Assembly: GCA_016869555.1 (NCBI GenBank) | Contig: VGDY01000002.1 | Coordinates: 1 to 64,000 of the forward strand | Direction: 5' to 3' | DNA from: Alphaproteobacteria bacterium | Lineage (GTDB): Bacteria > Pseudomonadota > Alphaproteobacteria > Rhizobiales > Beijerinckiaceae | DNA: 64,000 nucleotides | The notes under the pieces: generated by a model | Told to the model about the DNA's origin: nothing | Databases searched by the model: none | The model's input: the letters and a program-made list of their open reading frames with translations, nothing else | Translations under genes and position numbers: made by a program | Shown: in pieces, positions 1-64,000 of the stretch | Layout: every line of letters starts with the position of its first letter | How positions within the stretch are numbered: the first letter of the stretch is position 1

Positions 1-37
1 TGCAGCTCTGGTCGGGCTTCGCCCTCCCGACGCCGCA

Positions 38-2986
38 TCAAAATCGCAAGGCCCCGCATTCAGAATAACCCGGCAGGAATCCACTTAACTTCCACGGGGC
101 GCTGTTCAAACAACCGGGACCAGCTCTCGCCCCCAGACGGCGCGCGCGGGCCGAGGCGACATGCACCGCGGTGACTCGATTGAGATGCGACACCATGATG
201 ATGCCGTTTTGCACGGCTACGCCAAACAGCGCTAGGAACCCCACGCCGGTCGCCACATTCAGCGTCTCTCGCGTCATGATCAGCAGGATCAGCCCGCCCA
301 ACGCCGACAGCGGCACCACCCCCAGGATCAGCAGCGCGTTTCGCAACTTGGCGAAGCCAATGTAAAGGATCAGCAGCATCAGCAGGAGCACGACGCCGAT
401 GATGATCGTCAGCCGCGCCTGGGCGCGTTGCTGATTTTCGAATTTTCCGCTCCAGACGACGCTGTTCGCCTGCTTGTCGTATGAAACGGTGTCGGCGACA
501 ATTTTTTGCGCCTCCGCGAGATAGGAGCTGAGATCACGGTCGGCATAGTCGAGACGAATGGTCAGCACCCGTTTTGTCTTCTCATGTGAGATGGCGCTTT
601 CGCCGTTCTGCAGCGTGATTTTCGATATAGCCGACAAGGGAATCTGCGCGCCCGAGGAGGATTTCACCAGAAGATCGCTGAGCTCCTCCGGACTGTTGCG
701 CGACTGAAGAGGAAAGCGCACCGTCATATCGTAGCTGCGATCGTTGACGTAGATTTGCCCGATCGAGGCGCCGCCAACGCCGATCTGGATCATATTCGAA
801 ACGTCGGCGACGTTTATGCCGTAACGCGCCGCCGCGGCGCGATCGATATGAAAGGCAATTTGCGGAATTGGCGGCTCCTGGACAATCGACGTTTGGGTCG
901 TGCCCGGCACCGTCTTCAGCGCGGCGACGATCTCGTTTCCGATGCGGCGCGTCTCCTTGAGGTCTTCGCCGAAGACTTTAACCACCATGGCGCTGTGCGC
1001 GCCGCTGACGAGGTCGTTGACGTTGTCGATGATCGGCTGACTCACGCCGACATCCATCCCCGGAATCTGACTGAGTCGCTTTGTCAGTTTGGCGATGAAC
1101 TGTTCCTTCGTCTCGCGGTCGGGCCATGAATCATAGGGGTTCAACCCAACCGGCGCTTCGATATGACTCGTCGTCCAAGGATCCGTGCGATCGTCGTTTC
1201 GCCCGATCTGCGTGATGACGTAAGAGACCTCCGGGAACTCCATCACGGCATGACGCAGATCGCTCGCCATGTCTGACGCTTTTTCGAAGGATATGCCGCT
1301 CGGCATCTGCACCTGGAGCCAAAGCGAGCCCTCGTCGAGATTGGGCAGAAAGTCGCGTCCAACCGCGCTGCCGGCCATGACCACGCCCCAGACCGCGAGC
1401 GCCGTCGTGACATAGATGATCGATGGGCGCTGAATGCACTGAAAGAGGAGCTCCTTGTATCGCCGTTCCATCCATTCGAGCACGCGATTGTGAAAGGGCT
1501 TCGACGGATAGCGCAGCGCCATATAGGCGAGCCCGGGAACCAGCAGCAATGTGCATAAAAGAGCGCCGATCAGCGCATAGGCGATCGTATAGGCGACGGG
1601 CGCGAAGAGTCTCGCCTCGACGCGCTCCAGGCCGAGGAGCGGCACGTAGCTGGCGATGATGATCACAGTTGCAAAAAAAATCGGCCGCACCACTTGGCCG
1701 ACGACGAATTGAACGTCGACGACCCGAAGCTCGCGGTCGGGATTGTGCTCTCGCAATCTTAGAATCGACTCCGTCACGATGATCGCGCCATCGACGATAA
1801 TGCCGAAATCGATCGAGCCGAGGGACAAGAGATTCGCCGGCAACCTGGTGAGATTCATCAGGATAAAGGCGAAGGCCAGAGACAGCGGAATCGTCGCCGC
1901 GACGACGAGCGAGCTGCGCGGGCTTCCGAGAAACAGCATCAGCACGACGACGACCAGGACAATGCCCTCGGTCACCGTATGCGCGACCTTCGAGACGGTG
2001 AGCTGCACCAGCTCGTTGCGGTCCATATAGGGGACGATCCTGACTTCCTGTCGCGCGAGCTGGAGATTCAGTTCATCGATTCTATCGTGCACCGCCTTCA
2101 AAACGACCGTGGCGTTCTCGCCTTTCAGCATCTGCACCACGCCCTGAATGGCGTTCGAGTTGTAATCCTTGCCGAGCATGCCTTCGCGCTCTTGCGCGCT
2201 GTAGCGGGGCGTCCCGACGTCCTTGGTCAGCACCGGCACGCCGCCGTGCTCGGCGATGACGATATTGCCGAGATCCTCCTTTGTGCGCACAAGACCGATG
2301 CTGCGAATGACGTAGGACTGTTCGCCGCGCGTGATGCGGCTGCCGCCGGCGCTGGCGCTGTTGGCGACGATGGAATTGGTGACGTCCGTCAATCCGAGCC
2401 CATAGCGCTGCATCGCGACCGGATCGAGCTGGAGCTGAAACTGACGGGTGACGCCGCCGAAATTGGCGACGCTTGCGACGCCGGCGACCTGGTTGAGCGC
2501 CGGGATGACGATCCAGCGCTGGATTTCCGAAAGGTCTTCGATATTTTTCGCGTCGGACTCCAATGTGTATCTGAGGATTTCGCCGGTCGGGCCGGTCAGC
2601 GGACCCAGCGCAGGCTGAATATTGGCGGGAAGCGAAACTTGCGCGATGCGCTCCAGCACGCGCTGGCGCGCCCAATAGTCCTCGACGCCGTCCTTGAACA
2701 CCATGGTGATGAGCGACAGCGCGAAGGTGCTTGTCGAGCGTATCGTCAGCAGGCCCGGCGTGCTCGCCAATACGCGCTCCAAGGGCACGGTGATTTGCTG
2801 TTCCACCTCCTCTGCGGCGAGGCCTATGGCCTTGGTCGTTACGATCACCGTCACGTCGCCGATTTCGGGATAGGCTTCGATCTTGAGCTGCGTCCATGAG
2901 TAAACGCCGAAGGCGAAAAGAATCGCCGTCGCCAATATCACCCCGTAGCGATGCTTGAGGCAAAACTCGACGATGCGCTCAATCAT
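38..2986 (-). CDS. Heavy-metal/cation efflux RND transporter permease (CzcA-like), apparently C-terminally truncated
   Basis: Translation starts MIERIVEFCLKHRYGVILATAILFAFGVYSW and keeps RND motifs to GVAVQNGIIMVSHLNR; after that the residues (VTAVHVASARARRLGARAG...) do not resemble RND C-termini. Confidence 0.85.
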   Translation of the reverse strand: MIERIVEFCLKHRYGVILATAILFAFGVYSWTQLKIEAYPEIGDVTVIVTTKAIGLAAEEVEQQITVPLERVLASTPGLLTIRSTSTFALSLITMVFKDGVEDYWARQRVLERIAQVSLPANIQPALGPLTGPTGEILRYTLESDAKNIEDLSEIQRWIVIPALNQVAGVASVANFGGVTRQFQLQLDPVAMQRYGLGLTDVTNSIVANSASAGGSRITRGEQSYVIRSIGLVRTKEDLGNIVIAEHGGVPVLTKDVGTPRYSAQEREGMLGKDYNSNAIQGVVQMLKGENATVVLKAVHDRIDELNLQLARQEVRIVPYMDRNELVQLTVSKVAHTVTEGIVLVVVVLMLFLGSPRSSLVVAATIPLSLAFAFILMNLTRLPANLLSLGSIDFGIIVDGAIIVTESILRLREHNPDRELRVVDVQFVVGQVVRPIFFATVIIIASYVPLLGLERVEARLFAPVAYTIAYALIGALLCTLLLVPGLAYMALRYPSKPFHNRVLEWMERRYKELLFQCIQRPSIIYVTTALAVWGVVMAGSAVGRDFLPNLDEGSLWLQVQMPSGISFEKASDMASDLRHAVMEFPEVSYVITQIGRNDDRTDPWTTSHIEAPVGLNPYDSWPDRETKEQFIAKLTKRLSQIPGMDVGVSQPIIDNVNDLVSGAHSAMVVKVFGEDLKETRRIGNEIVAALKTVPGTTQTSIVQEPPIPQIAFHIDRAAAARYGINVADVSNMIQIGVGGASIGQIYVNDRSYDMTVRFPLQSRNSPEELSDLLVKSSSGAQIPLSAISKITLQNGESAISHEKTKRVLTIRLDYADRDLSSYLAEAQKIVADTVSYDKQANSVVWSGKFENQQRAQARLTIIIGVVLLLMLLILYIGFAKLRNALLILGVVPLSALGGLILLIMTRETLNVATGVGFLALFGVAVQNGIIMVSHLNRVTAVHVASARARRLGARAGPGCLNSAPWKLSGFLPGYSECGALRF

Positions 2987-4187
2987 TCAGGAGCACCCCG
3001 CCGCGTATGACGATGCGCTGGCCGGCGCTTAGTCCCGCGACGACGGTCACGCCATCGATGTCGGTTTCAGGCTGTACCGGTCGCCGCTCGAACGTCCAGG
3101 GCGCGACTTCGATGAAGACGTTCGACGTGTCGTTGACCATCATCAGCGCCGACGCCGGGACCACGACGCGCGGCGTCGGCGGCGAAAAAAAGCGCACGGT
3201 CGCGAACATGTTCAGCTTGAATATGCCGTTGGGATTGCTAAAAGCGATGCGAACTTTGTTGCGGCGCGTATCCGCTTCGAGCAATTGGCTGATGATTTCG
3301 ACCTTGCCGGGAAAAACTTCGCGCGGGTAGGCGACCAGCGAAACCTCGACGCGCTCGCCCTTTTGCACAAAGGAAAGATCCTTCTCCTGCACGCTCGCCG
3401 TAACCCACACGCGATCGAGGTTGGAGATGGTCATCATCGGCGAGGTCGTATTGTCGATGAAATCGCCCGGCGCGGTGTCGAGCGCGGTGATGGTGCCGTC
3501 GATCGGCGCATTAAGGGTGATCTTGCGCTGGCCGGTGACCTTGCTGTTGTCGCCGATCACGTCGAGCCGCGCTTCGGCGCGCTTCAGTTCCGACGTCGCC
3601 TGGAGATAGTCGTTTTGCGCTTGCTCAAGCTCCCTGAGCGCAAGGCCGCCCGCCTTGTTCAATCCGGTGGCCCGATCCAGGGCGCTCTTGGTCAGCTTTG
3701 CCGAGGCGCGGGCTTTTTCCGCGTCGGCCACGGCCTGCGCCAGATCGCCCGAATCGATGGTCGCCAGGGGCTGGCCCTTCTTGACGTTGTCGCCGAGCTC
3801 GACCTCGAGTTCGCTGACGCGTCCGTTGACCGGCGCCAGTATTCTTACCGTCCGGGCCGGATCGGCTTCGACCGCTCCCGGCACGACGCGGCTGAGGCTG
3901 ATATCGCGGCTTTCGACCGGTGCGACGGCGATATGGGCGCGATAGGGCGAACCCTCGGGAATGAATACCGCCTTTCCCTTGCGCACAAGCGGGGGGACGC
4001 GCCGGTGATCCGACGGCCTGCCCATTTCATCGCGAGAGACGCCTGCTGCCCGTCCGGCGCGATAAAATAGGGCGCCCGTCAGGGCCAGCGCGCCAATCGC
4101 AGCAGTCGCGATGAGCAATTGGCGTCGGCTCAAGGAAATATGGCTTGCGAAACTCAACGCCTGTTTCACTTCCAGATTGCCGTCCAA
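2979..4187 (-). CDS. RND efflux periplasmic adaptor subunit (CzcB/HlyD-like)
   Basis: Membrane-fusion protein features (VNGRVSELEVELGDNVKKGQPLATIDSGDL; APIDGTITALDTAPGDFID); overlaps the RND pump start. Confidence 0.88.
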   Translation of the reverse strand: MDGNLEVKQALSFASHISLSRRQLLIATAAIGALALTGALFYRAGRAAGVSRDEMGRPSDHRRVPPLVRKGKAVFIPEGSPYRAHIAVAPVESRDISLSRVVPGAVEADPARTVRILAPVNGRVSELEVELGDNVKKGQPLATIDSGDLAQAVADAEKARASAKLTKSALDRATGLNKAGGLALRELEQAQNDYLQATSELKRAEARLDVIGDNSKVTGQRKITLNAPIDGTITALDTAPGDFIDNTTSPMMTISNLDRVWVTASVQEKDLSFVQKGERVEVSLVAYPREVFPGKVEIISQLLEADTRRNKVRIAFSNPNGIFKLNMFATVRFFSPPTPRVVVPASALMMVNDTSNVFIEVAPWTFERRPVQPETDIDGVTVVAGLSAGQRIVIRGGVLLND

Positions 4188-4454
4188 CCGACCGATTCCA
4201 GATGCAAGCTTTCTGTCACAAGCGACATAACTTGATCAACACAATACTCTAAGCGAGTCGAACCACGACTTTATTATGACAGTCAGCGCGCGCAATCAGC
4301 TTTGACTCGAACGATTTGTTTCTCAATTGTTGCTATGCGCACAGGTCGCTCCGTTAAAAATCGACCGCTGGCGCCAATACTTCAACGCAGCGGCTGGAGC
4401 CATGGCGAACCCGCCATTCGCCAAGCGGGTCGTCGAGCGAATTCAGCTCCGCAG

Positions 4455-5021
4455 CTACGCCGTCGCGACAGGCACGTCATGCGCATGCACATCGCGGCCC
4501 GAATGCTGGGCGAGAATGCGCATCGCCTTTTCTTCCTGCGCTGAATCTCGCGCGCGCACCCAGAGCAGCAGACCGCCATGGTCCAGTTGCTCCTGGAGAT
4601 GTTTTGCGTGACGCTCCTCCATAAATTCGCCGAGCACGGAGCCGATCAGCCCGCCGACTTCGGCGCCGACGACGCCGCTCACGAGAAGCATCGCGAGCGC
4701 TCCGCCTGACGCGAGCGCCGCTCCCGCCGCCAGCGTCGCGCCCACATAAACGAGCGCGCCAACGAGCGCGCCATCTTTGACGCCCCGAGCTTCTCTGGGC
4801 ACATAGGCGACTCGCGGCGCCTGGTCGTCGTCTTCGACGTCTTCGACCTTCTCGTATTTGTGGCCAAGCTTGGCGACGACGGCTTCTTCGCCCGCGAGCA
4901 GGCTGATGTCGCCGAGATCGAATCCTGATTTCAGCAATTCGTTCACTGCGCTTTCAAGCGCATAGCCGTCTGAGAAAACGCCGACCACCTCTCGCCCTCG
5001 CCGCCCGTCCGCACCGCTCAT
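4455..5021 (-). CDS. Glycine-rich membrane-associated general-stress-like protein (YflT/GsiB-17M-like N-terminus)
   Basis: MSGADGRRGREVVGVFSDGYALESAVNELLKSGFDLGDISLLAG... followed by a Gly/Ala-rich hydrophobic stretch; internal ATG chosen within ORF 4455..5255. Confidence 0.5.
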   Translation of the reverse strand: MSGADGRRGREVVGVFSDGYALESAVNELLKSGFDLGDISLLAGEEAVVAKLGHKYEKVEDVEDDDQAPRVAYVPREARGVKDGALVGALVYVGATLAAGAALASGGALAMLLVSGVVGAEVGGLIGSVLGEFMEERHAKHLQEQLDHGGLLLWVRARDSAQEEKAMRILAQHSGRDVHAHDVPVATA

Positions 5022-5160
5022 GCCGCCCTCCCTACCCCCGCGATCGCCTCGATTCGCGCCAAAGCTCTCCGCCGCATCGGGGCTGTTCGTGGCAGAGTGC
5101 TGCCGAAGGACGGCCTTGGCAAGAGCCGCATTGACGCTGGCAAGCGAAGCTCGGGATAGG

Positions 5161-6066
5161 CTAGGCGGATGAGGCGCCGGCCGAGGTCGCCAATAGGCAG
5201 AGATATTCCCACGCCATCGTCGCGCCGGCGAGCGCGGTGATTTCGGAGACGTCATAGGCGGGGGCGACTTCGACGACGTCCATGCCGACGAAGTTCAGAC
5301 CCGCAAGCTTGCGGATGATCGACTGCGCCTGCCAGGTGGCGAGGCCGCCGACTTCCGGCGTCCCCGTTCCGGGGGCGAAAGCCGGATCAAGGGCATCGAC
5401 GTCGAAGGTTAAATAGACCGGCGCGTCGCCGACGCATTCGACGATCATCGAGGCGATGGCCGCAGGACCGATTTCATGCGCCTCCTGCGCTGCGACGATC
5501 GTGACGCCTTGCGCCAGCGTCCAGTCGTAGACCTCGCGCTGCACGGGCGAGCGGATGCCGATCTGAATCATCCGGCGCGCATCGACGACGCCTTCGTTGA
5601 TCGCGTGATAGAACATCGAGCCATGCGCATAAGGCTGACCGAAATTATCCGGCCATGTGTCGACATGCGCGTCGAAATGGATCAGCGCCAGCGGCCCGCG
5701 GCTTTTTGCGCAGGCGCGCAGCAGCGGCAGCGTAACGCCATGATCGCCGCCAAGCGCGACGAGATGCGCGTAGTTTGACGCCTGCGCCTCGATGAGCTTC
5801 AGACTTGCGGCGATATCGCCCAGAGCGATGGCGAAATCGCCGACGTCGGCGAGCGGAAAATCGACTGGCGACATCCAGTGTAAGGGATGTGCGCCGTCGA
5901 TCAGCATTCGGCTGGCGTGACGAATCGCCTGCGGCCCAAAGCGCGCGCCGCTGCGATTGGTCGTGCCGATGTCGAAGGGGACGCCGGCGACGACGACCGC
6001 CGCATCGGCGCGCGCTTCGACGCCGAGGAACGTCGGTCTCGCGGCGAATGTCGGCGTATCGCTCAT
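5161..6066 (-). CDS. speB: Agmatinase (ureohydrolase family)
   Basis: Ureohydrolase motifs LGGDHGVTLP, HFDAHVDTW, FDVDALDPAFAPGTGTPEVGG. Confidence 0.9.
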   Translation of the reverse strand: MSDTPTFAARPTFLGVEARADAAVVVAGVPFDIGTTNRSGARFGPQAIRHASRMLIDGAHPLHWMSPVDFPLADVGDFAIALGDIAASLKLIEAQASNYAHLVALGGDHGVTLPLLRACAKSRGPLALIHFDAHVDTWPDNFGQPYAHGSMFYHAINEGVVDARRMIQIGIRSPVQREVYDWTLAQGVTIVAAQEAHEIGPAAIASMIVECVGDAPVYLTFDVDALDPAFAPGTGTPEVGGLATWQAQSIIRKLAGLNFVGMDVVEVAPAYDVSEITALAGATMAWEYLCLLATSAGASSA

Positions 6067-6632
6067 GCCGTACCGTCCAGTTTGACGAAGCGGAACACCG
6101 CCGCGGCGATGGCGCAAGTCCACCCGCCGCCCGGCGCGCCTTGCGCCGCCGCCGTCAGCGACAGGCTTTCGACGATCAGTTCGCTCGTTTCATAAAGCTT
6201 CTTGCGCTCATTCCAGGCGGCGTCAGGATCGAATTCGATTCCGAGCGTTGACGCAAGCATCGTCGCGGCGAGATCTTCGGCGTAATCTCCGCTCTCGCGT
6301 TCCGTCACGCCATAGCCGTGATGTTCCGAAATATAGCCATAGAGCGTCGGCTCGCTCGGCCGCGCCAGGCCGATGCTCGCCGCGATGCGCCGTCCTGGTT
6401 CGTCGGTCTCGGCGCGCGCCAGCACGGTGAAAGTGATTTCGCCGGGCTGAAGCGTCGCGACCCCTTTCTCAACCGGCACGAGGTCGCACCCAGCCGGCAG
6501 AATCGACGAAACCGCCACGAGATTTTGCTGTTCGATGTCCGCATCGCGCAGCGCATATTCGAACGCTGTGAGACGATGACGATGCGCGCCGACGCCGCGC
6601 GTCAGGAAGACGCATTGTGGTATGGGAAACAT
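6063..6632 (-). CDS. Pyruvoyl-dependent arginine decarboxylase
   Basis: VSSILPAGC self-cleavage region, GVGAHRHRLTAFEYALRDADI, YGYISEHHGYG; 4-nt ATGA overlap with agmatinase. Confidence 0.87.
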   Translation of the reverse strand: MFPIPQCVFLTRGVGAHRHRLTAFEYALRDADIEQQNLVAVSSILPAGCDLVPVEKGVATLQPGEITFTVLARAETDEPGRRIAASIGLARPSEPTLYGYISEHHGYGVTERESGDYAEDLAATMLASTLGIEFDPDAAWNERKKLYETSELIVESLSLTAAAQGAPGGGWTCAIAAAVFRFVKLDGTA

Positions 6633-6795
6633 CGCGCGCGCTCCATAGCGAAAGGAAGGCCACCGCCTCAATTAGAACGAGAAGACCGCTTTGCCATAAG
6701 CATGTATGCAAGATACGTCTATGGCCTCGCGCACGCGAACCGGCTAGCATCATGTGAACTGCGGCCCGTTACCCTTGGCAAGATATCTCTGCGAC

Positions 6796-7842
6796 ATGAA
6801 AATTTTGCTGCTCGGCGGCTCCAACGCCGGAATCAGAGATGGATGGGCCTTCCAGTTTCAGCGGCAGGCTTCGGCGCACGAAGTCGAGAATCGATTTCTC
6901 GGCGCGGTTGGATCGCTCTACGGCTTGATGGCGCTGTTGAGGATGGAGCGCGAGGGTGCGGCGCCTCCGGAGGTCGTCATATTCGAATATTGCTTGAACG
7001 ACATTCTGCTATTCGCGGCCAACTGCCTGCGCCAAAAGCTCGTCGCCGATACGCTGGAGGGTGTCGCGGCCTGCTGCGCGCGGCGAGGAATCCGGCTGAT
7101 GTTTCTGTGCCTCGACCCGTGCCAAACGACGTCCAAAGAGCTGCGCGGCGCAAGGCGGCGCGCGCGCCGGCTCTATACGGAAGCGGCGGCGCGTTATGCG
7201 ACGCCCGCCATCTGGCTTGAAGACATTTTTCCCGGCGGACCGACGGCGGCGCATTATCAGGATCAAAATCACCTGACGGTCGAGGCCTCGGCGGCGGTGG
7301 CCGCCGCGACGTTAAGCAAATTGGGCGACGCCCGAGTTCCCAAGGCGCATGACGCGGAAATCCGCTTCGACTATGTCGACGCGACGCGCGCGCAGGCGAG
7401 CGGCGCATGCGAGCGGCGTCACATTCAATCAAAGGTTTTCGAAGGCGCGTTCATCCGCCTGAAGCGACCGAGCGAAAGCCATTGGCCCGGAAGCGGCCGA
7501 CTCGTCGCGTTGATGCTGCGCTCCGACGAGACCAGCGGAGAATATCTCATCCGCGCGCCGCGGTGCGCCCGTCGCAAGAATCCGCGCTCGAAAATGCAGG
7601 AAATCGTCGCCAATCTCATGCTGCTGCATTATGTGTCGGGCACGATCGCCACGAACCGCGGCGTCGCCATCGCCATGCCCGACGATGAAGCGGCGCTCAG
7701 ACGCGCTCCCGAGAATGCGACGCTCCTCGCTACGCCGCCGACAGCGCCTTTCCTGGATCAGACCCTCGATATTCACGCCGTGATTTTCTGGCGGCCGCGA
7801 TCAATCGCCAAACGCATCGCGGCGATGTTGCGGCGCCGGTGA
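6796..7842 (+). CDS. SGNH/GDSL-hydrolase-like protein of unknown function
   Basis: MKILLLGGSNAGIRDGWAFQFQ start, EYCLNDILLF block, DQNHLT C-terminal block resembling the SGNH D-x-x-H. Confidence 0.55.
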   Translation: MKILLLGGSNAGIRDGWAFQFQRQASAHEVENRFLGAVGSLYGLMALLRMEREGAAPPEVVIFEYCLNDILLFAANCLRQKLVADTLEGVAACCARRGIRLMFLCLDPCQTTSKELRGARRRARRLYTEAAARYATPAIWLEDIFPGGPTAAHYQDQNHLTVEASAAVAAATLSKLGDARVPKAHDAEIRFDYVDATRAQASGACERRHIQSKVFEGAFIRLKRPSESHWPGSGRLVALMLRSDETSGEYLIRAPRCARRKNPRSKMQEIVANLMLLHYVSGTIATNRGVAIAMPDDEAALRRAPENATLLATPPTAPFLDQTLDIHAVIFWRPRSIAKRIAAMLRRR

Positions 7843-7858
7843 GCCGTCGCACGCCGCG

Positions 7859-8716
7859 CTATTTCTTGCACGCCGGCGTCGGCTGCAGGACGAGATCGGT
7901 CATATCGCCCCGCAAGACGAAGTCGCCATAGTCGAGTTTCAATGCGCGCGAGACGCCGTTTTCATAAAGGTCGAAAGACAGCACGTAAATCGGCTGGCCA
8001 TCCTTCTTGCCGAGGTCGAAATAGGAAATAGCCACCGGCCAGCGGCGCAAATCCTTGAGTTCGTTGACGCGCGCGGCCTTTTCCTGTGGCGGCTCGATCG
8101 CCGGTTTGCCGATCACCGTCAAAGTGTCGAAAGCCTTTTCGCCGTCTCCCGTGCCGTCGAAGACCCGTGCTTCAAGCAGATGTTCGCCGGCCATGGCCGT
8201 CACGACGATTTTGCGCAAGTGTTCGGTCGGAAAAAGCATCGGACCGGCGAGGTCCACGCGCGCGCGTTTGGGCTTGGAGAGATCGACGGAAAGCCGGGCG
8301 TCGCTCGCCTTCTTGGCTTTACCGTCGACTTCCTCGGCCCGCGAATTGTCGACCTTTGTTTCCACCTTGAATCGGAAATCGGCGCCGTCGCCGCCCTCGA
8401 AAGTCGCCGAGCGCATGTCGGAAAGCTTCGCCGCCCCCTCCGAGGGCTGCAGTTCGGTAATCTGGCGAAAATTCTGCACATAGCCTTCGCAGGCCGAACC
8501 CGCGAAATCAAAGGCGATACGGCCGCGCGCCTGGGCCGGCGCCTTGGCGCCGCTCGTCTTCAAGAGGCTCAGCTCATAGACCGCGCGATGGTTGGCGAGC
8601 GCAACGGCGCGCTCCGCCAACGCCTCGCCAAGCGGCGTTCCTACGCTGATCGCAACGGCCAGCGCGCGTAACCAAATCATCGGACCTCTTTTCAGTGGCG
8701 GCGTATTCGACGCCAT
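7859..8716 (-). CDS. DUF1849 / EipB-like cell-envelope integrity protein
   Basis: ANHRAVYELSLLKTSGAKAPAQARGRIAFDFAGSACEGYVQNFRQITEL pattern typical of the EipB family; signal-like N-terminus. Confidence 0.75.
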   Translation of the reverse strand: MASNTPPLKRGPMIWLRALAVAISVGTPLGEALAERAVALANHRAVYELSLLKTSGAKAPAQARGRIAFDFAGSACEGYVQNFRQITELQPSEGAAKLSDMRSATFEGGDGADFRFKVETKVDNSRAEEVDGKAKKASDARLSVDLSKPKRARVDLAGPMLFPTEHLRKIVVTAMAGEHLLEARVFDGTGDGEKAFDTLTVIGKPAIEPPQEKAARVNELKDLRRWPVAISYFDLGKKDGQPIYVLSFDLYENGVSRALKLDYGDFVLRGDMTDLVLQPTPACKK

Positions 8717-8788
8717 TGCGCCGCATGAAGTAGGAAACTAGGGTCGCGCTTCCCTGGGAGCAACGACTTTTTCCTTTTAAGAGGCGCC

Positions 8789-9268
8789 ATGACCGCATCG
8801 TCCGATACGCCGCTTGCGCGGCTGAAAGAACTGGGACTGAGCCTCCCCAAGGCGGCCGCGCCGGTCGCCAATTATGTTCCTTTCGTGCGCGCGGGCGCTT
8901 TGCTGTTCATATCGGGACAGCTGCCGCTCGGCGCCAATGGCGTCGACCCGGCGCATCAAGGCAAACTCGGCGCCGGCGTTTCGCTCGAAGACGGGCAGTC
9001 CGCGGCGCGTCAGGCGGCGCTCAACGTCCTCGCCCAAGCCAATGCCGCCGCCGGCGATCTCTCCAAGCTACGCGCGATCCGGCTTGGCGGCTATGTCAAT
9101 AGCGCGCCGGATTTCGCCGCGCTGCCGCAAGTCGTCAACGGCGCTTCCGATCTCATCGCTACGGTGCTCGGCGAGAACGGCAAACATGCGCGCTTTGCCG
9201 TCGGCGTTGCGCAATTGCCGCTCGACGCCGCCGTTGAAGTCGAGGGAATTTTCGAGATTCTGCCGTGA
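8789..9268 (+). CDS. RidA family protein (YjgF/YER057c/UK114)
   Basis: [38 protein letters not shown] motifs. Confidence 0.88.
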
Positions 9269-10032
9269 CCAGGCCCGATCTTTCATGGCTGACGGCGCGC
9301 CCGATCGCGCATCGCGGCCTGCATGACGCCGCCAAGGGCGTGATTGAAAATTCGATATCGGCGGCGCGCGCGGCGATCGCGGGCGGATTTAGCGTTGAAT
9401 GCGACGTGCAGCTATCGGCCGACAGCGACCTTGTCGTTTTTCACGACGACACGCTCGAGCGCCTGACCGACGGCGCCGGCGCGGTCGCGGCGCAGAGAAC
9501 GGACCGGCTGAAACGTCTGCGCCTGCGCGGCGGCAGCGACGCCATTCCCACGTTTTCGGAATTTCTCGCGGCGATCGGCGGACGAACCCCGATCGTCGTC
9601 GAAATCAAGAGCGCCTTTAGCGGCGACACGACCGCCGCGCAGCGCGTCGCGCAGGCGTTGGCGCGATATGACGGGCCCGTCGCGGTAGAAAGCTTCGATC
9701 CTGATCAAATCGCTTTTCTTCGCGCCCGCGCCGCGGCGCTGGGGATTGCGCATCGGCCGCTCGGCATCGTCGGCGAAGCGCAGTACAGCGAGGCGGACTG
9801 GCCGCAATTGTCGGCGGCGCAGCGCGCTGAGCTCACGCATTTCCTGCACTACAAGCGTACGCTGCCGGATTTCCTGTCATGGAACATGCGCGATCTGCCG
9901 CATGCGATTCCGCTGCTGCTGCGCGACGCGCTCAGGATTCCGGTAACCGCCTGGACGGTGCGCTCGCGGGAAATGGCGGCGCGGACGAGAGAATGGACCG
10001 ACCAGATCGTCTTTGAAGGCTTTGCGCCATAG
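9265..10032 (+). CDS. Glycerophosphodiester phosphodiesterase
   Basis: [45 protein letters not shown]; overlaps the RidA stop. Confidence 0.9.
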
Positions 10033-10057
10033 CGCGCCGCGATACGCAAAAGACGCG

Positions 10058-11629
10058 CTATTCGGCCGGAACCAATCCATTGACCGGCTCAAGCCCACGC
10101 ATTTCCTTGAGTTCGACGCGAATGTTGTAGTCGCTCGCGGCCTTTATGTAATCCTGGATCGTCTCCATGATGTCCTGATCGATAAATCCGGCGCGCGTGC
10201 CGTCGATCACCAGGTAGCTGTTCTCGTCGATATTCTCGAGCAAGTTGCGCAACTGCGCCTTATTAAGGAAAGAGACGTCCTTTTGCAGTCGCAGAAGGTA
10301 GTTTCGGCCGTCGCGCGTCAGCGTGAACGCCGAATGATAATTGGCGCGCAACACGAAGAAGAGGCCCACGGCCATGCCGATGGCCATGCCCTTGAGCAGA
10401 TCCGTCGAGAGAATGGCGCCGACCGTCACGGCGAAGGGCGCGAATTGGTTGAAGCCCTTTTCATACTGCTGAATGAACAGCTTTGGCTTTGCGAGTTTAT
10501 AGCCCGTCAAAATCAGCACTGCGGCCAGGCAGGCGAGCGGAATCATATTGAGTACGCTCGACAGAAACATTGCGCTGAGCAACAGCAGCAGACCGTGAAA
10601 AAAGGACGCCGCCTTGGTATGCGCGCCCGCGTCTATGCTGGCGGAGCTGCGCACGATCACCGCCGTGATCGGCAGTCCGCCGAGCATGCCGCTCACGAAA
10701 TTGCCGACGCCCTGCGCCTTGAGCTCCTGATTTGTGGGCGCGACGCGCTTGAGCGGATCGAGTTTATCGACCGCCTCAAGACTGAGCAGCGTTTCAAGAC
10801 TGCCGATCAGCGCCAAACTCGCAGCCGTCACATAGATATGAACGTCGATCAGCCGAGTCAGATCAGGAAAGCTGAATTCGCGCGCGAAATCTATCGGTCC
10901 GAAGATCGCCGGAACATTGACGAGATGCTGCGGAGCAATCGCCAAGGAGGGAAACAGCGTTTGAGCCACGGTATTGTAGCCGACGCCAAACAGCACGGCG
11001 ACGAGCGGACCCGGCGCCAGCGAGAGGTAACGGTGTTTCTTGATTCGCGGCGTGTCCCAAAGAAGCATGATCGCCACGGAAACGAAGCCGACGATGACCG
11101 CTCCCGTCGAAAAGGAGCGAAAGGCGTCCCAGAGAAAGGAGAGATGGGTGTGGCTGTCATCCTCGAGGAAGGACAGATCGGTCTCAGCGTCGGCGTCATA
11201 GCCGACGGCGTGCGGCAGCTGCTTCATGATCAGGATCAGACCGATCGCCGCAAGCATGCCCTTGATGACCGCGGACGGAAAAAACGCGCCGATGACGCCG
11301 GCCCGCAGAAAGCCCATCGCCACTTGCAGCAGACCCGCCAGCGCCACGGCGAGCAGCATGGCGTCGAAGCCAAGCTTCTCGACCGCGTTCGCGACAATGA
11401 CGGTAAGGCCTGCGGCGGGGCCGGAAACGCTCAACTGGGAGCCGCTCAGAACCGAGACGACGAGACCGCCGATGATCCCTGCGATAATTCCGGAAAACGG
11501 CGGCGCGCCGGAAGCGACGGCGATGCCAAGGCACAGCGGCACAGCGACGAGGAACACCACGACGCCTGCCGGAATGTCGCGATCGAGATAGCGGTAGTAG
11601 TAGTCGAAATGCCTCCTGAACACGCCCAT
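10058..11629 (-). CDS. SulP family inorganic anion transporter
   Basis: DIPAGVVVFLVAVPLCLGIAVASGAPPFSGIIAGIIGG, SGPAAGLTVIV; C-terminal STAS-like segment. Confidence 0.9.
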   Translation of the reverse strand: MGVFRRHFDYYYRYLDRDIPAGVVVFLVAVPLCLGIAVASGAPPFSGIIAGIIGGLVVSVLSGSQLSVSGPAAGLTVIVANAVEKLGFDAMLLAVALAGLLQVAMGFLRAGVIGAFFPSAVIKGMLAAIGLILIMKQLPHAVGYDADAETDLSFLEDDSHTHLSFLWDAFRSFSTGAVIVGFVSVAIMLLWDTPRIKKHRYLSLAPGPLVAVLFGVGYNTVAQTLFPSLAIAPQHLVNVPAIFGPIDFAREFSFPDLTRLIDVHIYVTAASLALIGSLETLLSLEAVDKLDPLKRVAPTNQELKAQGVGNFVSGMLGGLPITAVIVRSSASIDAGAHTKAASFFHGLLLLLSAMFLSSVLNMIPLACLAAVLILTGYKLAKPKLFIQQYEKGFNQFAPFAVTVGAILSTDLLKGMAIGMAVGLFFVLRANYHSAFTLTRDGRNYLLRLQKDVSFLNKAQLRNLLENIDENSYLVIDGTRAGFIDQDIMETIQDYIKAASDYNIRVELKEMRGLEPVNGLVPAE

Positions 11630-11666
11630 ATTCTCCTACTTGGCGGCTTCGCGCCGAAGCGTCGGA

Positions 11667-12314
11667 TCAGAAATCCTCGCCGCCCTGTTGCTGATAGATG
11701 GCGTCGACGTCGCTGCCCGGCGGCAGGGTGATGAGTTGGTGCAGGATTCCGTCGTCGAGCCCGAACACCCAGCCGTGCAGCGTCGGTCGGTGATCCTCTT
11801 TCCAGGCGGTCTGTACAATGGAGAATTGCGACAGACGCATTACCTGCTCGATGACGTTGATTTCGACCAGTCGATCGGCGCGCTCGGATTGAGAGTTGAG
11901 CGCATCGATCTCATCTCTATGTATCCGATAAGTGTCTTTAATATGCATCAGCCATTTGTTGAGCAGCGCCAGCTCGGGACGCTGGCGGTCGAGCGCGGCG
12001 CGAACGCCGCCACAGTTATAATGACCGCAGACGATGACATGCGGAACCTTGAGCACCTGCACCGCATATTGAATGACGCTGAGACAATTGAAGTCGGTCG
12101 CGATCACCTGATTGGCGATGTTGCGATGCGCAAAAATCGCCCCCGGTCGCGCGTTGACGATAATGTCGGCGGGCACGCGACTGTCGGAACAGCCGATCCA
12201 CAGAAATTCCGGCTTCTGATCGGCCGACAGGCGCTCGAAATAGCCGGGATCACGCTCCCGAACCTCTTCGGCCCAGGCCTTGTTCTCGAGTAACAGTTTT
12301 TCGAAGGCTTTCAT
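11667..12314 (-). CDS. can: Beta-class carbonic anhydrase
   Basis: CSDSRVPADIIVNARPGAIFAHRNIANQV and VIVCGHYNCGGVRAAL zinc-ligand motifs. Confidence 0.93.
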   Translation of the reverse strand: MKAFEKLLLENKAWAEEVRERDPGYFERLSADQKPEFLWIGCSDSRVPADIIVNARPGAIFAHRNIANQVIATDFNCLSVIQYAVQVLKVPHVIVCGHYNCGGVRAALDRQRPELALLNKWLMHIKDTYRIHRDEIDALNSQSERADRLVEINVIEQVMRLSQFSIVQTAWKEDHRPTLHGWVFGLDDGILHQLITLPPGSDVDAIYQQQGGEDF

Positions 12315-12571
12315 CCGAGGCCCGATGGTTTCTCTGCCGCCGCGATGAGAAGCGTTGCGGCTGCGACAGCAATATGACAGCGACGCAAGCCGCCTGGAAT
12401 GGGAGTGCGAACCAAGACGATTTGCACCGGCTTTGAGAGGCGCCCTCGCTCAAGCACGACTGACTCTACGAAGGTCCGATCGTCGCGACAAGGCCGCCGG
12501 CTAACATTCGAGTGGCGCCACGCTGGCGCCGGCCGCGCTGAAAGCCAAATCGCTTCAACTGGTTATTTCGG

Positions 12572-14101
12572 CTAGACGGCGCATAGCTCCCGCCAGACCT
12601 GCGGCAGGGCGGCGATGATGTCGTCGGCGATCAGGCCGGGACCAAAAATCTCGGCGGCGCGGGCATGCATCCAGGCGGCGCAGGTCGCGGCGAGAAAGCC
12701 GTCCATGCGCTGCGCCAGCAAGCCGGCGATGATTCCCGTCAACACGTCGCCCGAACCGGCGGTGGCGAGCCAGGGCGTCGCATAGGGGAGGATCGAGGCG
12801 CGTCCATCGGGTGCGGCGACGACCGTGTCCGCCCCTTTGAACAGCACGACCGCGCCGCTCGCCTGCGCGGCGGCGCGCGCCTTGTCGAGTTTCGAGCGAC
12901 AGGCGCAACTGGTGTCGCAGGCGGCGAAAAGCCGGCCGAATTCGCCGGCGTGCGGCGTCATCACCACCGGCCCGGGCGCGGCGCGCGTCGCGCGCCACAG
13001 TCGCTCCGGATCGCCGGCGAAGCTCGAGAGCGCATCGGCGTCGAGCACGGCGGCGCGGCGATAGGCCTGCGGCGCAAGCGCGGTTTCAACTTGCCTGCAG
13101 CTTTCTTCGCTCACGCCCAGCCCCGGACCGATGGCGACGGCGTTCTTGCGCTCGTCGGCGAGAATCCTGGCGAGGCCTTTTGCGCCATCGGACGGCCGAA
13201 CCATGACCGACGTCAGCGCGCTGGCGTTGACCGCGAGCGCTTCCGTCGGGCTGGCGAGCGTGACGAGGCCGGCGCCGGCGCGCAGCGCCGCCGCCGCCGA
13301 AAGCCGCGCGGCGCCGGTGAAGGAGGCGCCGCCGGAGACGACCAATGCATGGCCGCGCGAATATTTGTGGCCTTCGATCTGCGGCAGCGGCAGCGCGGCG
13401 CGCCAGAGCTGGGGCATATTGACGAAAGCCGTCACGCCGATCGATTCGAGCGCCGAAGATCGAATGCCGATATGCGCGCAAACGAGTTCGCCACAATGGA
13501 GGCGGCCCGGCAGCAGCAAATGGCCGGTCTTCACGCGGAAGAAAGTGACGGTCGTATCGGCCTCGACCGCCGCGCCGCGCACCGCGCCCGTGGTGCCGTC
13601 GACTCCGCTCGGAATGTCGACGGCGAGGACATTCTGCCCGCTTTCTCGACGCCAGCGGTTGAGGCGGCGGACCAGATCGCAGGCGTCGGGGTCGAGATCG
13701 CGCGCCAGCCCCGTGCCGAACAGCGCGTCGATGACGAGATCGACTCCCTCGAAGCTGCACGCGAGCGCGGAAGCGACCGGACAGGGCCAGGAGGCGGCGG
13801 CCCGCGCCGCGTCGCCGCGCAACTTGTCGAGCGGCGTCAGAGCGGCGACGCGAACCTTATAGCGCTGCGCGCGCAGCAGCCGCGCCGCGACAAAGCCATC
13901 GCCGCCATTATTGCCGGGACCGCACAGCACCAACACGCGCCGCCCGCTGGTGCGCTGGAGAATTAGGCCGCTCGCCCGCGCGATCGCCGCGGCGGCGCTT
14001 TCCATCAGCGTCATCGCCGGCACGCCGCTCTCGATCGTCAGGCGGTCGGCGCGCGCCATTTGATCTGTCGTAAGGATTTCGAGCGGGAGCGCAGAGGGCA
14101 T
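12572..14101 (-). CDS. nnr: Bifunctional NAD(P)H-hydrate epimerase / ADP-dependent NAD(P)H-hydrate dehydratase
   Basis: LVLCGPGNNGGDGFVAARLL (epimerase) and VVMTPHAGEFGRLF, PWLATAGSGDVLTGIIAGLLAQ (dehydratase). Confidence 0.92.
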   Translation of the reverse strand: MPSALPLEILTTDQMARADRLTIESGVPAMTLMESAAAAIARASGLILQRTSGRRVLVLCGPGNNGGDGFVAARLLRAQRYKVRVAALTPLDKLRGDAARAAASWPCPVASALACSFEGVDLVIDALFGTGLARDLDPDACDLVRRLNRWRRESGQNVLAVDIPSGVDGTTGAVRGAAVEADTTVTFFRVKTGHLLLPGRLHCGELVCAHIGIRSSALESIGVTAFVNMPQLWRAALPLPQIEGHKYSRGHALVVSGGASFTGAARLSAAAALRAGAGLVTLASPTEALAVNASALTSVMVRPSDGAKGLARILADERKNAVAIGPGLGVSEESCRQVETALAPQAYRRAAVLDADALSSFAGDPERLWRATRAAPGPVVMTPHAGEFGRLFAACDTSCACRSKLDKARAAAQASGAVVLFKGADTVVAAPDGRASILPYATPWLATAGSGDVLTGIIAGLLAQRMDGFLAATCAAWMHARAAEIFGPGLIADDIIAALPQVWRELCAV

Positions 14102-14220
14102 GGCGCGATGGTGACCGAAGGGCGTCGCCCGCGCAATGGGCGCCGCCCACAAGATAAACGCAACGCACGTTAATGCGGCGCCGCATTTCGCCACGCGCGC
14201 CTTTCCGCTATGTCAGCAAG

Positions 14221-14730
14221 ATGCTCAGCGCTGTTTTGATCGCCTTCGACTCTCCCAAGGCGCCGCTGCGCCGCGAATCTGTGGCGCGCAGCCTCGAGTC
14301 GCTGATCGACTCATGCTTGCAGGGGCTCGTCGCCGACGCCCTAATCGTCGCTGAGCCCACCGGAGGTCTGGAAGGCGTCGCCGATGAAGCCGGCTGCGCG
14401 CTGATCGAAGCGTCGCGCGCCGACGGCGTCGCGCAGGCGCTGAAGGCGGCGCGGCGCGACCATGTCTTCCTTCTTCTCGCGGGTTTTGCAGTGGAGCGCG
14501 GCTTCGCCGACGAGGCGCAGGATTTTTTCGCTTACGGCGATCGAAGCCGTCCCCGCACGCTTCGCCTGGCGCCCGATTCCTTGATCACCCGCCTGGCGCC
14601 CGGCCTGGCGCGGCCGGTCGGCCTCATTGCGACAAAACTTGCGCTCGCCGCGGCGGGGAGCGCGGATTTCGGCCGACTCGCGCGCAAATTGCGCGGCCCG
14701 GATCTGTCGACCCGCGCCCGCCGCGTCTGA
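14221..14730 (+). CDS. Conserved hypothetical protein (possible glycosyltransferase-like fold)
   Basis: Open ORF with plausible start MLSAVLIAFDSPKAPLRRESVARSLESLIDS; coding-like composition only. Confidence 0.5.
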   Translation: MLSAVLIAFDSPKAPLRRESVARSLESLIDSCLQGLVADALIVAEPTGGLEGVADEAGCALIEASRADGVAQALKAARRDHVFLLLAGFAVERGFADEAQDFFAYGDRSRPRTLRLAPDSLITRLAPGLARPVGLIATKLALAAAGSADFGRLARKLRGPDLSTRARRV

Positions 14731-14736
14731 CCGGCG

Positions 14737-15645
14737 TCAGTTCGCGAATGTATTGCAGGCGTCGACGCTCCCCGTGCGCAAGCCTTTCAGCAGCCACTGG
14801 GTGCGTTGCGCGGCGGAGCCATGGGTGAAACTGTCCGGCACCACATAGCCGCGCGTCGCTTTTTGCATGCGATCGTCGCCGATCGCCTGCGCCGAAGCGA
14901 CCGCCTGCTCGATATCGCCCTCTTCGAGAATCGGCTTCTGCTTGTTGGCGTTATTGGCCCAAACGCCGGCGAGGCAATCCGCCATCAACTCCGCCCGCAC
15001 CGAAAGCGCATTGGCTTCCGACCGGCTGCCCGCCATTTGCTGCGCGCGCTGGATTTTCGGCAGAATGCCCATCAGATTCTGGATGTGATGGCCCATCTCG
15101 TGAGAGATCACATAGGCATAGGCGAAATCTCCGCCGCCGCCGAAGCGGCGCTGCATGTCGCGGAAGAAGGTGGTGTCCAGATAAATGCGCTGGTCGAGCG
15201 GACAATAGAACGGCCCCATCGCCGACTGCGCCGCTCCGCAACGCGACTGCGTGTAGCCGCTGTAGAGCACCAGCCGCGGCGGCTGGAAACGCACCCCCTT
15301 TTGCTGCGGCAGCACCTGCGACCAAACCTGCTCGTTGGAGCCCACCACCTTCGCTACGAAAGTGCCGATTTGATCGGCCGGCGCGCTTTGCCGGGTCTCC
15401 TGCTGGCGAGGCGGCGCCGCTTCGCGTTCTTGGCGCATATTGTTGATCACCTGCGCCCCGCCGATGAGCAGCGCCGGATTGATGCCGAGCGCCCAGCCGA
15501 TGAGGCCGAGAATCACCATCGTGCCAAGGCCGATGCCGCCCGCGCCCATACGCGGCCCGCCCGCGATCGTTGGACCCTGGCCGCGCCGATCCTCGATATT
15601 TTCGGACGACTGGAGTTCTTCCCATTTCATATTCGCGCGCTCCAA
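14737..15645 (-). CDS. Neutral zinc metallopeptidase (YpfJ family)
   Basis: MKWEELQSSENIEDRRGQG N-terminus, AYVISHEMGHHIQNLMGIL zinc motif, ELMADCLAGVWANNA. Confidence 0.9.
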   Translation of the reverse strand: MERANMKWEELQSSENIEDRRGQGPTIAGGPRMGAGGIGLGTMVILGLIGWALGINPALLIGGAQVINNMRQEREAAPPRQQETRQSAPADQIGTFVAKVVGSNEQVWSQVLPQQKGVRFQPPRLVLYSGYTQSRCGAAQSAMGPFYCPLDQRIYLDTTFFRDMQRRFGGGGDFAYAYVISHEMGHHIQNLMGILPKIQRAQQMAGSRSEANALSVRAELMADCLAGVWANNANKQKPILEEGDIEQAVASAQAIGDDRMQKATRGYVVPDSFTHGSAAQRTQWLLKGLRTGSVDACNTFAN

Positions 15646-15800
15646 CCGGCGCCCAGGGGCGCTACTGACTGCTATTTAAGCGAGCTTGCCGGCTCTGGGT
15701 AGAGTAGTAAAGAGCCGCGACGCGCGCGGCCTGCGGCCCCCAGCTGGGGTCACGCAAAAGAACACGCGCGTAGACAGCCCCAAAATACCGGCGCCCTCTC

Positions 15801-16850
15801 ATGATGAACATGCGTGCAGATTCAAGTAAGATACAAATAATCGTGAGCGTTATTCATCATTATTTCATCTATATTATCGTCGTTTCTTATGTTGCAGCGG
15901 CGCTTTGGCCGGCAATGGGGCTGAAGATTCGCAGCTTCGAATTCAGTTCGCGCGATCTGGTTCCCGTGCAATTGAATGTTTCGCTGCCAACGATGATGTT
16001 AGCGCTCTTACTCTTCAATGCCGGATTCGCCGCCAGAACCGGCGACATCAAAAACCTGCTCAACCGACCGAAGTTGTTGGTGTCTGGGCTGGCGGCGAAC
16101 ATTGTCGTTCCGCTCGCATTTATCGCCGCAATGAGCGCCACGCTGACCCTTTGGCACAACCCCCAGGAGGTTCAACAAATCCTCGTAGGACTGGCCCTGA
16201 TCGCCTCCATGCCAATTGCCGGCGCCTCGACAGCCTGGTCTCAAAACGCCAATGGCAATCTCGCATTGAGCCTGGCGCTGGTGTTGCTGACGACGCTGCT
16301 CAGTCCGATCGTGACGCCGTTCGTTTTCCACGGAGTCGGATACATGACGATCGGGGATTATTCCGAAGACCTGCATGAGCTCGCTTCCCGCGGCGCATTC
16401 GCCTTTCTCGGCGCTTGGGTGATTCTGCCGACGGTTTTGGGGCTTGCGGTCAACAGACTCGCGGGCCAAGCCCGCGTCGTAGCCGCGAGCCCTTACTTGA
16501 AGATCGCCAATATGACTGTCCTGGCGCTCCTCAACTATTCCAACGCAGCATTGGCGTTGCCGAATGTCGTCGCTCGGCCCGACCTCGATTTTTTAGGCGC
16601 GATTTTGGCGATCGTCGGCGGCTTATGCTTCGTTATGTTCGGCGCCGGCTATGGACTGTCGCGCGCTTTAAGCGCCAGTCGAGCAGATACGGCTTCGATG
16701 ATGTTTGGCCTGGGCATGAACAACAATGGCGCCGCGCTAGTGCTCGCCTCAATGGCCCTAGCCGAACACCCCGAAGTGATGCTGCCGGTCATCTTCTATA
16801 ATCTGATCCAACATTTTGCAGCGTCTTTCGTCGATCGCGCAGTTTCTTGA
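15801..16850 (+). CDS. Bile acid:sodium symporter family transporter
   Basis: Multiple TM segments; SMPIAGASTAWSQNANGNLALSLALVLLTTLLSPIVTP and FGLGMNNNGAALVLAS motifs. Confidence 0.75.
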   Translation: MMNMRADSSKIQIIVSVIHHYFIYIIVVSYVAAALWPAMGLKIRSFEFSSRDLVPVQLNVSLPTMMLALLLFNAGFAARTGDIKNLLNRPKLLVSGLAANIVVPLAFIAAMSATLTLWHNPQEVQQILVGLALIASMPIAGASTAWSQNANGNLALSLALVLLTTLLSPIVTPFVFHGVGYMTIGDYSEDLHELASRGAFAFLGAWVILPTVLGLAVNRLAGQARVVAASPYLKIANMTVLALLNYSNAALALPNVVARPDLDFLGAILAIVGGLCFVMFGAGYGLSRALSASRADTASMMFGLGMNNNGAALVLASMALAEHPEVMLPVIFYNLIQHFAASFVDRAVS

Positions 16851-16878
16851 CAGACTCGCACGAAATCTTAGCGGCGGC

Positions 16879-17721
16879 TCAAGGCGCGCCCCATTCGACC
16901 GGCCATTCTTCCCGCAGCCGGCCGCCGAGCCGCACCGGCGCGATCATCGCCGCGAGTCCGTCGGCGCGTATCTCCGCCGCCACGCCGCAGAAGGTCGCCT
17001 CGCCATTCGCGGGTTCGTAGCGCGCGCCTGGCGTCTTGCGCAGGAAGCGGCGCAGCGGCTCCTCCTTGTCCATGCCGACGACGGAATCATAATCGCCGGT
17101 CATGCCGGCGTCGGTCTGATAGGCGGTGCCGCCCGGCAGGATCTGCGCGTCGGCGGTCGGCGTATGGGTGTGCGAGCCGACCACCAGGGATGCGCGGCCG
17201 TCGACGAAATGCGCCATCGCCATTTTCTCGCTCGACGCCTCGGCGTGCATGTCGATGATGATGGCGTCGCAGCCGACGCCCAGCGGACAGGCGCCGAGTT
17301 CGCGCTCGATCGCCGCGAAAGGATCGTCGAGCGCATCCATGAACACGCGGCCCATCGGGTTGACGACGAGCACCTGCCGCCCGCCGCCCGCGGAGAAGAC
17401 GCCGGCGCCGCGCCCCGGCGTTCCCGGCGGGTAATTGATCGGGCGCAAAAGCCGGGGCTGACGTTCGATGAAGACGAGCGCCTCGCGTTGGTCGAAGGCG
17501 TGATTGCCGAGAGTCACGCAATCCACGCCAAGGCCGAGCAATTCGTCGCAGATCGCTTCGGTGATGCCGAACCCTCCGGCGGCGTTCTCGCCATTGGCGA
17601 CGACGAAGTCGAGCGCCCATTTTTCGCGCAGTCGCGGCACGAATCGCGACATCGCCGCGCGGCCGGAACGGCCCAGCACGTCGCCGATGAAGAGAAAGCG
17701 GAGCGGCCCAGATTTCGACAT
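16879..17721 (-). CDS. TIGR00282 family metallophosphoesterase (YmdB-like)
   Basis: LFIGDVLGRSGRAAM, VANGENAAGGFGIT, TLGNHAFDQ, VVGSHTHTPTADAQILPGGTAYQTDAGMTG. Confidence 0.92.
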   Translation of the reverse strand: MSKSGPLRFLFIGDVLGRSGRAAMSRFVPRLREKWALDFVVANGENAAGGFGITEAICDELLGLGVDCVTLGNHAFDQREALVFIERQPRLLRPINYPPGTPGRGAGVFSAGGGRQVLVVNPMGRVFMDALDDPFAAIERELGACPLGVGCDAIIIDMHAEASSEKMAMAHFVDGRASLVVGSHTHTPTADAQILPGGTAYQTDAGMTGDYDSVVGMDKEEPLRRFLRKTPGARYEPANGEATFCGVAAEIRADGLAAMIAPVRLGGRLREEWPVEWGAP

Positions 17722-17825
17722 GGACCGTCTTAGCCTGCGCGCGCCACGAGAGCAAAGCGACGCGGCGGTTGCGCGGCGGCGCGGCGTTTCATAACTGGGG
17801 CGGGCTGATGTAACATCCCTTTCCA

Positions 17826-19028
17826 TTGAAAGCGCCGCCGCACATGCAAGACGCCGCCGAACGCCCCGCCGTCCTGACGCAAAGAGAAGCGCCGGCGCGG
17901 CCTTACGTCGTTTTCGAAGACGGCCGCGGCGGCGGGCAGGCGCTGTTGTTCGACGCGCCGGAGGAGATCATCGTCGCGCGCGCGGCGGATGAGGTCTCGG
18001 CAGCCTTTGAACGAATGGAGGCGGCGACGAGACGCGGCCTCTATCTCGCCGGCTACGCCGGCTATGAGCTTGGCTACGCCCTGGAGCCGAAATTCGCGAA
18101 CCAAGCGGCGCCGACGGCGCGGACGCCGCTTCTTCTGTTCGGCGCATTCCGGGCGCCTCGGCCCTGGTCGCTACCGCCGGCTGAAAGCGCCGCGCCGAAC
18201 ATTCCGCTTTCGCCCGCCTGGACGCAGGAAGATTACACGAGCCGCTTCAACAAGTGCCGCGACTATATTTTCGCCGGCGACGTCTATCAGATCAATCTCA
18301 CCTTCCCGCTGTACGGGCGCTATGACGGCGATCCGCTTGCGCTCTACCGCGGCCTGCGCAAGCGCCAGCCGGTCGCTTATGGCGGCGTCGTGGCGCTGGA
18401 GGATGAAACCGTCGTCTCGCTGTCGCCGGAAGTGTTCTTCGAGGCGCAGGGCCGCGATATCCGCGCGCGCCCGATGAAGGGCACGGCGCAGCGCGGCGCA
18501 TTGCCGACCGAAGACATGGCGCGCGCGCAATATCTCGTCGAAGACGAAAAGTCGCGCGCCGAAAATCTGATGATCGTCGATCTCTTACGGAACGATCTCT
18601 CTCGCCTTGCCGTCGTCGGCACGGTGAAGGTCACCGATCTCTTCACCATCCAGACCTATCCGACGCTGCATCAAATGACATCTGGCATCGAGGCGCGGCT
18701 GCGCGACGAGGTGAGTTTGAAGGATGTGTTTACCGGACTTTTCCCTTGCGGCTCGGTGACCGGCGCGCCGAAGATTCGGGCGATGGAGATCATTCGCGAT
18801 CTCGAATGCGCGGCGCGCGGCGTCTATTGCGGGGCGCTCGGCGTCATCGCGCCGGACGGCGACATTCGCTTTAATGTCGCGATCCGCACGCTGACGATTT
18901 TTCCGGGCGGCGACCTCGTCTGCAATGTCGGCTCCGCCATCGTGGCCGATTCCCGCGCGCGCGAAGAGTATGAGGAATGTCTGATCAAGGCGCGCTTCCT
19001 GACGGGCGCGAGAGCGACTTCGGCCTGA
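17826..19028 (+). CDS. pabB: Aminodeoxychorismate synthase component I
   Basis: Chorismate-binding motifs AGDVYQINLTFPL, IVDLLRNDLSRLAVVGTVKVTDLF, LFPCGSVTGAPKIRAMEII. Confidence 0.9.
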   Translation: MKAPPHMQDAAERPAVLTQREAPARPYVVFEDGRGGGQALLFDAPEEIIVARAADEVSAAFERMEAATRRGLYLAGYAGYELGYALEPKFANQAAPTARTPLLLFGAFRAPRPWSLPPAESAAPNIPLSPAWTQEDYTSRFNKCRDYIFAGDVYQINLTFPLYGRYDGDPLALYRGLRKRQPVAYGGVVALEDETVVSLSPEVFFEAQGRDIRARPMKGTAQRGALPTEDMARAQYLVEDEKSRAENLMIVDLLRNDLSRLAVVGTVKVTDLFTIQTYPTLHQMTSGIEARLRDEVSLKDVFTGLFPCGSVTGAPKIRAMEIIRDLECAARGVYCGALGVIAPDGDIRFNVAIRTLTIFPGGDLVCNVGSAIVADSRAREEYEECLIKARFLTGARATSA

Positions 19029-19648
19029 TCGAAACGCTGCTGTGGACGCGCGGCGAAGGCTTTTCTTTGCTGCCCGAACATCTCGCGCGGCTCGCCGCTT
19101 CGAGCGCGGCGCTCGGCTTCGTCTATGAGGAAGCGGGCGTGCGCGGCGCGCTGAACGCCGCCGTCGCGCAAGCCGCGAGCGAGCGCCTTCGCTTGCGGCT
19201 GGTGCTTGCACGCGACGGGACGATCGAAACCAGCGTCACGCCGATGGAACCGATTTCGCCCGACGCTGTCTGGCGGGTTTCGGTCGCCGAGCGGCGCTTT
19301 TCCTCCGCCGATCCTCTGTTGCGCCACAAGACGACGCGGCGCGCGCTTTATGAAGACGCGCTCACTGATGCGGCGCAGCGCTGCGGGGCCGATGAAGTTC
19401 TCTTTCAAAACGAGCGCGGCGAGCTTTGCGAAGCGGCGCGCTGCAACCTCTTCGTTCCGCAAGGCGAAGTCTTGCTTACTCCGCCGCTTTCCTGCGGCCT
19501 GCTGCCGGGAACGCTGCGCGCAGCGCTGATTGCACACGGGCGCGCCCGCGAATCGATCCTGCGGCTTGAAGATCTTTCGCAATCGGAATTTTTCCTCGGC
19601 AATTCGGTGCGCGGGCTCATTCGCGCGCGGCTTGTCGATTGGGGATGA
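18977..19648 (+). CDS. pabC: Aminotransferase class IV (aminodeoxychorismate lyase-like)
   Basis: FGLIETLLWTRGEGFSLLPEHLARL and DEVLFQNERGELCEAARCNLFV; start overlaps the pabB end by about 52 nt. Confidence 0.83.
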   Translation: MSDQGALPDGRESDFGLIETLLWTRGEGFSLLPEHLARLAASSAALGFVYEEAGVRGALNAAVAQAASERLRLRLVLARDGTIETSVTPMEPISPDAVWRVSVAERRFSSADPLLRHKTTRRALYEDALTDAAQRCGADEVLFQNERGELCEAARCNLFVPQGEVLLTPPLSCGLLPGTLRAALIAHGRARESILRLEDLSQSEFFLGNSVRGLIRARLVDWG

Positions 19649-19669
19649 GCGGCCCGCCTCTCCTCTCGC

Positions 19670-20536
19670 TCAACCATGCCGCCAGACTTTAACTGCTGAT
19701 AGGAGGAGAATGCCTGCCAGCAGCGGCGGCAGGATCGCGCTCGGAACAATGCCGAGCGCCAGTCCTCCAATGAATGCGCCGACGACCGAGCCAAGCGCCA
19801 TGACCAGGAGGAACAATCGGTTCCGTGCAAGCACGGCGAAACTCCGGTCAAGACTATAGCGGGCGAATCCCACCATCATCGTCGGTAGGCTGATCGCCAG
19901 CGAGAGACTTCCCGCGAGTTTGATATCCTCGCCGAACAGCAGCACCAGAGTCGGAATCAGCAGTTCGCCTCCCGCCACGCCGAGAAGCGATGCGACGACG
20001 CCAATCGCGAATCCCGCCGCCGTCCCCGCAACGATCCGAAGGCCGCCGGTGGCCAGCACCTGACCATCGGCGTGCTGATGGTGCCCGAACAGCAGCAGCG
20101 CGGCGATGCCCACCAGCAAAAGGGCGATGACGCGGTAGAGCGTCGCTGAGCTGATGCGGGTCGCCCAGCCAGCCCCAAGCCACGCGCCGAGCAGGCTCCC
20201 GCCAAGCAGATTCAGAACAACAGGCCACTCAGCGGCGACGTCCGCCAACGGCACGGTCGCGGCCCTGAAAGGCAATGCCGAAGCCACGACGATCAGGCTT
20301 GTCGCTTTATTGACAATCACCGCTTGAAGAGCAGGAAACCGAAATGCGCCGATCAGAAGCGGCAGCCGAAACTCGGCGCCGCCCAAACCGATCAGACCGC
20401 CGAGGATTCCGATGACTGTCCCGCAGCCGAACGCCGCCGCTTTGTTGTTCCGCACGCTCGCCTCCAGTTGTTCCGCCGCCGGCAGGGAACATGCGACCGG
20501 AGCGAGCCACGGACGCGACCATTTGATTTGGCGCAT
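19670..20536 (-). CDS. Sulfite exporter TauE/SafE family protein
   Basis: GIIGGLIGLGGAEFRLPLLIG-like repeat and VVASLLGVAGGELLIPTLVLLFG. Confidence 0.85.
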   Translation of the reverse strand: MRQIKWSRPWLAPVACSLPAAEQLEASVRNNKAAAFGCGTVIGILGGLIGLGGAEFRLPLLIGAFRFPALQAVIVNKATSLIVVASALPFRAATVPLADVAAEWPVVLNLLGGSLLGAWLGAGWATRISSATLYRVIALLLVGIAALLLFGHHQHADGQVLATGGLRIVAGTAAGFAIGVVASLLGVAGGELLIPTLVLLFGEDIKLAGSLSLAISLPTMMVGFARYSLDRSFAVLARNRLFLLVMALGSVVGAFIGGLALGIVPSAILPPLLAGILLLSAVKVWRHG

Positions 20537-20546
20537 TATTGAAAAA

Positions 20547-21860
20547 TCACGTCTGCCCCGGCTTCAGTCGATAGAAGATATGCCTGCCGATGACATCCAT
20601 CTTTCTGAGCGCGCGCGCCCAGCGCGGATGAACGTAATTGGCGTGGTAATGCGTCGAGCGGCCGACATCGGAAATATAGGTGCGGCCGACCATGACTTCC
20701 TTGGCGACGCGCACCGCCTGTTCCCAGGCGTCGCCTTCGGTGATGCGCAGCGATCTGCCCTCGCAGGCGAAGGAGAACTGGCAGCCGCGATAGCGATGGC
20801 GGTTCTGATAGACGACGCCGCAGACGCTTGCCGGATAGAGTCCGCTCTGGACGCGGTTGAGCACGACCTGCGCGACGGCGGCCTGCCCCGCCTCGGGCTC
20901 GCTGCGGGCCTCGAAATAGACCGCCTCGGCGAGGCACCGGGTCTCGCGCCCGAGCTTCTCCGGATCGATCGAGGCGACATAATCGGGCCGCGACGCGCTC
21001 TGGTTTTTGCCGGGAGCGGACAGCGCCAGCGTCGCGCCTTGGAAAGACGAGACTTCTATCGGCACGGCGTCGGGCTGCGCCGGCGTCGACGACCCCAGCG
21101 CGACGGCGCGCGGCGTTTGAGGGCTGGCGCCGTGCAGCGCGCGCTCAGTCAGCGCCTCCCGACCAGCCTCGCGCGGGAGGTCGGCGGCGGGGGGCGTCGA
21201 GATCGATGAGCTTTGCGACGGCGAGGCGGCGGCCGTCGACTTTTGCGTGGTCGCCGGCTCGGCGGGAGCGCCGGCGTCGACTTCTTCTAGCGCTTCGTCG
21301 CCGGGCGTTCTGCCGCGCGGCGCGAGCGGCGTCGGCGTCGGCCGCGTCGACTTGCCCTCGATGCCGAAGGACAGCGTCGGCGACTCGTTCAGTCCCAGAT
21401 TGGCGGGTTTTTGCCGGCGCGTCTCGAAACCTGGCCGCATGGCGACCACCGGATCGCCCTTGTGCCGCCGGTCGACCTGGGGAAAATTCTTCACGTCGGG
21501 CTTGAGATCGACATGCGGCTCGCGCTCGTCGGGGTCTTTCGCGTTCTCCTGGACGCCTCCGACGATGAGCCGCGCCTCCTCGATCCTGGCGCGCGTCTCG
21601 CCATAGAAACCGTAGTCGCCGCTCGCCGCCTCGCTGAAGCCGATCGTCAGCGCGCCCGGCGCGCGCGCCGCGAGCGGCGAAACCTTCCAGTCGGTGGTCG
21701 GATCCTGGCCGGCGGCGGCGGTGAAGGACACCAGCATGCCGACGCCGAGCGCCCAGGGCGCCGTTACGCTGACGACCCAGGGCGCCACCCCTCTGCGTGC
21801 GGAACGCGCTCTCGACTGACGACGCATAGACCAGCTCACCTGCGACGACGCGTCTCGCAA
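20547..21860 (-). CDS. Cell wall hydrolase (SleB-like catalytic domain)
   Basis: RETRCLAEAVYFEARSEPEAGQAAVAQVVLNRVQSGLYPASVCGVVYQNRHRYRGCQFSFACEG. Confidence 0.9.
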   Translation of the reverse strand: MRDASSQVSWSMRRQSRARSARRGVAPWVVSVTAPWALGVGMLVSFTAAAGQDPTTDWKVSPLAARAPGALTIGFSEAASGDYGFYGETRARIEEARLIVGGVQENAKDPDEREPHVDLKPDVKNFPQVDRRHKGDPVVAMRPGFETRRQKPANLGLNESPTLSFGIEGKSTRPTPTPLAPRGRTPGDEALEEVDAGAPAEPATTQKSTAAASPSQSSSISTPPAADLPREAGREALTERALHGASPQTPRAVALGSSTPAQPDAVPIEVSSFQGATLALSAPGKNQSASRPDYVASIDPEKLGRETRCLAEAVYFEARSEPEAGQAAVAQVVLNRVQSGLYPASVCGVVYQNRHRYRGCQFSFACEGRSLRITEGDAWEQAVRVAKEVMVGRTYISDVGRSTHYHANYVHPRWARALRKMDVIGRHIFYRLKPGQT

Positions 21861-21978
21861 GGCGCCGCGATTCGCGCTGCCCCGGATGCGATCTTTGGCA
21901 AATCTTATCGGTCATTAGGCTTGCGGAACCGTTGCCGGCGGCAAGGCGACAACGTGCCAGAATGACGCAACTAACCGC

Positions 21979-22395
21979 CTATTCGCCGATGAGATGAAGG
22001 GTGATCTCGCGCCGATGCGCGCTGCGGCGGTGTTCGAAAAGGAAAACGCCCTGCCAGGTTCCGAGCGCCAATGCGCCGCCGATCAGCGGAATCGAGAGCT
22101 GCGTCTGGGTGAGCGCGGCGCGGATATGCGCCGGCATGTCGTCGGGGCCTTCGGTATCATGGGCGTAAGCGGCCGCTTCCGGCGCGAGCCTTGCGAAGAC
22201 GGCTTCGAGATCGCGCAATACGGTCGGATCGGCGTTTTCCTGAATGAGCAGCGAGGCGGAAGTGTGCCGGCAGAAAACCGTCAGCAGTCCCTGCGTCATG
22301 CGGGCGTCGCGCGCAAAGTCGCGAATGTTCATGGAGAATTCGTAAAATCCGCGTCCCGAAGTCTCGATCCGCAGCATTCGGCTTGTTTGTCGCAT
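21979..22395 (-). CDS. YjbQ family protein (secondary thiamine-phosphate synthase-like)
   Basis: GLLTVFCRHTSASLLIQENADPTVLRDLE, LGTWQGVFLFEHR motifs. Confidence 0.92.
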   Translation of the reverse strand: MRQTSRMLRIETSGRGFYEFSMNIRDFARDARMTQGLLTVFCRHTSASLLIQENADPTVLRDLEAVFARLAPEAAAYAHDTEGPDDMPAHIRAALTQTQLSIPLIGGALALGTWQGVFLFEHRRSAHRREITLHLIGE

Positions 22396-22490
22396 GGGGC
22401 GAATGTGCGAAGACGCATGGGAAAGTCCAGCCCCGCGCGCTTGTGTTGTTCGCGCGCGCAGGTTAAGCGCCGCAGGAGATGGAAGCTTTC

Positions 22491-23162
22491 ATGTCTCAAC
22501 TGATCGATACGCTGACGAACTGGGCCGCGTCCGACACGGGAAAGGCGGTCGGCGGGGCGGCGCTGACGGCGCTCGCCTGGGCGGAGGCCTCGACGGTGGT
22601 GGGCGCGGCCTACATGAAACGGATGATTCCGTTGCGCATTACGGCGATGCTCGGCAATGTGCTCGGCGTGACCTTGGGGCTCATCATCGCCAGCCCGCCG
22701 ACGATCGCCAAACATGCGATCAATCTGCCGCTGAACTTCACCCGCATGCGCGAAATGCGGCGGCTGATCGCCAGCGTGCGCGAAGCCAACGGCTCCGATT
22801 TGAACATCGAATGGCTGAAGCCCTTCATGCATCCGCGCACGCTGCGACGCGGCGATGCCGTCTTCCTGAAGGGCGACGAAGCCGACGAAGCCTTCGTCGT
22901 CGTCGAGGGACGGGTCGAAATCGTCGAGCGCGGCGCCGTTCTTTCGCCCGGCGATATTTTTGGCGAAATGGCGCTTTTCACGACCAAGGGAAGGCGCACC
23001 GCGACGGCCCGCTGCAGGAGCGACGTGAGCCTGCTCGTCATCACCTATGAGCAGTTCGAACAGCTCTATTTTCAAAACCCCGAGTTCGGCCTTTATCTCG
23101 TGCGGCTGATCGTGCGCCGTTTCGAGATGAACCATCGCGACGAAGAGCTGGAGAGCGCGTGA
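22491..23162 (+). CDS. Membrane-anchored cyclic-nucleotide-binding domain protein
   Basis: N-terminal hydrophobic segments followed by a cNMP-binding fold (DAVFLKGDEADEAFVVVEGRVEIVERGAVLSPGDIFGEMALFTTKGRRTATARC). Confidence 0.83.
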   Translation: MSQLIDTLTNWAASDTGKAVGGAALTALAWAEASTVVGAAYMKRMIPLRITAMLGNVLGVTLGLIIASPPTIAKHAINLPLNFTRMREMRRLIASVREANGSDLNIEWLKPFMHPRTLRRGDAVFLKGDEADEAFVVVEGRVEIVERGAVLSPGDIFGEMALFTTKGRRTATARCRSDVSLLVITYEQFEQLYFQNPEFGLYLVRLIVRRFEMNHRDEELESA

Positions 23163-23243
23163 GGGAACGGCGGAGCGCGCGCGAATCGTGCGCCATGTCG
23201 AGCCGCGTCCGGCAATGTGGGACGAGTTCTGGTTTCCTAGCGC

Positions 23244-23326
23244 GTCATGCCCGCGCTTGTCGCGGGCATCCACGCAAGGCCGCCGCGCATAAGGGCGTGG
23301 ATGGCCGGGACAAGCCCGGCCATGGC
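23244..23326. repeat. Intergenic palindromic repeat, family A
   Basis: Two hairpins: ATGCCCGCG-cttg-TCGCGGGCAT and ATGGCCGGG-acaa-GCCCGGCCAT, with CCACGC/GCGTGG between them. Confidence 0.85.
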
Positions 23327-23402
23327 GGCGAAGAGACGTCGCGTCACATCGTGACGGCCGCCGCAGCAAAGCGCCGAATGTCCGAGCGCTTGCAAATCAA
23401 GT

Positions 23403-23540
23403 TTAGCGCCGATAATCGACTCATCGCCATCGCCCGAACTCGATCGCGCGGTCGCCGCCGCCTATGGCTGCCCGGAGGATATTTCGACCGAGAACGCGCT
23501 CGCGAAGCTGCTGGAGCTGAACCTCGAACGGTCTGGCTAA
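23403..23540 (+). pseudogene. Possible remnant of a DNA methyltransferase C-terminus
   Basis: Frame ending at 23540 reads LAPIIDSSPSPELDRAVAAAYGCPEDISTENALAKLLELNLERSG*, resembling C-termini of type II/IIL-like methyltransferases; no upstream body present. Confidence 0.45.
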
Positions 23541-23688
23541 GCTACTGTCATTATTAAATTTTTTTTGCAAGAACCGCTTGTCTGCGAATTGAGTCGGCCC
23601 ACATCTTGGGCACATGTCGCCCGCCGCATCGATGACGGCGCGAAGCGCCGATCGCGGCGTGGCCAATCAGCAAAATGGAGGGTCTGAT

Positions 23689-23856
23689 ATGGCGCTCGCA
23701 GTGCATAGTGGAGCGGAGATCGGCAAGATCGTCATGTGGGTCGCCGCCTTCGCCTTCTTCGTGGTGGTCGCGCTTACCTGGATCCCGGACTGGGTGGCGC
23801 CGCAAGGCGAACAAGGTGGGTCCGACGTCGGCCGCACCGTGAAAATGATCAAATAG
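23689..23856 (+). CDS. Small single-TM protein (55 aa), unknown function
   Basis: MALAVHSGAEIGKIVMWVAAFAFFVVVALTWIPDWVAPQGEQGGSDVGRTVKMIK; followed by a strong terminator. Confidence 0.65.
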   Translation: MALAVHSGAEIGKIVMWVAAFAFFVVVALTWIPDWVAPQGEQGGSDVGRTVKMIK

Positions 23857-23873
23857 AAAAGCCGATGAATGCG

Positions 23874-23902
23874 AAAGGCGCCGCCTATCCGCGGCGCCTT
23901 TT
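23874..23902 (+). terminator. Intrinsic terminator-like hairpin (could also serve ppdK on the opposite strand)
   Basis: AAAGGCGCCGC-ctatcc-GCGGCGCCTTTT. Confidence 0.8.
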
Positions 23903-23915
23903 GTTATCGCGCGCC

Positions 23916-26594
23916 TTACGCCGTGCTCACGGCCTTCTCGCCGAGCGCCGCCTGCGCCGCCGCCAGCCGCGCGATCGGCACGCGGAACGGCGAGCAGGAC
24001 ACATAGTCGAAGCCGATCTGGTCGAAGAAGGCGACGGAAACCGGATCGCCGCCATGCTCGCCGCAGACGCCGAGCGTGATCGTCGGATTCGCGGCGCGGG
24101 CGCGAGCGCAGCCGAGCCGCACAAGCTCGCCGACGCCTTCCTGATCGATGGTCACGAAGGGATCGGCCGGCAGCAGCCCCTTTTCGACATAGGCGTTGAG
24201 GAAGGATCCCGCATCGTCGCGCGAAATGCCGAGCGTCGTTTGCGTGAGGTCATTGGTGCCGAAGGAGAAGAAATCCGCCGACGGCGCGATGTCGCCGGCG
24301 CGCAGCGCGGCGCGCGGCAGTTCGATCATCGTGCCGACGTGATAATTCGGCCTGATCCCGGTCTCGTCCTCGACGAGCTTCGCCATTTCGGCGACGCGCG
24401 CCTTGACGAGATCGAGTTCGGCGCGGGCGAAGACGAGCGGCGCCATGATCTCGATGTCGACCGGTTCGCCGGTGGAGAGCGAGGCTTCGATCGCCGCCTC
24501 GAAGATCGCCCGCGCCTGCATGTCGACGATCTCGGGGAAAATCACCGCGAGCCGCACGCCGCGAAAGCCGAGCATCGGATTGAATTCGGAAAGCTGCGCG
24601 GCGCGACGGCGCAGCTTCACCGGATCGGCGCCCATCGCCTTCGCCACGGCGCCGATCTCCGAATCCGAATGCGGCAGGAATTCATGCAGCGGCGGATCGA
24701 GCAGGCGGATGGTGACCGGCAGGCCCGACATGATTTCGAACAGCTGCTTGAAATCCTCGCGCTGCATGGGCAAGAGCTTCGCCAGCGCGAGGCGGCGGCC
24801 CTCTGTGTCGTCGGCGAGAATCATTTCGCGCACCGCGACGATGCGCTCGCCTTCGAAAAACATGTGTTCGGTGCGCGCGAGGCCGATGCCTTCGGCGCCG
24901 AAGCGGCGGGCGGCGCGGGCGTCTCCGGGCGTCTCGGCGTTGGCGCGAATTTTCAGGCGCCGCTTCTGGTCGGCCCAGGACATCAGCACGGCGAATTCGC
25001 CGGTGAGCTCCGGCCGCTGCATCTTCACCTCGCCGGCGATGACCTGGCCGGCCGAGCCGTCGATGGTGATGCGCTCGCCCTTGCCGAAGCGCTTGCCGGC
25101 GACGGTGAAACTCTGGTCCTCATAGTCGATGCGCAGCGCGCCGGCGCCGGTGACGCAGGGCTTGCCCATGCCGCGCGCCACGACGGCGGCGTGCGAGGTC
25201 ATGCCGCCGCGCGCGGTCAGAATGCCTTCGGCGCCATGCATGCCGCCGATGTCCTCGGGACTCGTCTCGATGCGCACGAGAATGATCTTGCGGCCATTGG
25301 AGGCGAGCTTCGCCGCCTCTTCCGGATCGAAGACGATTTCGCCGACCGCCGCGCCCGGCGAAGCGGGAAGTCCCGTCGCCAGAATATGGCGCTTCGCCGC
25401 CGGATCGATGGTCGGATGCAGCAATTGTTCGAGCGACTGCGGCTCGACCCGCGTGATCGCCTCATCCTTGCCGATCAGGCCCTCGCGGGCCATGTCGACG
25501 GCGAGTTTCAGCGCCGCGCGCGCGGTGCGCTTGCCGGCGCGCGTCTGCAGCATCCATAATTTGCCGCGCTCGACGGTGAACTCCATGTCCTGCATGTCTC
25601 GGAAATGGCGTTCGAGCTTGTCGGCATATCCCTTGAACTCGGCGAAAATCGCCGGCATCGCCGCTTCGAGCGACACTTTCTCGAAGCCGGAGGCGTGGCT
25701 CGCCGACTGCGTGATCGGCTGCGGCGTGCGAATGCCGGCGACGACGTCCTCGCCCTGGGCGTTAATGAGATATTCGCCATAAAGTTCGCGCACGCCGGTG
25801 GAAGGGTTGCGGGTGAAGGCGACGCCGGTCGCCGATTGGGCGCCCATATTGCCGAACACCATCGCCTGGACATTGACCGCGGTGCCCCAGCTTTCGGGAA
25901 TGTTGTGCAGGCTGCGATAGACGATGGCGCGATTGTTCATCCAGGACGAAAACACCGCCTTGATCGCGCCCCACAATTGCTCGCGCGGGTCCTGCGGAAA
26001 GCTTTTGCCCGCCAACTCTTCGACGATCGTCTTGTATTGCGCCGCGACCTTGCGCCAATCGCCGGCCGAAAGCTGCGTGTCGAGCGCGAACCCCCTGCTC
26101 TCCTTTAACCGCTCGAGCGCGTCCTCGAATTCGTGATGTTCGACGCCGAGCACGACGGAAGAATACATTTCGATGAAGCGCCGATAGCAATCCCAGGCGA
26201 AGCGTTCGTCGCCGGAATTGCGCGCGAGCGCTTCGACGGTCTCGTCGTTGAGGCCGAGATTGAGCACCGTGTCCATCATTCCCGGCATCGAAGCGCGGGC
26301 GCCCGACCGCACCGAGACGAGCAGCGGCGATTGAGGGTCGTCGAAGGCGTGTCCGGCGACGCGGCCGACTTCGGCGAGCGCGTCATCGACCTGCCCGGCG
26401 AGATCGGCGGGAAAGGTCTTGCCGTTGGCGTAAAAATAGGCGCAGACCTCGGTGGTGAGGGTGAAGCCCGGCGGCACAGGCAGGCCGAGCGCCGCCATTT
26501 CCGCGAGATTGGCGCCCTTGCCGCCCAAAAGCTCCTTCATCGACGCCGACCCTTCGGAACGACCGGCGCTGAAACTATATACCCACTTGGTCAT
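23916..26594 (-). CDS. ppdK: Pyruvate, phosphate dikinase
   Basis: KWVYSFSAGRSEGSASMKELLGGKGANLAEMA, ILTARGGMTSHAAVVARGMGKPCVTG, FFSFGTNDLTQTTLGISRDDAG. Confidence 0.96.
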   Translation of the reverse strand: MTKWVYSFSAGRSEGSASMKELLGGKGANLAEMAALGLPVPPGFTLTTEVCAYFYANGKTFPADLAGQVDDALAEVGRVAGHAFDDPQSPLLVSVRSGARASMPGMMDTVLNLGLNDETVEALARNSGDERFAWDCYRRFIEMYSSVVLGVEHHEFEDALERLKESRGFALDTQLSAGDWRKVAAQYKTIVEELAGKSFPQDPREQLWGAIKAVFSSWMNNRAIVYRSLHNIPESWGTAVNVQAMVFGNMGAQSATGVAFTRNPSTGVRELYGEYLINAQGEDVVAGIRTPQPITQSASHASGFEKVSLEAAMPAIFAEFKGYADKLERHFRDMQDMEFTVERGKLWMLQTRAGKRTARAALKLAVDMAREGLIGKDEAITRVEPQSLEQLLHPTIDPAAKRHILATGLPASPGAAVGEIVFDPEEAAKLASNGRKIILVRIETSPEDIGGMHGAEGILTARGGMTSHAAVVARGMGKPCVTGAGALRIDYEDQSFTVAGKRFGKGERITIDGSAGQVIAGEVKMQRPELTGEFAVLMSWADQKRRLKIRANAETPGDARAARRFGAEGIGLARTEHMFFEGERIVAVREMILADDTEGRRLALAKLLPMQREDFKQLFEIMSGLPVTIRLLDPPLHEFLPHSDSEIGAVAKAMGADPVKLRRRAAQLSEFNPMLGFRGVRLAVIFPEIVDMQARAIFEAAIEASLSTGEPVDIEIMAPLVFARAELDLVKARVAEMAKLVEDETGIRPNYHVGTMIELPRAALRAGDIAPSADFFSFGTNDLTQTTLGISRDDAGSFLNAYVEKGLLPADPFVTIDQEGVGELVRLGCARARAANPTITLGVCGEHGGDPVSVAFFDQIGFDYVSCSPFRVPIARLAAAQAALGEKAVSTA

Positions 26595-26815
26595 GCGGAT
26601 GTTCGTCCGGCGAGAGAGGCAGGCGTGGCCGCGCCGCGCCTTTAGCGGTCATGAGCGCTTCCAGCCGGCGTTTTGAACGGCCGCCGACGCCCCGCCTGCG
26701 CGGACCATCAAGCCCGCGGGAAATTACGCTCAAATGACGCACGCCGACAAGTTGGCGCTTTGCGCCTCGGGCGCTATTTTGGTCAGCGATCGAAAAATTC
26801 CAGCGAAGGTCGGGC

Positions 26816-27010
26816 GTGATGAAAAGCGAAGCAGACGATCCGCCGCCCCGCCTCGCGGCTTTCGAGATCGGCCAGCCGCTCGATCTTCTCTCCATCGCCG
26901 AACTCGACGAACGCATCGAGCGGCTGCGGCAGGAAATCGCGCGGTTAGAGGCCGCCCGCGCGGCGAAACAGGCGGCGAGCGCCGCCGCCGACGCGTTTTT
27001 CAAGAAGTAG
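26816..27010 (+). CDS. DUF1192-like small protein
   Basis: LDLLSIAELDERIERLRQEIARLEAARAAKQAA is characteristic of the family. Confidence 0.75.
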   Translation: MMKSEADDPPPRLAAFEIGQPLDLLSIAELDERIERLRQEIARLEAARAAKQAASAAADAFFKK

Positions 27011-27041
27011 CCTCTCGTCGGCGCAGGGCTATCGAGTGAAG

Positions 27042-27172
27042 GGCTTCCTCATCCTGAGGAGCGTGCGCAGCACGCGTCTCGAAGGACGAGGAAGCCCGAC
27101 TTTGCGCATGTTTTCCTCACCCTCGTCCTTCGAGACGGCCTCTTCGAGGCCTCCTCAGGATGAGGGTGAGGA
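27042..27172. repeat. Intergenic palindromic repeat, family B (two inverted copies)
   Basis: CTCATCCTGAGGAGC...GTCTCGAAGGACGAG and its inverse CTCGTCCTTCGAGAC...CTCCTCAGGATGAG. Confidence 0.9.
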
Positions 27173-27315
27173 AAACGACGCTTCACCTGATTCCTCTGTC
27201 GGCCGGCGACGTTCGGCTTGACAGCCGACGACGGCACATGCCCTTTCTGCGCGCGAAACGCCCGATCCTTCCGGGATCGCGCCCTTATTAACCCGAAATC
27301 CCAACGAGCCGGCCC

Positions 27316-29097
27316 TTGCATCGCTACCGTTCGCATAATTGTGGCGCGCCCAATGAGGCGCTCGTCGGCGAAAAAATCCGGCTTTCCGGCTGGTGCCATC
27401 GCATCCGCGACCATGGCGGCGTGCTGTTTATCGACCTGCGCGACCATTACGGCCTGACGCAATGCGTCGTCGATCCGGATTCGCCGGCCTTTGCGCAGGC
27501 CGAGAAGCTGCGCTCGGAATGGGTGGTGCGGCTCGACGGCGAAGTGCGCAAGCGCCCCGCCGGCACCGAAAATTCAGACATGCCGACCGGACAGGTCGAG
27601 GTTTACGTCGGCGAAATCGAGGTTCTGGGCCCGGCCGCCGAATTGCCGGTGCCGGTCTTCGGCGACCAGCCCTATCCCGAGGACACGCGCCTCAAATATC
27701 GCTTCATCGATCTGCGTCGCGAGAAGCTGCACCAGAACATCATGCTGCGCGGGCGCATCATCGATTCGATCCGCATGCGCATGAAACAGGCGGGTTTCTT
27801 CGAGTTCCAGACGCCGATCCTGACCGCCTCCTCGCCCGAGGGCGCGCGCGACTTTCTGGTGCCCTCGCGCCTGCATCCGGGCAAATTCTACGCGCTGCCG
27901 CAGGCGCCGCAGCAGTTCAAGCAGCTCATCATGGTCGCGGGCTTCGATCGCTATTTCCAGATCGCGCCCTGTTTTCGCGACGAAGACGCGCGCGCCGACC
28001 GCTCGCCGGGAGAATTCTACCAGCTCGACGTCGAAATGAGCTTTGTGACGCAGGACGACGTGTTCGACGCGATCGAGCCGGTGCTGCGCGGGCTCTTCGA
28101 GGAATTCGCCAACGGCAAGAGCGTCACGCAGAAATTCCCGCGCATTTCCTTCCGCGAGGCGATGCTGAAATATGGGTCCGACAAGCCGGATTTGCGCAAT
28201 CCGCTGCTCATCGCCGACGTGTCCGAGGAATTCGCCCGCGAGGATGTGAGCTTCAAGGCGTTCAAGGGCAAGACCGTGCGCGCCATTCCTGCGCCCGGCG
28301 CCGCCGTGCAGCCCCGCAGCTTCTTCGACAAGCTCAACGACTGGGCGCGCAGCGAAGGCGCGCCGGGCCTTGGCTATGTGATATTCGAGGAAGAAAACGG
28401 CGCGCTCGCCGGCAAGGGCCCGATCGCGAAATTCATTCCCGCGGAGGCGCAGGCCGCGATCGCCGCCAAGGCGGGCGTCAAGGCGGGCGACGCGGTGTTC
28501 TTCTCGGCCGGCGAAGAGACGGCGGCGGCGAAACTCGCTGGCGCGGCGCGCATCCGCATCGGCGACGAACTCGGCCTGTCGAAGACAGGCGTGTTCGAAT
28601 TTTGCTGGATCGTCGACTTCCCGATGTATGAGTGGAACGAGGACGAGAAGAAGATCGACTTTTCGCACAATCCCTTCTCGATGCCGCAGGGCGGGCTCGA
28701 CGCGCTGGATACGATGGACCCGCTCGACATCAAGGCGTGGCAATACGACATCGTCTGCAATGGCGTGGAATTATCCTCGGGCGCGATCCGCAACCATCGT
28801 CCCGACATCATGCGTCGCGCGTTCGAGATCGCCGGCTATGGCGAAGACGTGCTGATCGACAAATTCGGTGGCATGTATCGCGCCTTCCAATATGGCGCGC
28901 CGCCGCATGGCGGCATCGCGCCCGGCGTCGACCGCATCGTCATGCTGCTCGCGGAAGAGGAAAACTTACGCGAAGTGACGCTGTTTCCGATGAATCAGCG
29001 CGCCGAGGATCTGCTGATGGGCGCGCCGTCGGAAGCGACGATGAAACATCTGCGCGAACTGCACATCAGGCTGAATCTGCCGGAGGGCAAGACCTAA
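27316..29097 (+). CDS. aspS: Aspartate--tRNA ligase (probably AspRS of the nondiscriminating/bacterial type)
   Basis: [93 protein letters not shown]. Confidence 0.97.
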
Positions 29098-29345
29098 GCC
29101 TGCTGCAAGAACGCCGGCGGATCGTGTGGCTGCGGCGCCAGCGGCCATCCAAACGGGCGCTGCGCGCAGACCGAGCAACCCGCGGCCCCGGTGGCGCAAT
29201 CCGCGACCCGAAAGGTGGCGTCGGCAATGCGCCGGCGCTTCGCCTTGCTTCCCGTGGCGCGGTCCCCTATAAGCGCCGCGGCGCCTGCGTTTCCGACACC
29301 CCTGGAGGCGAGCAGCGCCTTTTCTTTTGACTAAAGGACACCGAC

Positions 29346-30008
29346 ATGGCCGAGACCAAGAAGCTCGCGGCCGCGGTGCGCAGCGGGACAGGCAAGGGGG
29401 CCGCCCGCAGCGTTCGCCGTGAGGGCCGTATTCCAGCAGTTCTGTATGGCGGCGGCGAAGCGCCGCAGCCGCTCTCGCTCGACAAGAAGAACGTGACTCA
29501 TCTCATCTTTTCCGGTCACTTCCTCACGACGATTTTCGAGCTCGACATCAACGGCAAGAAAGAGCGCGCGATCCCGCGCGACTATCAGCTCGACGTCGTC
29601 AAGGATACGCCGATCCATGTCGATTTTCTGCGCCTGAAGCCGGGTTCACGGCTGCGCGTCAACGTGCCGGTGCATTTCATCAACCAGGAGGCGGCGCCCG
29701 GCATCAAACGCGGCGGCGCGCTCAACATCGTCTACCACACGGTGGAGATGTGGGTGCCGGCCGACAATATTCCGGAAGCGATCACCGCCGATCTGACCGG
29801 CATGGACTTCAACGATTCGTTGCATATTTCGGCGATCCCGCTGCCGGAAGGCTGCAGGCCGACAAATCCCGACAAGGATTTCACCGTGGCGAGCCTGTCG
29901 CCGCCGGCGGGCGGCGGCGTTGAGGAGGAAGCTCCGGCCGCGACGGCGGCGCCCGCAGCCGCTCCCGCCAAGGCGGCGGCTCCCGCCAAGGACGAAAAGA
30001 AGAAGTAA
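29346..30008 (+). CDS. rplY: 50S ribosomal protein L25/general stress protein Ctc
   Basis: [38 protein letters not shown]; low-complexity Ala/Pro/Lys C-terminus typical of alphaproteobacterial L25. Confidence 0.95.
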
Positions 30009-30029
30009 GCGCCGCAAGGCCGCCGTGTT

Positions 30030-30056
30030 AATGGCCGGGTTCGCCCGGCCATTTTT
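30030..30056 (+). terminator. Intrinsic terminator-like hairpin between rplY and pth
   Basis: AATGGCCGGG-ttcg-CCCGGCCATTTTT. Confidence 0.75.
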
Positions 30057-30071
30057 ATGTCAGAGGCTCCC

Positions 30072-30677
30072 ATGCTGCTCCTTGTCGGACTCGGCAATCC
30101 CGGACGCGCTTACGCCAGGAACCGGCACAATATCGGCTTCATGGCGCTCGAAGCGATCGCCAGACGCCATGGCTTCGCGCAGGCGCGGGGGCGTTTTCAG
30201 GGTCTTCTCAGCGAGGGAACGATCGGCGGCGAACGCGTCATGCTGCTCGCGCCGCAAACCTATATGAACGAGAGCGGCCGTTCGGTCGGCGAAGCGGCGC
30301 GTTTTCACAAGATCGGACCGGACGAAATCGTCGTCATTCACGACGAACTCGATCTCGCCCCGGGCAAGTGCCGGATCAAGACCGGCGGCGGCGTCGCGGG
30401 CCATAATGGCTTGCGCTCGATCACCGCCCATATCGGCAACGACTATAAGCGCGTGCGGCTCGGCATCGGCCATCCCGGCGACAAGGCGCTGGTGCATTCC
30501 TATGTGCTGAGCGATTTCGCCAAGAGCGAGGAGCCCTGGGTCGCCGCGCTCTGCGAGGCGATCGCCGACAACGCCGCGCTGCTCGTCAAGGACGACGACG
30601 CCGGCCTGCAGAACAGGCTGCATCTCGCCATGGAGGCGAAAGGCTTTAGCGCGGTGAAACGCCTGGGCGAGGCATAG
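30072..30677 (+). CDS. pth: Peptidyl-tRNA hydrolase
   Basis: [60 protein letters not shown]. Confidence 0.96.
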
Positions 30678-30794
30678 TCGCGGCGTCGCCCGATCCGGCG
30701 CGTTTCAGCAAGCCTCGGCGCCCGCAAAGGCTTCGAGAGACTTGCGCACAGGCGGCCCTTTCCCAAAATCCCGCAAACCCCTATATTCGATTTG

Positions 30795-31125
30795 CCGTCG
30801 CTTGCGGCGGCTATGGCGATAAACGGACACCGTAATAAACCATTCGGACCCGGGGGCGGTACCCGGCGCCTCCACCCAAGCCCGTCGCCTGCGGCGGGTT
30901 TCGGCGGGGGCGAAATAGGATCGACGAGGGTGTAAAGGGTGATTTTTCGCTCGGCATGATACCGCCGTTATCGGGTCAAACCTTATAGTTGCCAACGACA
31001 ACTATGCTCCGGTGGCCGTCGCTGCGTAATGCAGCGCCCAAACCGGGATTAAAGTCCTAAGGGGTTGCACCTTTAGGCGGGGTCCGGAGGCGCCTGGCAA
31101 CAGAAGCCTCCACTTAATTCTTTTC
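30795..31125 (+). ncRNA. ssrA: Circularly permuted (two-piece) tmRNA
   Basis: Acceptor 3' side (CGGTACCCGGCGCCTCCACC) lies upstream of the 5' side (GGGGGCGAAATAGGATCGACGAGG); CGCCTCC pairs with GGGGGCG including G3-U; tag ORF 30991-31029 encodes ANDNYAPVAVAA-stop. Confidence 0.94.
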
Positions 31126-31211
31126 GCGCCGCGGCGACGCAAAGCGCGGCAATTGAGATGGTCGGAAGCGGCAGCCGGACGACCATGCAGCTAGCGGTTT
31201 GGCGCGGGGCA

Positions 31212-31883
31212 ATGGCCAAGGACATTATTCGCTACGATCTTCTCGTCCAGGACGCCATGCGCGGCGTCATGCGCAGGGTGCTGGGCGACGTCGCCGAAAA
31301 CGGCTATCTGCCGGGCGATCATCACTTCACCATCAGCTTCCGCACCGACGCGCCGGGCGTAACGATTTCGCGCCGCCTCGCCGAGCAATGGCCGCGCGAA
31401 CTGACGATCATCCTGCAGCATCAATATTCGAATCTCGAAGTCGATGACGAAGGCTTCGGCGTCACTCTGTCCTTCCGCTCGATCCCCGAGCATCTTTACG
31501 TGCCTTTCGCATCCGTCACCGGCTTCTTCGATCCCGCGGTCCAATTCGGCCTGAGCTTCGAGGAAGCGGAAGATGCGGATGAGGAGACGGAAGACGAGAC
31601 GCGCTCTGTCGGACCGAGCCTCGTCGCCAAGACGCCCGAGCCGGCGAAGGCGCCCAAGCCGTCGCCGGCGCAGGAGATCAAGCCGTTGAAGGCGGAGACC
31701 GGCAAAATCCAGGCGGGCAAGGTTGAATCGACCAAGATTGAATCAACCAAGATTGAATCAAACAAGCCGGAGCCCGCAAAAGCCGCGAGCGGCGAGAAGC
31801 CAAGAAAGCTCAGGACCGTCGAAACGAAGGACGAAGGCGACGAGAAGGTCGTCTCGATCGACGCCTTCCGCAAAAAGCCCTGA
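31212..31883 (+). CDS. sspB: SspB-family ClpXP proteolysis adaptor
   Basis: DIIRYDLLVQDAMRGVMRRVLGDVAENGYLPGDHHFTISFRTDAPGV...IPEHLYVPFASVTGFFDPAVQFGLSFE typical of alphaproteobacterial SspB. Confidence 0.92.
   Translation: MAKDIIRYDLLVQDAMRGVMRRVLGDVAENGYLPGDHHFTISFRTDAPGVTISRRLAEQWPRELTIILQHQYSNLEVDDEGFGVTLSFRSIPEHLYVPFASVTGFFDPAVQFGLSFEEAEDADEETEDETRSVGPSLVAKTPEPAKAPKPSPAQEIKPLKAETGKIQAGKVESTKIESTKIESNKPEPAKAASGEKPRKLRTVETKDEGDEKVVSIDAFRKKP
31719..31763 (+). repeat. In-frame 15-bp tandem repeat (3 units) in the sspB linker
   Basis: AAGGTTGAATCGACC / AAGATTGAATCAACC / AAGATTGAATCAAAC encoding KVEST-KIEST-KIESN. Confidence 0.9.
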
Positions 31884-32077
31884 TGGGCGACATCGTCAAT
31901 CTCCGCCGCGCCCGCAAAGCCCGCGAGAAGCGCGCGAAGGACGATCAGGCGCAGCGGAATCGCATTGCGCATGGACGCGGCAAGGCCGAGCGTGAACTGA
32001 CCGCCGCGCAGACCTTGCTGGAGACGGCGAGGCTCGACGCGCATAGGCGCGAAAGAGAAACGGACGATAGAGCGTGA
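31883..32077 (+). CDS. DUF4169-like small basic protein
   Basis: MGDIVNLRRARKAREKRAKDDQAQRNRIAHGRGKAER pattern; overlaps the sspB stop. Confidence 0.75.
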   Translation: MGDIVNLRRARKAREKRAKDDQAQRNRIAHGRGKAERELTAAQTLLETARLDAHRRERETDDRA

Positions 32078-32355
32078 GCGAAGCGGGCGCTGCGCCGCAG
32101 TCCGTGCGCATCGTCAAACATTCGGTCGTCATCGCCGGCCATCGCACCAGCGTCTCGCTTGAAGACGCCTTCTGGCGGGCGCTGAAGGACATCGCCGCGC
32201 AGGAGAGCGTCTCACTCGCGGCGCTGATCGCGCGGGTGGACGCGGGACGGGGCGAAGCGAATCTGTCCTCGGCGCTGCGCGTGTTCGTGCTGGAGCGGGC
32301 GTTGGAGGCACACCCTCGCCTCGAGAAGAGGCTCGGACTGGAGCAGACTAACTAA
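32074..32355 (+). CDS. Ribbon-helix-helix domain-containing protein
   Basis: KHSVVIAGHRTSVSLEDAFWRALKDIAAQESVSLAALIARVDAGRGEANLSSALRVFVLERA. Confidence 0.8.
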   Translation: MSEAGAAPQSVRIVKHSVVIAGHRTSVSLEDAFWRALKDIAAQESVSLAALIARVDAGRGEANLSSALRVFVLERALEAHPRLEKRLGLEQTN

Positions 32356-32374
32356 ACCGTCCACGCCGGCGCCA

Positions 32375-32498
32375 TGCCCCCTCACCCTCATGCTGAGGAG
32401 GCTCCGAAGGAGCCGTCTCGAAGCACGAGGGTGAGGGGGCATTGATCCCTCGTCCTTCGAGACGCCGCTTCGCGGCTCCTCAGGATGAGGGATCAATG
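32375..32498. repeat. Intergenic palindromic repeat, family B (two inverted copies)
   Basis: CCCTCACCCTCATGCTGAGGAGGCTCC...GTCTCGAAGCACGAGGGTGAGGG followed by CCCTCGTCCTTCGAGAC...CTCCTCAGGATGAGGG. Confidence 0.9.
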
Positions 32499-32554
32499 TC
32501 AATCACTCGGCGACAAGTGATTCGCCTTCCGTTCTCCTGTATGCTCGCAGAATC

Positions 32555-34921
32555 ATGAACAGCAGCCCGTCGCCCCAGCCCGACGATTATACGCCCCAAA
32601 CGGGCGGTCTCGCCGCGCGCGCGGCGGCAAGCGCGGGTCGGCCGCGCTATCTCGACGCGCTCAATCCCGAACAGCGCGCCGCCGTCGAGACGCTCGACGG
32701 CCCGGTGCTGGTGCTCGCCGGCGCCGGCACCGGAAAGACGCGGGCGCTGACGACGCGCATCGCCCATATTCTCGCGCTCGGCAAGGCGCGCGCCTATGAA
32801 ATCCTCGCCGTCACCTTCACCAACAAGGCGGCGCGCGAAATGCGCGAACGTGTCGAGGCGCTGGTCGGCGAAGGCGCGCAGGCCATGCAATGGCTCGGCA
32901 CGTTCCACGCGATCAGCGCCAAGATTTTGCGCCGCCACGCCGAACTCGTCGGCTTGAAGCCGAACTTCACCATTCTCGATGTCGACGACCAAATCCGCCT
33001 GTTGAAGCAAGTGCTGCAGGCCGAGAATATCGACGACAAGCGCTGGCCGGCGCGCGCGCTCGCCATGCGCATCGACGGCTGGAAGAATCGCGGGCTGACG
33101 CCGGCGCAAATTCCCGCCGGCGAATCGGAGAGCTTCGCCAACGGCAAGGGCGCGGCGCTTTACGCGCTCTATCAGGAACGGCTCAAAGTTCTGAACGCCG
33201 TCGATTTCGGCGATCTGTTGATGGAGAGCCTGCGGCTCTTTCGCGACAATCCGGATGTGCTCGCCGATTATCAGCGGCGCTTCAAATATATTCTCGTCGA
33301 CGAATATCAGGACACCAATATCGCGCAATATCTCTGGCTGCGGCTGATCTCGCAGGCGCGCGCGCCGGGGCTGCAAAATCTCTGCTGCGTCGGCGACGAC
33401 GATCAAAGCGTCTATGGCTGGCGCGGCGCCGAGGTCGAGAACATCTTGCGTTTCGATCAGGATTTTCCCGGCGCGAAAGTGATCCGCCTGGAGCGCAATT
33501 ACCGCTCGACGGGACATATTCTTGCCGCCGCGTCGCATCTCATCTCGCATAATGACGGCCGCCTCGGCAAAACCCTGTTCACCGATGGCGGCGACGGCGA
33601 AAAGCCGACGCTGACCGGCGTGTGGGACAGCCAGGAAGAGGCGCGGGTCGTCGGCGAGGACATCGAGCAATTGCATCGCAAGGGCGATTCGCTCGAAGAC
33701 ATCGCCATTCTCGTGCGCGCCTCGTTTCAGATGCGCGAATTCGAAGAGCGCTTCGTCGAAATCGGCCTGCCCTATCGCGTCATCGGCGGCCCGCGCTTTT
33801 ACGAGCGCCTCGAAATCCGCGACGCGCTCGCTTATTTGCGCTGCGTCGCGCAGCCCGCCGACGATCTCGCTTTCGAGCGCATCATCAATACGCCGAAGCG
33901 CGGGCTCGGCGACGCCACGCTGCAGATGCTGCATGAATATGCGCGGCGAGAGCGCACGCCGCTGATGCAGGCGGCGCGTTTTCTTGTCGAAAGCGAGGAA
34001 TTGAAGCCCAAGCCCCGCGGGACGCTGCGCGGCCTCATCGCGGATTTCGACCGCTGGCGCACGCTGATCGATGCAAAACCGCAACACGAGCTGGCCGAGC
34101 TTGTGCTCGATGAATCCGGCTACACGGAGATGTGGCGCGCCGACAAGACGCCGGAGGCCGCTGGGCGGCTCGACAATTTGAAAGAGCTGGTTCGGGCGAT
34201 GGAGGCCTTTCCCGATCTCGCCGCGTTTCTCGAACATGTGTCGCTGGTCATGGAGACCGACAGCGCCGTCGATCAGGAGCGCGTGTCGATCATGACGCTG
34301 CATGGCGCCAAGGGCCTCGAATTCGAGACCGTCTATCTCCCCGGCTGGGAGGAAGGCCTGTTTCCGAGCCAGCGCACGCTCGATGAACAGGGGCGCGCCG
34401 GATTGGAGGAAGAACGCCGCCTCGCCTATGTCGGCCTGACGCGCGCCAAGCGGCGGGCGAAGATTTTTTTCGCCAGCAACCGGCGCATTCACGGTCTGTG
34501 GCAGCCGACCGTGCCGTCGCGCTTCATCGACAATCTGCCGACCGGCAATGTCGAAGTGGTCGAGGCGCCGAGCGGCTCGCAATATGGCTCCTACGGCGTC
34601 TCGCGCTTCGCCAATCTCGACGTCTATGGCTCGGACTATTCGACGCCGGGCTGGAAGCGGGCGCAGGCTACGCGGGGCGATTCCGCGCGCGGCGACACGG
34701 CGCGCGAGTCGCGCGGATCGCGCACAAAACAGCCGATGACGATCGACGGCGAAGTGATCGCGCGCTCGTCCGGCGGCGCGCGCTTTGCGGTTGGCGCGCG
34801 GGTGTTTCACTTGAAGTTCGGGCCTGGTTCGGTGGCGGCGGTCGACGGGAACAAGCTCACCGTCGATTTCGACAAGGCGGGCAGGAAGATGGTGCTGGAG
34901 AGTTTTGTGCAGGCGGGGTGA
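32555..34921 (+). CDS. uvrD: UvrD/PcrA-family ATP-dependent DNA helicase
   Basis: LNPEQRAAVETLDGPVLVLAGAGTGKTRALTTRIAHI, VDEYQDTN, CVGDDDQSVYGWRGAEVENILRF, TLHGAKGLEFETVYLPGWEEGLFP. Confidence 0.95.
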   Translation: MNSSPSPQPDDYTPQTGGLAARAAASAGRPRYLDALNPEQRAAVETLDGPVLVLAGAGTGKTRALTTRIAHILALGKARAYEILAVTFTNKAAREMRERVEALVGEGAQAMQWLGTFHAISAKILRRHAELVGLKPNFTILDVDDQIRLLKQVLQAENIDDKRWPARALAMRIDGWKNRGLTPAQIPAGESESFANGKGAALYALYQERLKVLNAVDFGDLLMESLRLFRDNPDVLADYQRRFKYILVDEYQDTNIAQYLWLRLISQARAPGLQNLCCVGDDDQSVYGWRGAEVENILRFDQDFPGAKVIRLERNYRSTGHILAAASHLISHNDGRLGKTLFTDGGDGEKPTLTGVWDSQEEARVVGEDIEQLHRKGDSLEDIAILVRASFQMREFEERFVEIGLPYRVIGGPRFYERLEIRDALAYLRCVAQPADDLAFERIINTPKRGLGDATLQMLHEYARRERTPLMQAARFLVESEELKPKPRGTLRGLIADFDRWRTLIDAKPQHELAELVLDESGYTEMWRADKTPEAAGRLDNLKELVRAMEAFPDLAAFLEHVSLVMETDSAVDQERVSIMTLHGAKGLEFETVYLPGWEEGLFPSQRTLDEQGRAGLEEERRLAYVGLTRAKRRAKIFFASNRRIHGLWQPTVPSRFIDNLPTGNVEVVEAPSGSQYGSYGVSRFANLDVYGSDYSTPGWKRAQATRGDSARGDTARESRGSRTKQPMTIDGEVIARSSGGARFAVGARVFHLKFGPGSVAAVDGNKLTVDFDKAGRKMVLESFVQAG

Positions 34922-35154
34922 GGAAAAGTGCAATGGCTAATTGTCAATTGAGATAGAGTGTCCCCTATCGACCAAATTCTTTTAGAATCAGTCCTATTAA
35001 TTCATTTGGTCCGCGGATCGCTATAATGCGACCTCAAATGAACGAATGCGGATTGCCATAATAAATCAAGCAGGTAAGTGAGTCGCACTCTCAACGCTCA
35101 ATTGACGGCTCACCGAGCGCCGTAGAATCCTCGAGTCGAGATCGGGGAATTACA

Positions 35155-35349
35155 ATGCTCACCAACAGCCGCGACATCATTCGCCGCCTCGAAAAAGAGG
35201 GATGGCGGCCTGTACGTTCCAAGAGCTCACATCGTCAGTTCAAGCATCCGGCGAAATCCGGCCGCGTAACCGTGCCGCACCCCAAGAAAGACATGCCGCT
35301 AAAGACGGTGCTCAGCATTTATGAAAGCGCAGGCTGGCCGAAAGACTGA
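35155..35349 (+). CDS. hicA: HicA-family toxin (mRNA interferase-like)
   Basis: MLTNSRDIIRRLEKEGWRPVRSKSSHRQFKHPAKSGRVTVPHPKKDMPLKTVLSIYESAGW. Confidence 0.88.
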   Translation: MLTNSRDIIRRLEKEGWRPVRSKSSHRQFKHPAKSGRVTVPHPKKDMPLKTVLSIYESAGWPKD

Positions 35350-35350
35350 A

Positions 35351-35647
35351 TCACTCGGCCGCTTCTCGCCTCTGCGCCCAGGGAGCCTCGACCGCGATAA
35401 CAAGCTCCGCACTGGCGAAGCGCTCCGCCCATTTCGGATCGGCCCGCAAGACTTCAAAATCGCGTGGCTCAGGAAGCGGCAGCCCGTCCTCGCGCATCCC
35501 CTCCGCCCAAAGCGCCAACGCCTCCGCAGCCATGGCGAAAATATCGTCGATCTCATCGGCGGCGGAAAAACATCCCGGCGCGTCGGGAAAGCTCATGCCA
35601 AAGGCGCTGTGTTCGTCCTTATGGACAATGACGATATAGGGCTTCAT
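35351..35647 (-). CDS. hicB: HicB-family antitoxin
   Basis: MKPYIVIVHKDEHSAFGMSFPDAPGCFSAADEIDDIFAMAAEALALWAEGMREDGLPLPEP. Confidence 0.87.
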   Translation of the reverse strand: MKPYIVIVHKDEHSAFGMSFPDAPGCFSAADEIDDIFAMAAEALALWAEGMREDGLPLPEPRDFEVLRADPKWAERFASAELVIAVEAPWAQRREAAE

Positions 35648-35814
35648 CGGCGGCCTCGGGGATCAACGCCAAATCATAGCGCGTTCGCGCACCGCCCGCC
35701 ATCGCCCGGCGCGACTGTCCCGGGCTTCAATCTTAGACCAGCGCAGGGGGTGACAAAGGGCGCGGGGGCGTGGAAGAAGCTTATCTCATGTCCCTAAGAC
35801 GCCGCTAAGCTGCA

Positions 35815-37626
35815 ATGGCCCCGCCGCCCCTTCTCGCCCTGCAAGGCGTCATGCTGACTCTCGGCGGCAAGCCGCTGTTGGAAGGCGCCGATCTCTCGGT
35901 TGCGCCGGGCGCGCGGCTTTGCGTCGTCGGCCGCAACGGCTCCGGCAAATCGACGCTGCTCAAGATCGCGGCGGGCGACATCGAGCCTGACGGCGGGACG
36001 CGCTTTCTGCAGCCGGGCGCGAGCTTACGCTATCTGCCGCAGGAGCCGGATTTCTCCGGCTTCGCGACGGCGCTTCGCTACGTCGAAGCCGGACTCGGCC
36101 CGCTGGACGATCCTCACGTCGCCAGGGCGTTGCTCAACGATCTGGGGCTGCAGGGCGATGAAGACCCGGCGCGGCTCTCCGGGGGCGAAGCGCGCCGCGC
36201 CGCGCTCGCCCGCGTTCTCGCGCCCGAGCCCGACATTCTGCTGCTTGACGAGCCGACGAACCACCTCGACTTGCCGACGATCCTCTGGCTCGAAGAAAGG
36301 CTCGCGGGGCTGCGCTCGGCGCTGGTGCTCATCAGCCACGACCGCCGCTTTCTGCAGGACCTGACCCGGGAAACGCTGTGGATCGACCGCGGCCAAACGC
36401 GCCATCTGGCGCGCGGCTTCAAGGAATTCGAAGCGTGGCGCGACCGCGAACTGGAGGAAGAGGACAAGCAGCAGCACAAATTGGCGCGCAAGATCGTCGC
36501 CGAGGAACATTGGCTGCGCCACGGCGTCTCGGGCCGGCGCAAGCGCAATGTGAAACGGCTTGCCGGCCTGCATCATCTGCGCGCCGAGCGGCGCAACCGG
36601 GTGATGCCGACGGGCGAGGTGAAGCTTGAAGCGAGCGAAGCGCAGCTTTCCGGCAAGCTCGTCATCGAGGCTATCAAGATCGGCAAGTCCTTCGACGCGC
36701 GCGTCATCGTCGAGAATTTCACGACGCGCATTCTGCGCGGCGATCGACTCGGAATCGTCGGCGCGAACGGCGCCGGCAAGACCACGCTGATCAATCTTCT
36801 CACCGGCGCGCTCGCGCCCGACGGCGGCAAGATTCGCCACGGCGCCAATATCGAGATGGCGACTCTGGAGCAAAGCCGCGCTAGCCTCGATCCGACAACG
36901 ACATTGCAGGACGCGCTGACCGGCGGCGGCTCCGACACGATCGAGATCAATGGCGAGCGTCGTCACGTCGTCGGCTATATGAAGGATTTCCTGTTCAAGC
37001 CCGAACAGGCGCGCACGCCGATCGGCAGGCTGTCGGGCGGCGAACGTGGACGCCTGTTGCTCGCTCGCGCGCTGGCCAAGCCGTCCAATCTTCTCGTGCT
37101 CGACGAGCCGACCAACGACCTCGATCTTGAAACGCTCGATCTCTTGGAAGAAATGCTCGCCGATTATCCGGGCACGCTCATCGTCGTCAGCCACGATCGC
37201 GATTTTCTCGATCGCGTCGCGACGAGCGTTTTGATGAGCGATGGCGACGGCCGCTGGATAGAATACGCCGGCGGCTATAGCGACATGGTCGCGCAGCGCG
37301 GCAAGGGCGTCGAGACGCGGGGCGCAACGACGTCGACGCGGGAGACGAAGGAAAGGCCGGCGCCGCGCGAGAAGGCGGCGGGCAAGCAGAAGCTTTCCTT
37401 TAAGGAGCAGCATGCGCTCGCGACCCTGCCCGGCAGGATCGACGACTTGCGCGAGAAATGCGGGAAGCTGCAGAGCATGCTCGACGACCCTGAACTCTAT
37501 TCTCGGGACCCGGCGAAGTTCGCCAAGGCGAGCGAGGCTTTCGCTGCGCTTCAGGCCGACATCGCCAAGTCGGAAGACGAGTGGCTTGCGCTTGAAATCA
37601 AGCGCGAGGAAGAGCGTTCAAACTAA
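35815..37626 (+). CDS. ABC-F family ATP-binding protein (Uup-like)
   Basis: Two ABC cassettes: VVGRNGSGKSTLLKI/LSGGEARRAALARVL and IVGANGAGKTTLINLL/LSGGERGRLLLARALA; C-terminal coiled coil. Confidence 0.93.
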   Translation: MAPPPLLALQGVMLTLGGKPLLEGADLSVAPGARLCVVGRNGSGKSTLLKIAAGDIEPDGGTRFLQPGASLRYLPQEPDFSGFATALRYVEAGLGPLDDPHVARALLNDLGLQGDEDPARLSGGEARRAALARVLAPEPDILLLDEPTNHLDLPTILWLEERLAGLRSALVLISHDRRFLQDLTRETLWIDRGQTRHLARGFKEFEAWRDRELEEEDKQQHKLARKIVAEEHWLRHGVSGRRKRNVKRLAGLHHLRAERRNRVMPTGEVKLEASEAQLSGKLVIEAIKIGKSFDARVIVENFTTRILRGDRLGIVGANGAGKTTLINLLTGALAPDGGKIRHGANIEMATLEQSRASLDPTTTLQDALTGGGSDTIEINGERRHVVGYMKDFLFKPEQARTPIGRLSGGERGRLLLARALAKPSNLLVLDEPTNDLDLETLDLLEEMLADYPGTLIVVSHDRDFLDRVATSVLMSDGDGRWIEYAGGYSDMVAQRGKGVETRGATTSTRETKERPAPREKAAGKQKLSFKEQHALATLPGRIDDLREKCGKLQSMLDDPELYSRDPAKFAKASEAFAALQADIAKSEDEWLALEIKREEERSN

Positions 37627-37803
37627 TTTAATTCCATTCTCCAGTATTGGTCAGAATGGAAATCTTCCATTTGTAGATTCGACACTCGTTATTGATGGTC
37701 GAAAACAGCAACGCTAGATGTCACCTGTTCTCTTCTAAGAGAAGCGCCAGAGCAAAATTCCGCATTGGCGCGCAGATAACAATAGTTCCAGGGAGAAAGC
37801 ATC

Positions 37804-38265
37804 GTGACACGCGCATATCTCACGCCGCATCGCGCCTTGCGGGCGGCCATATTGGCGCTCGCGGTCTCAATCGCAGGTTCGAGCCTTTCGCTGGCGGGCG
37901 AAACCGTCGAGATCAAAATGCTCAACAAGGGCGCGGATCGCTACATGGTGTTCGAGCCGGAGGTCGTGCGGATCAAACCGGGCGATACGATCAAATTCGT
38001 CGCGGCCGACAAGGGGCATAACGCCGTCACCATAAAGGAGTTGATTCCCACCGGCGCGGAGCCGTTCCGCGGCAAGATCAATGAGGAATTGGCGATCACG
38101 CTGTCGACGCCCGGCGTCTATGGTTTTCGTTGCGATCCGCATTACACGCTGGGCATGGTCGGCGTCGTGGTCGTCGGAGAGCCCGCAAATCTCGACGCCG
38201 CCAAACAGGCGAAGCTGCCCGGTAAGGCAGGCGAAGTCATGACGCGACTCCTAGGAACGCTCTGA
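37804..38265 (+). CDS. Pseudoazurin (type 1 blue copper protein)
   Basis: Signal peptide; FVAADKGHNAVTI and YGFRCDPHYTLGMVG copper-ligand motifs. Confidence 0.92.
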   Translation: MTRAYLTPHRALRAAILALAVSIAGSSLSLAGETVEIKMLNKGADRYMVFEPEVVRIKPGDTIKFVAADKGHNAVTIKELIPTGAEPFRGKINEELAITLSTPGVYGFRCDPHYTLGMVGVVVVGEPANLDAAKQAKLPGKAGEVMTRLLGTL

Positions 38266-38285
38266 TCCTCGGGCCGTAATCGACA

Positions 38286-39596
38286 TCAGGCGCGAGAAGA
38301 TATCGTCCTGGCGATGCGGCGAATGAGCAAGGCCGTGACCAGCGGCCCCAAGGCGAGCGCGAGCAGCGCGTCAGAAAATTCGCCGGTCGCGCCTTTGATG
38401 AGGCCGACGAGGTAGGGACCGGCGAAGCCCGAGACATTGCCGATCGAATTGATCACCGCGACGCCGACGACGCCGTCACCCGAACCGAGCGCCAGAGTCG
38501 CGAAGCTCCAGAAGGTCGGCAGCGCCGCGATCGCGCCGATGGCGGCGACGGACAGCGCGATCATCGACAGCAAGGGCGTCGGCGCATAGGCGGCGCAGGC
38601 CAGCCCGATTGCGCCGACGACGGCGGCGAGCGCCGTGTGGCCGACGGTCTCGCGCCGCCAATCTGAGCTGCGGCTCCACGCCCACATCGCGAGCGCGGCG
38701 CAGATGTAGGGAATCGACGCCAAAAGACTCGTGGCGATGACGCCAAATCCGAAGGCTTTGATGATCTGCGGGAGCCAGAAGCTCAGGCCGTAAAGCGCAA
38801 TGACCATTCCGAAATAGGCGACGCCGAGAATTAGCACGCGCTTGTCGGTCAGCGCGCGCCAATGGTCGCCATGGTCTCGCCCTGCGTCTTTCTCGAGCGC
38901 GGCGCGCAGTGACGCTTTCTCGCCGGACGTCAGCCATTTCGCCGACTCCGGACCATCGGGCAGATAGAAGACGCAGACAATCCCGAGGATGACCGACGGC
39001 AGCGCCTCCATGAGAAACAGCCAGCGCCAGCCGCTGATCCCGCCGACGCCGTTCAGCGACGCGAGGATGAATCCCGAGATCGGCGATCCGATTGCGCTGG
39101 CGAGAGGAACCGCAATCAGGAAGCTGGCAAGAACGCGCGCGCGCTGAGCGGCGGGAATCCAATAGGTGAGATAGAGAATGACGCCCGGCGCGAAACCGGC
39201 TTCCATCACGCCGAGCAGCAGACGCAAAACAACGAAGCTCGCCTCGCTCCAGATGAAGGCGGTGAGCGCCGAAACGAGGCCCCAACTCACCATAATGCGC
39301 GCGATCCACACGCGCGCGCCGACGCGGTGCATGATGTAATTGCTCGGCGCTTCGAACAGGCAGTAGCCGATAAAGAAAACCCCGGCGCCCCAGCCGAAGA
39401 ATTCCGGCGTGAAGCCAAGTTCGGCATTCATCGTCAGGGCGGCGAAGCCGATGTTCACGCGGTCGAGATAGGCGACGATAAAGGCCGTGACGAGAAAAGG
39501 GACCAGTCGCCGCGCCACTTTCGCGACGACGCGGTCGGCGGCGATCTCTTGCGGCGCGCGCGGCTTTGGCGGGGCTGCGACCGCCGTATCCGACAT
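38286..39596 (-). CDS. MFS transporter, anion:cation symporter type
   Basis: RRLVPFLVTAFIVAYLDRVNIGFAALTMNAELGFTPEFFGWGAGVFFIGYCLFEAPSNYIMHRVGAR. Confidence 0.9.
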   Translation of the reverse strand: MSDTAVAAPPKPRAPQEIAADRVVAKVARRLVPFLVTAFIVAYLDRVNIGFAALTMNAELGFTPEFFGWGAGVFFIGYCLFEAPSNYIMHRVGARVWIARIMVSWGLVSALTAFIWSEASFVVLRLLLGVMEAGFAPGVILYLTYWIPAAQRARVLASFLIAVPLASAIGSPISGFILASLNGVGGISGWRWLFLMEALPSVILGIVCVFYLPDGPESAKWLTSGEKASLRAALEKDAGRDHGDHWRALTDKRVLILGVAYFGMVIALYGLSFWLPQIIKAFGFGVIATSLLASIPYICAALAMWAWSRSSDWRRETVGHTALAAVVGAIGLACAAYAPTPLLSMIALSVAAIGAIAALPTFWSFATLALGSGDGVVGVAVINSIGNVSGFAGPYLVGLIKGATGEFSDALLALALGPLVTALLIRRIARTISSRA

Positions 39597-39599
39597 CGG

Positions 39600-40307
39600 C
39601 TAGGCCCGCTCGAAGCGCATGAGATGGTGCCAGCGATGCGGGACGTCGCCGGACAGGCGCTTGAGGCCCGCCGCACGCGCCTGTCGCTCCAGAAGCGACA
39701 ATGGCTCGGGGAAGTCGCTGCTCGAAATATGCTCGTAAACCGCGTCCTTTTCGGCGCGCGAAAGGCCGGTCCAATCCTTTTCGATCCAATCGAAATAATG
39801 TTTCAGATAATCCTCGCGGCTTTCGTCCTCCTCGCGCATCGTGTCGACGAGCAACAGCACGCCGCCGGGCGCGAGCGCGCGCGACGCGCGTCGGAAGAAT
39901 TCCGCTTTGTTCTCGGTCGACAGGTGATGCAGAACGAAACTGCTGTGAAGGACATCATAGGAGACGCCGTCGGAAAGAGCCGACAGCATGTCGCTGTGCG
40001 CGAGCTGCACGGGGCATGGCAGAGATTTCAGATTTTCGGCCGCGCGCGCGAGCGCGGTCTCCGAAAGATCGATCCCCTTGTAGCTCGACGGCGGGATGCG
40101 GCGCAGGATCGGCGCAAAGACATGCGCATCGCCGCAACCGAGATCGAGCAGGGAAAAGTCGCCGCCCTGGAATTGGCCGCGCAGGGCGCGCTCGACCTCG
40201 TCGCCGAGCGCCGCGTGAAACATGAAATCCTTGACGACGACTTTCTCATAGGTATCCCAGAGATCGAAAATCTCGCCTGAGTATGCGCTCTTTACATCGG
40301 CGTCCAT
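39600..40307 (-). CDS. Class I SAM-dependent methyltransferase
   Basis: LLDLGCGDAHVFAPILRRI motif I, VLHSSFVLHHLSTENKAEFFRRASRALAPGGVLLLVD. Confidence 0.82.
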   Translation of the reverse strand: MDADVKSAYSGEIFDLWDTYEKVVVKDFMFHAALGDEVERALRGQFQGGDFSLLDLGCGDAHVFAPILRRIPPSSYKGIDLSETALARAAENLKSLPCPVQLAHSDMLSALSDGVSYDVLHSSFVLHHLSTENKAEFFRRASRALAPGGVLLLVDTMREEDESREDYLKHYFDWIEKDWTGLSRAEKDAVYEHISSSDFPEPLSLLERQARAAGLKRLSGDVPHRWHHLMRFERA

Positions 40308-40327
40308 GAGCCAGCCTTTTTGTCGAT

Positions 40328-41179
40328 TCACTTGAGAGCGAAGCCCAATGCGTTAAGGGCTTCGCGCATGCGGTCGCGACCGCTCAACGCTTCCGCCCCG
40401 CGCACCCGCGACAGCGCCTGACGAATCCACCCCTGATCCGGCAGGCCCTGCTCCTTCTGGAAGTCCTTGAACTTTTCATCGAGCGTTTCGATCGCCTCGC
40501 GCTGCGCCTCACCCCATGCATATTGTTCGTGATGGAGCACGGCCGCCTGACCAAGGCGAGGCTTGACGGCCGCGTTGGCGGCCGGATCGGGAACGCCGAC
40601 AACCATGCCGAAAACGGCGAAGACGTTCGGCGGCAGGTTCAATTCCTTGGCGACCTCTTCCGGCTTGTTGCGCATCGCGCCGATATAGCAGCAGCCAAGA
40701 CCGATCGATTCAAGCGCGGTGACGGCGTTCTGCGCGGCGAGCGCGGCGTCGACGACGCCGGTGAGAAAGATTTCGAGATAAGGCAGCGCCGCCGCGTCGC
40801 GCCCCCTTTCGCGCCCGAGGTTTTCCAATCGCGCGAGATCGCAGAGCCAGACGAGGAACAGCGGGCAGCCGCGAATATGCTTCTGTCCGCCGGCGAGATC
40901 GGCGAGACGGGTCTTGCGCGCCTCGTCCTGCACCGCGACGACGCTCCAGACTTGCAGATTCGACGATGTCGACGCCGACTGCGCGGCCGCGACGATGATC
41001 TCCAGCGCGCCTTCGGGCAGCGGCTGATGCAGGAAATTGCGATGCGAGCGATGCGCGAGAATAAGGTCGAGCGTGTCGTTCCACTGCGTCGGTTTTGGCG
41101 AATCGTCGCGGCGATAGCGCTCAAACATCGCCGCCGCGCCGCGCGGGTCGATGGGCTCCGGGCTTAAAGGCTTGTTCAT
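40328..41179 (-). CDS. Nitroreductase family protein
   Basis: LAHRSHRNFLHQPLPEGALEIIVAAAQSASTSSNLQVWSVVAVQDEARK; GLGCCYIGAMRNKPEEVAKELNLP. Confidence 0.88.
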   Translation of the reverse strand: MNKPLSPEPIDPRGAAAMFERYRRDDSPKPTQWNDTLDLILAHRSHRNFLHQPLPEGALEIIVAAAQSASTSSNLQVWSVVAVQDEARKTRLADLAGGQKHIRGCPLFLVWLCDLARLENLGRERGRDAAALPYLEIFLTGVVDAALAAQNAVTALESIGLGCCYIGAMRNKPEEVAKELNLPPNVFAVFGMVVGVPDPAANAAVKPRLGQAAVLHHEQYAWGEAQREAIETLDEKFKDFQKEQGLPDQGWIRQALSRVRGAEALSGRDRMREALNALGFALK

Positions 41180-41268
41180 GGGCTTCCCTTAGGCGCGTTG
41201 CCCGGCTGGCGCAACACTCCGCATCTACGCTTTATTGACTTTCATGTATATTATGGACATATACAAAA

Positions 41269-41571
41269 ATGGTCAATTTCGAGCATGTCGCCGGGTTCGA
41301 ATGGGATCAGGACAATGCGCGCAAAAGCATCGAAAAGCACGGCGTCAGCCAAGCGGAGGCCGAGCAGATTTTCGCCAATGAGCCGCTGATCATGACGGAC
41401 GATTTGGCGCACAATGCGAGGGAGCCGCGCTATCACGCGCTCGGTCGAACGGATGCAACGCGGTTGCTGCATGTCACATTCACGCTCCGCTCTAACGGGA
41501 CGCGCATTCGAATCATCTCCGCGCGCGACATGAGCCGCAAGGAACGGTTACGCTATGAGCAAGACGATTAA
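41269..41571 (+). CDS. brnT: BrnT-family ribonuclease toxin
   Basis: FEWDQDNARKSIEKHGVSQAEAEQIF ... GRTDATRLLHVTFTLRSNGTRIRIISARDMSRKERLRYE. Confidence 0.9.
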   Translation: MVNFEHVAGFEWDQDNARKSIEKHGVSQAEAEQIFANEPLIMTDDLAHNAREPRYHALGRTDATRLLHVTFTLRSNGTRIRIISARDMSRKERLRYEQDD

Positions 41572-41815
41572 GCCGCTCCCGACTTTTGCAACGGAAGCGG
41601 AGGAACGCGCCTATTGGGAGCGTCACGACTCGGCGGAACATGTCGACTGGAGCAAGGCGAAGCGCGTTCGGATGCCGAATCTCAAGCCTTCGACGACGTC
41701 GATTTCCCTGCGGCTTCCGGTCGGTCTGCTGGAGCAGATCAAGATCGCCGCCAACAAACGCGACGTGCCCTATCAGTCGCTCATCAAGATCTGGCTCGCC
41801 GAGAAGGTCCGCTGA
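41555..41815 (+). CDS. brnA: BrnA-family antitoxin
   Basis: EERAYWERHDSAEHVDWSKAKRVRMPNLKPSTTSISLRLPVGLLEQIKIAANKRDVPYQSLIKIWLAEKV; 17-nt overlap with brnT. Confidence 0.88.
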   Translation: MSKTIKPLPTFATEAEERAYWERHDSAEHVDWSKAKRVRMPNLKPSTTSISLRLPVGLLEQIKIAANKRDVPYQSLIKIWLAEKVR

Positions 41816-41816
41816 C

Positions 41817-43091
41817 TTACACCCGCCTCGGCACGAGGATCGCACGAAAATCATTGACATTGGTGCGCGTCGGCCTGGTCACGATGAGGTCGCCGAGCTT
41901 CTCGAAGGCGGTGTAGGCGTCATTGTTGGCGAAATGCGCCTTCAGATCGACGCCCGCTTTTTTTGCGCGCGCGAATGAATCCGCCGTCATGATCGCGCCG
42001 GCGTTGTCTTCGCTGCCGTCGATGCCGTCGGTGTCGCAGGCGATCGCCGAAATGCCGCCGAAGCCTTCGAGCGCGAGCGTCAGACCCAGCAAGAACTCGG
42101 CGTCGCGTCCGCCGCGCCCCTTGCCGCGCACGGTGACGGTCGTCTCGCCGCCGGAGATGATCGCGACAGGCGGCTCAAAGGGCTGGCCATGAAGCGCGAT
42201 CTGCTTGGCGACGCCAGCGTGAACCAGCGCCACGTCGCGCGATTCGCCTTCAAGATCGCCGAGAATGCAGGGGGTGAACCCCGCCGCTTTGGCGACCGCC
42301 GCGGCCGCGTCGAGCGAACCTTGCGGCGTGGCGATGAGGATGTTCTGCACTTTTTCAAAAATGGCGTCGCCGGGCTTGGGCGTTTCGCATGCGCTCTCTT
42401 GCAGATGCGCCAGCACCGCCGCCGGTGCGTCGATCTTATATTTGGCGATGACGGCGAGAGCGTCTTCGCGCGTCGTCGGATCGGGAACCGTCGGGCCGGA
42501 GGCGATCACCGAGAGATCGTCGTTCGGCACGTCGGAGATCATCAGCGCCACGACGCGCGCCGGCGCGGCGGCGCGGGCGAGACGCCCGCCCTTGATGGCG
42601 GAGAGATGCTTGCGCACGCAATTCATCTCGGAGATGTTCGCGCCGCTCTTTAAGAGCGCCTTGTTCACCGCCTGCTTTTCCTCAAGCGTGATGCCCTCGG
42701 CCGGCAGCGCCATCAAGGCGGAGCCCCCGCCGGAAATCAGCGCGAGAACGAGATCGTCTTGCGAAAGCCCCTGCACTTTCTGCAAAATGCGCTTCGCGGC
42801 CTCGCGCCCGGCGGCGTCCGGCACCGGATGCGAGGCTTCGATCACTTCGATCTGTTTCGTCGGCGCGCCATGTTCGTAGCGCGTGACGACGAGCCCTTCG
42901 AGCGGGCCGCGCCAATGGGCTTCGACCGCCGCCGCCATTGAAGCCGCCGCCTTGCCGGCGCCGACGACGATGGTGCGGCCTTTCGGCGGCGCGATCTTCG
43001 CCAGATGCGGCGGCAGGCAAACCGCAGGCGATGCGGCGCCGACGGCGGCGTCGAACATCGCGCGGAGGAGTTGGCGGTGGTCTTGGGACAT
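41817..43091 (-). CDS. gck: Glycerate 2-kinase (MOFRL/DUF4147 family)
   Basis: VVGAGKAAASMAAAVEAHW, SGGGSALMALPAEGITLEEKQAVNKALLKSGANISEMNCVRKHLSAIKGGRLA, DTDGIDGSEDNAGA. Confidence 0.92.
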   Translation of the reverse strand: MSQDHRQLLRAMFDAAVGAASPAVCLPPHLAKIAPPKGRTIVVGAGKAAASMAAAVEAHWRGPLEGLVVTRYEHGAPTKQIEVIEASHPVPDAAGREAAKRILQKVQGLSQDDLVLALISGGGSALMALPAEGITLEEKQAVNKALLKSGANISEMNCVRKHLSAIKGGRLARAAAPARVVALMISDVPNDDLSVIASGPTVPDPTTREDALAVIAKYKIDAPAAVLAHLQESACETPKPGDAIFEKVQNILIATPQGSLDAAAAVAKAAGFTPCILGDLEGESRDVALVHAGVAKQIALHGQPFEPPVAIISGGETTVTVRGKGRGGRDAEFLLGLTLALEGFGGISAIACDTDGIDGSEDNAGAIMTADSFARAKKAGVDLKAHFANNDAYTAFEKLGDLIVTRPTRTNVNDFRAILVPRRV

Positions 43092-43125
43092 GGTGGGTTC
43101 CAGTTGCCAAAAGCGGTGGGGCATC

Positions 43126-43184
43126 TCCTTCTCCCGTAAGCGGGAGAAGGTGGCCCTCGCGTTAGCGAGGGTCGGATGAGGGCG
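43126..43184 (-). repeat. Palindromic repeat family C, copy 1 (inverted relative to copy 2)
   Basis: CTTCTCCCGTAAGCGGGAGAAGGTGGCCCTCGCGTTAGCGAGGGTCGGATGAGGGCG. Confidence 0.9.
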
Positions 43185-43556
43185 TTACGGCTCGCATCCG
43201 CCTTTTTCTAAGGCCTCGCGAATGCGATCAAGCGGAATATTTCCGCCGCCGATGACAGTCTCATTGTCGAACCGGAGAACCCGATACCCTTGTCCGCGAA
43301 GCCAAGCGTCGCGTACAGCGTCGTGTTGCTTCTGATCGTCTTTGTCGTGCGGCAGACCGTCGAGTTCGACGACGAGACGATGTTCGATGCAAAGAAAATC
43401 GACGACATATTTGCCGATCGGAACCTGTCTGCGAAATTTGAGTCCGTCGAGGCCTGAGCCGCGCAAAGACCGCCACAGGATTTCCTCGGCGACAGTCATA
43501 TTGCGCCGAAGTTTACGCGCGAAGTCGGTCTGAGATTTCGAAACCAGCGCAGGCAT
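43185..43556 (-). CDS. DUF559 (Vsr-like/PD-(D/E)XK) endonuclease-domain protein
   Basis: ARKLRRNMTVAEEILWRSLRGSGLDGLKFRRQVPIGKYVVDFLCIEHRLVVELDGLPHDKDDQKQHDAVRDAWLRGQGYRVLRF. Confidence 0.92.
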   Translation of the reverse strand: MPALVSKSQTDFARKLRRNMTVAEEILWRSLRGSGLDGLKFRRQVPIGKYVVDFLCIEHRLVVELDGLPHDKDDQKQHDAVRDAWLRGQGYRVLRFDNETVIGGGNIPLDRIREALEKGGCEP

Positions 43557-43572
43557 CGGTCAATCCAATGGC

Positions 43573-43627
43573 CCTCATCCGACCCGGCTTCGCCGGGCCA
43601 CCTTCTCCCGCAAGCGGGAGAAGGGTA
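43573..43627 (+). repeat. Palindromic repeat family C, copy 2
   Basis: CCCTCATCCGACCCGGCTTCGCCGGGCCACCTTCTCCCGCAAGCGGGAGAAGGG. Confidence 0.9.
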
Positions 43628-43646
43628 AGCCCGGCGCCGTCGCCCT

Positions 43647-44618
43647 TTACGCCGCCATCGCGTTGGCCTTCTCGATCAGCGCTTCGGCCATGCGGATCGA
43701 GGCGATGTCGATCAGACGGCCGTCGAGCGAGACCGCGCCCTTGCCTTCCTTGGCGGCCTGCGCCATCGCGTCGAGAATGCGGCGCGCCTTGGTCACCTCC
43801 GCCTCGGACGGCGTGAACACCTGATTGGCGAGTTCGATCTGCGAGGGATGGATCGCCCACTTGCCTTCATAGCCGAGCACCGCGGCGCGCTTGGCGGCGG
43901 CGATATAGCCGTCCGGATCGCCGAAGTCGCCGAACGGACCGTCGATCGGACGCAGGCCATAGGCGCGGCAGGCGACCATCATCCGAGTCTGCGCCGCATG
44001 CCACTGATCGGCCCAGTAGTATTCGCGATTGCCGCTGGCGTCCTTGTCGGTGAGCACGCCGTAATCCGGATTGACGCCGCCGATGACGGTGGTGCGGGCG
44101 CGGGTCGACGCCGCATAGTCGGCGACGCCGAAGGACATCGCCTCAAGGCGCTTGGACGATTGCGCGATCGCTTCGACATTGGCCATGCCGAGCGCGGTCT
44201 CGATCAGGATTTCGATGCCGATCTTCTTGGTGCGCTTCTTATATTGCTCGATCTGCGTGATCATCATGTCGATCGCATAGACGTCGGCCGGAACGCCGAC
44301 CTTCGGGATCAGCACGATGTCGAGGCGCGGACAGTTCTCGAGAACGTCGACGACGTCGCGATAGCAATATTGCGTGTCGAGACCGTTGATGCGCAACGTC
44401 ATCACCTTCTTGCCCCAGTCGATGTCGTTGAGGCCCTGGATGATGTTCTTGCGCGCCTGTTCCTTGTCGTCGGGCGCGACGGCGTCCTCGAGATCAAGGA
44501 AAATCTGATCGGCCTTGGACTGCGCGGCCTTTTCGAACATGCCCGGCGCGGAGCCCGGCACGGCGAGTTCCGAGCGATGGAGACGCGGCGTCGCCTGCTC
44601 GATTAAAGTGAAGCTCAT
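43647..44618 (-). CDS. mcl: Malyl-CoA lyase
   Basis: RLHRSELAVPGSAPGMFEKAAQSKADQIFLDLEDAVAPDDKEQARKNIIQGLN; GKWAIHPSQIELANQVFTPSEAEV. Confidence 0.95.
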   Translation of the reverse strand: MSFTLIEQATPRLHRSELAVPGSAPGMFEKAAQSKADQIFLDLEDAVAPDDKEQARKNIIQGLNDIDWGKKVMTLRINGLDTQYCYRDVVDVLENCPRLDIVLIPKVGVPADVYAIDMMITQIEQYKKRTKKIGIEILIETALGMANVEAIAQSSKRLEAMSFGVADYAASTRARTTVIGGVNPDYGVLTDKDASGNREYYWADQWHAAQTRMMVACRAYGLRPIDGPFGDFGDPDGYIAAAKRAAVLGYEGKWAIHPSQIELANQVFTPSEAEVTKARRILDAMAQAAKEGKGAVSLDGRLIDIASIRMAEALIEKANAMAA

Positions 44619-44640
44619 AACTTTACCCCTTCCTGTTGAA

Positions 44641-47397
44641 TTAGCCTGTGGCGCCCAAGCCGGCGGCGATGCAGCTGATCGAGAGCAGAAGAGGCACTTT
44701 GACGGCCTCTTTCTCCGCTTCGTCCTTTGCCTCGCGGAACCGGCGAAGCAGCGCCACCTGCTCGCGATTGACCTCGTTGATGGTCTGCAGGCGATGCGAC
44801 AGCCGCGCCTGATATTCCTTGAAACGATCCGCCAGTTCGACGCCGCCGGCGACTCGCAGGACCATCTCGCGCGTTAAAGCGAATTCCTCTTCGATCGCCT
44901 TGAAGATTTTGGTTCGCACCGCTTCATCCGCGACAAGTCCGGCGTATTGCCTGGCGATCGAGAGATCGACAAGCGCGAGCGTCTTCTCGACCTCGTCGAT
45001 AATGAGCCGGAACATGCGCGAATCTTCGAACATGCGGCGCAGCAGCTCCATGCCGCGCTCGTCCCGCACGTCGACGAAATTCTTGAGCCCCGAGCCGACG
45101 CCGTACCAGCCGGTGATCGAATGGCGGTTCTGCGCCCAGGCGAAGACCCAGGGAATCGCGCGCAAATCCGCGAGGCTCTTGGCGCCGAAGCGCCGCGCCG
45201 GCCGCGAGCCGATATTGAGCAGCGAAATCTCTTCGAGCGGACTCGCCGCCTGAAAGTAAGCGACAAGATCCGGATCGCCGATGAATTTGGCGTATGCGGC
45301 GAAAGAGGCGCCGGAAATTTCTTCAAGCGCCTCGTCGAACTCGGCGTGCGGCGCCAGCGCTTCCTCGCGCTCGGACTTCAACGCATGCTGAAACACGGAA
45401 GAGGCCAAAAGCTCCATCTGATACGCCGCGGTGCCGCGATTGGCGTATTTGAACGATACGACTTCGCCCTGTTCGGTGACGCGAAAACGGCCGCGGATGG
45501 AGCCCGCCGGCTGCGCCGCGATCGCATGGCCGGTCGGCGCGCCGCCGCGCGACACCGAGCCGCCGCGTCCGTGGAAGAAGGCGATGGCGACGCCCTGCTC
45601 GCGTCCGACTTGAGCAAGGCGCGCCTGAGCCTTGAACAGCTCCCAGTTCGACGACAGAAAGCCGCCGTCCTTATTCGAGTCGGAATAGCCGATCATCACC
45701 TCTTGCAGATTGCCCTGCCAGCGGGTCGAGCGGCGCACCACCGGAACCTGCAACAGATCGCGCATGATCGCCGGCGCAGCGCGCAGATCGCCGATCGTCT
45801 CGAAGAGCGGCACGATCGGCAGCGTCAGAATCTCGACGCCGGGCTCATCGAGGAACAGCCCCGCCTCCTTGGCGAGGAGATAAACGCCGAGCACATCGAC
45901 CGCCGAGCGGGTCATCGACAGGATGAATCCGCCGAAGGCTTCGCGATCGAGCTGCTGACGCATCTCGGCGACGACCTCGAACATTTCGATGACGTCGCGC
46001 GTATCGGCGGACAGCTTATCGCGCGGGACCGGCGTCGTTCGCGGCTTGGCAAGTTCGGCGAGCAGAAAGGCGCGCCATTCGGGCGACTCAGGATCGGGCG
46101 GCGTCTCTCCGCCAGTCTTGATGCGCCAAAGCTCTTCGAGCGCCTGGGTGGTGCGCGTCGTGTTCTGTCGGATGTCGAGGCGCACCGTGCTGAAGCGGAA
46201 GATTTCCACCGCGCGGCGCAAGGGCCGCACGAGATCGGTCGCCAGCGCATCGCTCTTGGCTTCAACCAGCGCCTTTTCCAGCGTCAGCAGATCGGCGATC
46301 AGCTCGTCGGCGCTCGCATAACGCGGACCTGTCGCCGGCTCGCCGGTCACGGCGCGCAACGTCTGATCGAGCTTGCGCAGGATCGTGGTGACGAATTGGC
46401 GATAGGGCTCATTCTGGTTACGGGCCTCGATCGCGGCGCCATCCGGCAGCGCAGTGAGACGTTCGGCAAGTTCCTCGCGGAATGATGCGGGAATATCGGC
46501 GGCGCGCTGACTGATCGACAGCATGCGCGCGAGATCGACGACGCGGGTTCGATAATAGTTCAAGCTCGCCGATGCGTTTTCGCGCATCGTGCGGCGCGTC
46601 ACGTCATTCGTCACGAAGGGATTGCCGTCGCGGTCGCCGCCGATCCAGGAGCCGAACTGGAAAAAAGGCGCGACGTCGAACGTCTCATTGGGATAGTGGC
46701 GTCCCAGCGCGCGTTCGCAGGTCGACAAAAGCTCGGGCGCGAGATCGAACAGGCTCTCGTGAAAGAAGTGCTGACCCCAGGCGACTTCCTGATCGACGGT
46801 CGGCTTTTCGAGATGCAATTCGCCGGTGAGCCATAAAAGCTCGATCTGATCGTAGATCGCTTTCACCAGCGCTTCGCGCTCGCGGTCGGTCCAGCGGGTC
46901 GATTCGAGTTCGCGCATCAAGAGATAGATGCGGCGATATTTCTCTAAGATCGAAACCCGCTTCGCCTCGGTCGGATGGGCGGTGATCACGGGACGAATGC
47001 GCAGCGTGTGCAGTTGCGCGCGTATTTCGTCTGGGGCGACGCCTGAGGCCGCGGCGCTCGACAACACATAGTCGAACGTGCCGAGCAGCTTGTCGTGGCC
47101 CTTCTCGCGCTCGATCCGGCGGCGCCGGCGCATGGCGTAGGCCTGCTCGGCGATGGAGACAAGCTGAAACAGGATGCCCTGCGCCTGAAGCGCGCGCGCC
47201 ATCTGGCGTGGCTCCAGACCTGCGCCCGCCTTGGAGTCGCGCACGACGGTCTCGATCTCCGGCGTGTGTCGGCGAATGACGGTGAGCAATTGCTCGCGCA
47301 GAAAGGCGGACGCTTCGGTGACCGAACGAGTCGCATAAGCAGACGGCAGGCCGGTCGAAGACGGGCTCCTCAATGTCTGGGTCTCGGCGGTCATCAA
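44641..47397 (-). CDS. ppc: Phosphoenolpyruvate carboxylase
   Basis: VITAHPTEAKRVSILEKYR, FFHGRGGSVSRGGAPTGHAIAAQPAGSIRGRFRVTEQGEV, WVFAWAQNRHSITGWYGVGSGL. Confidence 0.96.
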   Translation of the reverse strand: MMTAETQTLRSPSSTGLPSAYATRSVTEASAFLREQLLTVIRRHTPEIETVVRDSKAGAGLEPRQMARALQAQGILFQLVSIAEQAYAMRRRRRIEREKGHDKLLGTFDYVLSSAAASGVAPDEIRAQLHTLRIRPVITAHPTEAKRVSILEKYRRIYLLMRELESTRWTDREREALVKAIYDQIELLWLTGELHLEKPTVDQEVAWGQHFFHESLFDLAPELLSTCERALGRHYPNETFDVAPFFQFGSWIGGDRDGNPFVTNDVTRRTMRENASASLNYYRTRVVDLARMLSISQRAADIPASFREELAERLTALPDGAAIEARNQNEPYRQFVTTILRKLDQTLRAVTGEPATGPRYASADELIADLLTLEKALVEAKSDALATDLVRPLRRAVEIFRFSTVRLDIRQNTTRTTQALEELWRIKTGGETPPDPESPEWRAFLLAELAKPRTTPVPRDKLSADTRDVIEMFEVVAEMRQQLDREAFGGFILSMTRSAVDVLGVYLLAKEAGLFLDEPGVEILTLPIVPLFETIGDLRAAPAIMRDLLQVPVVRRSTRWQGNLQEVMIGYSDSNKDGGFLSSNWELFKAQARLAQVGREQGVAIAFFHGRGGSVSRGGAPTGHAIAAQPAGSIRGRFRVTEQGEVVSFKYANRGTAAYQMELLASSVFQHALKSEREEALAPHAEFDEALEEISGASFAAYAKFIGDPDLVAYFQAASPLEEISLLNIGSRPARRFGAKSLADLRAIPWVFAWAQNRHSITGWYGVGSGLKNFVDVRDERGMELLRRMFEDSRMFRLIIDEVEKTLALVDLSIARQYAGLVADEAVRTKIFKAIEEEFALTREMVLRVAGGVELADRFKEYQARLSHRLQTINEVNREQVALLRRFREAKDEAEKEAVKVPLLLSISCIAAGLGATG

Positions 47398-47489
47398 AAC
47401 TCCTTAGGCGCTTGCGCGTCCAGGACGAACGGCTGTCGTGACATAGGACGCACGTCGACGCCCGGCGGCGCCGACGTAGACTGTATGCC

Positions 47490-48377
47490 TCAAGCGCCCT
47501 GCATGACTTTGGCGACGGTCGATCCGAATTCGGCCGGGCTCGGCGCGACGGTGAGACCGTAGGACTTCATGATCTCGGTTTTTTCCGCGGCGCTGTCGCC
47601 GGTCGCGGAAATGATCGCCCCGGCGTGTCCCATGCGGCGTCCCTTCGGGGCGGTGAGGCCGGCGACGAAGCCGATCACCGGCTTGGAGAAATTCTCCTTG
47701 ATCCAGGCGGAGGCCTCGGCCTCCTGCGGACCGCCGATCTCGCCGATGATGAGCACCGCTTTGGTCTCCGGGTCTTTGTCGAAAAGCACCAGATGGTCGA
47801 GGAACGACGAGCCGTTGATCGGATCGCCGCCGATGCCCACCGACGTCGATATGCCGATGCCAAGCGCCTTCAGCTGCGACGCCGCTTCATAGCCGAGCGT
47901 GCCGGAGCGCGAGATCAGCCCCACCGAGCCCTGCTTGTAGATGTGGCCCGGCATGATGCCGAGCATCGCCTTGCCGGGCGAAATGATGCCGGCGCAATTG
48001 GGGCCGACCATCATCGGCCGTCGATCCTTCGGAAAGCGCAGGAAATAGCGCTTCACGCGCATCATGTCCTGCGCCGGAATGCCGTCGGTGATCGAGCAGA
48101 TCAGGCGGACGCCAGAATCTGCGGCCTCCATGATCGCGTCGGCGCAGAAGGCCGGCGCGACGAAGGTGATCGACGCCTGCGCGCCGGTTTCGCGCACCGC
48201 TTCGCGCACGGTGTTGAACACCGGCACGCCGTGATGAGTCTTGCCGCCCTTTCCGGGCGTGACGCCGGCGACGACATTGCTGCCGTAGTCGATCATCTCC
48301 TTGGTGTGGAAGCTGCCCTTGTCGCCGGTGATGCCCTGAACGAGGATCGGCGTCTTTTCGTCAATGAGAATGCTCAT
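47490..48377 (-). CDS. mtkB: Malate--CoA ligase subunit alpha (succinyl-CoA synthetase alpha-like)
   Basis: MSILIDEKTPILVQGITGDKGSFHTKEMIDYGSNVVAGVTPGKGGKTHHGVPVFNTV; GRRMGHAGAIIS; placement between mtkA-like gene and ppc. Confidence 0.92.
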   Translation of the reverse strand: MSILIDEKTPILVQGITGDKGSFHTKEMIDYGSNVVAGVTPGKGGKTHHGVPVFNTVREAVRETGAQASITFVAPAFCADAIMEAADSGVRLICSITDGIPAQDMMRVKRYFLRFPKDRRPMMVGPNCAGIISPGKAMLGIMPGHIYKQGSVGLISRSGTLGYEAASQLKALGIGISTSVGIGGDPINGSSFLDHLVLFDKDPETKAVLIIGEIGGPQEAEASAWIKENFSKPVIGFVAGLTAPKGRRMGHAGAIISATGDSAAEKTEIMKSYGLTVAPSPAEFGSTVAKVMQGA

Positions 48378-48394
48378 GTGTCGTTCTCCGGCGC

Positions 48395-49567
48395 TTATTT
48401 CGCGCCCTTGTAGGCGGCGACGGCCTTCTCGGCGGCTTCGGCGAGCGTGTCGGCCTGAATGATCGGAATGCCGCTCTCGGCGATGATCTTCTTGCCCGCT
48501 TCGACATTGGTGCCGGCGAGGCGCACGACGAGCGGCACGCCCTCGATCTTCTCGGCGCGCACCGCGTCGACGACGCCCTGAGCGACCCAGTCGCAACGGT
48601 TGATGCCGGCGAAGATGTTGACCAGCACGACTTTGACGCGCCGGTCGGACAGAACCAGGCGGAACGCCGTCGCGACGCGCTCGGGCGAAGCGCCGCCGCC
48701 AACGTCGAGGAAGTTCGCGGGATTGCCGCCGGCGTGCTTGATCATGTCCATCGTCGCCATGGCGAGCCCGGCGCCATTGACGATGCAGCCGATTTCGCCG
48801 TCAAGGCCGATATAGTTGAGCGCATGCTCCAGCGCCTGCGCCTCTCGCGGATCGCTCTGCGAGGGATCGTTCATGTCGACGATGTTGCGGCGGCGGAACA
48901 GCGCATTGTCGTCGAAGGACATTTTCGCGTCGAGCGCCAGCACCTTGTCGTCCTTGGTGACGACGAGCGGATTGATTTCGAGCATGGTCGCGTCATTGTC
49001 GCGGAAGGCGCGATAGGCGCCCATGATCGTTTTCACCGCGCGCGAGACCTGCTTGATGTTCAATCCAAGCTGAAAGGCGAGTTCGCGCGCCTGAAACTGC
49101 TGCAGGCCGACGGCGGGCTCGACGATCACCTGGAGCAGTTCGTCGGGCGTGTTCTTGGCGATCTCCTCGATCTCCATGCCGCCATGCTTCGAGGCGATGA
49201 CGCGCACGCGCTCCAATTTGCGATCGAGAACATAGCCCAGATAAAGCTCGCGCTCGAAAGGATCGGCGACTTCGACATAGACGCGCTGCACCGGCTTGCC
49301 CTCGGGTCCGGTCTGGGCGGTGACAAGCCGCTTGCCGAGAAGATCGCGCGCCGCCTGCTGCACTTCATGATAGGTGCGGCAGAGCTTGACGCCGCCCGCC
49401 TTGCCGCGCGCGCCGGCGTGAATCTGCGCCTTCACCACCCAATGCGAACCGCCGAGCTCGGTCGCGGCATAGACCGCCTGATCCGGGCTGAAGGCGACCG
49501 TGCCCGGTGGAATATCGACGCCGTGGCTCGCCAGAATTTCCTTGGCCTGATACTCGTGGACGTCCAT
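48395..49567 (-). CDS. mtkA: Malate--CoA ligase subunit beta (succinyl-CoA synthetase beta-like)
   Basis: [28 protein letters not shown]-grasp; [43 protein letters not shown]. Confidence 0.92.
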
Positions 49568-49615
49568 GTCAGTCCTCTCCTCGCAATTGCGGCGCGGCTT
49601 GCTCAGCTATCTTGC

Positions 49616-50248
49616 TCAGCCGCCTATTTTTGCTTTGACCGTGTCATAGACCGCTTCCGTCTCGGCGGCGGCCTTGGCGAGCAGCGCGTTGACCTCGGCG
49701 AGCTGCGTCTCGGCGAAGTCGCGGTCCTTGATCGCCTTGGCGTTGATGAAGACATTGAGCGCGCAACTGCGCAGACCGGCGTTGGCGGCCAGCACCGCGA
49801 CTCCGGCGTCGCTGATGACGTTGAGATTGCCCTTGTCCGCGGCTTCCTTCGACAGCGCGATGACGTCGTAGCAGACCTTGCACGTCTTGAGCGGCGCCAG
49901 CGTCGCTTCCTTCAGCGCCGCCTGGATCGCCGCCGAGCGCGCCGCCTTTTCCTCATCCGTGCCGCGCGGCAGGCCGTATGCGCCCATCAGCGTGTTGAAC
50001 GCGACGACATCCTCGTCGACCCCCGCGGTCAGCTCGGCGCGTAGCTTCTCGGCCTTGGCGAGCGTGAGCTGGAGATCGGCGGAGACCGCTTCGTAATTCT
50101 TCTTGCCGATGGTGAGATTGCACACCATCGAAACCAGCGCGGCGCCCATGGCGCCCGACAGCGCCGCCGCGCCGCCGCCGCCGGGAGTGGGGGCGTCACT
50201 GGCGAGTTCGTCGAGGAATTTTCCGATCGTATCGTTCTTGGCGCTCAT
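49616..50248 (-). CDS. fch: Methenyltetrahydrofolate cyclohydrolase (cyclodeaminase-like fold)
   Basis: TIGKFLDELASDAPTPGGGGAAALSGAMGAALVSMVCNLTIGKKNYE; adjacency to mtdA. Confidence 0.93.
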   Translation of the reverse strand: MSAKNDTIGKFLDELASDAPTPGGGGAAALSGAMGAALVSMVCNLTIGKKNYEAVSADLQLTLAKAEKLRAELTAGVDEDVVAFNTLMGAYGLPRGTDEEKAARSAAIQAALKEATLAPLKTCKVCYDVIALSKEAADKGNLNVISDAGVAVLAANAGLRSCALNVFINAKAIKDRDFAETQLAEVNALLAKAAAETEAVYDTVKAKIGG

Positions 50249-50260
50249 ATCTTTCCTCGC

Positions 50261-51121
50261 TCAGGCGAGCACTTTGGCTTGCGCGTAAATGTTTTCGCAG
50301 TCGAACACCTGGTCGGCGGCGTCGAACAGCTTCCCGACGCATTCGCGATGCAATTTCAACTTGAGTCCGCCAAGCCCCAGCGCGCCGATGACGATCTTGC
50401 CGTGACGCTCCTTGGCCTTGTCGGTCGCTTCGACGCCGCCGATTCCGAGCGGCGGCTGCGCATTGCAATCGGCGATGAGTTCGATCGTCGGATCGTCCTG
50501 CCAATCCTTCTCGTCGAGCAGCGGCACGCCGATCGCGCCGGCCGCGAAGACAATCTGCGCGCCCTTAACTGCGTCAGCGCGGGCGGCGTTGTCGGCGGCT
50601 TCGATCGCCGCGGGCGTGAAGCCGAAGCGCTCCTCGATGGCCTTGGCCGCCGCTTCGGCGCGCGACTTCTGACGCGAGGTGATCGCGACTTCGGCGCCTT
50701 CGATATTCAGCATCGCGGCGGCGCGCATCCCGACCGGGCCGGTGCCGGCGAGAACCACGGCCTTCTTTCCCTTGAGCGAACTGGCCTTGGCGAGCAACGC
50801 CACGCCTGCCGCGGCGGTCGTATTCGAGCCGTTCGAATCGAGCATCGCCGAGACGCGGAAATTGGAGAAGAAGCGCTTCTTCACCGCCTTGAACACGGCC
50901 TCGCCCGCCGTCATCGAGCCGCCGCCGACGAAAATCGCGGTATATTGTTTTTCCTTCGGGCCGCGCGTGAAAATGCAGCCGTCGACCAGCGCGCCGACGT
51001 TCTCGGGCGTCACGGCGCCATAGCCGATGATGTGATCGGCGCCGCCGTCATAGCCGACGACCGTGTCGAAAACGCTCGGAACCGGATCGGTGTCAAAAAG
51101 GAAAAGCAGTTTCTGGGTCAT
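50261..51121 (-). CDS. mtdA: NADP-dependent methylene-H4MPT/methylene-H4F dehydrogenase
   Basis: KLLFLFDTDPVPSVFDTVVGYDGGADHIIGYGAVTPENVGALVDGCIFTRGPKEKQYTAIFVGGGSM; VLAGTGPVGMRAAAM. Confidence 0.96.
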   Translation of the reverse strand: MTQKLLFLFDTDPVPSVFDTVVGYDGGADHIIGYGAVTPENVGALVDGCIFTRGPKEKQYTAIFVGGGSMTAGEAVFKAVKKRFFSNFRVSAMLDSNGSNTTAAAGVALLAKASSLKGKKAVVLAGTGPVGMRAAAMLNIEGAEVAITSRQKSRAEAAAKAIEERFGFTPAAIEAADNAARADAVKGAQIVFAAGAIGVPLLDEKDWQDDPTIELIADCNAQPPLGIGGVEATDKAKERHGKIVIGALGLGGLKLKLHRECVGKLFDAADQVFDCENIYAQAKVLA

Positions 51122-51139
51122 TGGGATTCCTCAGGCCGC

Positions 51140-51281
51140 GTCATGGCCGGGCAAAGCCGTCAACGACGGCGTCGTTTCACTCGCCTATGTCCCGGCCATC
51201 CACGCCGAGACGTTGCGCAACATCTTCAATCGCTCCGCAGCGGCGCCGCGTGGATGCCCGCGACAAGCGCGGGCATGACGG
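51140..51281. repeat. Intergenic palindromic repeat, family A (two inverted ends)
   Basis: TCATGGCCGGGCAAA...TGTCCCGGCCATCCACGCC and GCCGCGTGGATGCCCGCGACAAGCGCGGGCATGACGG; related to 23244-23326. Confidence 0.8.
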
Positions 51282-51306
51282 CGGCAGGGAGCAAGACACG
51301 TCAACC

Positions 51307-52248
51307 TCACGCCGTCACGACATTGCGCGGGCTGCCGGCGACGAAGGCGTCGATATTGTCGACGAGCTGGTCGGCGAGCACCTGCATCGCTTCTTTCGAG
51401 GCCCAGGCGACATGCGGCGTGATGATGAGATTGGGAATCGTCGGGTCGAGAAGAATATTGCCATTCTTCGGCGGCTCGACGGTTAAAACGTCCATGCCGG
51501 CGCCGGCGATGACTCCGTTGCGCAACGCGTCGGCGAGCGCCTGCTCGTCAATGATGCCGCCCCGCGCGGTGTTGATGATGCAGGCGGTCTTCTTCATCGA
51601 AGCGAATTCCTTCGCGCCGATCATGTTCTTCGTCTCGGGCGTGAGCGGCAGGTTGAGCGTCACCACGTCCGCCTCGCGCAGAATGGTCGGGATGTCGACC
51701 TTGTTCGGCACGTCCATGACGTCGTTGATCAACACCTTCATGCCGAGCGCGACGGCGCGCTTTTCGATTTCCTTGCCGAGCGCGCCATAGCCGACGATGC
51801 CGAGCGTCGAGCCGGCGATGTCATAGATCGGATAGTCGAAATAGCAGAACTGATTGGCGTAGCCCCAGCGGCCCTGCCGAACGGAATTATAATAGTTCAC
51901 CAAATTGCGGCGCAGCGCGAACAGCAGCGCGAACACATGTTCGGGCAGGGTGTTGAAGGCGTAGTTGCGAATGTTGGAGACGACGATCCCATTGGCGCTC
52001 GTATAGGCCTTGTCGATCACGTCCGTGCCGGTCGCGGCGACGGCGATGAGCTTGAGATCGGGAAGCTGCTTTAGCGTTGCTTCGCGCAGCGGCACCTTAT
52101 TGGTGATGCAGATCGTCGCGCCTTTCAGACGCTCGACGATCAGGTCGGGCGCGGTCTGGGCGTGTTCGGCGTAGGCGTGAGGAAAATTCGGCTTGCGCAC
52201 ATTGGCGTCGAGCGTTTCCCGATCGAGAAAGACGATTTTGTGCGACAT
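51307..52248 (-). CDS. hprA: Hydroxypyruvate reductase / D-glycerate dehydrogenase
   Basis: STLGIVGYGALGKEIEKRAVALGMKVLI, NTARGGIIDEQALADALRNGVIAGAGMDVLTVEPP. Confidence 0.94.
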   Translation of the reverse strand: MSHKIVFLDRETLDANVRKPNFPHAYAEHAQTAPDLIVERLKGATICITNKVPLREATLKQLPDLKLIAVAATGTDVIDKAYTSANGIVVSNIRNYAFNTLPEHVFALLFALRRNLVNYYNSVRQGRWGYANQFCYFDYPIYDIAGSTLGIVGYGALGKEIEKRAVALGMKVLINDVMDVPNKVDIPTILREADVVTLNLPLTPETKNMIGAKEFASMKKTACIINTARGGIIDEQALADALRNGVIAGAGMDVLTVEPPKNGNILLDPTIPNLIITPHVAWASKEAMQVLADQLVDNIDAFVAGSPRNVVTA

Positions 52249-52289
52249 GTCCCAGTTTCCCCCTCACGTCATTCGTTCTTGTCGGCAGT

Positions 52290-52343
52290 CGGCAATCGGG
52301 CTTCGGCAGTCGAAATTCTTCGACTGCCGACTGCCGATTGCCG
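52290..52343. repeat. Long imperfect hairpin 3' of sgaA, between sgaA and hprA
   Basis: CGGCAATCGG-gct-TCGGCAGTCGAA-att(c)-TTCGACTGCCGA-ctg-CCGATTGCCG. Confidence 0.85.
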
Positions 52344-52345
52344 CT

Positions 52346-53539
52346 TTACATCTTCAACAGCGGATTGGCGCGATAGACCGCCTGAGCCGCCGCGACGCCG
52401 GAGCCCGGCGTCACCTTGATGCCATGGTCGAGCATCGCCATTTCCGCGCCGGCGATGGCGCCCAGCAGCATCAGCTCGTTCAAATCGCCGAGATGGCCGA
52501 TGCGGAACACCTTGCCCGCGACCTCCGAGAGGCCGGCGCCGAGCGCGAGATTGTAGCGCTTGTAAGCGGTCTCGATCACCTTGGCGGCGTCATAGCCTTC
52601 CGGCACCACAATGGCGGTGACGGTGTCGGAATTCCACTTCGGCTCCTTGGCGCAGCACTTGAGGCCCCATGCCGCGACCGCGGCGCGACAGCCCTCGGCG
52701 AGGTGGTGGTGGCGCTTGTAAACCTGATCGAGGCCCTCCTCGAAGAGGATCGAGAGCGATTCCTTGAGGCCGTAGAGCAGCGGCACGGAGGGCGTATAAG
52801 GGAAATAGCCGTTCGCGTTCTGGGCGATCATGTCCCGGAATTCAAAGTAAGCGCGGCGACCCTGGTTGGTCTTGCCCATTTCGATCGCTTTCGGGCTTGC
52901 CGCCATCAGCAGCAGGCCGGCCGGCAGCATGAAGCCCTTCTGCGATCCCGACACGATCACGTCGACGCCCCATTCGTCCATTTTGAACTCGAGCGAGGCG
53001 ACCGAAGACACGCCGTCGACGAAGAGCATCGCCGGATGCTTGGCGTTGTCCATCGCCTTGCGCACCGCGGCGATGTCGGAGGTCACGCCGGTCGCCGTCT
53101 CATTATGCGTGGCGAGAACCGCCTTGATCTCGTGATTCTTGTCGGCCTTCAGCGTCTCTTCGATCAGCTCCGGGTCGTTGCCGGTGCCCCACTCGCGCTC
53201 CTGCACGATGACCTCGAGGCCCTGGCGCTTGCAGAGGTCGATCCACAGATGGGAGAACTGGCCGAAGCGCTGCGCCAGAACCTTGTCGCCGGGCGACAGC
53301 GTGTTGGTGATCGCGGCTTCCCAGCCGCCGGTGCCCGAAGCCGGGAAAATGAAGGCGTGGCCCTTCTCGGTGCCGAAGACCTTCTTCAGGCCGGGAAAGA
53401 GCGGCTTGACGAGATCGGGGAAAGTCGGCGAGCGATGGTCTTCGGAGGCGACCGACATCGCCCGCACGATGCGGTCGGGAAGATTGGTCGGACCCGGCAC
53501 AAAAAGAAAATTCTTGCCGGGAATTCTGGAATTCAACAT
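52346..53539 (-). CDS. sgaA: Serine--glyoxylate aminotransferase
   Basis: NFLFVPGPTNLPDRIVRAMSVASEDHRSPTFPDLVKPLFPGLKKVFGTEKGHAFIFPASGTGGWEAAITNTLSPGDKVL; VIVSGSQKGFMLPAGLLLMAAS. Confidence 0.96.
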   Translation of the reverse strand: MLNSRIPGKNFLFVPGPTNLPDRIVRAMSVASEDHRSPTFPDLVKPLFPGLKKVFGTEKGHAFIFPASGTGGWEAAITNTLSPGDKVLAQRFGQFSHLWIDLCKRQGLEVIVQEREWGTGNDPELIEETLKADKNHEIKAVLATHNETATGVTSDIAAVRKAMDNAKHPAMLFVDGVSSVASLEFKMDEWGVDVIVSGSQKGFMLPAGLLLMAASPKAIEMGKTNQGRRAYFEFRDMIAQNANGYFPYTPSVPLLYGLKESLSILFEEGLDQVYKRHHHLAEGCRAAVAAWGLKCCAKEPKWNSDTVTAIVVPEGYDAAKVIETAYKRYNLALGAGLSEVAGKVFRIGHLGDLNELMLLGAIAGAEMAMLDHGIKVTPGSGVAAAQAVYRANPLLKM

Positions 53540-53602
53540 TTCTCGTGCTCCTTTCGAGCGGCAGGTTTCAGATGGCGCGGCGCTTACGGCGCCGGGATTG
53601 CG

Positions 53603-55336
53603 TTAGAACAGGCCGGCGATGCGGCCCGAGTCATCGACGTAAATGTTGTTGGCGGCGGGGACCTTCGGCAATCCCGGCATCGTCATGATGTCGCCGCACA
53701 CCGCCACGATGAACTCGGCGCCCGCCGAGAGACGCAATTCGCGAATCGGAATCGTGAAGCCCGAGGGCGCGCCCTTGGCGTTCTGATCCGTCGAGAAGCT
53801 GTATTGCGTCTTGGCGATGCAGACCGGGAACTTGCCGAAGCCTTCCTTCTCCAGTTCGGCGAAACGCGCCTTGATGCTCGAGTCGTAGGAGATATCGGCG
53901 GCGCCGTAGAGCTCCTTGGCGATGGTGCGCACCTTGTCGGCGAGCGGCATGTCGTCGGGATAGAGCGGCTTGAAGTTCGAGGGCTGCGTCTCGATGGTGT
54001 TGACGACCGCCCTGGCGAGATCCGCCGCGCCAGCGCCGCCGGAGCCCCAATTGTCGGCGACGACGCATTCGACGCCTTCCGCCTTGCACAGCCTGTCGAG
54101 CGCCGCCATTTCGGCGGCGGTGTCGGCCGAGAATTTGTTGATCGAGACGAGCACCGGCACGCCGAATTTTCGGACATTGCCGATATGACGCTTCAAATTC
54201 TCGAAGCCCTTCTCGACCGCGGCGACATTCTCGGCCTTCAGATCGTCCTTGGCGACGCCGCCATGCATCTTGAGCGCGCGGATCGTCGCGACGATCACCG
54301 TGATGTCGGGCTTGAGGCCCGCCTTGCGGCACTTGATGTCGAAGAATTTCTCAGCGCCAAGATCGGCGCCGAAGCCCGCCTCGGTCACGACGTAATCGGC
54401 GAGCTTCAAGCCGGCCTTCGTCGCGATCACCGAATTGCAGCCATGCGCGATATTGGCGAAGGGGCCGCCATGGATGATCGCCGGATTATTCTCCAGAGTC
54501 TGCACGAGATTGGGCGCGATGGCGTCCTTGAGCAGCGCGGCCATCGAACCCGCCGCTTTGAGTTCCGAAGCGCGCACGCTCTTCTTCTCGCGCGTCTGGC
54601 CGACGATGATGTCGCCCAGCCGGCGCTGCAGATCGGCGAAATCCGAGGCGAGGCAGAAAATCGCCATCACTTCCGAGGCGACGGTGATGTCGAATCCGTC
54701 CTCGCGGGCGAAGCCGTTGGAGACGCCGCCGAGCGACGAAACCACCGAACGCAAGGCGCGATCGTTCATGTCGACGACGCGCCGCCATGAGACGCGGCGA
54801 GAATCGATCTTGGGCTCGCCGCCCCAATAGATGTGATTGTCGATCAGCGCCGCGAGCAGATTGTTGGCCGCGCCGATCGCGTGGAAGTCGCCGGTGAAGT
54901 GGAGGTTGATATCCTCCATCGGCACGACCTGCGCGTAGCCGCCGCCGGCCGCGCCGCCCTTCACGCCGAAGCAGGGGCCGAGCGAGGGCTCGCGCAGACA
55001 GCATAGCGCTTTCTTGCCGATGTAATTGAGGCCGTCGGTGAGGCCGACGGTGGTCGTCGTCTTGCCTTCGCCGGCCGGCGTCGGCGTAATCGCCGTGACC
55101 AGGATCAGCTTGCCGTTCGTCTGGCCCCCGAGGGAGGAAATATAGTCGAGGGAGATTTTGCCCTTGTAATGACCATAGGGCTGCACATGTTCGGCCGGGA
55201 TGCCGAGCTTGTCGCGGGCGATGTCGATGATCGGCAGCATTTTCGCGGCCTGCGAAATCTCGATATCGGACTTCGGCGCAAGATGCTGATTGTCTTTTCC
55301 GCTCGCGCCCGGCGCGGCGGCTGGCCTTTCTGACAT
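53603..55336 (-). CDS. ftfL: Formate--tetrahydrofolate ligase
   Basis: [76 protein letters not shown]. Confidence 0.97.
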
Positions 55337-55461
55337 GCAGTCCACTCCCTCTCGGGGCCCGCGTCGCACAGGCCCAGAATTCGCTTTTTTATCGGTCATC
55401 GAGCAACCAGCCGGCGCCGCCGAACCGTCTCCCGGTCCACCGGGCTGAAATCCAGCCGACG

Positions 55462-55572
55462 TCAGGCTGCCGCCTGTCCCGCGACCGTCGTTTTGTTCAA
55501 GCCGCGCACGAAGGCCCGCGGTTCGCCGCTACGAGCCGACGCGCGCATAACTCCGCTTGCTGAAAAATTCAT
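55462..55572 (-). CDS. Candidate small ORF (36 aa) upstream of ftfL
   Basis: ATG at 55572 preceded by ACGAGGTGTCCGCCC (SD-like GAGGTG); encodes [36 protein letters not shown]-stop. Confidence 0.35.
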
Positions 55573-56021
55573 GGGCGGACACCTCGTATGACGGGAATCA
55601 AAATTGCTCGTCAAGCCGGCCAGGCCTCCGGCGGCGCGCCATGGTCACCGGCGTTTTGAAGCGACTCCCGCTCGCGCGACAAGCCGCCCAACACATGTCG
55701 CTTATTCGACAAGCCGGGCCAATTGCCTATCCCTAACCTACCCTATAGAATAGTAACTACTAGTCACGATGGCGCCGACGAAGCCGTTTATTCTCTGCGG
55801 AAAACATGACGCTTCCTACTCGCTTGCAAGACTGATCTGGCAGGTATGGAGCGGCGGATTGCGCGCGCTAGCGCGAAATCGAACCCCATCCTTGCCTATC
55901 CGAAGAAACCGCAGGCGAGCAGGCGCAGCATCGCCTTGACCGGCTCAGAAAAAAATTTGTCGCAGTCAGCGTCGCATCCTTGACTCTATAGGCCGATCGC
56001 GGCGCCCAATCGTCGTCGACC

Positions 56022-56423
56022 CTATTCAGGCTGAAAATCGAGCGCGACGCCATTGATGCAATAGCGCAATCCGGTCGGCGGCGGCCCGTCATTGAAGACA
56101 TGCCCGAGATGCGAGCCGCAGCGGCTGCAGTGCACTTCGGTGCGCACCATGCCGTAGCCGCGATCGACGGTCGAGCCGAGCGCGCCCGGAAGCGGATCGA
56201 AGAAGCTCGGCCAGCCGGTGCCGCTTTCGAATTTCTCGCCGGAACGAAACAGCGGCTGGCCGCAGCCGGCGCAATTGAATGCGCCAGGACGCTTTTCATG
56301 ATTGAGCGCGCAGCTCCCCGGGCGCTCGGTGCCATGGCCGCGCATCACCTGATATTGCTCGGGCGTGAGCAGCGCCCGCCATTCGGCGTCGGTGCGGGTT
56401 AAGGGAAAACTCTCATCGGCCAT
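56022..56423 (-). CDS. msrB: Peptide-methionine (R)-S-oxide reductase
   Basis: GTERPGSCALNHEKRPGAFNCAGCGQPLFRSGEKFESGTGWPSFFDPLPGALG; CSRCGSHLGHVFNDGPPPTGLRYCINGVAL. Confidence 0.96.
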   Translation of the reverse strand: MADESFPLTRTDAEWRALLTPEQYQVMRGHGTERPGSCALNHEKRPGAFNCAGCGQPLFRSGEKFESGTGWPSFFDPLPGALGSTVDRGYGMVRTEVHCSRCGSHLGHVFNDGPPPTGLRYCINGVALDFQPE

Positions 56424-56550
56424 GCGCCAGCGCCCCTTTTTTAAAAGGATTCTTCGGTTCGAGTTCCTATCCTATGTCAGCCGCCGCCTTTCGCCAGAGG
56501 CTTTGGGCGGGATAGAGTGGCCGACATCCAGCGAAAGCGATGATTCGAGA

Positions 56551-58119
56551 ATGAGCGACAAGACATTCGACGCAGTGGTGATCGGCTCGGGACTGGGCGG
56601 ATTGACGGCGGGGGCGCTGCTGGCGCATGCCGGTTACAGCGTCTGCCTGCTCGAGCGCAATTTCAGCCTGGGCGGCGCGGCCTCGGTCTATAAGGTCGGC
56701 CCGCTGACCGTCGAAGCGTCGCTCCATCAGACTTCCGATGCGCGCAATCCCCGCGACGTGAAGCACGACATCCTGCGCCGGCTGGGCATTCTCGACGAAA
56801 TCGAATTTCTGCCGACCGGCGCGCTCTACACGGTGCGCGGCGGACCGGTGGGCGAACCCTTCGAACTGCCCTTCGGCTTTGGACCGGCCTATGAGGCGCT
56901 CGCCGCCCGCTTCCCGGATAAACGCGCGGCGATTCAACGGTTTCTCGGCGAGGTCGAGCAGATCCACGATGCGCTATGGACATTGAAGCAGGCGCGCGAG
57001 GAAAGCTCCTTCGCCAAATTCGCGCGCGGGCTCTGGGAGGTCGCGCCGGCGGCCGTCGGCTGGCAAAACTCCTTGCATGAGATCATGGAGCGGGATTTCG
57101 CCGGCTGCGAGGCCTTAAAATGCGCGCTGGGGGCCAATCTCGCCTATTACGGCGACGATCCGCGCCGGCTGTGGTGGATTTTCTACGCGCTGGCGCAAGG
57201 CGGCTATATCGCCTCCGGCGGGGCCTATATCAAAGGCGGCTCGCGACAATTGAGCCTGAAGCTCGCCAAGGCGATCACAAAGACGGGCGGCGTCGTGCGC
57301 CTCGGCCGGCGCGTCAACGCCATCGAGACGGATTCAGACGGCGCCGTCGTCGCGATTAGACATGTGGCGCGGCGCGACGGCGAGGGCGAAGAGCGCATTG
57401 CGGCGCGCGTCGTGATGGCGAATTGCGCGCCGACCGAGGCGGCGGCGATGATGGACGTCGCCGCGCGCGCGAAAATGGAAGAGGCCTTCGGCGCCCGCAG
57501 GCTTTCGACGTCGCTGTTTGCGGCGAATTTCGGCCTGAGCGCGAAACCCTCGACGGTCGGGCTGACGGAGTTCACGACCGTGGTTATGCCGCCGGACATG
57601 AGCCGCTTCGATCAATATGGCGACGGCGCGGGGGCGATGGCGCATGATCCCAGTGGCGCCCTACCGCTTCATACGATCGCCAATTTCACCGCGGTCGACT
57701 CGGGGCTTTGGGACGAGCCGCCGATCCTCGTCAGCGTGCTTGGCCTCGATCGCCTCGACAATTGGCGCGATCTGCCGCGCGAAGAAGCTGTCGCGCGGCG
57801 CGAACGCTGGCTCGACGCCATACAGGCTTCTCTCGACCGCGACTATCCGGGATTTTCCGGCCTGGTGACGACGCGGATGCTGCTCAACGCCCATTCGATG
57901 GCGAGCTATCTCAACACGCCGGAAGGCGCGGTATACGGCTTTGCGGCGCTGCCCGCCGAAGCGCCGATCCTGATGGGATTTCCGCGCACGCCGCGCACGC
58001 CGATCGCCGGACTCTATCTCGCCTCGGCGTTCGGCGGCGAACATGGCTTCAACGGCGCGATGTTATCCGGCGCCGAGGCCGCGCGGCTCGCCGAGAGTCG
58101 GCTCGCCGCCGCGACTTGA
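56551..58119 (+). CDS. FAD-dependent oxidoreductase of the phytoene desaturase/carotenoid isomerase-like family
   Basis: FDAVVIGSGLGGLTAGALLAHAGYSVCLLERNFSLGGAA; YIKGGSRQLSLKLAKAITKTGGVVRLGRRV; C-terminal AGLYLASAFGGEHGFNGAMLSGAEAA. Confidence 0.88.
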   Translation: MSDKTFDAVVIGSGLGGLTAGALLAHAGYSVCLLERNFSLGGAASVYKVGPLTVEASLHQTSDARNPRDVKHDILRRLGILDEIEFLPTGALYTVRGGPVGEPFELPFGFGPAYEALAARFPDKRAAIQRFLGEVEQIHDALWTLKQAREESSFAKFARGLWEVAPAAVGWQNSLHEIMERDFAGCEALKCALGANLAYYGDDPRRLWWIFYALAQGGYIASGGAYIKGGSRQLSLKLAKAITKTGGVVRLGRRVNAIETDSDGAVVAIRHVARRDGEGEERIAARVVMANCAPTEAAAMMDVAARAKMEEAFGARRLSTSLFAANFGLSAKPSTVGLTEFTTVVMPPDMSRFDQYGDGAGAMAHDPSGALPLHTIANFTAVDSGLWDEPPILVSVLGLDRLDNWRDLPREEAVARRERWLDAIQASLDRDYPGFSGLVTTRMLLNAHSMASYLNTPEGAVYGFAALPAEAPILMGFPRTPRTPIAGLYLASAFGGEHGFNGAMLSGAEAARLAESRLAAAT

Positions 58120-58156
58120 AGAGAAATGGCGCAAATCGAGTTCGCCCAGCGCCGGG

Positions 58157-58408
58157 TTAGCGCTTGCGGCGCTTGCCGCCGGCGGGCGCCGCCGACGCGA
58201 TGCCGAGTTCGGCGCGGCATCCGGCGCTGATCGAACCGGCGTTGCCTCTCAGGCATCGTTCGATGGCGATGGCGTCGGGAATATAGGCGTCGCAAACGCG
58301 ATGCGCATCGCTTTCGCAGGCCTCGCGCTGCTGAGCCGTCCCTTGAGCGAAAGTCGGCACGACCGCAAAAATCGCCAGCAGAGCCGATAGCCTCACAAAG
58401 ATGCGCAT
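58157..58408 (-). CDS. Small secreted/periplasmic protein, Cys-containing, unknown function
   Basis: Signal-like MRIFVRLSALLAIFAVVPTFAQG followed by CESDAHRVCDAYIPDAIAIERCLRGNAGSISAGCRAEL. Confidence 0.65.
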   Translation of the reverse strand: MRIFVRLSALLAIFAVVPTFAQGTAQQREACESDAHRVCDAYIPDAIAIERCLRGNAGSISAGCRAELGIASAAPAGGKRRKR

Positions 58409-58583
58409 TCAGATCATCCTTCCATTTTCCGGCGCTTCGAAGTTAAGCGGAGCGCAAGCGCGCGGCTGGGCGGGCGCGCTCCCTCGAGCGACAATTGGCG
58501 TTGATTGCATCGCGAACGCCGGGAATCAAGACGGATTATTCACGCCCGCTTCAAACGGCGGGTCATCGGGCATCGTTCCCGAG

Positions 58584-59006
58584 CTATTTTACGACCATTA
58601 TGGGGCAAGACGCCAACTGCATGATCCGGTCGGCGCGGCTGCCGATCATGCGCTCATAGAACGCCGAATGGCCGGTCGCGCCGATGACGAGCAATTCCGC
58701 CTTGAGGTCATTGGCGAGTTGCACGATGTCGCGCACCGGATGGCCGACGACGACATGGATTTGCACATTTACGTTTGCCGCGGCCGCCTCATCGAGCGCG
58801 CGGCGACGCACGACCTCGAAGCGACGTTCGGCGAGCGCCGTCGCATCCTTCACCTCCTCGATGAAATCCGCCAGATTGGGGAGTTCTTCGACGCAGATCA
58901 TGTGAAGCGCGGATTGATTCTGCCTGGCCAACGCCAACGCAAGGGCGAAGGCGCGGAAAGCCGGCTCGGAGCCGTCATTGGCGTTGAGGATTGTCTCGAA
59001 CATCAC
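58584..59006 (-). CDS. Universal stress protein family
   Basis: MFETILNANDGSEPAFRAFALALALARQNQSALHMICV; ELLVIGATGHSAFYERMIGSRADRIMQLASCPIMVVK. Confidence 0.92.
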   Translation of the reverse strand: MMFETILNANDGSEPAFRAFALALALARQNQSALHMICVEELPNLADFIEEVKDATALAERRFEVVRRRALDEAAAANVNVQIHVVVGHPVRDIVQLANDLKAELLVIGATGHSAFYERMIGSRADRIMQLASCPIMVVK

Positions 59007-59026
59007 GGTCCTCTTGATTTGACGGT

Positions 59027-60211
59027 TTACGGCGCCTTCGCCGCAACATCGCCGGCCTCGTCCTGCGGCAGATGATGGCGCGGCAGGTAGAGGCTGTTCG
59101 CGATCAGGGTGGGCGTGACGGCGGTCGCGACGATCGCCGCGACCAGCGTCGAATATTGGCTCTCGTCGATAATATTGTGCGACAGGCCAAAGATCGCGGA
59201 GATGGTGCCGAAAGTGAGGCCCGAGGCCATCAGCAGCGTCGTATACATGGCGTCCTTGTGCGGCGAACCGAAATAACGCGAGACCGGATAGACGCTCGCC
59301 ACTTTCGTCGCCATTTCGACGGCGAGAAAAGCGATGACGCCAAGCGGCGCCGCGAGAACCGCGGGAATTGAAACGAAATAGCCGGCGCGAATGAAATAGA
59401 AGGGCGTCAACAGGCCTATGGTGATCGTCCGCAGACGGCGAATCAGCGCGTGATCGCGGCCAACCGCGCCGGCGAGCGCCATGCCGATGAGATAGGCGGG
59501 AAGCACGCCCTCGCTGCCGGCCCAGGTGGCGAGCGCCGCGAGCGCCATCAATGTGAAAAGCAGGAATTTCGTCTCGAACTCAGAGGGACGCGCGCCGAAT
59601 TTGCCGAACGCGAGCGGCGTCACGCGCGGGACGCCGACGAAAGCGGCCGCAAGGACGACGACGAATGCAACCGTCTTCCAGGTGAAAGGCGCGAACACGA
59701 GGCCGAGCATCACGACCGTGCCGAGATCGGTGACGAAACAGGCGGCAAGGATCGTCTTGCCGAAATCGGTTCTGTTGAATCCATATTCCATCATCACCGT
59801 GTAAACGACGGCGACTGAGGTCGCGGCGAGCGCGATGCCGGCCAGCAATGCCGGCGCGTTCTCCCATCCCAGAAGATAATAGGCGACCGCCCAGCAGCCG
59901 ATGGCGGGAACAAGGAAGCTCGCGACGCCGATCGCGGCGGCCTCCTTCCATTTCAGCTTGAAAACGTCGGGATCGAGTTCGGCGCCGGCGAGAAAAGTCA
60001 GCAATATCGCGCCGACTCCCGCGAGCGTTTTCACCCAGGGCTCTTGCACGCCGAATACGTCGGCGCCGATCGTCCAGGCGAATATCATACGAGCGAACAT
60101 GCCGACGATGATTTCGGTGAGCGCGGTCGAGATTCGGAAGCGATTGGCGATCATCGCCGCAATGAGGGCGAGAGCGAAAACCAGCGCGATCTGCGACCAA
60201 ATGCCCGTCAT
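59027..60211 (-). CDS. Cation:proton antiporter (CPA2 family)
   Basis: IIVGMFARMIFAWTIGADVFG, GVGAILLTFLAGAELDPDVFK, multiple TM segments. Confidence 0.87.
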   Translation of the reverse strand: MTGIWSQIALVFALALIAAMIANRFRISTALTEIIVGMFARMIFAWTIGADVFGVQEPWVKTLAGVGAILLTFLAGAELDPDVFKLKWKEAAAIGVASFLVPAIGCWAVAYYLLGWENAPALLAGIALAATSVAVVYTVMMEYGFNRTDFGKTILAACFVTDLGTVVMLGLVFAPFTWKTVAFVVVLAAAFVGVPRVTPLAFGKFGARPSEFETKFLLFTLMALAALATWAGSEGVLPAYLIGMALAGAVGRDHALIRRLRTITIGLLTPFYFIRAGYFVSIPAVLAAPLGVIAFLAVEMATKVASVYPVSRYFGSPHKDAMYTTLLMASGLTFGTISAIFGLSHNIIDESQYSTLVAAIVATAVTPTLIANSLYLPRHHLPQDEAGDVAAKAP

Positions 60212-60463
60212 GTCGACTCCTCCGTTTCTGACGCTTACTCCTATGACCCGCCACAACCCCTATTGACAAGCCAGGCGCCAGTTCGGCTATGCTTTTTGCT
60301 GGCGATGGAGTTCGCCTTTAACCGCCTTTCGGCTGATGACTCCTGTTCTGCGTTACGTCGCCGGGAGTCCTTCGATGCCCCAACCGTCATCACCTTTCGG
60401 GAAACCGCCGACCGCCGCGCGTCGGGATTCGCAGGCGCGATCGCAAGCCGCCGGGCGGACGCC

Positions 60464-62047
60464 ATGAAGGCGCCGGCGCGCATGGAAGGCTGGCGCTTCC
60501 TGTTGCTGAACAGCGCGGCGGGCGCGGCGAATGTCGTCATGCTCTCGAACGTGCCCGGCTATACGGTGCTCGCGCCCTACGCCGCCGCCAGCCTTCAGGG
60601 CGTTTCGCCGAGCTACGGCACCTGGGCGACGACCGACCATATGATCGGGATTGCGCTCGGCCTGCCGCTGTCGCGCTGGTTCTCGGGACGTTTCGGCGAC
60701 TATCGCGTGCTGGCCTGCACGCTCGTCATCTACGCCGTCCTGTCGGTGATGTGCGCGGCGAGCGAAACGATCGTTTTTTTTGCGATCATGCGCTTTTTCC
60801 TCGGTCTTGCCGGCGGCGTCGCCCTGCCGCTCGCCCAGTCGGTGACGCTCGCGCAATATAAGGAAGACCAGCGCACGCTCGGCGTCGGCTTCTGGGGCGT
60901 GATGAGCATGGCGCCCTTCACCATCGGCGTCTTCATGGGCGGCTTCTGGGCCGAATATTTCAATTGGCGCTGGCTGTTTTATTCCAACGTCGTCGTCGTG
61001 TTGCTCGTCGCTGGCGTCATTGCGGCTCTCTTCTACGGGCGCGGCTTCGAGCGACGCGTGACGCGCTTCGACATGATCGGCTTTCTTCTGCTGGCGACCG
61101 TTCTTGTCGGCGTGCAGACGATTCTCAACATGGGCAATGATTTCGACTGGTTCAGCTCGCCGTGGCTCGCATGGCTGCTCATGGTCGTTCTGCTCGCTTT
61201 ACCGATGTTCATTATCTGGGAATTCGGCGAGCGTCGGCCCGCCCTCGACCTGCGACTGTTCCTGCATCGCAATTTCGCGATCGCGACATTCTGTTCGCTG
61301 ATCGGATTTCTGGTCATTCAGGGTCTGCTTTCAGTATTCGTCGTGCAGTTGCAGATGCTGCTCGGCTACACGTCTTCGCTCGCCGGCATGGTCTATCTGA
61401 CCATGATCTTTCTGGCGATGGCCGCCGCCGCCGTGGTGCATGAACTCACCAGGAACGTCGACGCGCGGCTCATCGCGTTCCTCAATTTCGTCGGTCTTGC
61501 GGTGACCTTCGTCTGGCTCGGCCACTACGACAAGACCGCCTCTTTCGACAATGTGAAGACGCCGATGTTCTTTTTCGGCTTCTCGCTCGCGATGTTCTTT
61601 GCGCCGCTCGCGACGCTCGCCATGACCGGTCTCGCCGGCCAACGGCTGATTCGGGCGGCGGAGGAGCTGGCGATGCTGCGCACGGTGTTTGGCGCCTTCG
61701 GCATTACGCTGCTCGGCGTCGTCTATTTCCGCCGGACGCCGTTTCATCAGCTCGACCTCGCCGATCAATTCGGCGGACGGCGCTTCGCCTCGCTCGATCC
61801 GCTGGCGACTTTTCTGGACCGCATGGAGGCGCTGGGCATGTCGTCCACTGTCGCGCAAGCCCGCGCGGCGCAGCTCATTCGTCAGCAGGCGGCGGTCCTC
61901 GCGCTGAACGACGCCTTTCTGATCGGCGCGATGACCTTCGTCTGCCTCGCCGGGATCATCTGGCTCGCCTATCCGAGCTATGCGTCGAAGAAACGCCGGC
62001 AGGCGCTCGAGCGGCTTTCCGCGGAGGAATTGATGGAGCAGCCTTAG
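60464..62047 (+). CDS. MFS transporter, DHA2-like drug:proton family
   Basis: GLPLSRWFSGRFGDYRVLACTLVIYAVLSVMCAASETIVFFAIMRFFLGLAGGVALPLAQSV; 14-TM style hydrophobicity. Confidence 0.88.
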   Translation: MKAPARMEGWRFLLLNSAAGAANVVMLSNVPGYTVLAPYAAASLQGVSPSYGTWATTDHMIGIALGLPLSRWFSGRFGDYRVLACTLVIYAVLSVMCAASETIVFFAIMRFFLGLAGGVALPLAQSVTLAQYKEDQRTLGVGFWGVMSMAPFTIGVFMGGFWAEYFNWRWLFYSNVVVVLLVAGVIAALFYGRGFERRVTRFDMIGFLLLATVLVGVQTILNMGNDFDWFSSPWLAWLLMVVLLALPMFIIWEFGERRPALDLRLFLHRNFAIATFCSLIGFLVIQGLLSVFVVQLQMLLGYTSSLAGMVYLTMIFLAMAAAAVVHELTRNVDARLIAFLNFVGLAVTFVWLGHYDKTASFDNVKTPMFFFGFSLAMFFAPLATLAMTGLAGQRLIRAAEELAMLRTVFGAFGITLLGVVYFRRTPFHQLDLADQFGGRRFASLDPLATFLDRMEALGMSSTVAQARAAQLIRQQAAVLALNDAFLIGAMTFVCLAGIIWLAYPSYASKKRRQALERLSAEELMEQP

Positions 62048-62109
62048 TCCCGGCTTCGGCCTATGCGCCGCGGACGCCGGACCAGGACATTCGGGCGATC
62101 ACGCGCGAC

Positions 62110-62319
62110 TCAGCGGTCCGTCGACGCCTGTTCGATCGCTTCGGCTTTGACGAAATTCCAGGACGCCGTGTCGACGACTCGATTTTCGCAGAAATTATTG
62201 CGAAGCTTGGCGTAAGTGCCGTCGACCGCCGTCACGGTCCACAGATCGCTCTCTTCGTCCCAGGCGCCTTCGTAATTTACCAGCGTCGTGACTTTGTAAA
62301 CTCTGCCCGCCTCAAGCAT
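62110..62319 (-). CDS. Small hypothetical protein
   Basis: MLEAGRVYKVTTLVNYEGAWDEESDLWTVTAVDGTYAKLRNNFCENRVVDTASWNFVKAEAIEQ; coding-like composition. Confidence 0.55.
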   Translation of the reverse strand: MLEAGRVYKVTTLVNYEGAWDEESDLWTVTAVDGTYAKLRNNFCENRVVDTASWNFVKAEAIEQASTDR

Positions 62320-62465
62320 GTTGCAATCCTTTGCTGAACGATCCCCCCTCACGGAGACACTTGGCATCGGCTCAACGCGACGATGTCCTCATCGTCGTCA
62401 GGAAACGGGCAATTTTAGGGAAAGATAGCGGCGACACGCAGAATAGCGCGCGTCAATTCTTAAGC

Positions 62466-63224
62466 TTATGCGGCATTGGCGCCACAGCGCATGTAAAGCG
62501 GGACGCATAGCGGCAGTTTCGGCGGATGGGCGCGCCACGCCGCTTCGAGCTCGTCATCGATCAGCGCCAGGGGATCGCCGCCATGGCGCAGCCGGTATTT
62601 TTCGACCGCCGACCAGGTCTTGAGAAAGCTCACGAGATCGCCTTTCGAATGGGCGATCGGCGTGTGAAACGGCAGGCTTGCGATTTCCTTGAACGGAAAC
62701 TCCAGCGTCTCGTAGCGATTGAAATAGAGCGCGGCGTTCTCGCCCCAGAAGGGGCCGAGAATATCGTCTTTAAGCCTGCGCAGGATCGCATCGATCTCTG
62801 CGATTTGCGTCAACGGCCAGTCATAGGTCCATGCCGCGACGATCCCGCCGGGGCGCAGCGCGCGCCGCGCGTTTTCGTAAAACTTCGGCAGGTCGAACCA
62901 GTGAATCGAACAGGCGCAGGCGATGAGATCGACTTCTCCGCGCAGGCCGAAATCTTCTTCGGCGCGCGCGATACGATAATCGATATTGGGCGCTTTCGGC
63001 GCGCGCGCGAGCTGACGCGAATCTTCGTCCGTCGCGAGCACGCGTGCGAAATGACGCGCAAGGCCAAGCGCCGCCTGCCCGCTGCCCGACCCGCAATCCC
63101 AGGCGAGGCGCTTCTCCTTCGCGACCGCCGCCAGAAAGGCGAACAGCGCGTCAGGATAATGCGGGCGAAAGGCGCGATAATCGTCGGCGTTGTCGCCGAA
63201 CACCATCGTCTGGCGTGCGTCCAT
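62466..63224 (-). CDS. Class I SAM-dependent methyltransferase
   Basis: LAWDCGSGSGQAALGLARHFARVLATDEDSRQLARA; ALRPGGIVAAWTYDW. Confidence 0.87.
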   Translation of the reverse strand: MDARQTMVFGDNADDYRAFRPHYPDALFAFLAAVAKEKRLAWDCGSGSGQAALGLARHFARVLATDEDSRQLARAPKAPNIDYRIARAEEDFGLRGEVDLIACACSIHWFDLPKFYENARRALRPGGIVAAWTYDWPLTQIAEIDAILRRLKDDILGPFWGENAALYFNRYETLEFPFKEIASLPFHTPIAHSKGDLVSFLKTWSAVEKYRLRHGGDPLALIDDELEAAWRAHPPKLPLCVPLYMRCGANAA

Positions 63225-63234
63225 TCCTACCGCC

Positions 63235-64000
63235 CTACTCCGTCTCGAACCGGCCTTTAGGGCCGAGACCTTGCCGCGCGAGCCAATGCGCCGTCACGCG
63301 ATCATGCCATGGCGTGAGACTGTCCGCGCCATGGAAGCCCATATGGCCGCCGCCTTTCGTCAACACTGGTTGAATCGCCGGCAGAGTCGCCCAGTCGATC
63401 GCCGTATAGCATTGCGCCGGAATCCAGGGATCGTCGAGCGCCTGCAGGATCAATGTCGGCAGCCTGGCGCCGGCGAGGAAATTCTTCGCGGCGTTGGCGT
63501 CATAATAATCCTGCGCGCCCCGATAGCCGAAATGCAGCGCGACGAAGCGGTCGTCGAATTCATAGACGCTGCGCGCGCCGGCGATCGCCGCGCGTTCAGC
63601 CGTGGTGAGTTCGGCGCCCGGCGCCAGCGCCTCGCGTTTCATGTGATCGAGCATGTAGCGATGATAGACGACATTGCGCGGCGCCATCATCCGCGCGCAG
63701 GTGGCGGCAAGATCGATCGGCGTCGACACGGCGATCGCGGCGCGCACCGGCAGGCCGTGACCGCCTTCGCCGATAAATTTCAGCACGAGATTGCCGCCGA
63801 GCGAATTGCCGATCAGCACGATTCCCTGGCGCGTCAGCTCGGCGGGAAGGGCGCGCAGCGCCGCGGCGAGATCGTCGGTCTTGCCGGCGTGATAGCGCCC
63901 GCCCGAGGTCGGGCGCGACGGCGCCGCGCCGCGCAGATTGAGACGCAGCGCCGGCCAGCCCTGACTGACGAGATAGCGTGCCGTGGCGATTCCATGCCGG
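63235..64000 (-). CDS. Alpha/beta hydrolase, YheT-like (5' end runs off the window)
   Basis: IGNSLGGNLVLKFIGEGG nucleophile elbow, ILQALDDPWIPAQC, KGGGHMGFHG; the listed ORF start is internal, the reading frame continues to the window end. Confidence 0.85.
   Translation of the reverse strand, partial: RHGIATARYLVSQGWPALRLNLRGAAPSRPTSGGRYHAGKTDDLAAALRALPAELTRQGIVLIGNSLGGNLVLKFIGEGGHGLPVRAAIAVSTPIDLAATCARMMAPRNVVYHRYMLDHMKREALAPGAELTTAERAAIAGARSVYEFDDRFVALHFGYRGAQDYYDANAAKNFLAGARLPTLILQALDDPWIPAQCYTAIDWATLPAIQPVLTKGGGHMGFHGADSLTPWHDRVTAHWLARQGLGPKGRFETE

Follow-up and report, generated by a model that had tools for sequence, protein, structure and literature searches.

A gene for a small DUF559 (PF04480) nuclease is located in the serine-cycle gene cluster of the 64 kb window (the whole stretch of DNA that was analysed), between two copies of a palindromic repeat, and the question that this locus raises is whether nuclease and repeat belong together. 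The earlier note had placed the block between mcl and gck and had described the gene as bounded almost exactly by inverted tag-hairpin-hairpin copies; both statements hold (Table 1), the stop-codon side of the gene being 2 bp from one repeat and the start codon 15 bp from the other. The 5' flanking repeat is inverted with respect to the 3' flanking repeat, such that the elements follow the order hairpin-tag-DUF559-tag-hairpin. Exact matches to the tag CCCTCATCCGACCC occur at just two sites in the window, and the same is true of CCACCTTCTCCC. Folding gives two hairpins for either repeat copy (-18.8 and -21.2 kcal/mol), with z values of -4.3 and -6.5 relative to shuffled sequence, and the Rfam scan of the window matched no family at the repeats. 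Membership of the encoded protein in DUF559 is clear, as the PF04480 profile scored 130 bits against a curated cut-off of 20.6. Elsewhere in the window, Rfam identified a tmRNA and a fluoride riboswitch, and a BrnT-family ribonuclease toxin gene was found just past gck, as it was near gck in several congeners.

Table 1 Positions of the DUF559 unit, its repeats and other features in the 64 kb window.
Feature	Position	Strand	Details
DUF559 (PF04480) PD-(D/E)XK nuclease gene	43185..43556	-	123 aa; Pfam E=4.3e-38
3' flanking repeat, downstream of the gene	43123..43184	-	tag CCCTCATCCGACCC, small hairpin and CCTTCTCCC hairpin
5' flanking repeat, upstream of the gene	43571..43628	+	tag, small hairpin, large hairpin CCTTCTCCCGCAAGCGGGAGAAGG
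Inverted arms I1	43119-43156 / 43595-43632		on both sides of the gene
Inverted arms I2	43169-43183 / 43571-43585		on both sides of the gene
Tag CCCTCATCCGACCC (14-mer)	43169..43182	-	exact match, facing the gene
Tag CCCTCATCCGACCC (14-mer)	43572..43585	+	exact match, facing the gene
CCACCTTCTCCC	43142-43153	-	exact match
CCACCTTCTCCC	43598-43609	+	exact match
Large palindrome CCTTCTCCCGTAAGCGGGAGAAGG	43127..43150	.	outer unit end
Large palindrome CCTTCTCCCGCAAGCGGGAGAAGG	43601..43624	.	outer unit end
gck (glycerate kinase, MOFRL)	41817..43124	-	neighbour outside unit; junction compared in 30 congeners
mcl (malyl-CoA lyase, HpcH/HpaI)	43647..44618	-	neighbour outside unit
BrnT-family toxin gene (PF04365)	41269-41571		E 1.6e-24
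tmRNA, alphaproteobacterial (permuted)	30755-31114		Rfam
Fluoride riboswitch	60292-60352		Rfam

Reading of the flanks revealed palindromic repeats on both sides of all seven DUF559 genes of the source genome. These repeats fall into four or more sequence families that share one layout: a CCCTCTCCC..GGGAGAGGG-type hairpin, in some cases a second hairpin, and then a G-rich tag, e.g. GGATGAGGG, GGGTGAGGGG or AGGGGTGGGG. The repeat described in the earlier note is present at the locus, but it is one of many related families. As the inner hairpin varies in length, an exact search for the full element with a fixed gap was unsuccessful, and counts for the pattern GCCCCCTCCCTGTCCCTCCCC were set aside because the reversed pattern meant as its control is nearly identical to it.

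Pairing of the repeats into REPIN-like inverted dimers is frequent. Four congeners yielded 35 such tag-hairpin/hairpin-tag pairs, with a gap of 56-90 bp, mostly 71-74 bp and with a mode of 72 bp, and the window repeats have in common with REPINs this dispersal as inverted dimers with a short defined gap. The order found at the window gene, with similar spacing, recurs in 16 of the 17 loci of its clade, and in some genomes the DUF559 gene is located between two whole repeat dimers. Alignments of unit copies from unrelated sites stop at the outer repeat ends: homology of one unit (L002) ends -99/+112 bp from the domain edges, and two units of the source genome (L001 and L003) have 570 of 623 aligned bases identical while their outer flanks are unrelated. 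The unit ends are defined, no known transposase is present inside the unit, and no target-site duplication was identified at the units.

The association was measured with a flank score, the best local alignment, in both orientations, of the upstream 250 bp against the 250 bp on the other side of the domain. The window gene scored 27, and a score of at least 20 was reached by 76 of 84 DUF559 genes versus 0.4% of 1680 intervals taken at random from these loci; in the extended set, the same repeat was present on both flanks of 94 of 105 genes. A shared flank repeat was found for only 12 of 785 other ORFs in the same loci, and BrnT genes, taken as a control from the same group of genomes, gave 0/28 with a maximum score of 12. 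Chance palindromes were rejected on these three comparisons, and DUF559 genes are far closer to the repeats than chance allows, as the earlier note had proposed to check.

The same score was applied more widely. Across the phylum, 90 DUF559 loci were sampled from 398 genomes; 54 of them scored at least 20 (4/274 ORFs) and 58 at least 16 (7/274 ORFs). These shares may not hold for the whole family, since the sampled loci belong to the stronger DUF559 matches, and roughly one in three of the sampled genes lacked a shared flank repeat. In a plasmid collection covering further phyla and Neisseria, 12 of 17 genes were flanked, including those of Pseudanabaena, Picosynechococcus, Deinococcus species and gonococcal NGO0050 (structure 3hrl). 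DUF559 genes with such flanks were also found in Niastella and at a Magasanikbacteria locus, and no flank repeats were found at those of E. coli, Photobacterium, Methylobacterium aquaticum and Synechocystis B12. Phage records gave three weak matches only.

Several of these loci have features of their own. On Deinococcus plasmids (L293, L294, L304, L306), palindrome-flanked DUF559 genes occur within a paa operon and, in the hpa catabolic operon, at three distinct junctions. NGO0050 (L301) has on either side a copy of a >100-bp repeat that contains CCCTCTCCCTGTGGGA and AGAGAGGGC, the two copies being in direct orientation. Palindromes of the CCCC(C)TAAATCCCC type flank DUF559 in cyanobacterial plasmids (L292, L297, L309), and in Sphingomonas parapaucimobilis (L307) a DUF559 gene with flank repeats is found between GatB/YqeY and dnaG.

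The type of repeat follows the sequence of the nuclease. Among pairs of DUF559 genes at non-homologous sites within the genus, the repeat family was shared in 92-100% of pairs with a protein identity of at least 0.7, in about half of those at 0.6-0.7, and in 0-2% of those below 0.5; inside single genomes, it was shared in 3/3 pairs at 0.7 or above versus 1/89 below 0.5. Simple inheritance of one shared site was rejected as the source of the association because it holds at non-homologous sites. The within-genus Mantel correlation was 0.32 (p=0.001, no permutation above 0.13) and the cross-genus correlation was weaker (0.24, permutation maximum 0.21, p 0.001), the shared ancestry of the proteins remaining in both statistics. 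In the tree, the window repeat recurs beside the nearest relatives of the window DUF559, in Caulobacterales (L038, L048, L050) and at L260. At one intergenic site (L004, L055, L056, L058), different congeners carry different DUF559 clades together with different repeats.

Presence/absence polymorphism was examined at the mcl-gck junction of 30 congeners, including the source genome; ten loci were left unscored because the stretch did not reach mcl. Among the scored junctions, only that of the source genome contains DUF559. Two (G003, G013) are 38-39 bp long and have no repeat, three (G053, G018, G046) have a single hairpin, two (G043, G044) have a gene-free pair of window-family repeats, and eight (G001, G051, G052, G047, G048, G021, G011, G002) have pairs or clusters of other families, which are likewise DUF559-associated. 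At three other DUF559 sites, relatives without the gene have one dimer, one hairpin or nothing of the kind. The search for empty junctions suggested by the earlier note has thus found the block to be polymorphic, at mcl-gck and at other sites, and the proposal, which could have fallen on an invariant block or on a distance to the repeats no shorter than chance, withstood both. Broken DUF559 copies that keep their flanks also occur, one with a stop (L028) and three as fragments (L085, L087, L117). Intergenic sites that house DUF559 units in other congeners (L278, L279, L281, L282) contain a CGTCATGCCCGCGC..-type (CGTCATG..) palindrome resembling CGTC-tagged REPs.

Copy number points in the same direction with less force. 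Window-family copies that do not flank a gene had a median of 4 in the 13 genomes with the cognate clade versus 0 in the 19 without it (MWU p 7e-4, Fisher p 0.004, counts of exact patterns only). When genomes were paired on the gck tree, about three of four independent contrasts were in favour and none against, which is not significant because four contrasts are too few. The family CTAGGGGTGGGGG showed hardly any excess beyond gene-flanking copies where its enzyme is present, and the window family is present without an intact cognate gene in G041 (13 copies, gene fragment only), G017 (4) and G018 (3). Counts in the source genome, probably that of a methylotrophic alphaproteobacterium, are approximate, as its assembly (G000) is fragmented into 295 contigs and has an estimated contamination of 8.6%.

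As to the protein, an AF2 model of the window DUF559 (pLDDT 85) was closest in Foldseek to NGO0050 (3hrl, E 7e-7), the catalytic domain of the homing endonuclease I-Bth0305I (3r3p, 1e-4), which is the nearest fold outside DUF559, and Vsr (1cw0, 6e-3). Across 38 diverse sequences, R17, E24, W28, R43, D53, F54, E64, D66, G67, H70, D79, G90 and R95 do not vary, and conservation in this set and in 105 DUF559 sequences marks R17, E24, W28, R43, D53, E64-x-D66-G67, H70 and D79 as invariant. The fold matches and the invariant D53, E64, D66 and H70, putative catalytic residues, place the protein in the Vsr-like PD-(D/E)XK fold. Against PADLOC models the protein matched weakly and over 51 residues (E 5e-4), short of membership in a defence system.

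The pairing of DUF559 with repeats across bacteria suggests that the nuclease is the missing partner which handles or spreads them. A nuclease-repeat partnership, the central idea of the earlier note, is strongly supported at the level of sequence by the chance tests, the polymorphism and the covariation with clade, and its simplest form is a RAYT/REPIN-like partnership in which a Vsr/homing-type PD-(D/E)XK nuclease would replace the HUH transposase; this is the account towards which we lean. Each DUF559 clade would then be the cognate enzyme of one dispersed palindromic repeat family, and (hairpin-tag)-DUF559-(tag-hairpin) would constitute a small nuclease-repeat unit. The nuclease may recognise the tag and hairpin of its own family and nick or cut at its own repeat in extruded, single-stranded or replicating DNA, and resolution of the break would copy or move repeat units to further intergenic sites, in most cases as REPIN-like dimers lacking the gene and sometimes together with it. 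DNA cleavage and its target, recognition of hairpin and tag, and dispersal and movement driven by the nuclease are what we infer here.

The main rival, unlikely in our judgement though to be taken seriously, is a homing-type selfish gene. A freestanding DUF559 homing endonuclease would cut at pre-existing repeats or terminator hairpins, and homologous recombination would copy the flanked gene into the break, with the repeats serving as target and homology arms and not as cargo. The likeness to I-Bth0305I fits this reading, as do the broken genes with flanks, which are expected of the life cycle of a selfish gene, and the empty sites that often have one hairpin or dimer where the occupied site reads repeat-DUF559-repeat (L006, L003 and gck sites). 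Other empty sites are, however, without such a repeat (G003 and G013 at gck, the L007 site), and homing alone leaves unexplained the gene-free dimers with a fixed 72-bp gap that are spread through genomes. It is less probable again that another transposase or a RAYT moves the repeats and that DUF559 is its cargo or has accumulated in repeat-rich intergenic regions. Other repeat families do occupy the same junctions, so that these spots are permissive, and RAYTs move known REPs in other bacteria (PMC3116915, PMC8266576); but BrnT, another small mobile gene, is not so flanked, repeat type tracks DUF559 sequence, and the single RAYT-type (Y1_Tnp) gene found in the source genome (L037, on another contig) is broken by two in-frame stops.

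Two further readings have little to recommend them. DUF559 could be a Vsr-like mismatch-repair enzyme for methylated sites, its association with repeats being secondary because GC-rich repeats are frequent methylation sites. In Caulobacter, a mismatch-repair role was proposed for the DUF559 protein VsrA (CCNA_02930), on which DNA damage in vivo depends and which triggers the SOS response in the absence of the cytosine methylase ScmA (PMC12907096), and Vsr is among the fold matches. Mismatch repair predicts neither repeats on both sides nor clade-specific families, and the action of VsrA on TG mismatches is a prediction in that work; we consider the reading very improbable, and damage by VsrA at repeats, if it occurred, would reconcile the two roles. 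Least credible of all is that the palindromes are ordinary transcription terminators insulating a small gene. The large hairpin looks like an intrinsic terminator, and three mcl-gck junctions (G053, G018, G046) have a lone hairpin, yet terminators need neither match across the two sides nor have a shared tag, whereas here one clade-specific family with its tag is found inverted on both sides, far more often than at other ORFs, and also as gene-free dimers. The terminator-only reading was rejected on the both-sided repeats, the tags and the dimers.

REP-like palindromes rank with the commonest repeats in bacterial genomes, and many of their families lack a known enzyme. DUF559 is a large protein family of solved structure (3hrl) and unknown function; nuclease family and orphan repeats appear to be partners. 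It is quite possible, although we would stop short of calling it probable, that hairpin-tag repeats dispersed by a cognate DUF559 instead of HUH transposases make up a new, bacteria-wide class of miniature mobile DNA, and with the same reserve this class may take in many abundant orphan CCCTCTCCC-type palindromes of Proteobacteria and the CCCCTAAATCCCC-type ones near cyanobacterial genes. No description of the pairing was found in the open-access papers searched. If the partnership is real, a route of repeat mobilisation not based on HUH enzymes would be added, a 123-residue protein and short oligonucleotides would suffice to test directly how many orphan repeats are dispersed, and DUF559 genes called Vsr-like, e.g. 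Caulobacter VsrA, would be read differently.

Among known systems, RIME/BIME-type mosaic elements of rhizobia, two-palindrome intergenic repeats of alphaproteobacteria, are similar to the DUF559 repeats by description only, and to our knowledge no partner nuclease of theirs has been reported. Vsr and the EDxHD homing endonuclease I-Bth0305I are likened to the window protein through its predicted model; no association with repeats is described for them in the literature covered, unlike the window DUF559, which is freestanding between repeats. Caulobacter VsrA is likewise a DUF559 protein, but one with a proposed repair role (PMC12907096). TIRtrons, with long inverted repeats at a RAYT, and CGTC-tagged REPs, reported without a dedicated transposase, are palindromic repeat families too, although TIRtrons still encode the tyrosine transposase and the CGTC tag differs from those of the DUF559 repeats (PMC3733652). 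REP/REPIN-RAYT systems (REPtrons; PMC3116915, PMC8266576) share with the DUF559 units short tagged palindromes, inverted dimers, clade-specific repeats, and a nuclease gene in one or few copies that has inverted repeats of the cognate family on its flanks. The earlier note had seen a REPtron-like layout with a PD-(D/E)XK nuclease, and the own-family inverted flanking repeats and the dimers bear this out. The window unit is not a member of REP-RAYT, because its enzyme is DUF559 and not an HUH Y1 tyrosine transposase and because its tag, CCCTCATCCGACCC and relatives, is not of the GTAG type, the repeats being CCCTCTCCC-type hairpins with a G/C-rich tag. The comparison concerns the way of working only: DUF559 would do for its repeats what RAYT does for REP/REPIN, by means of an unrelated enzyme fold.
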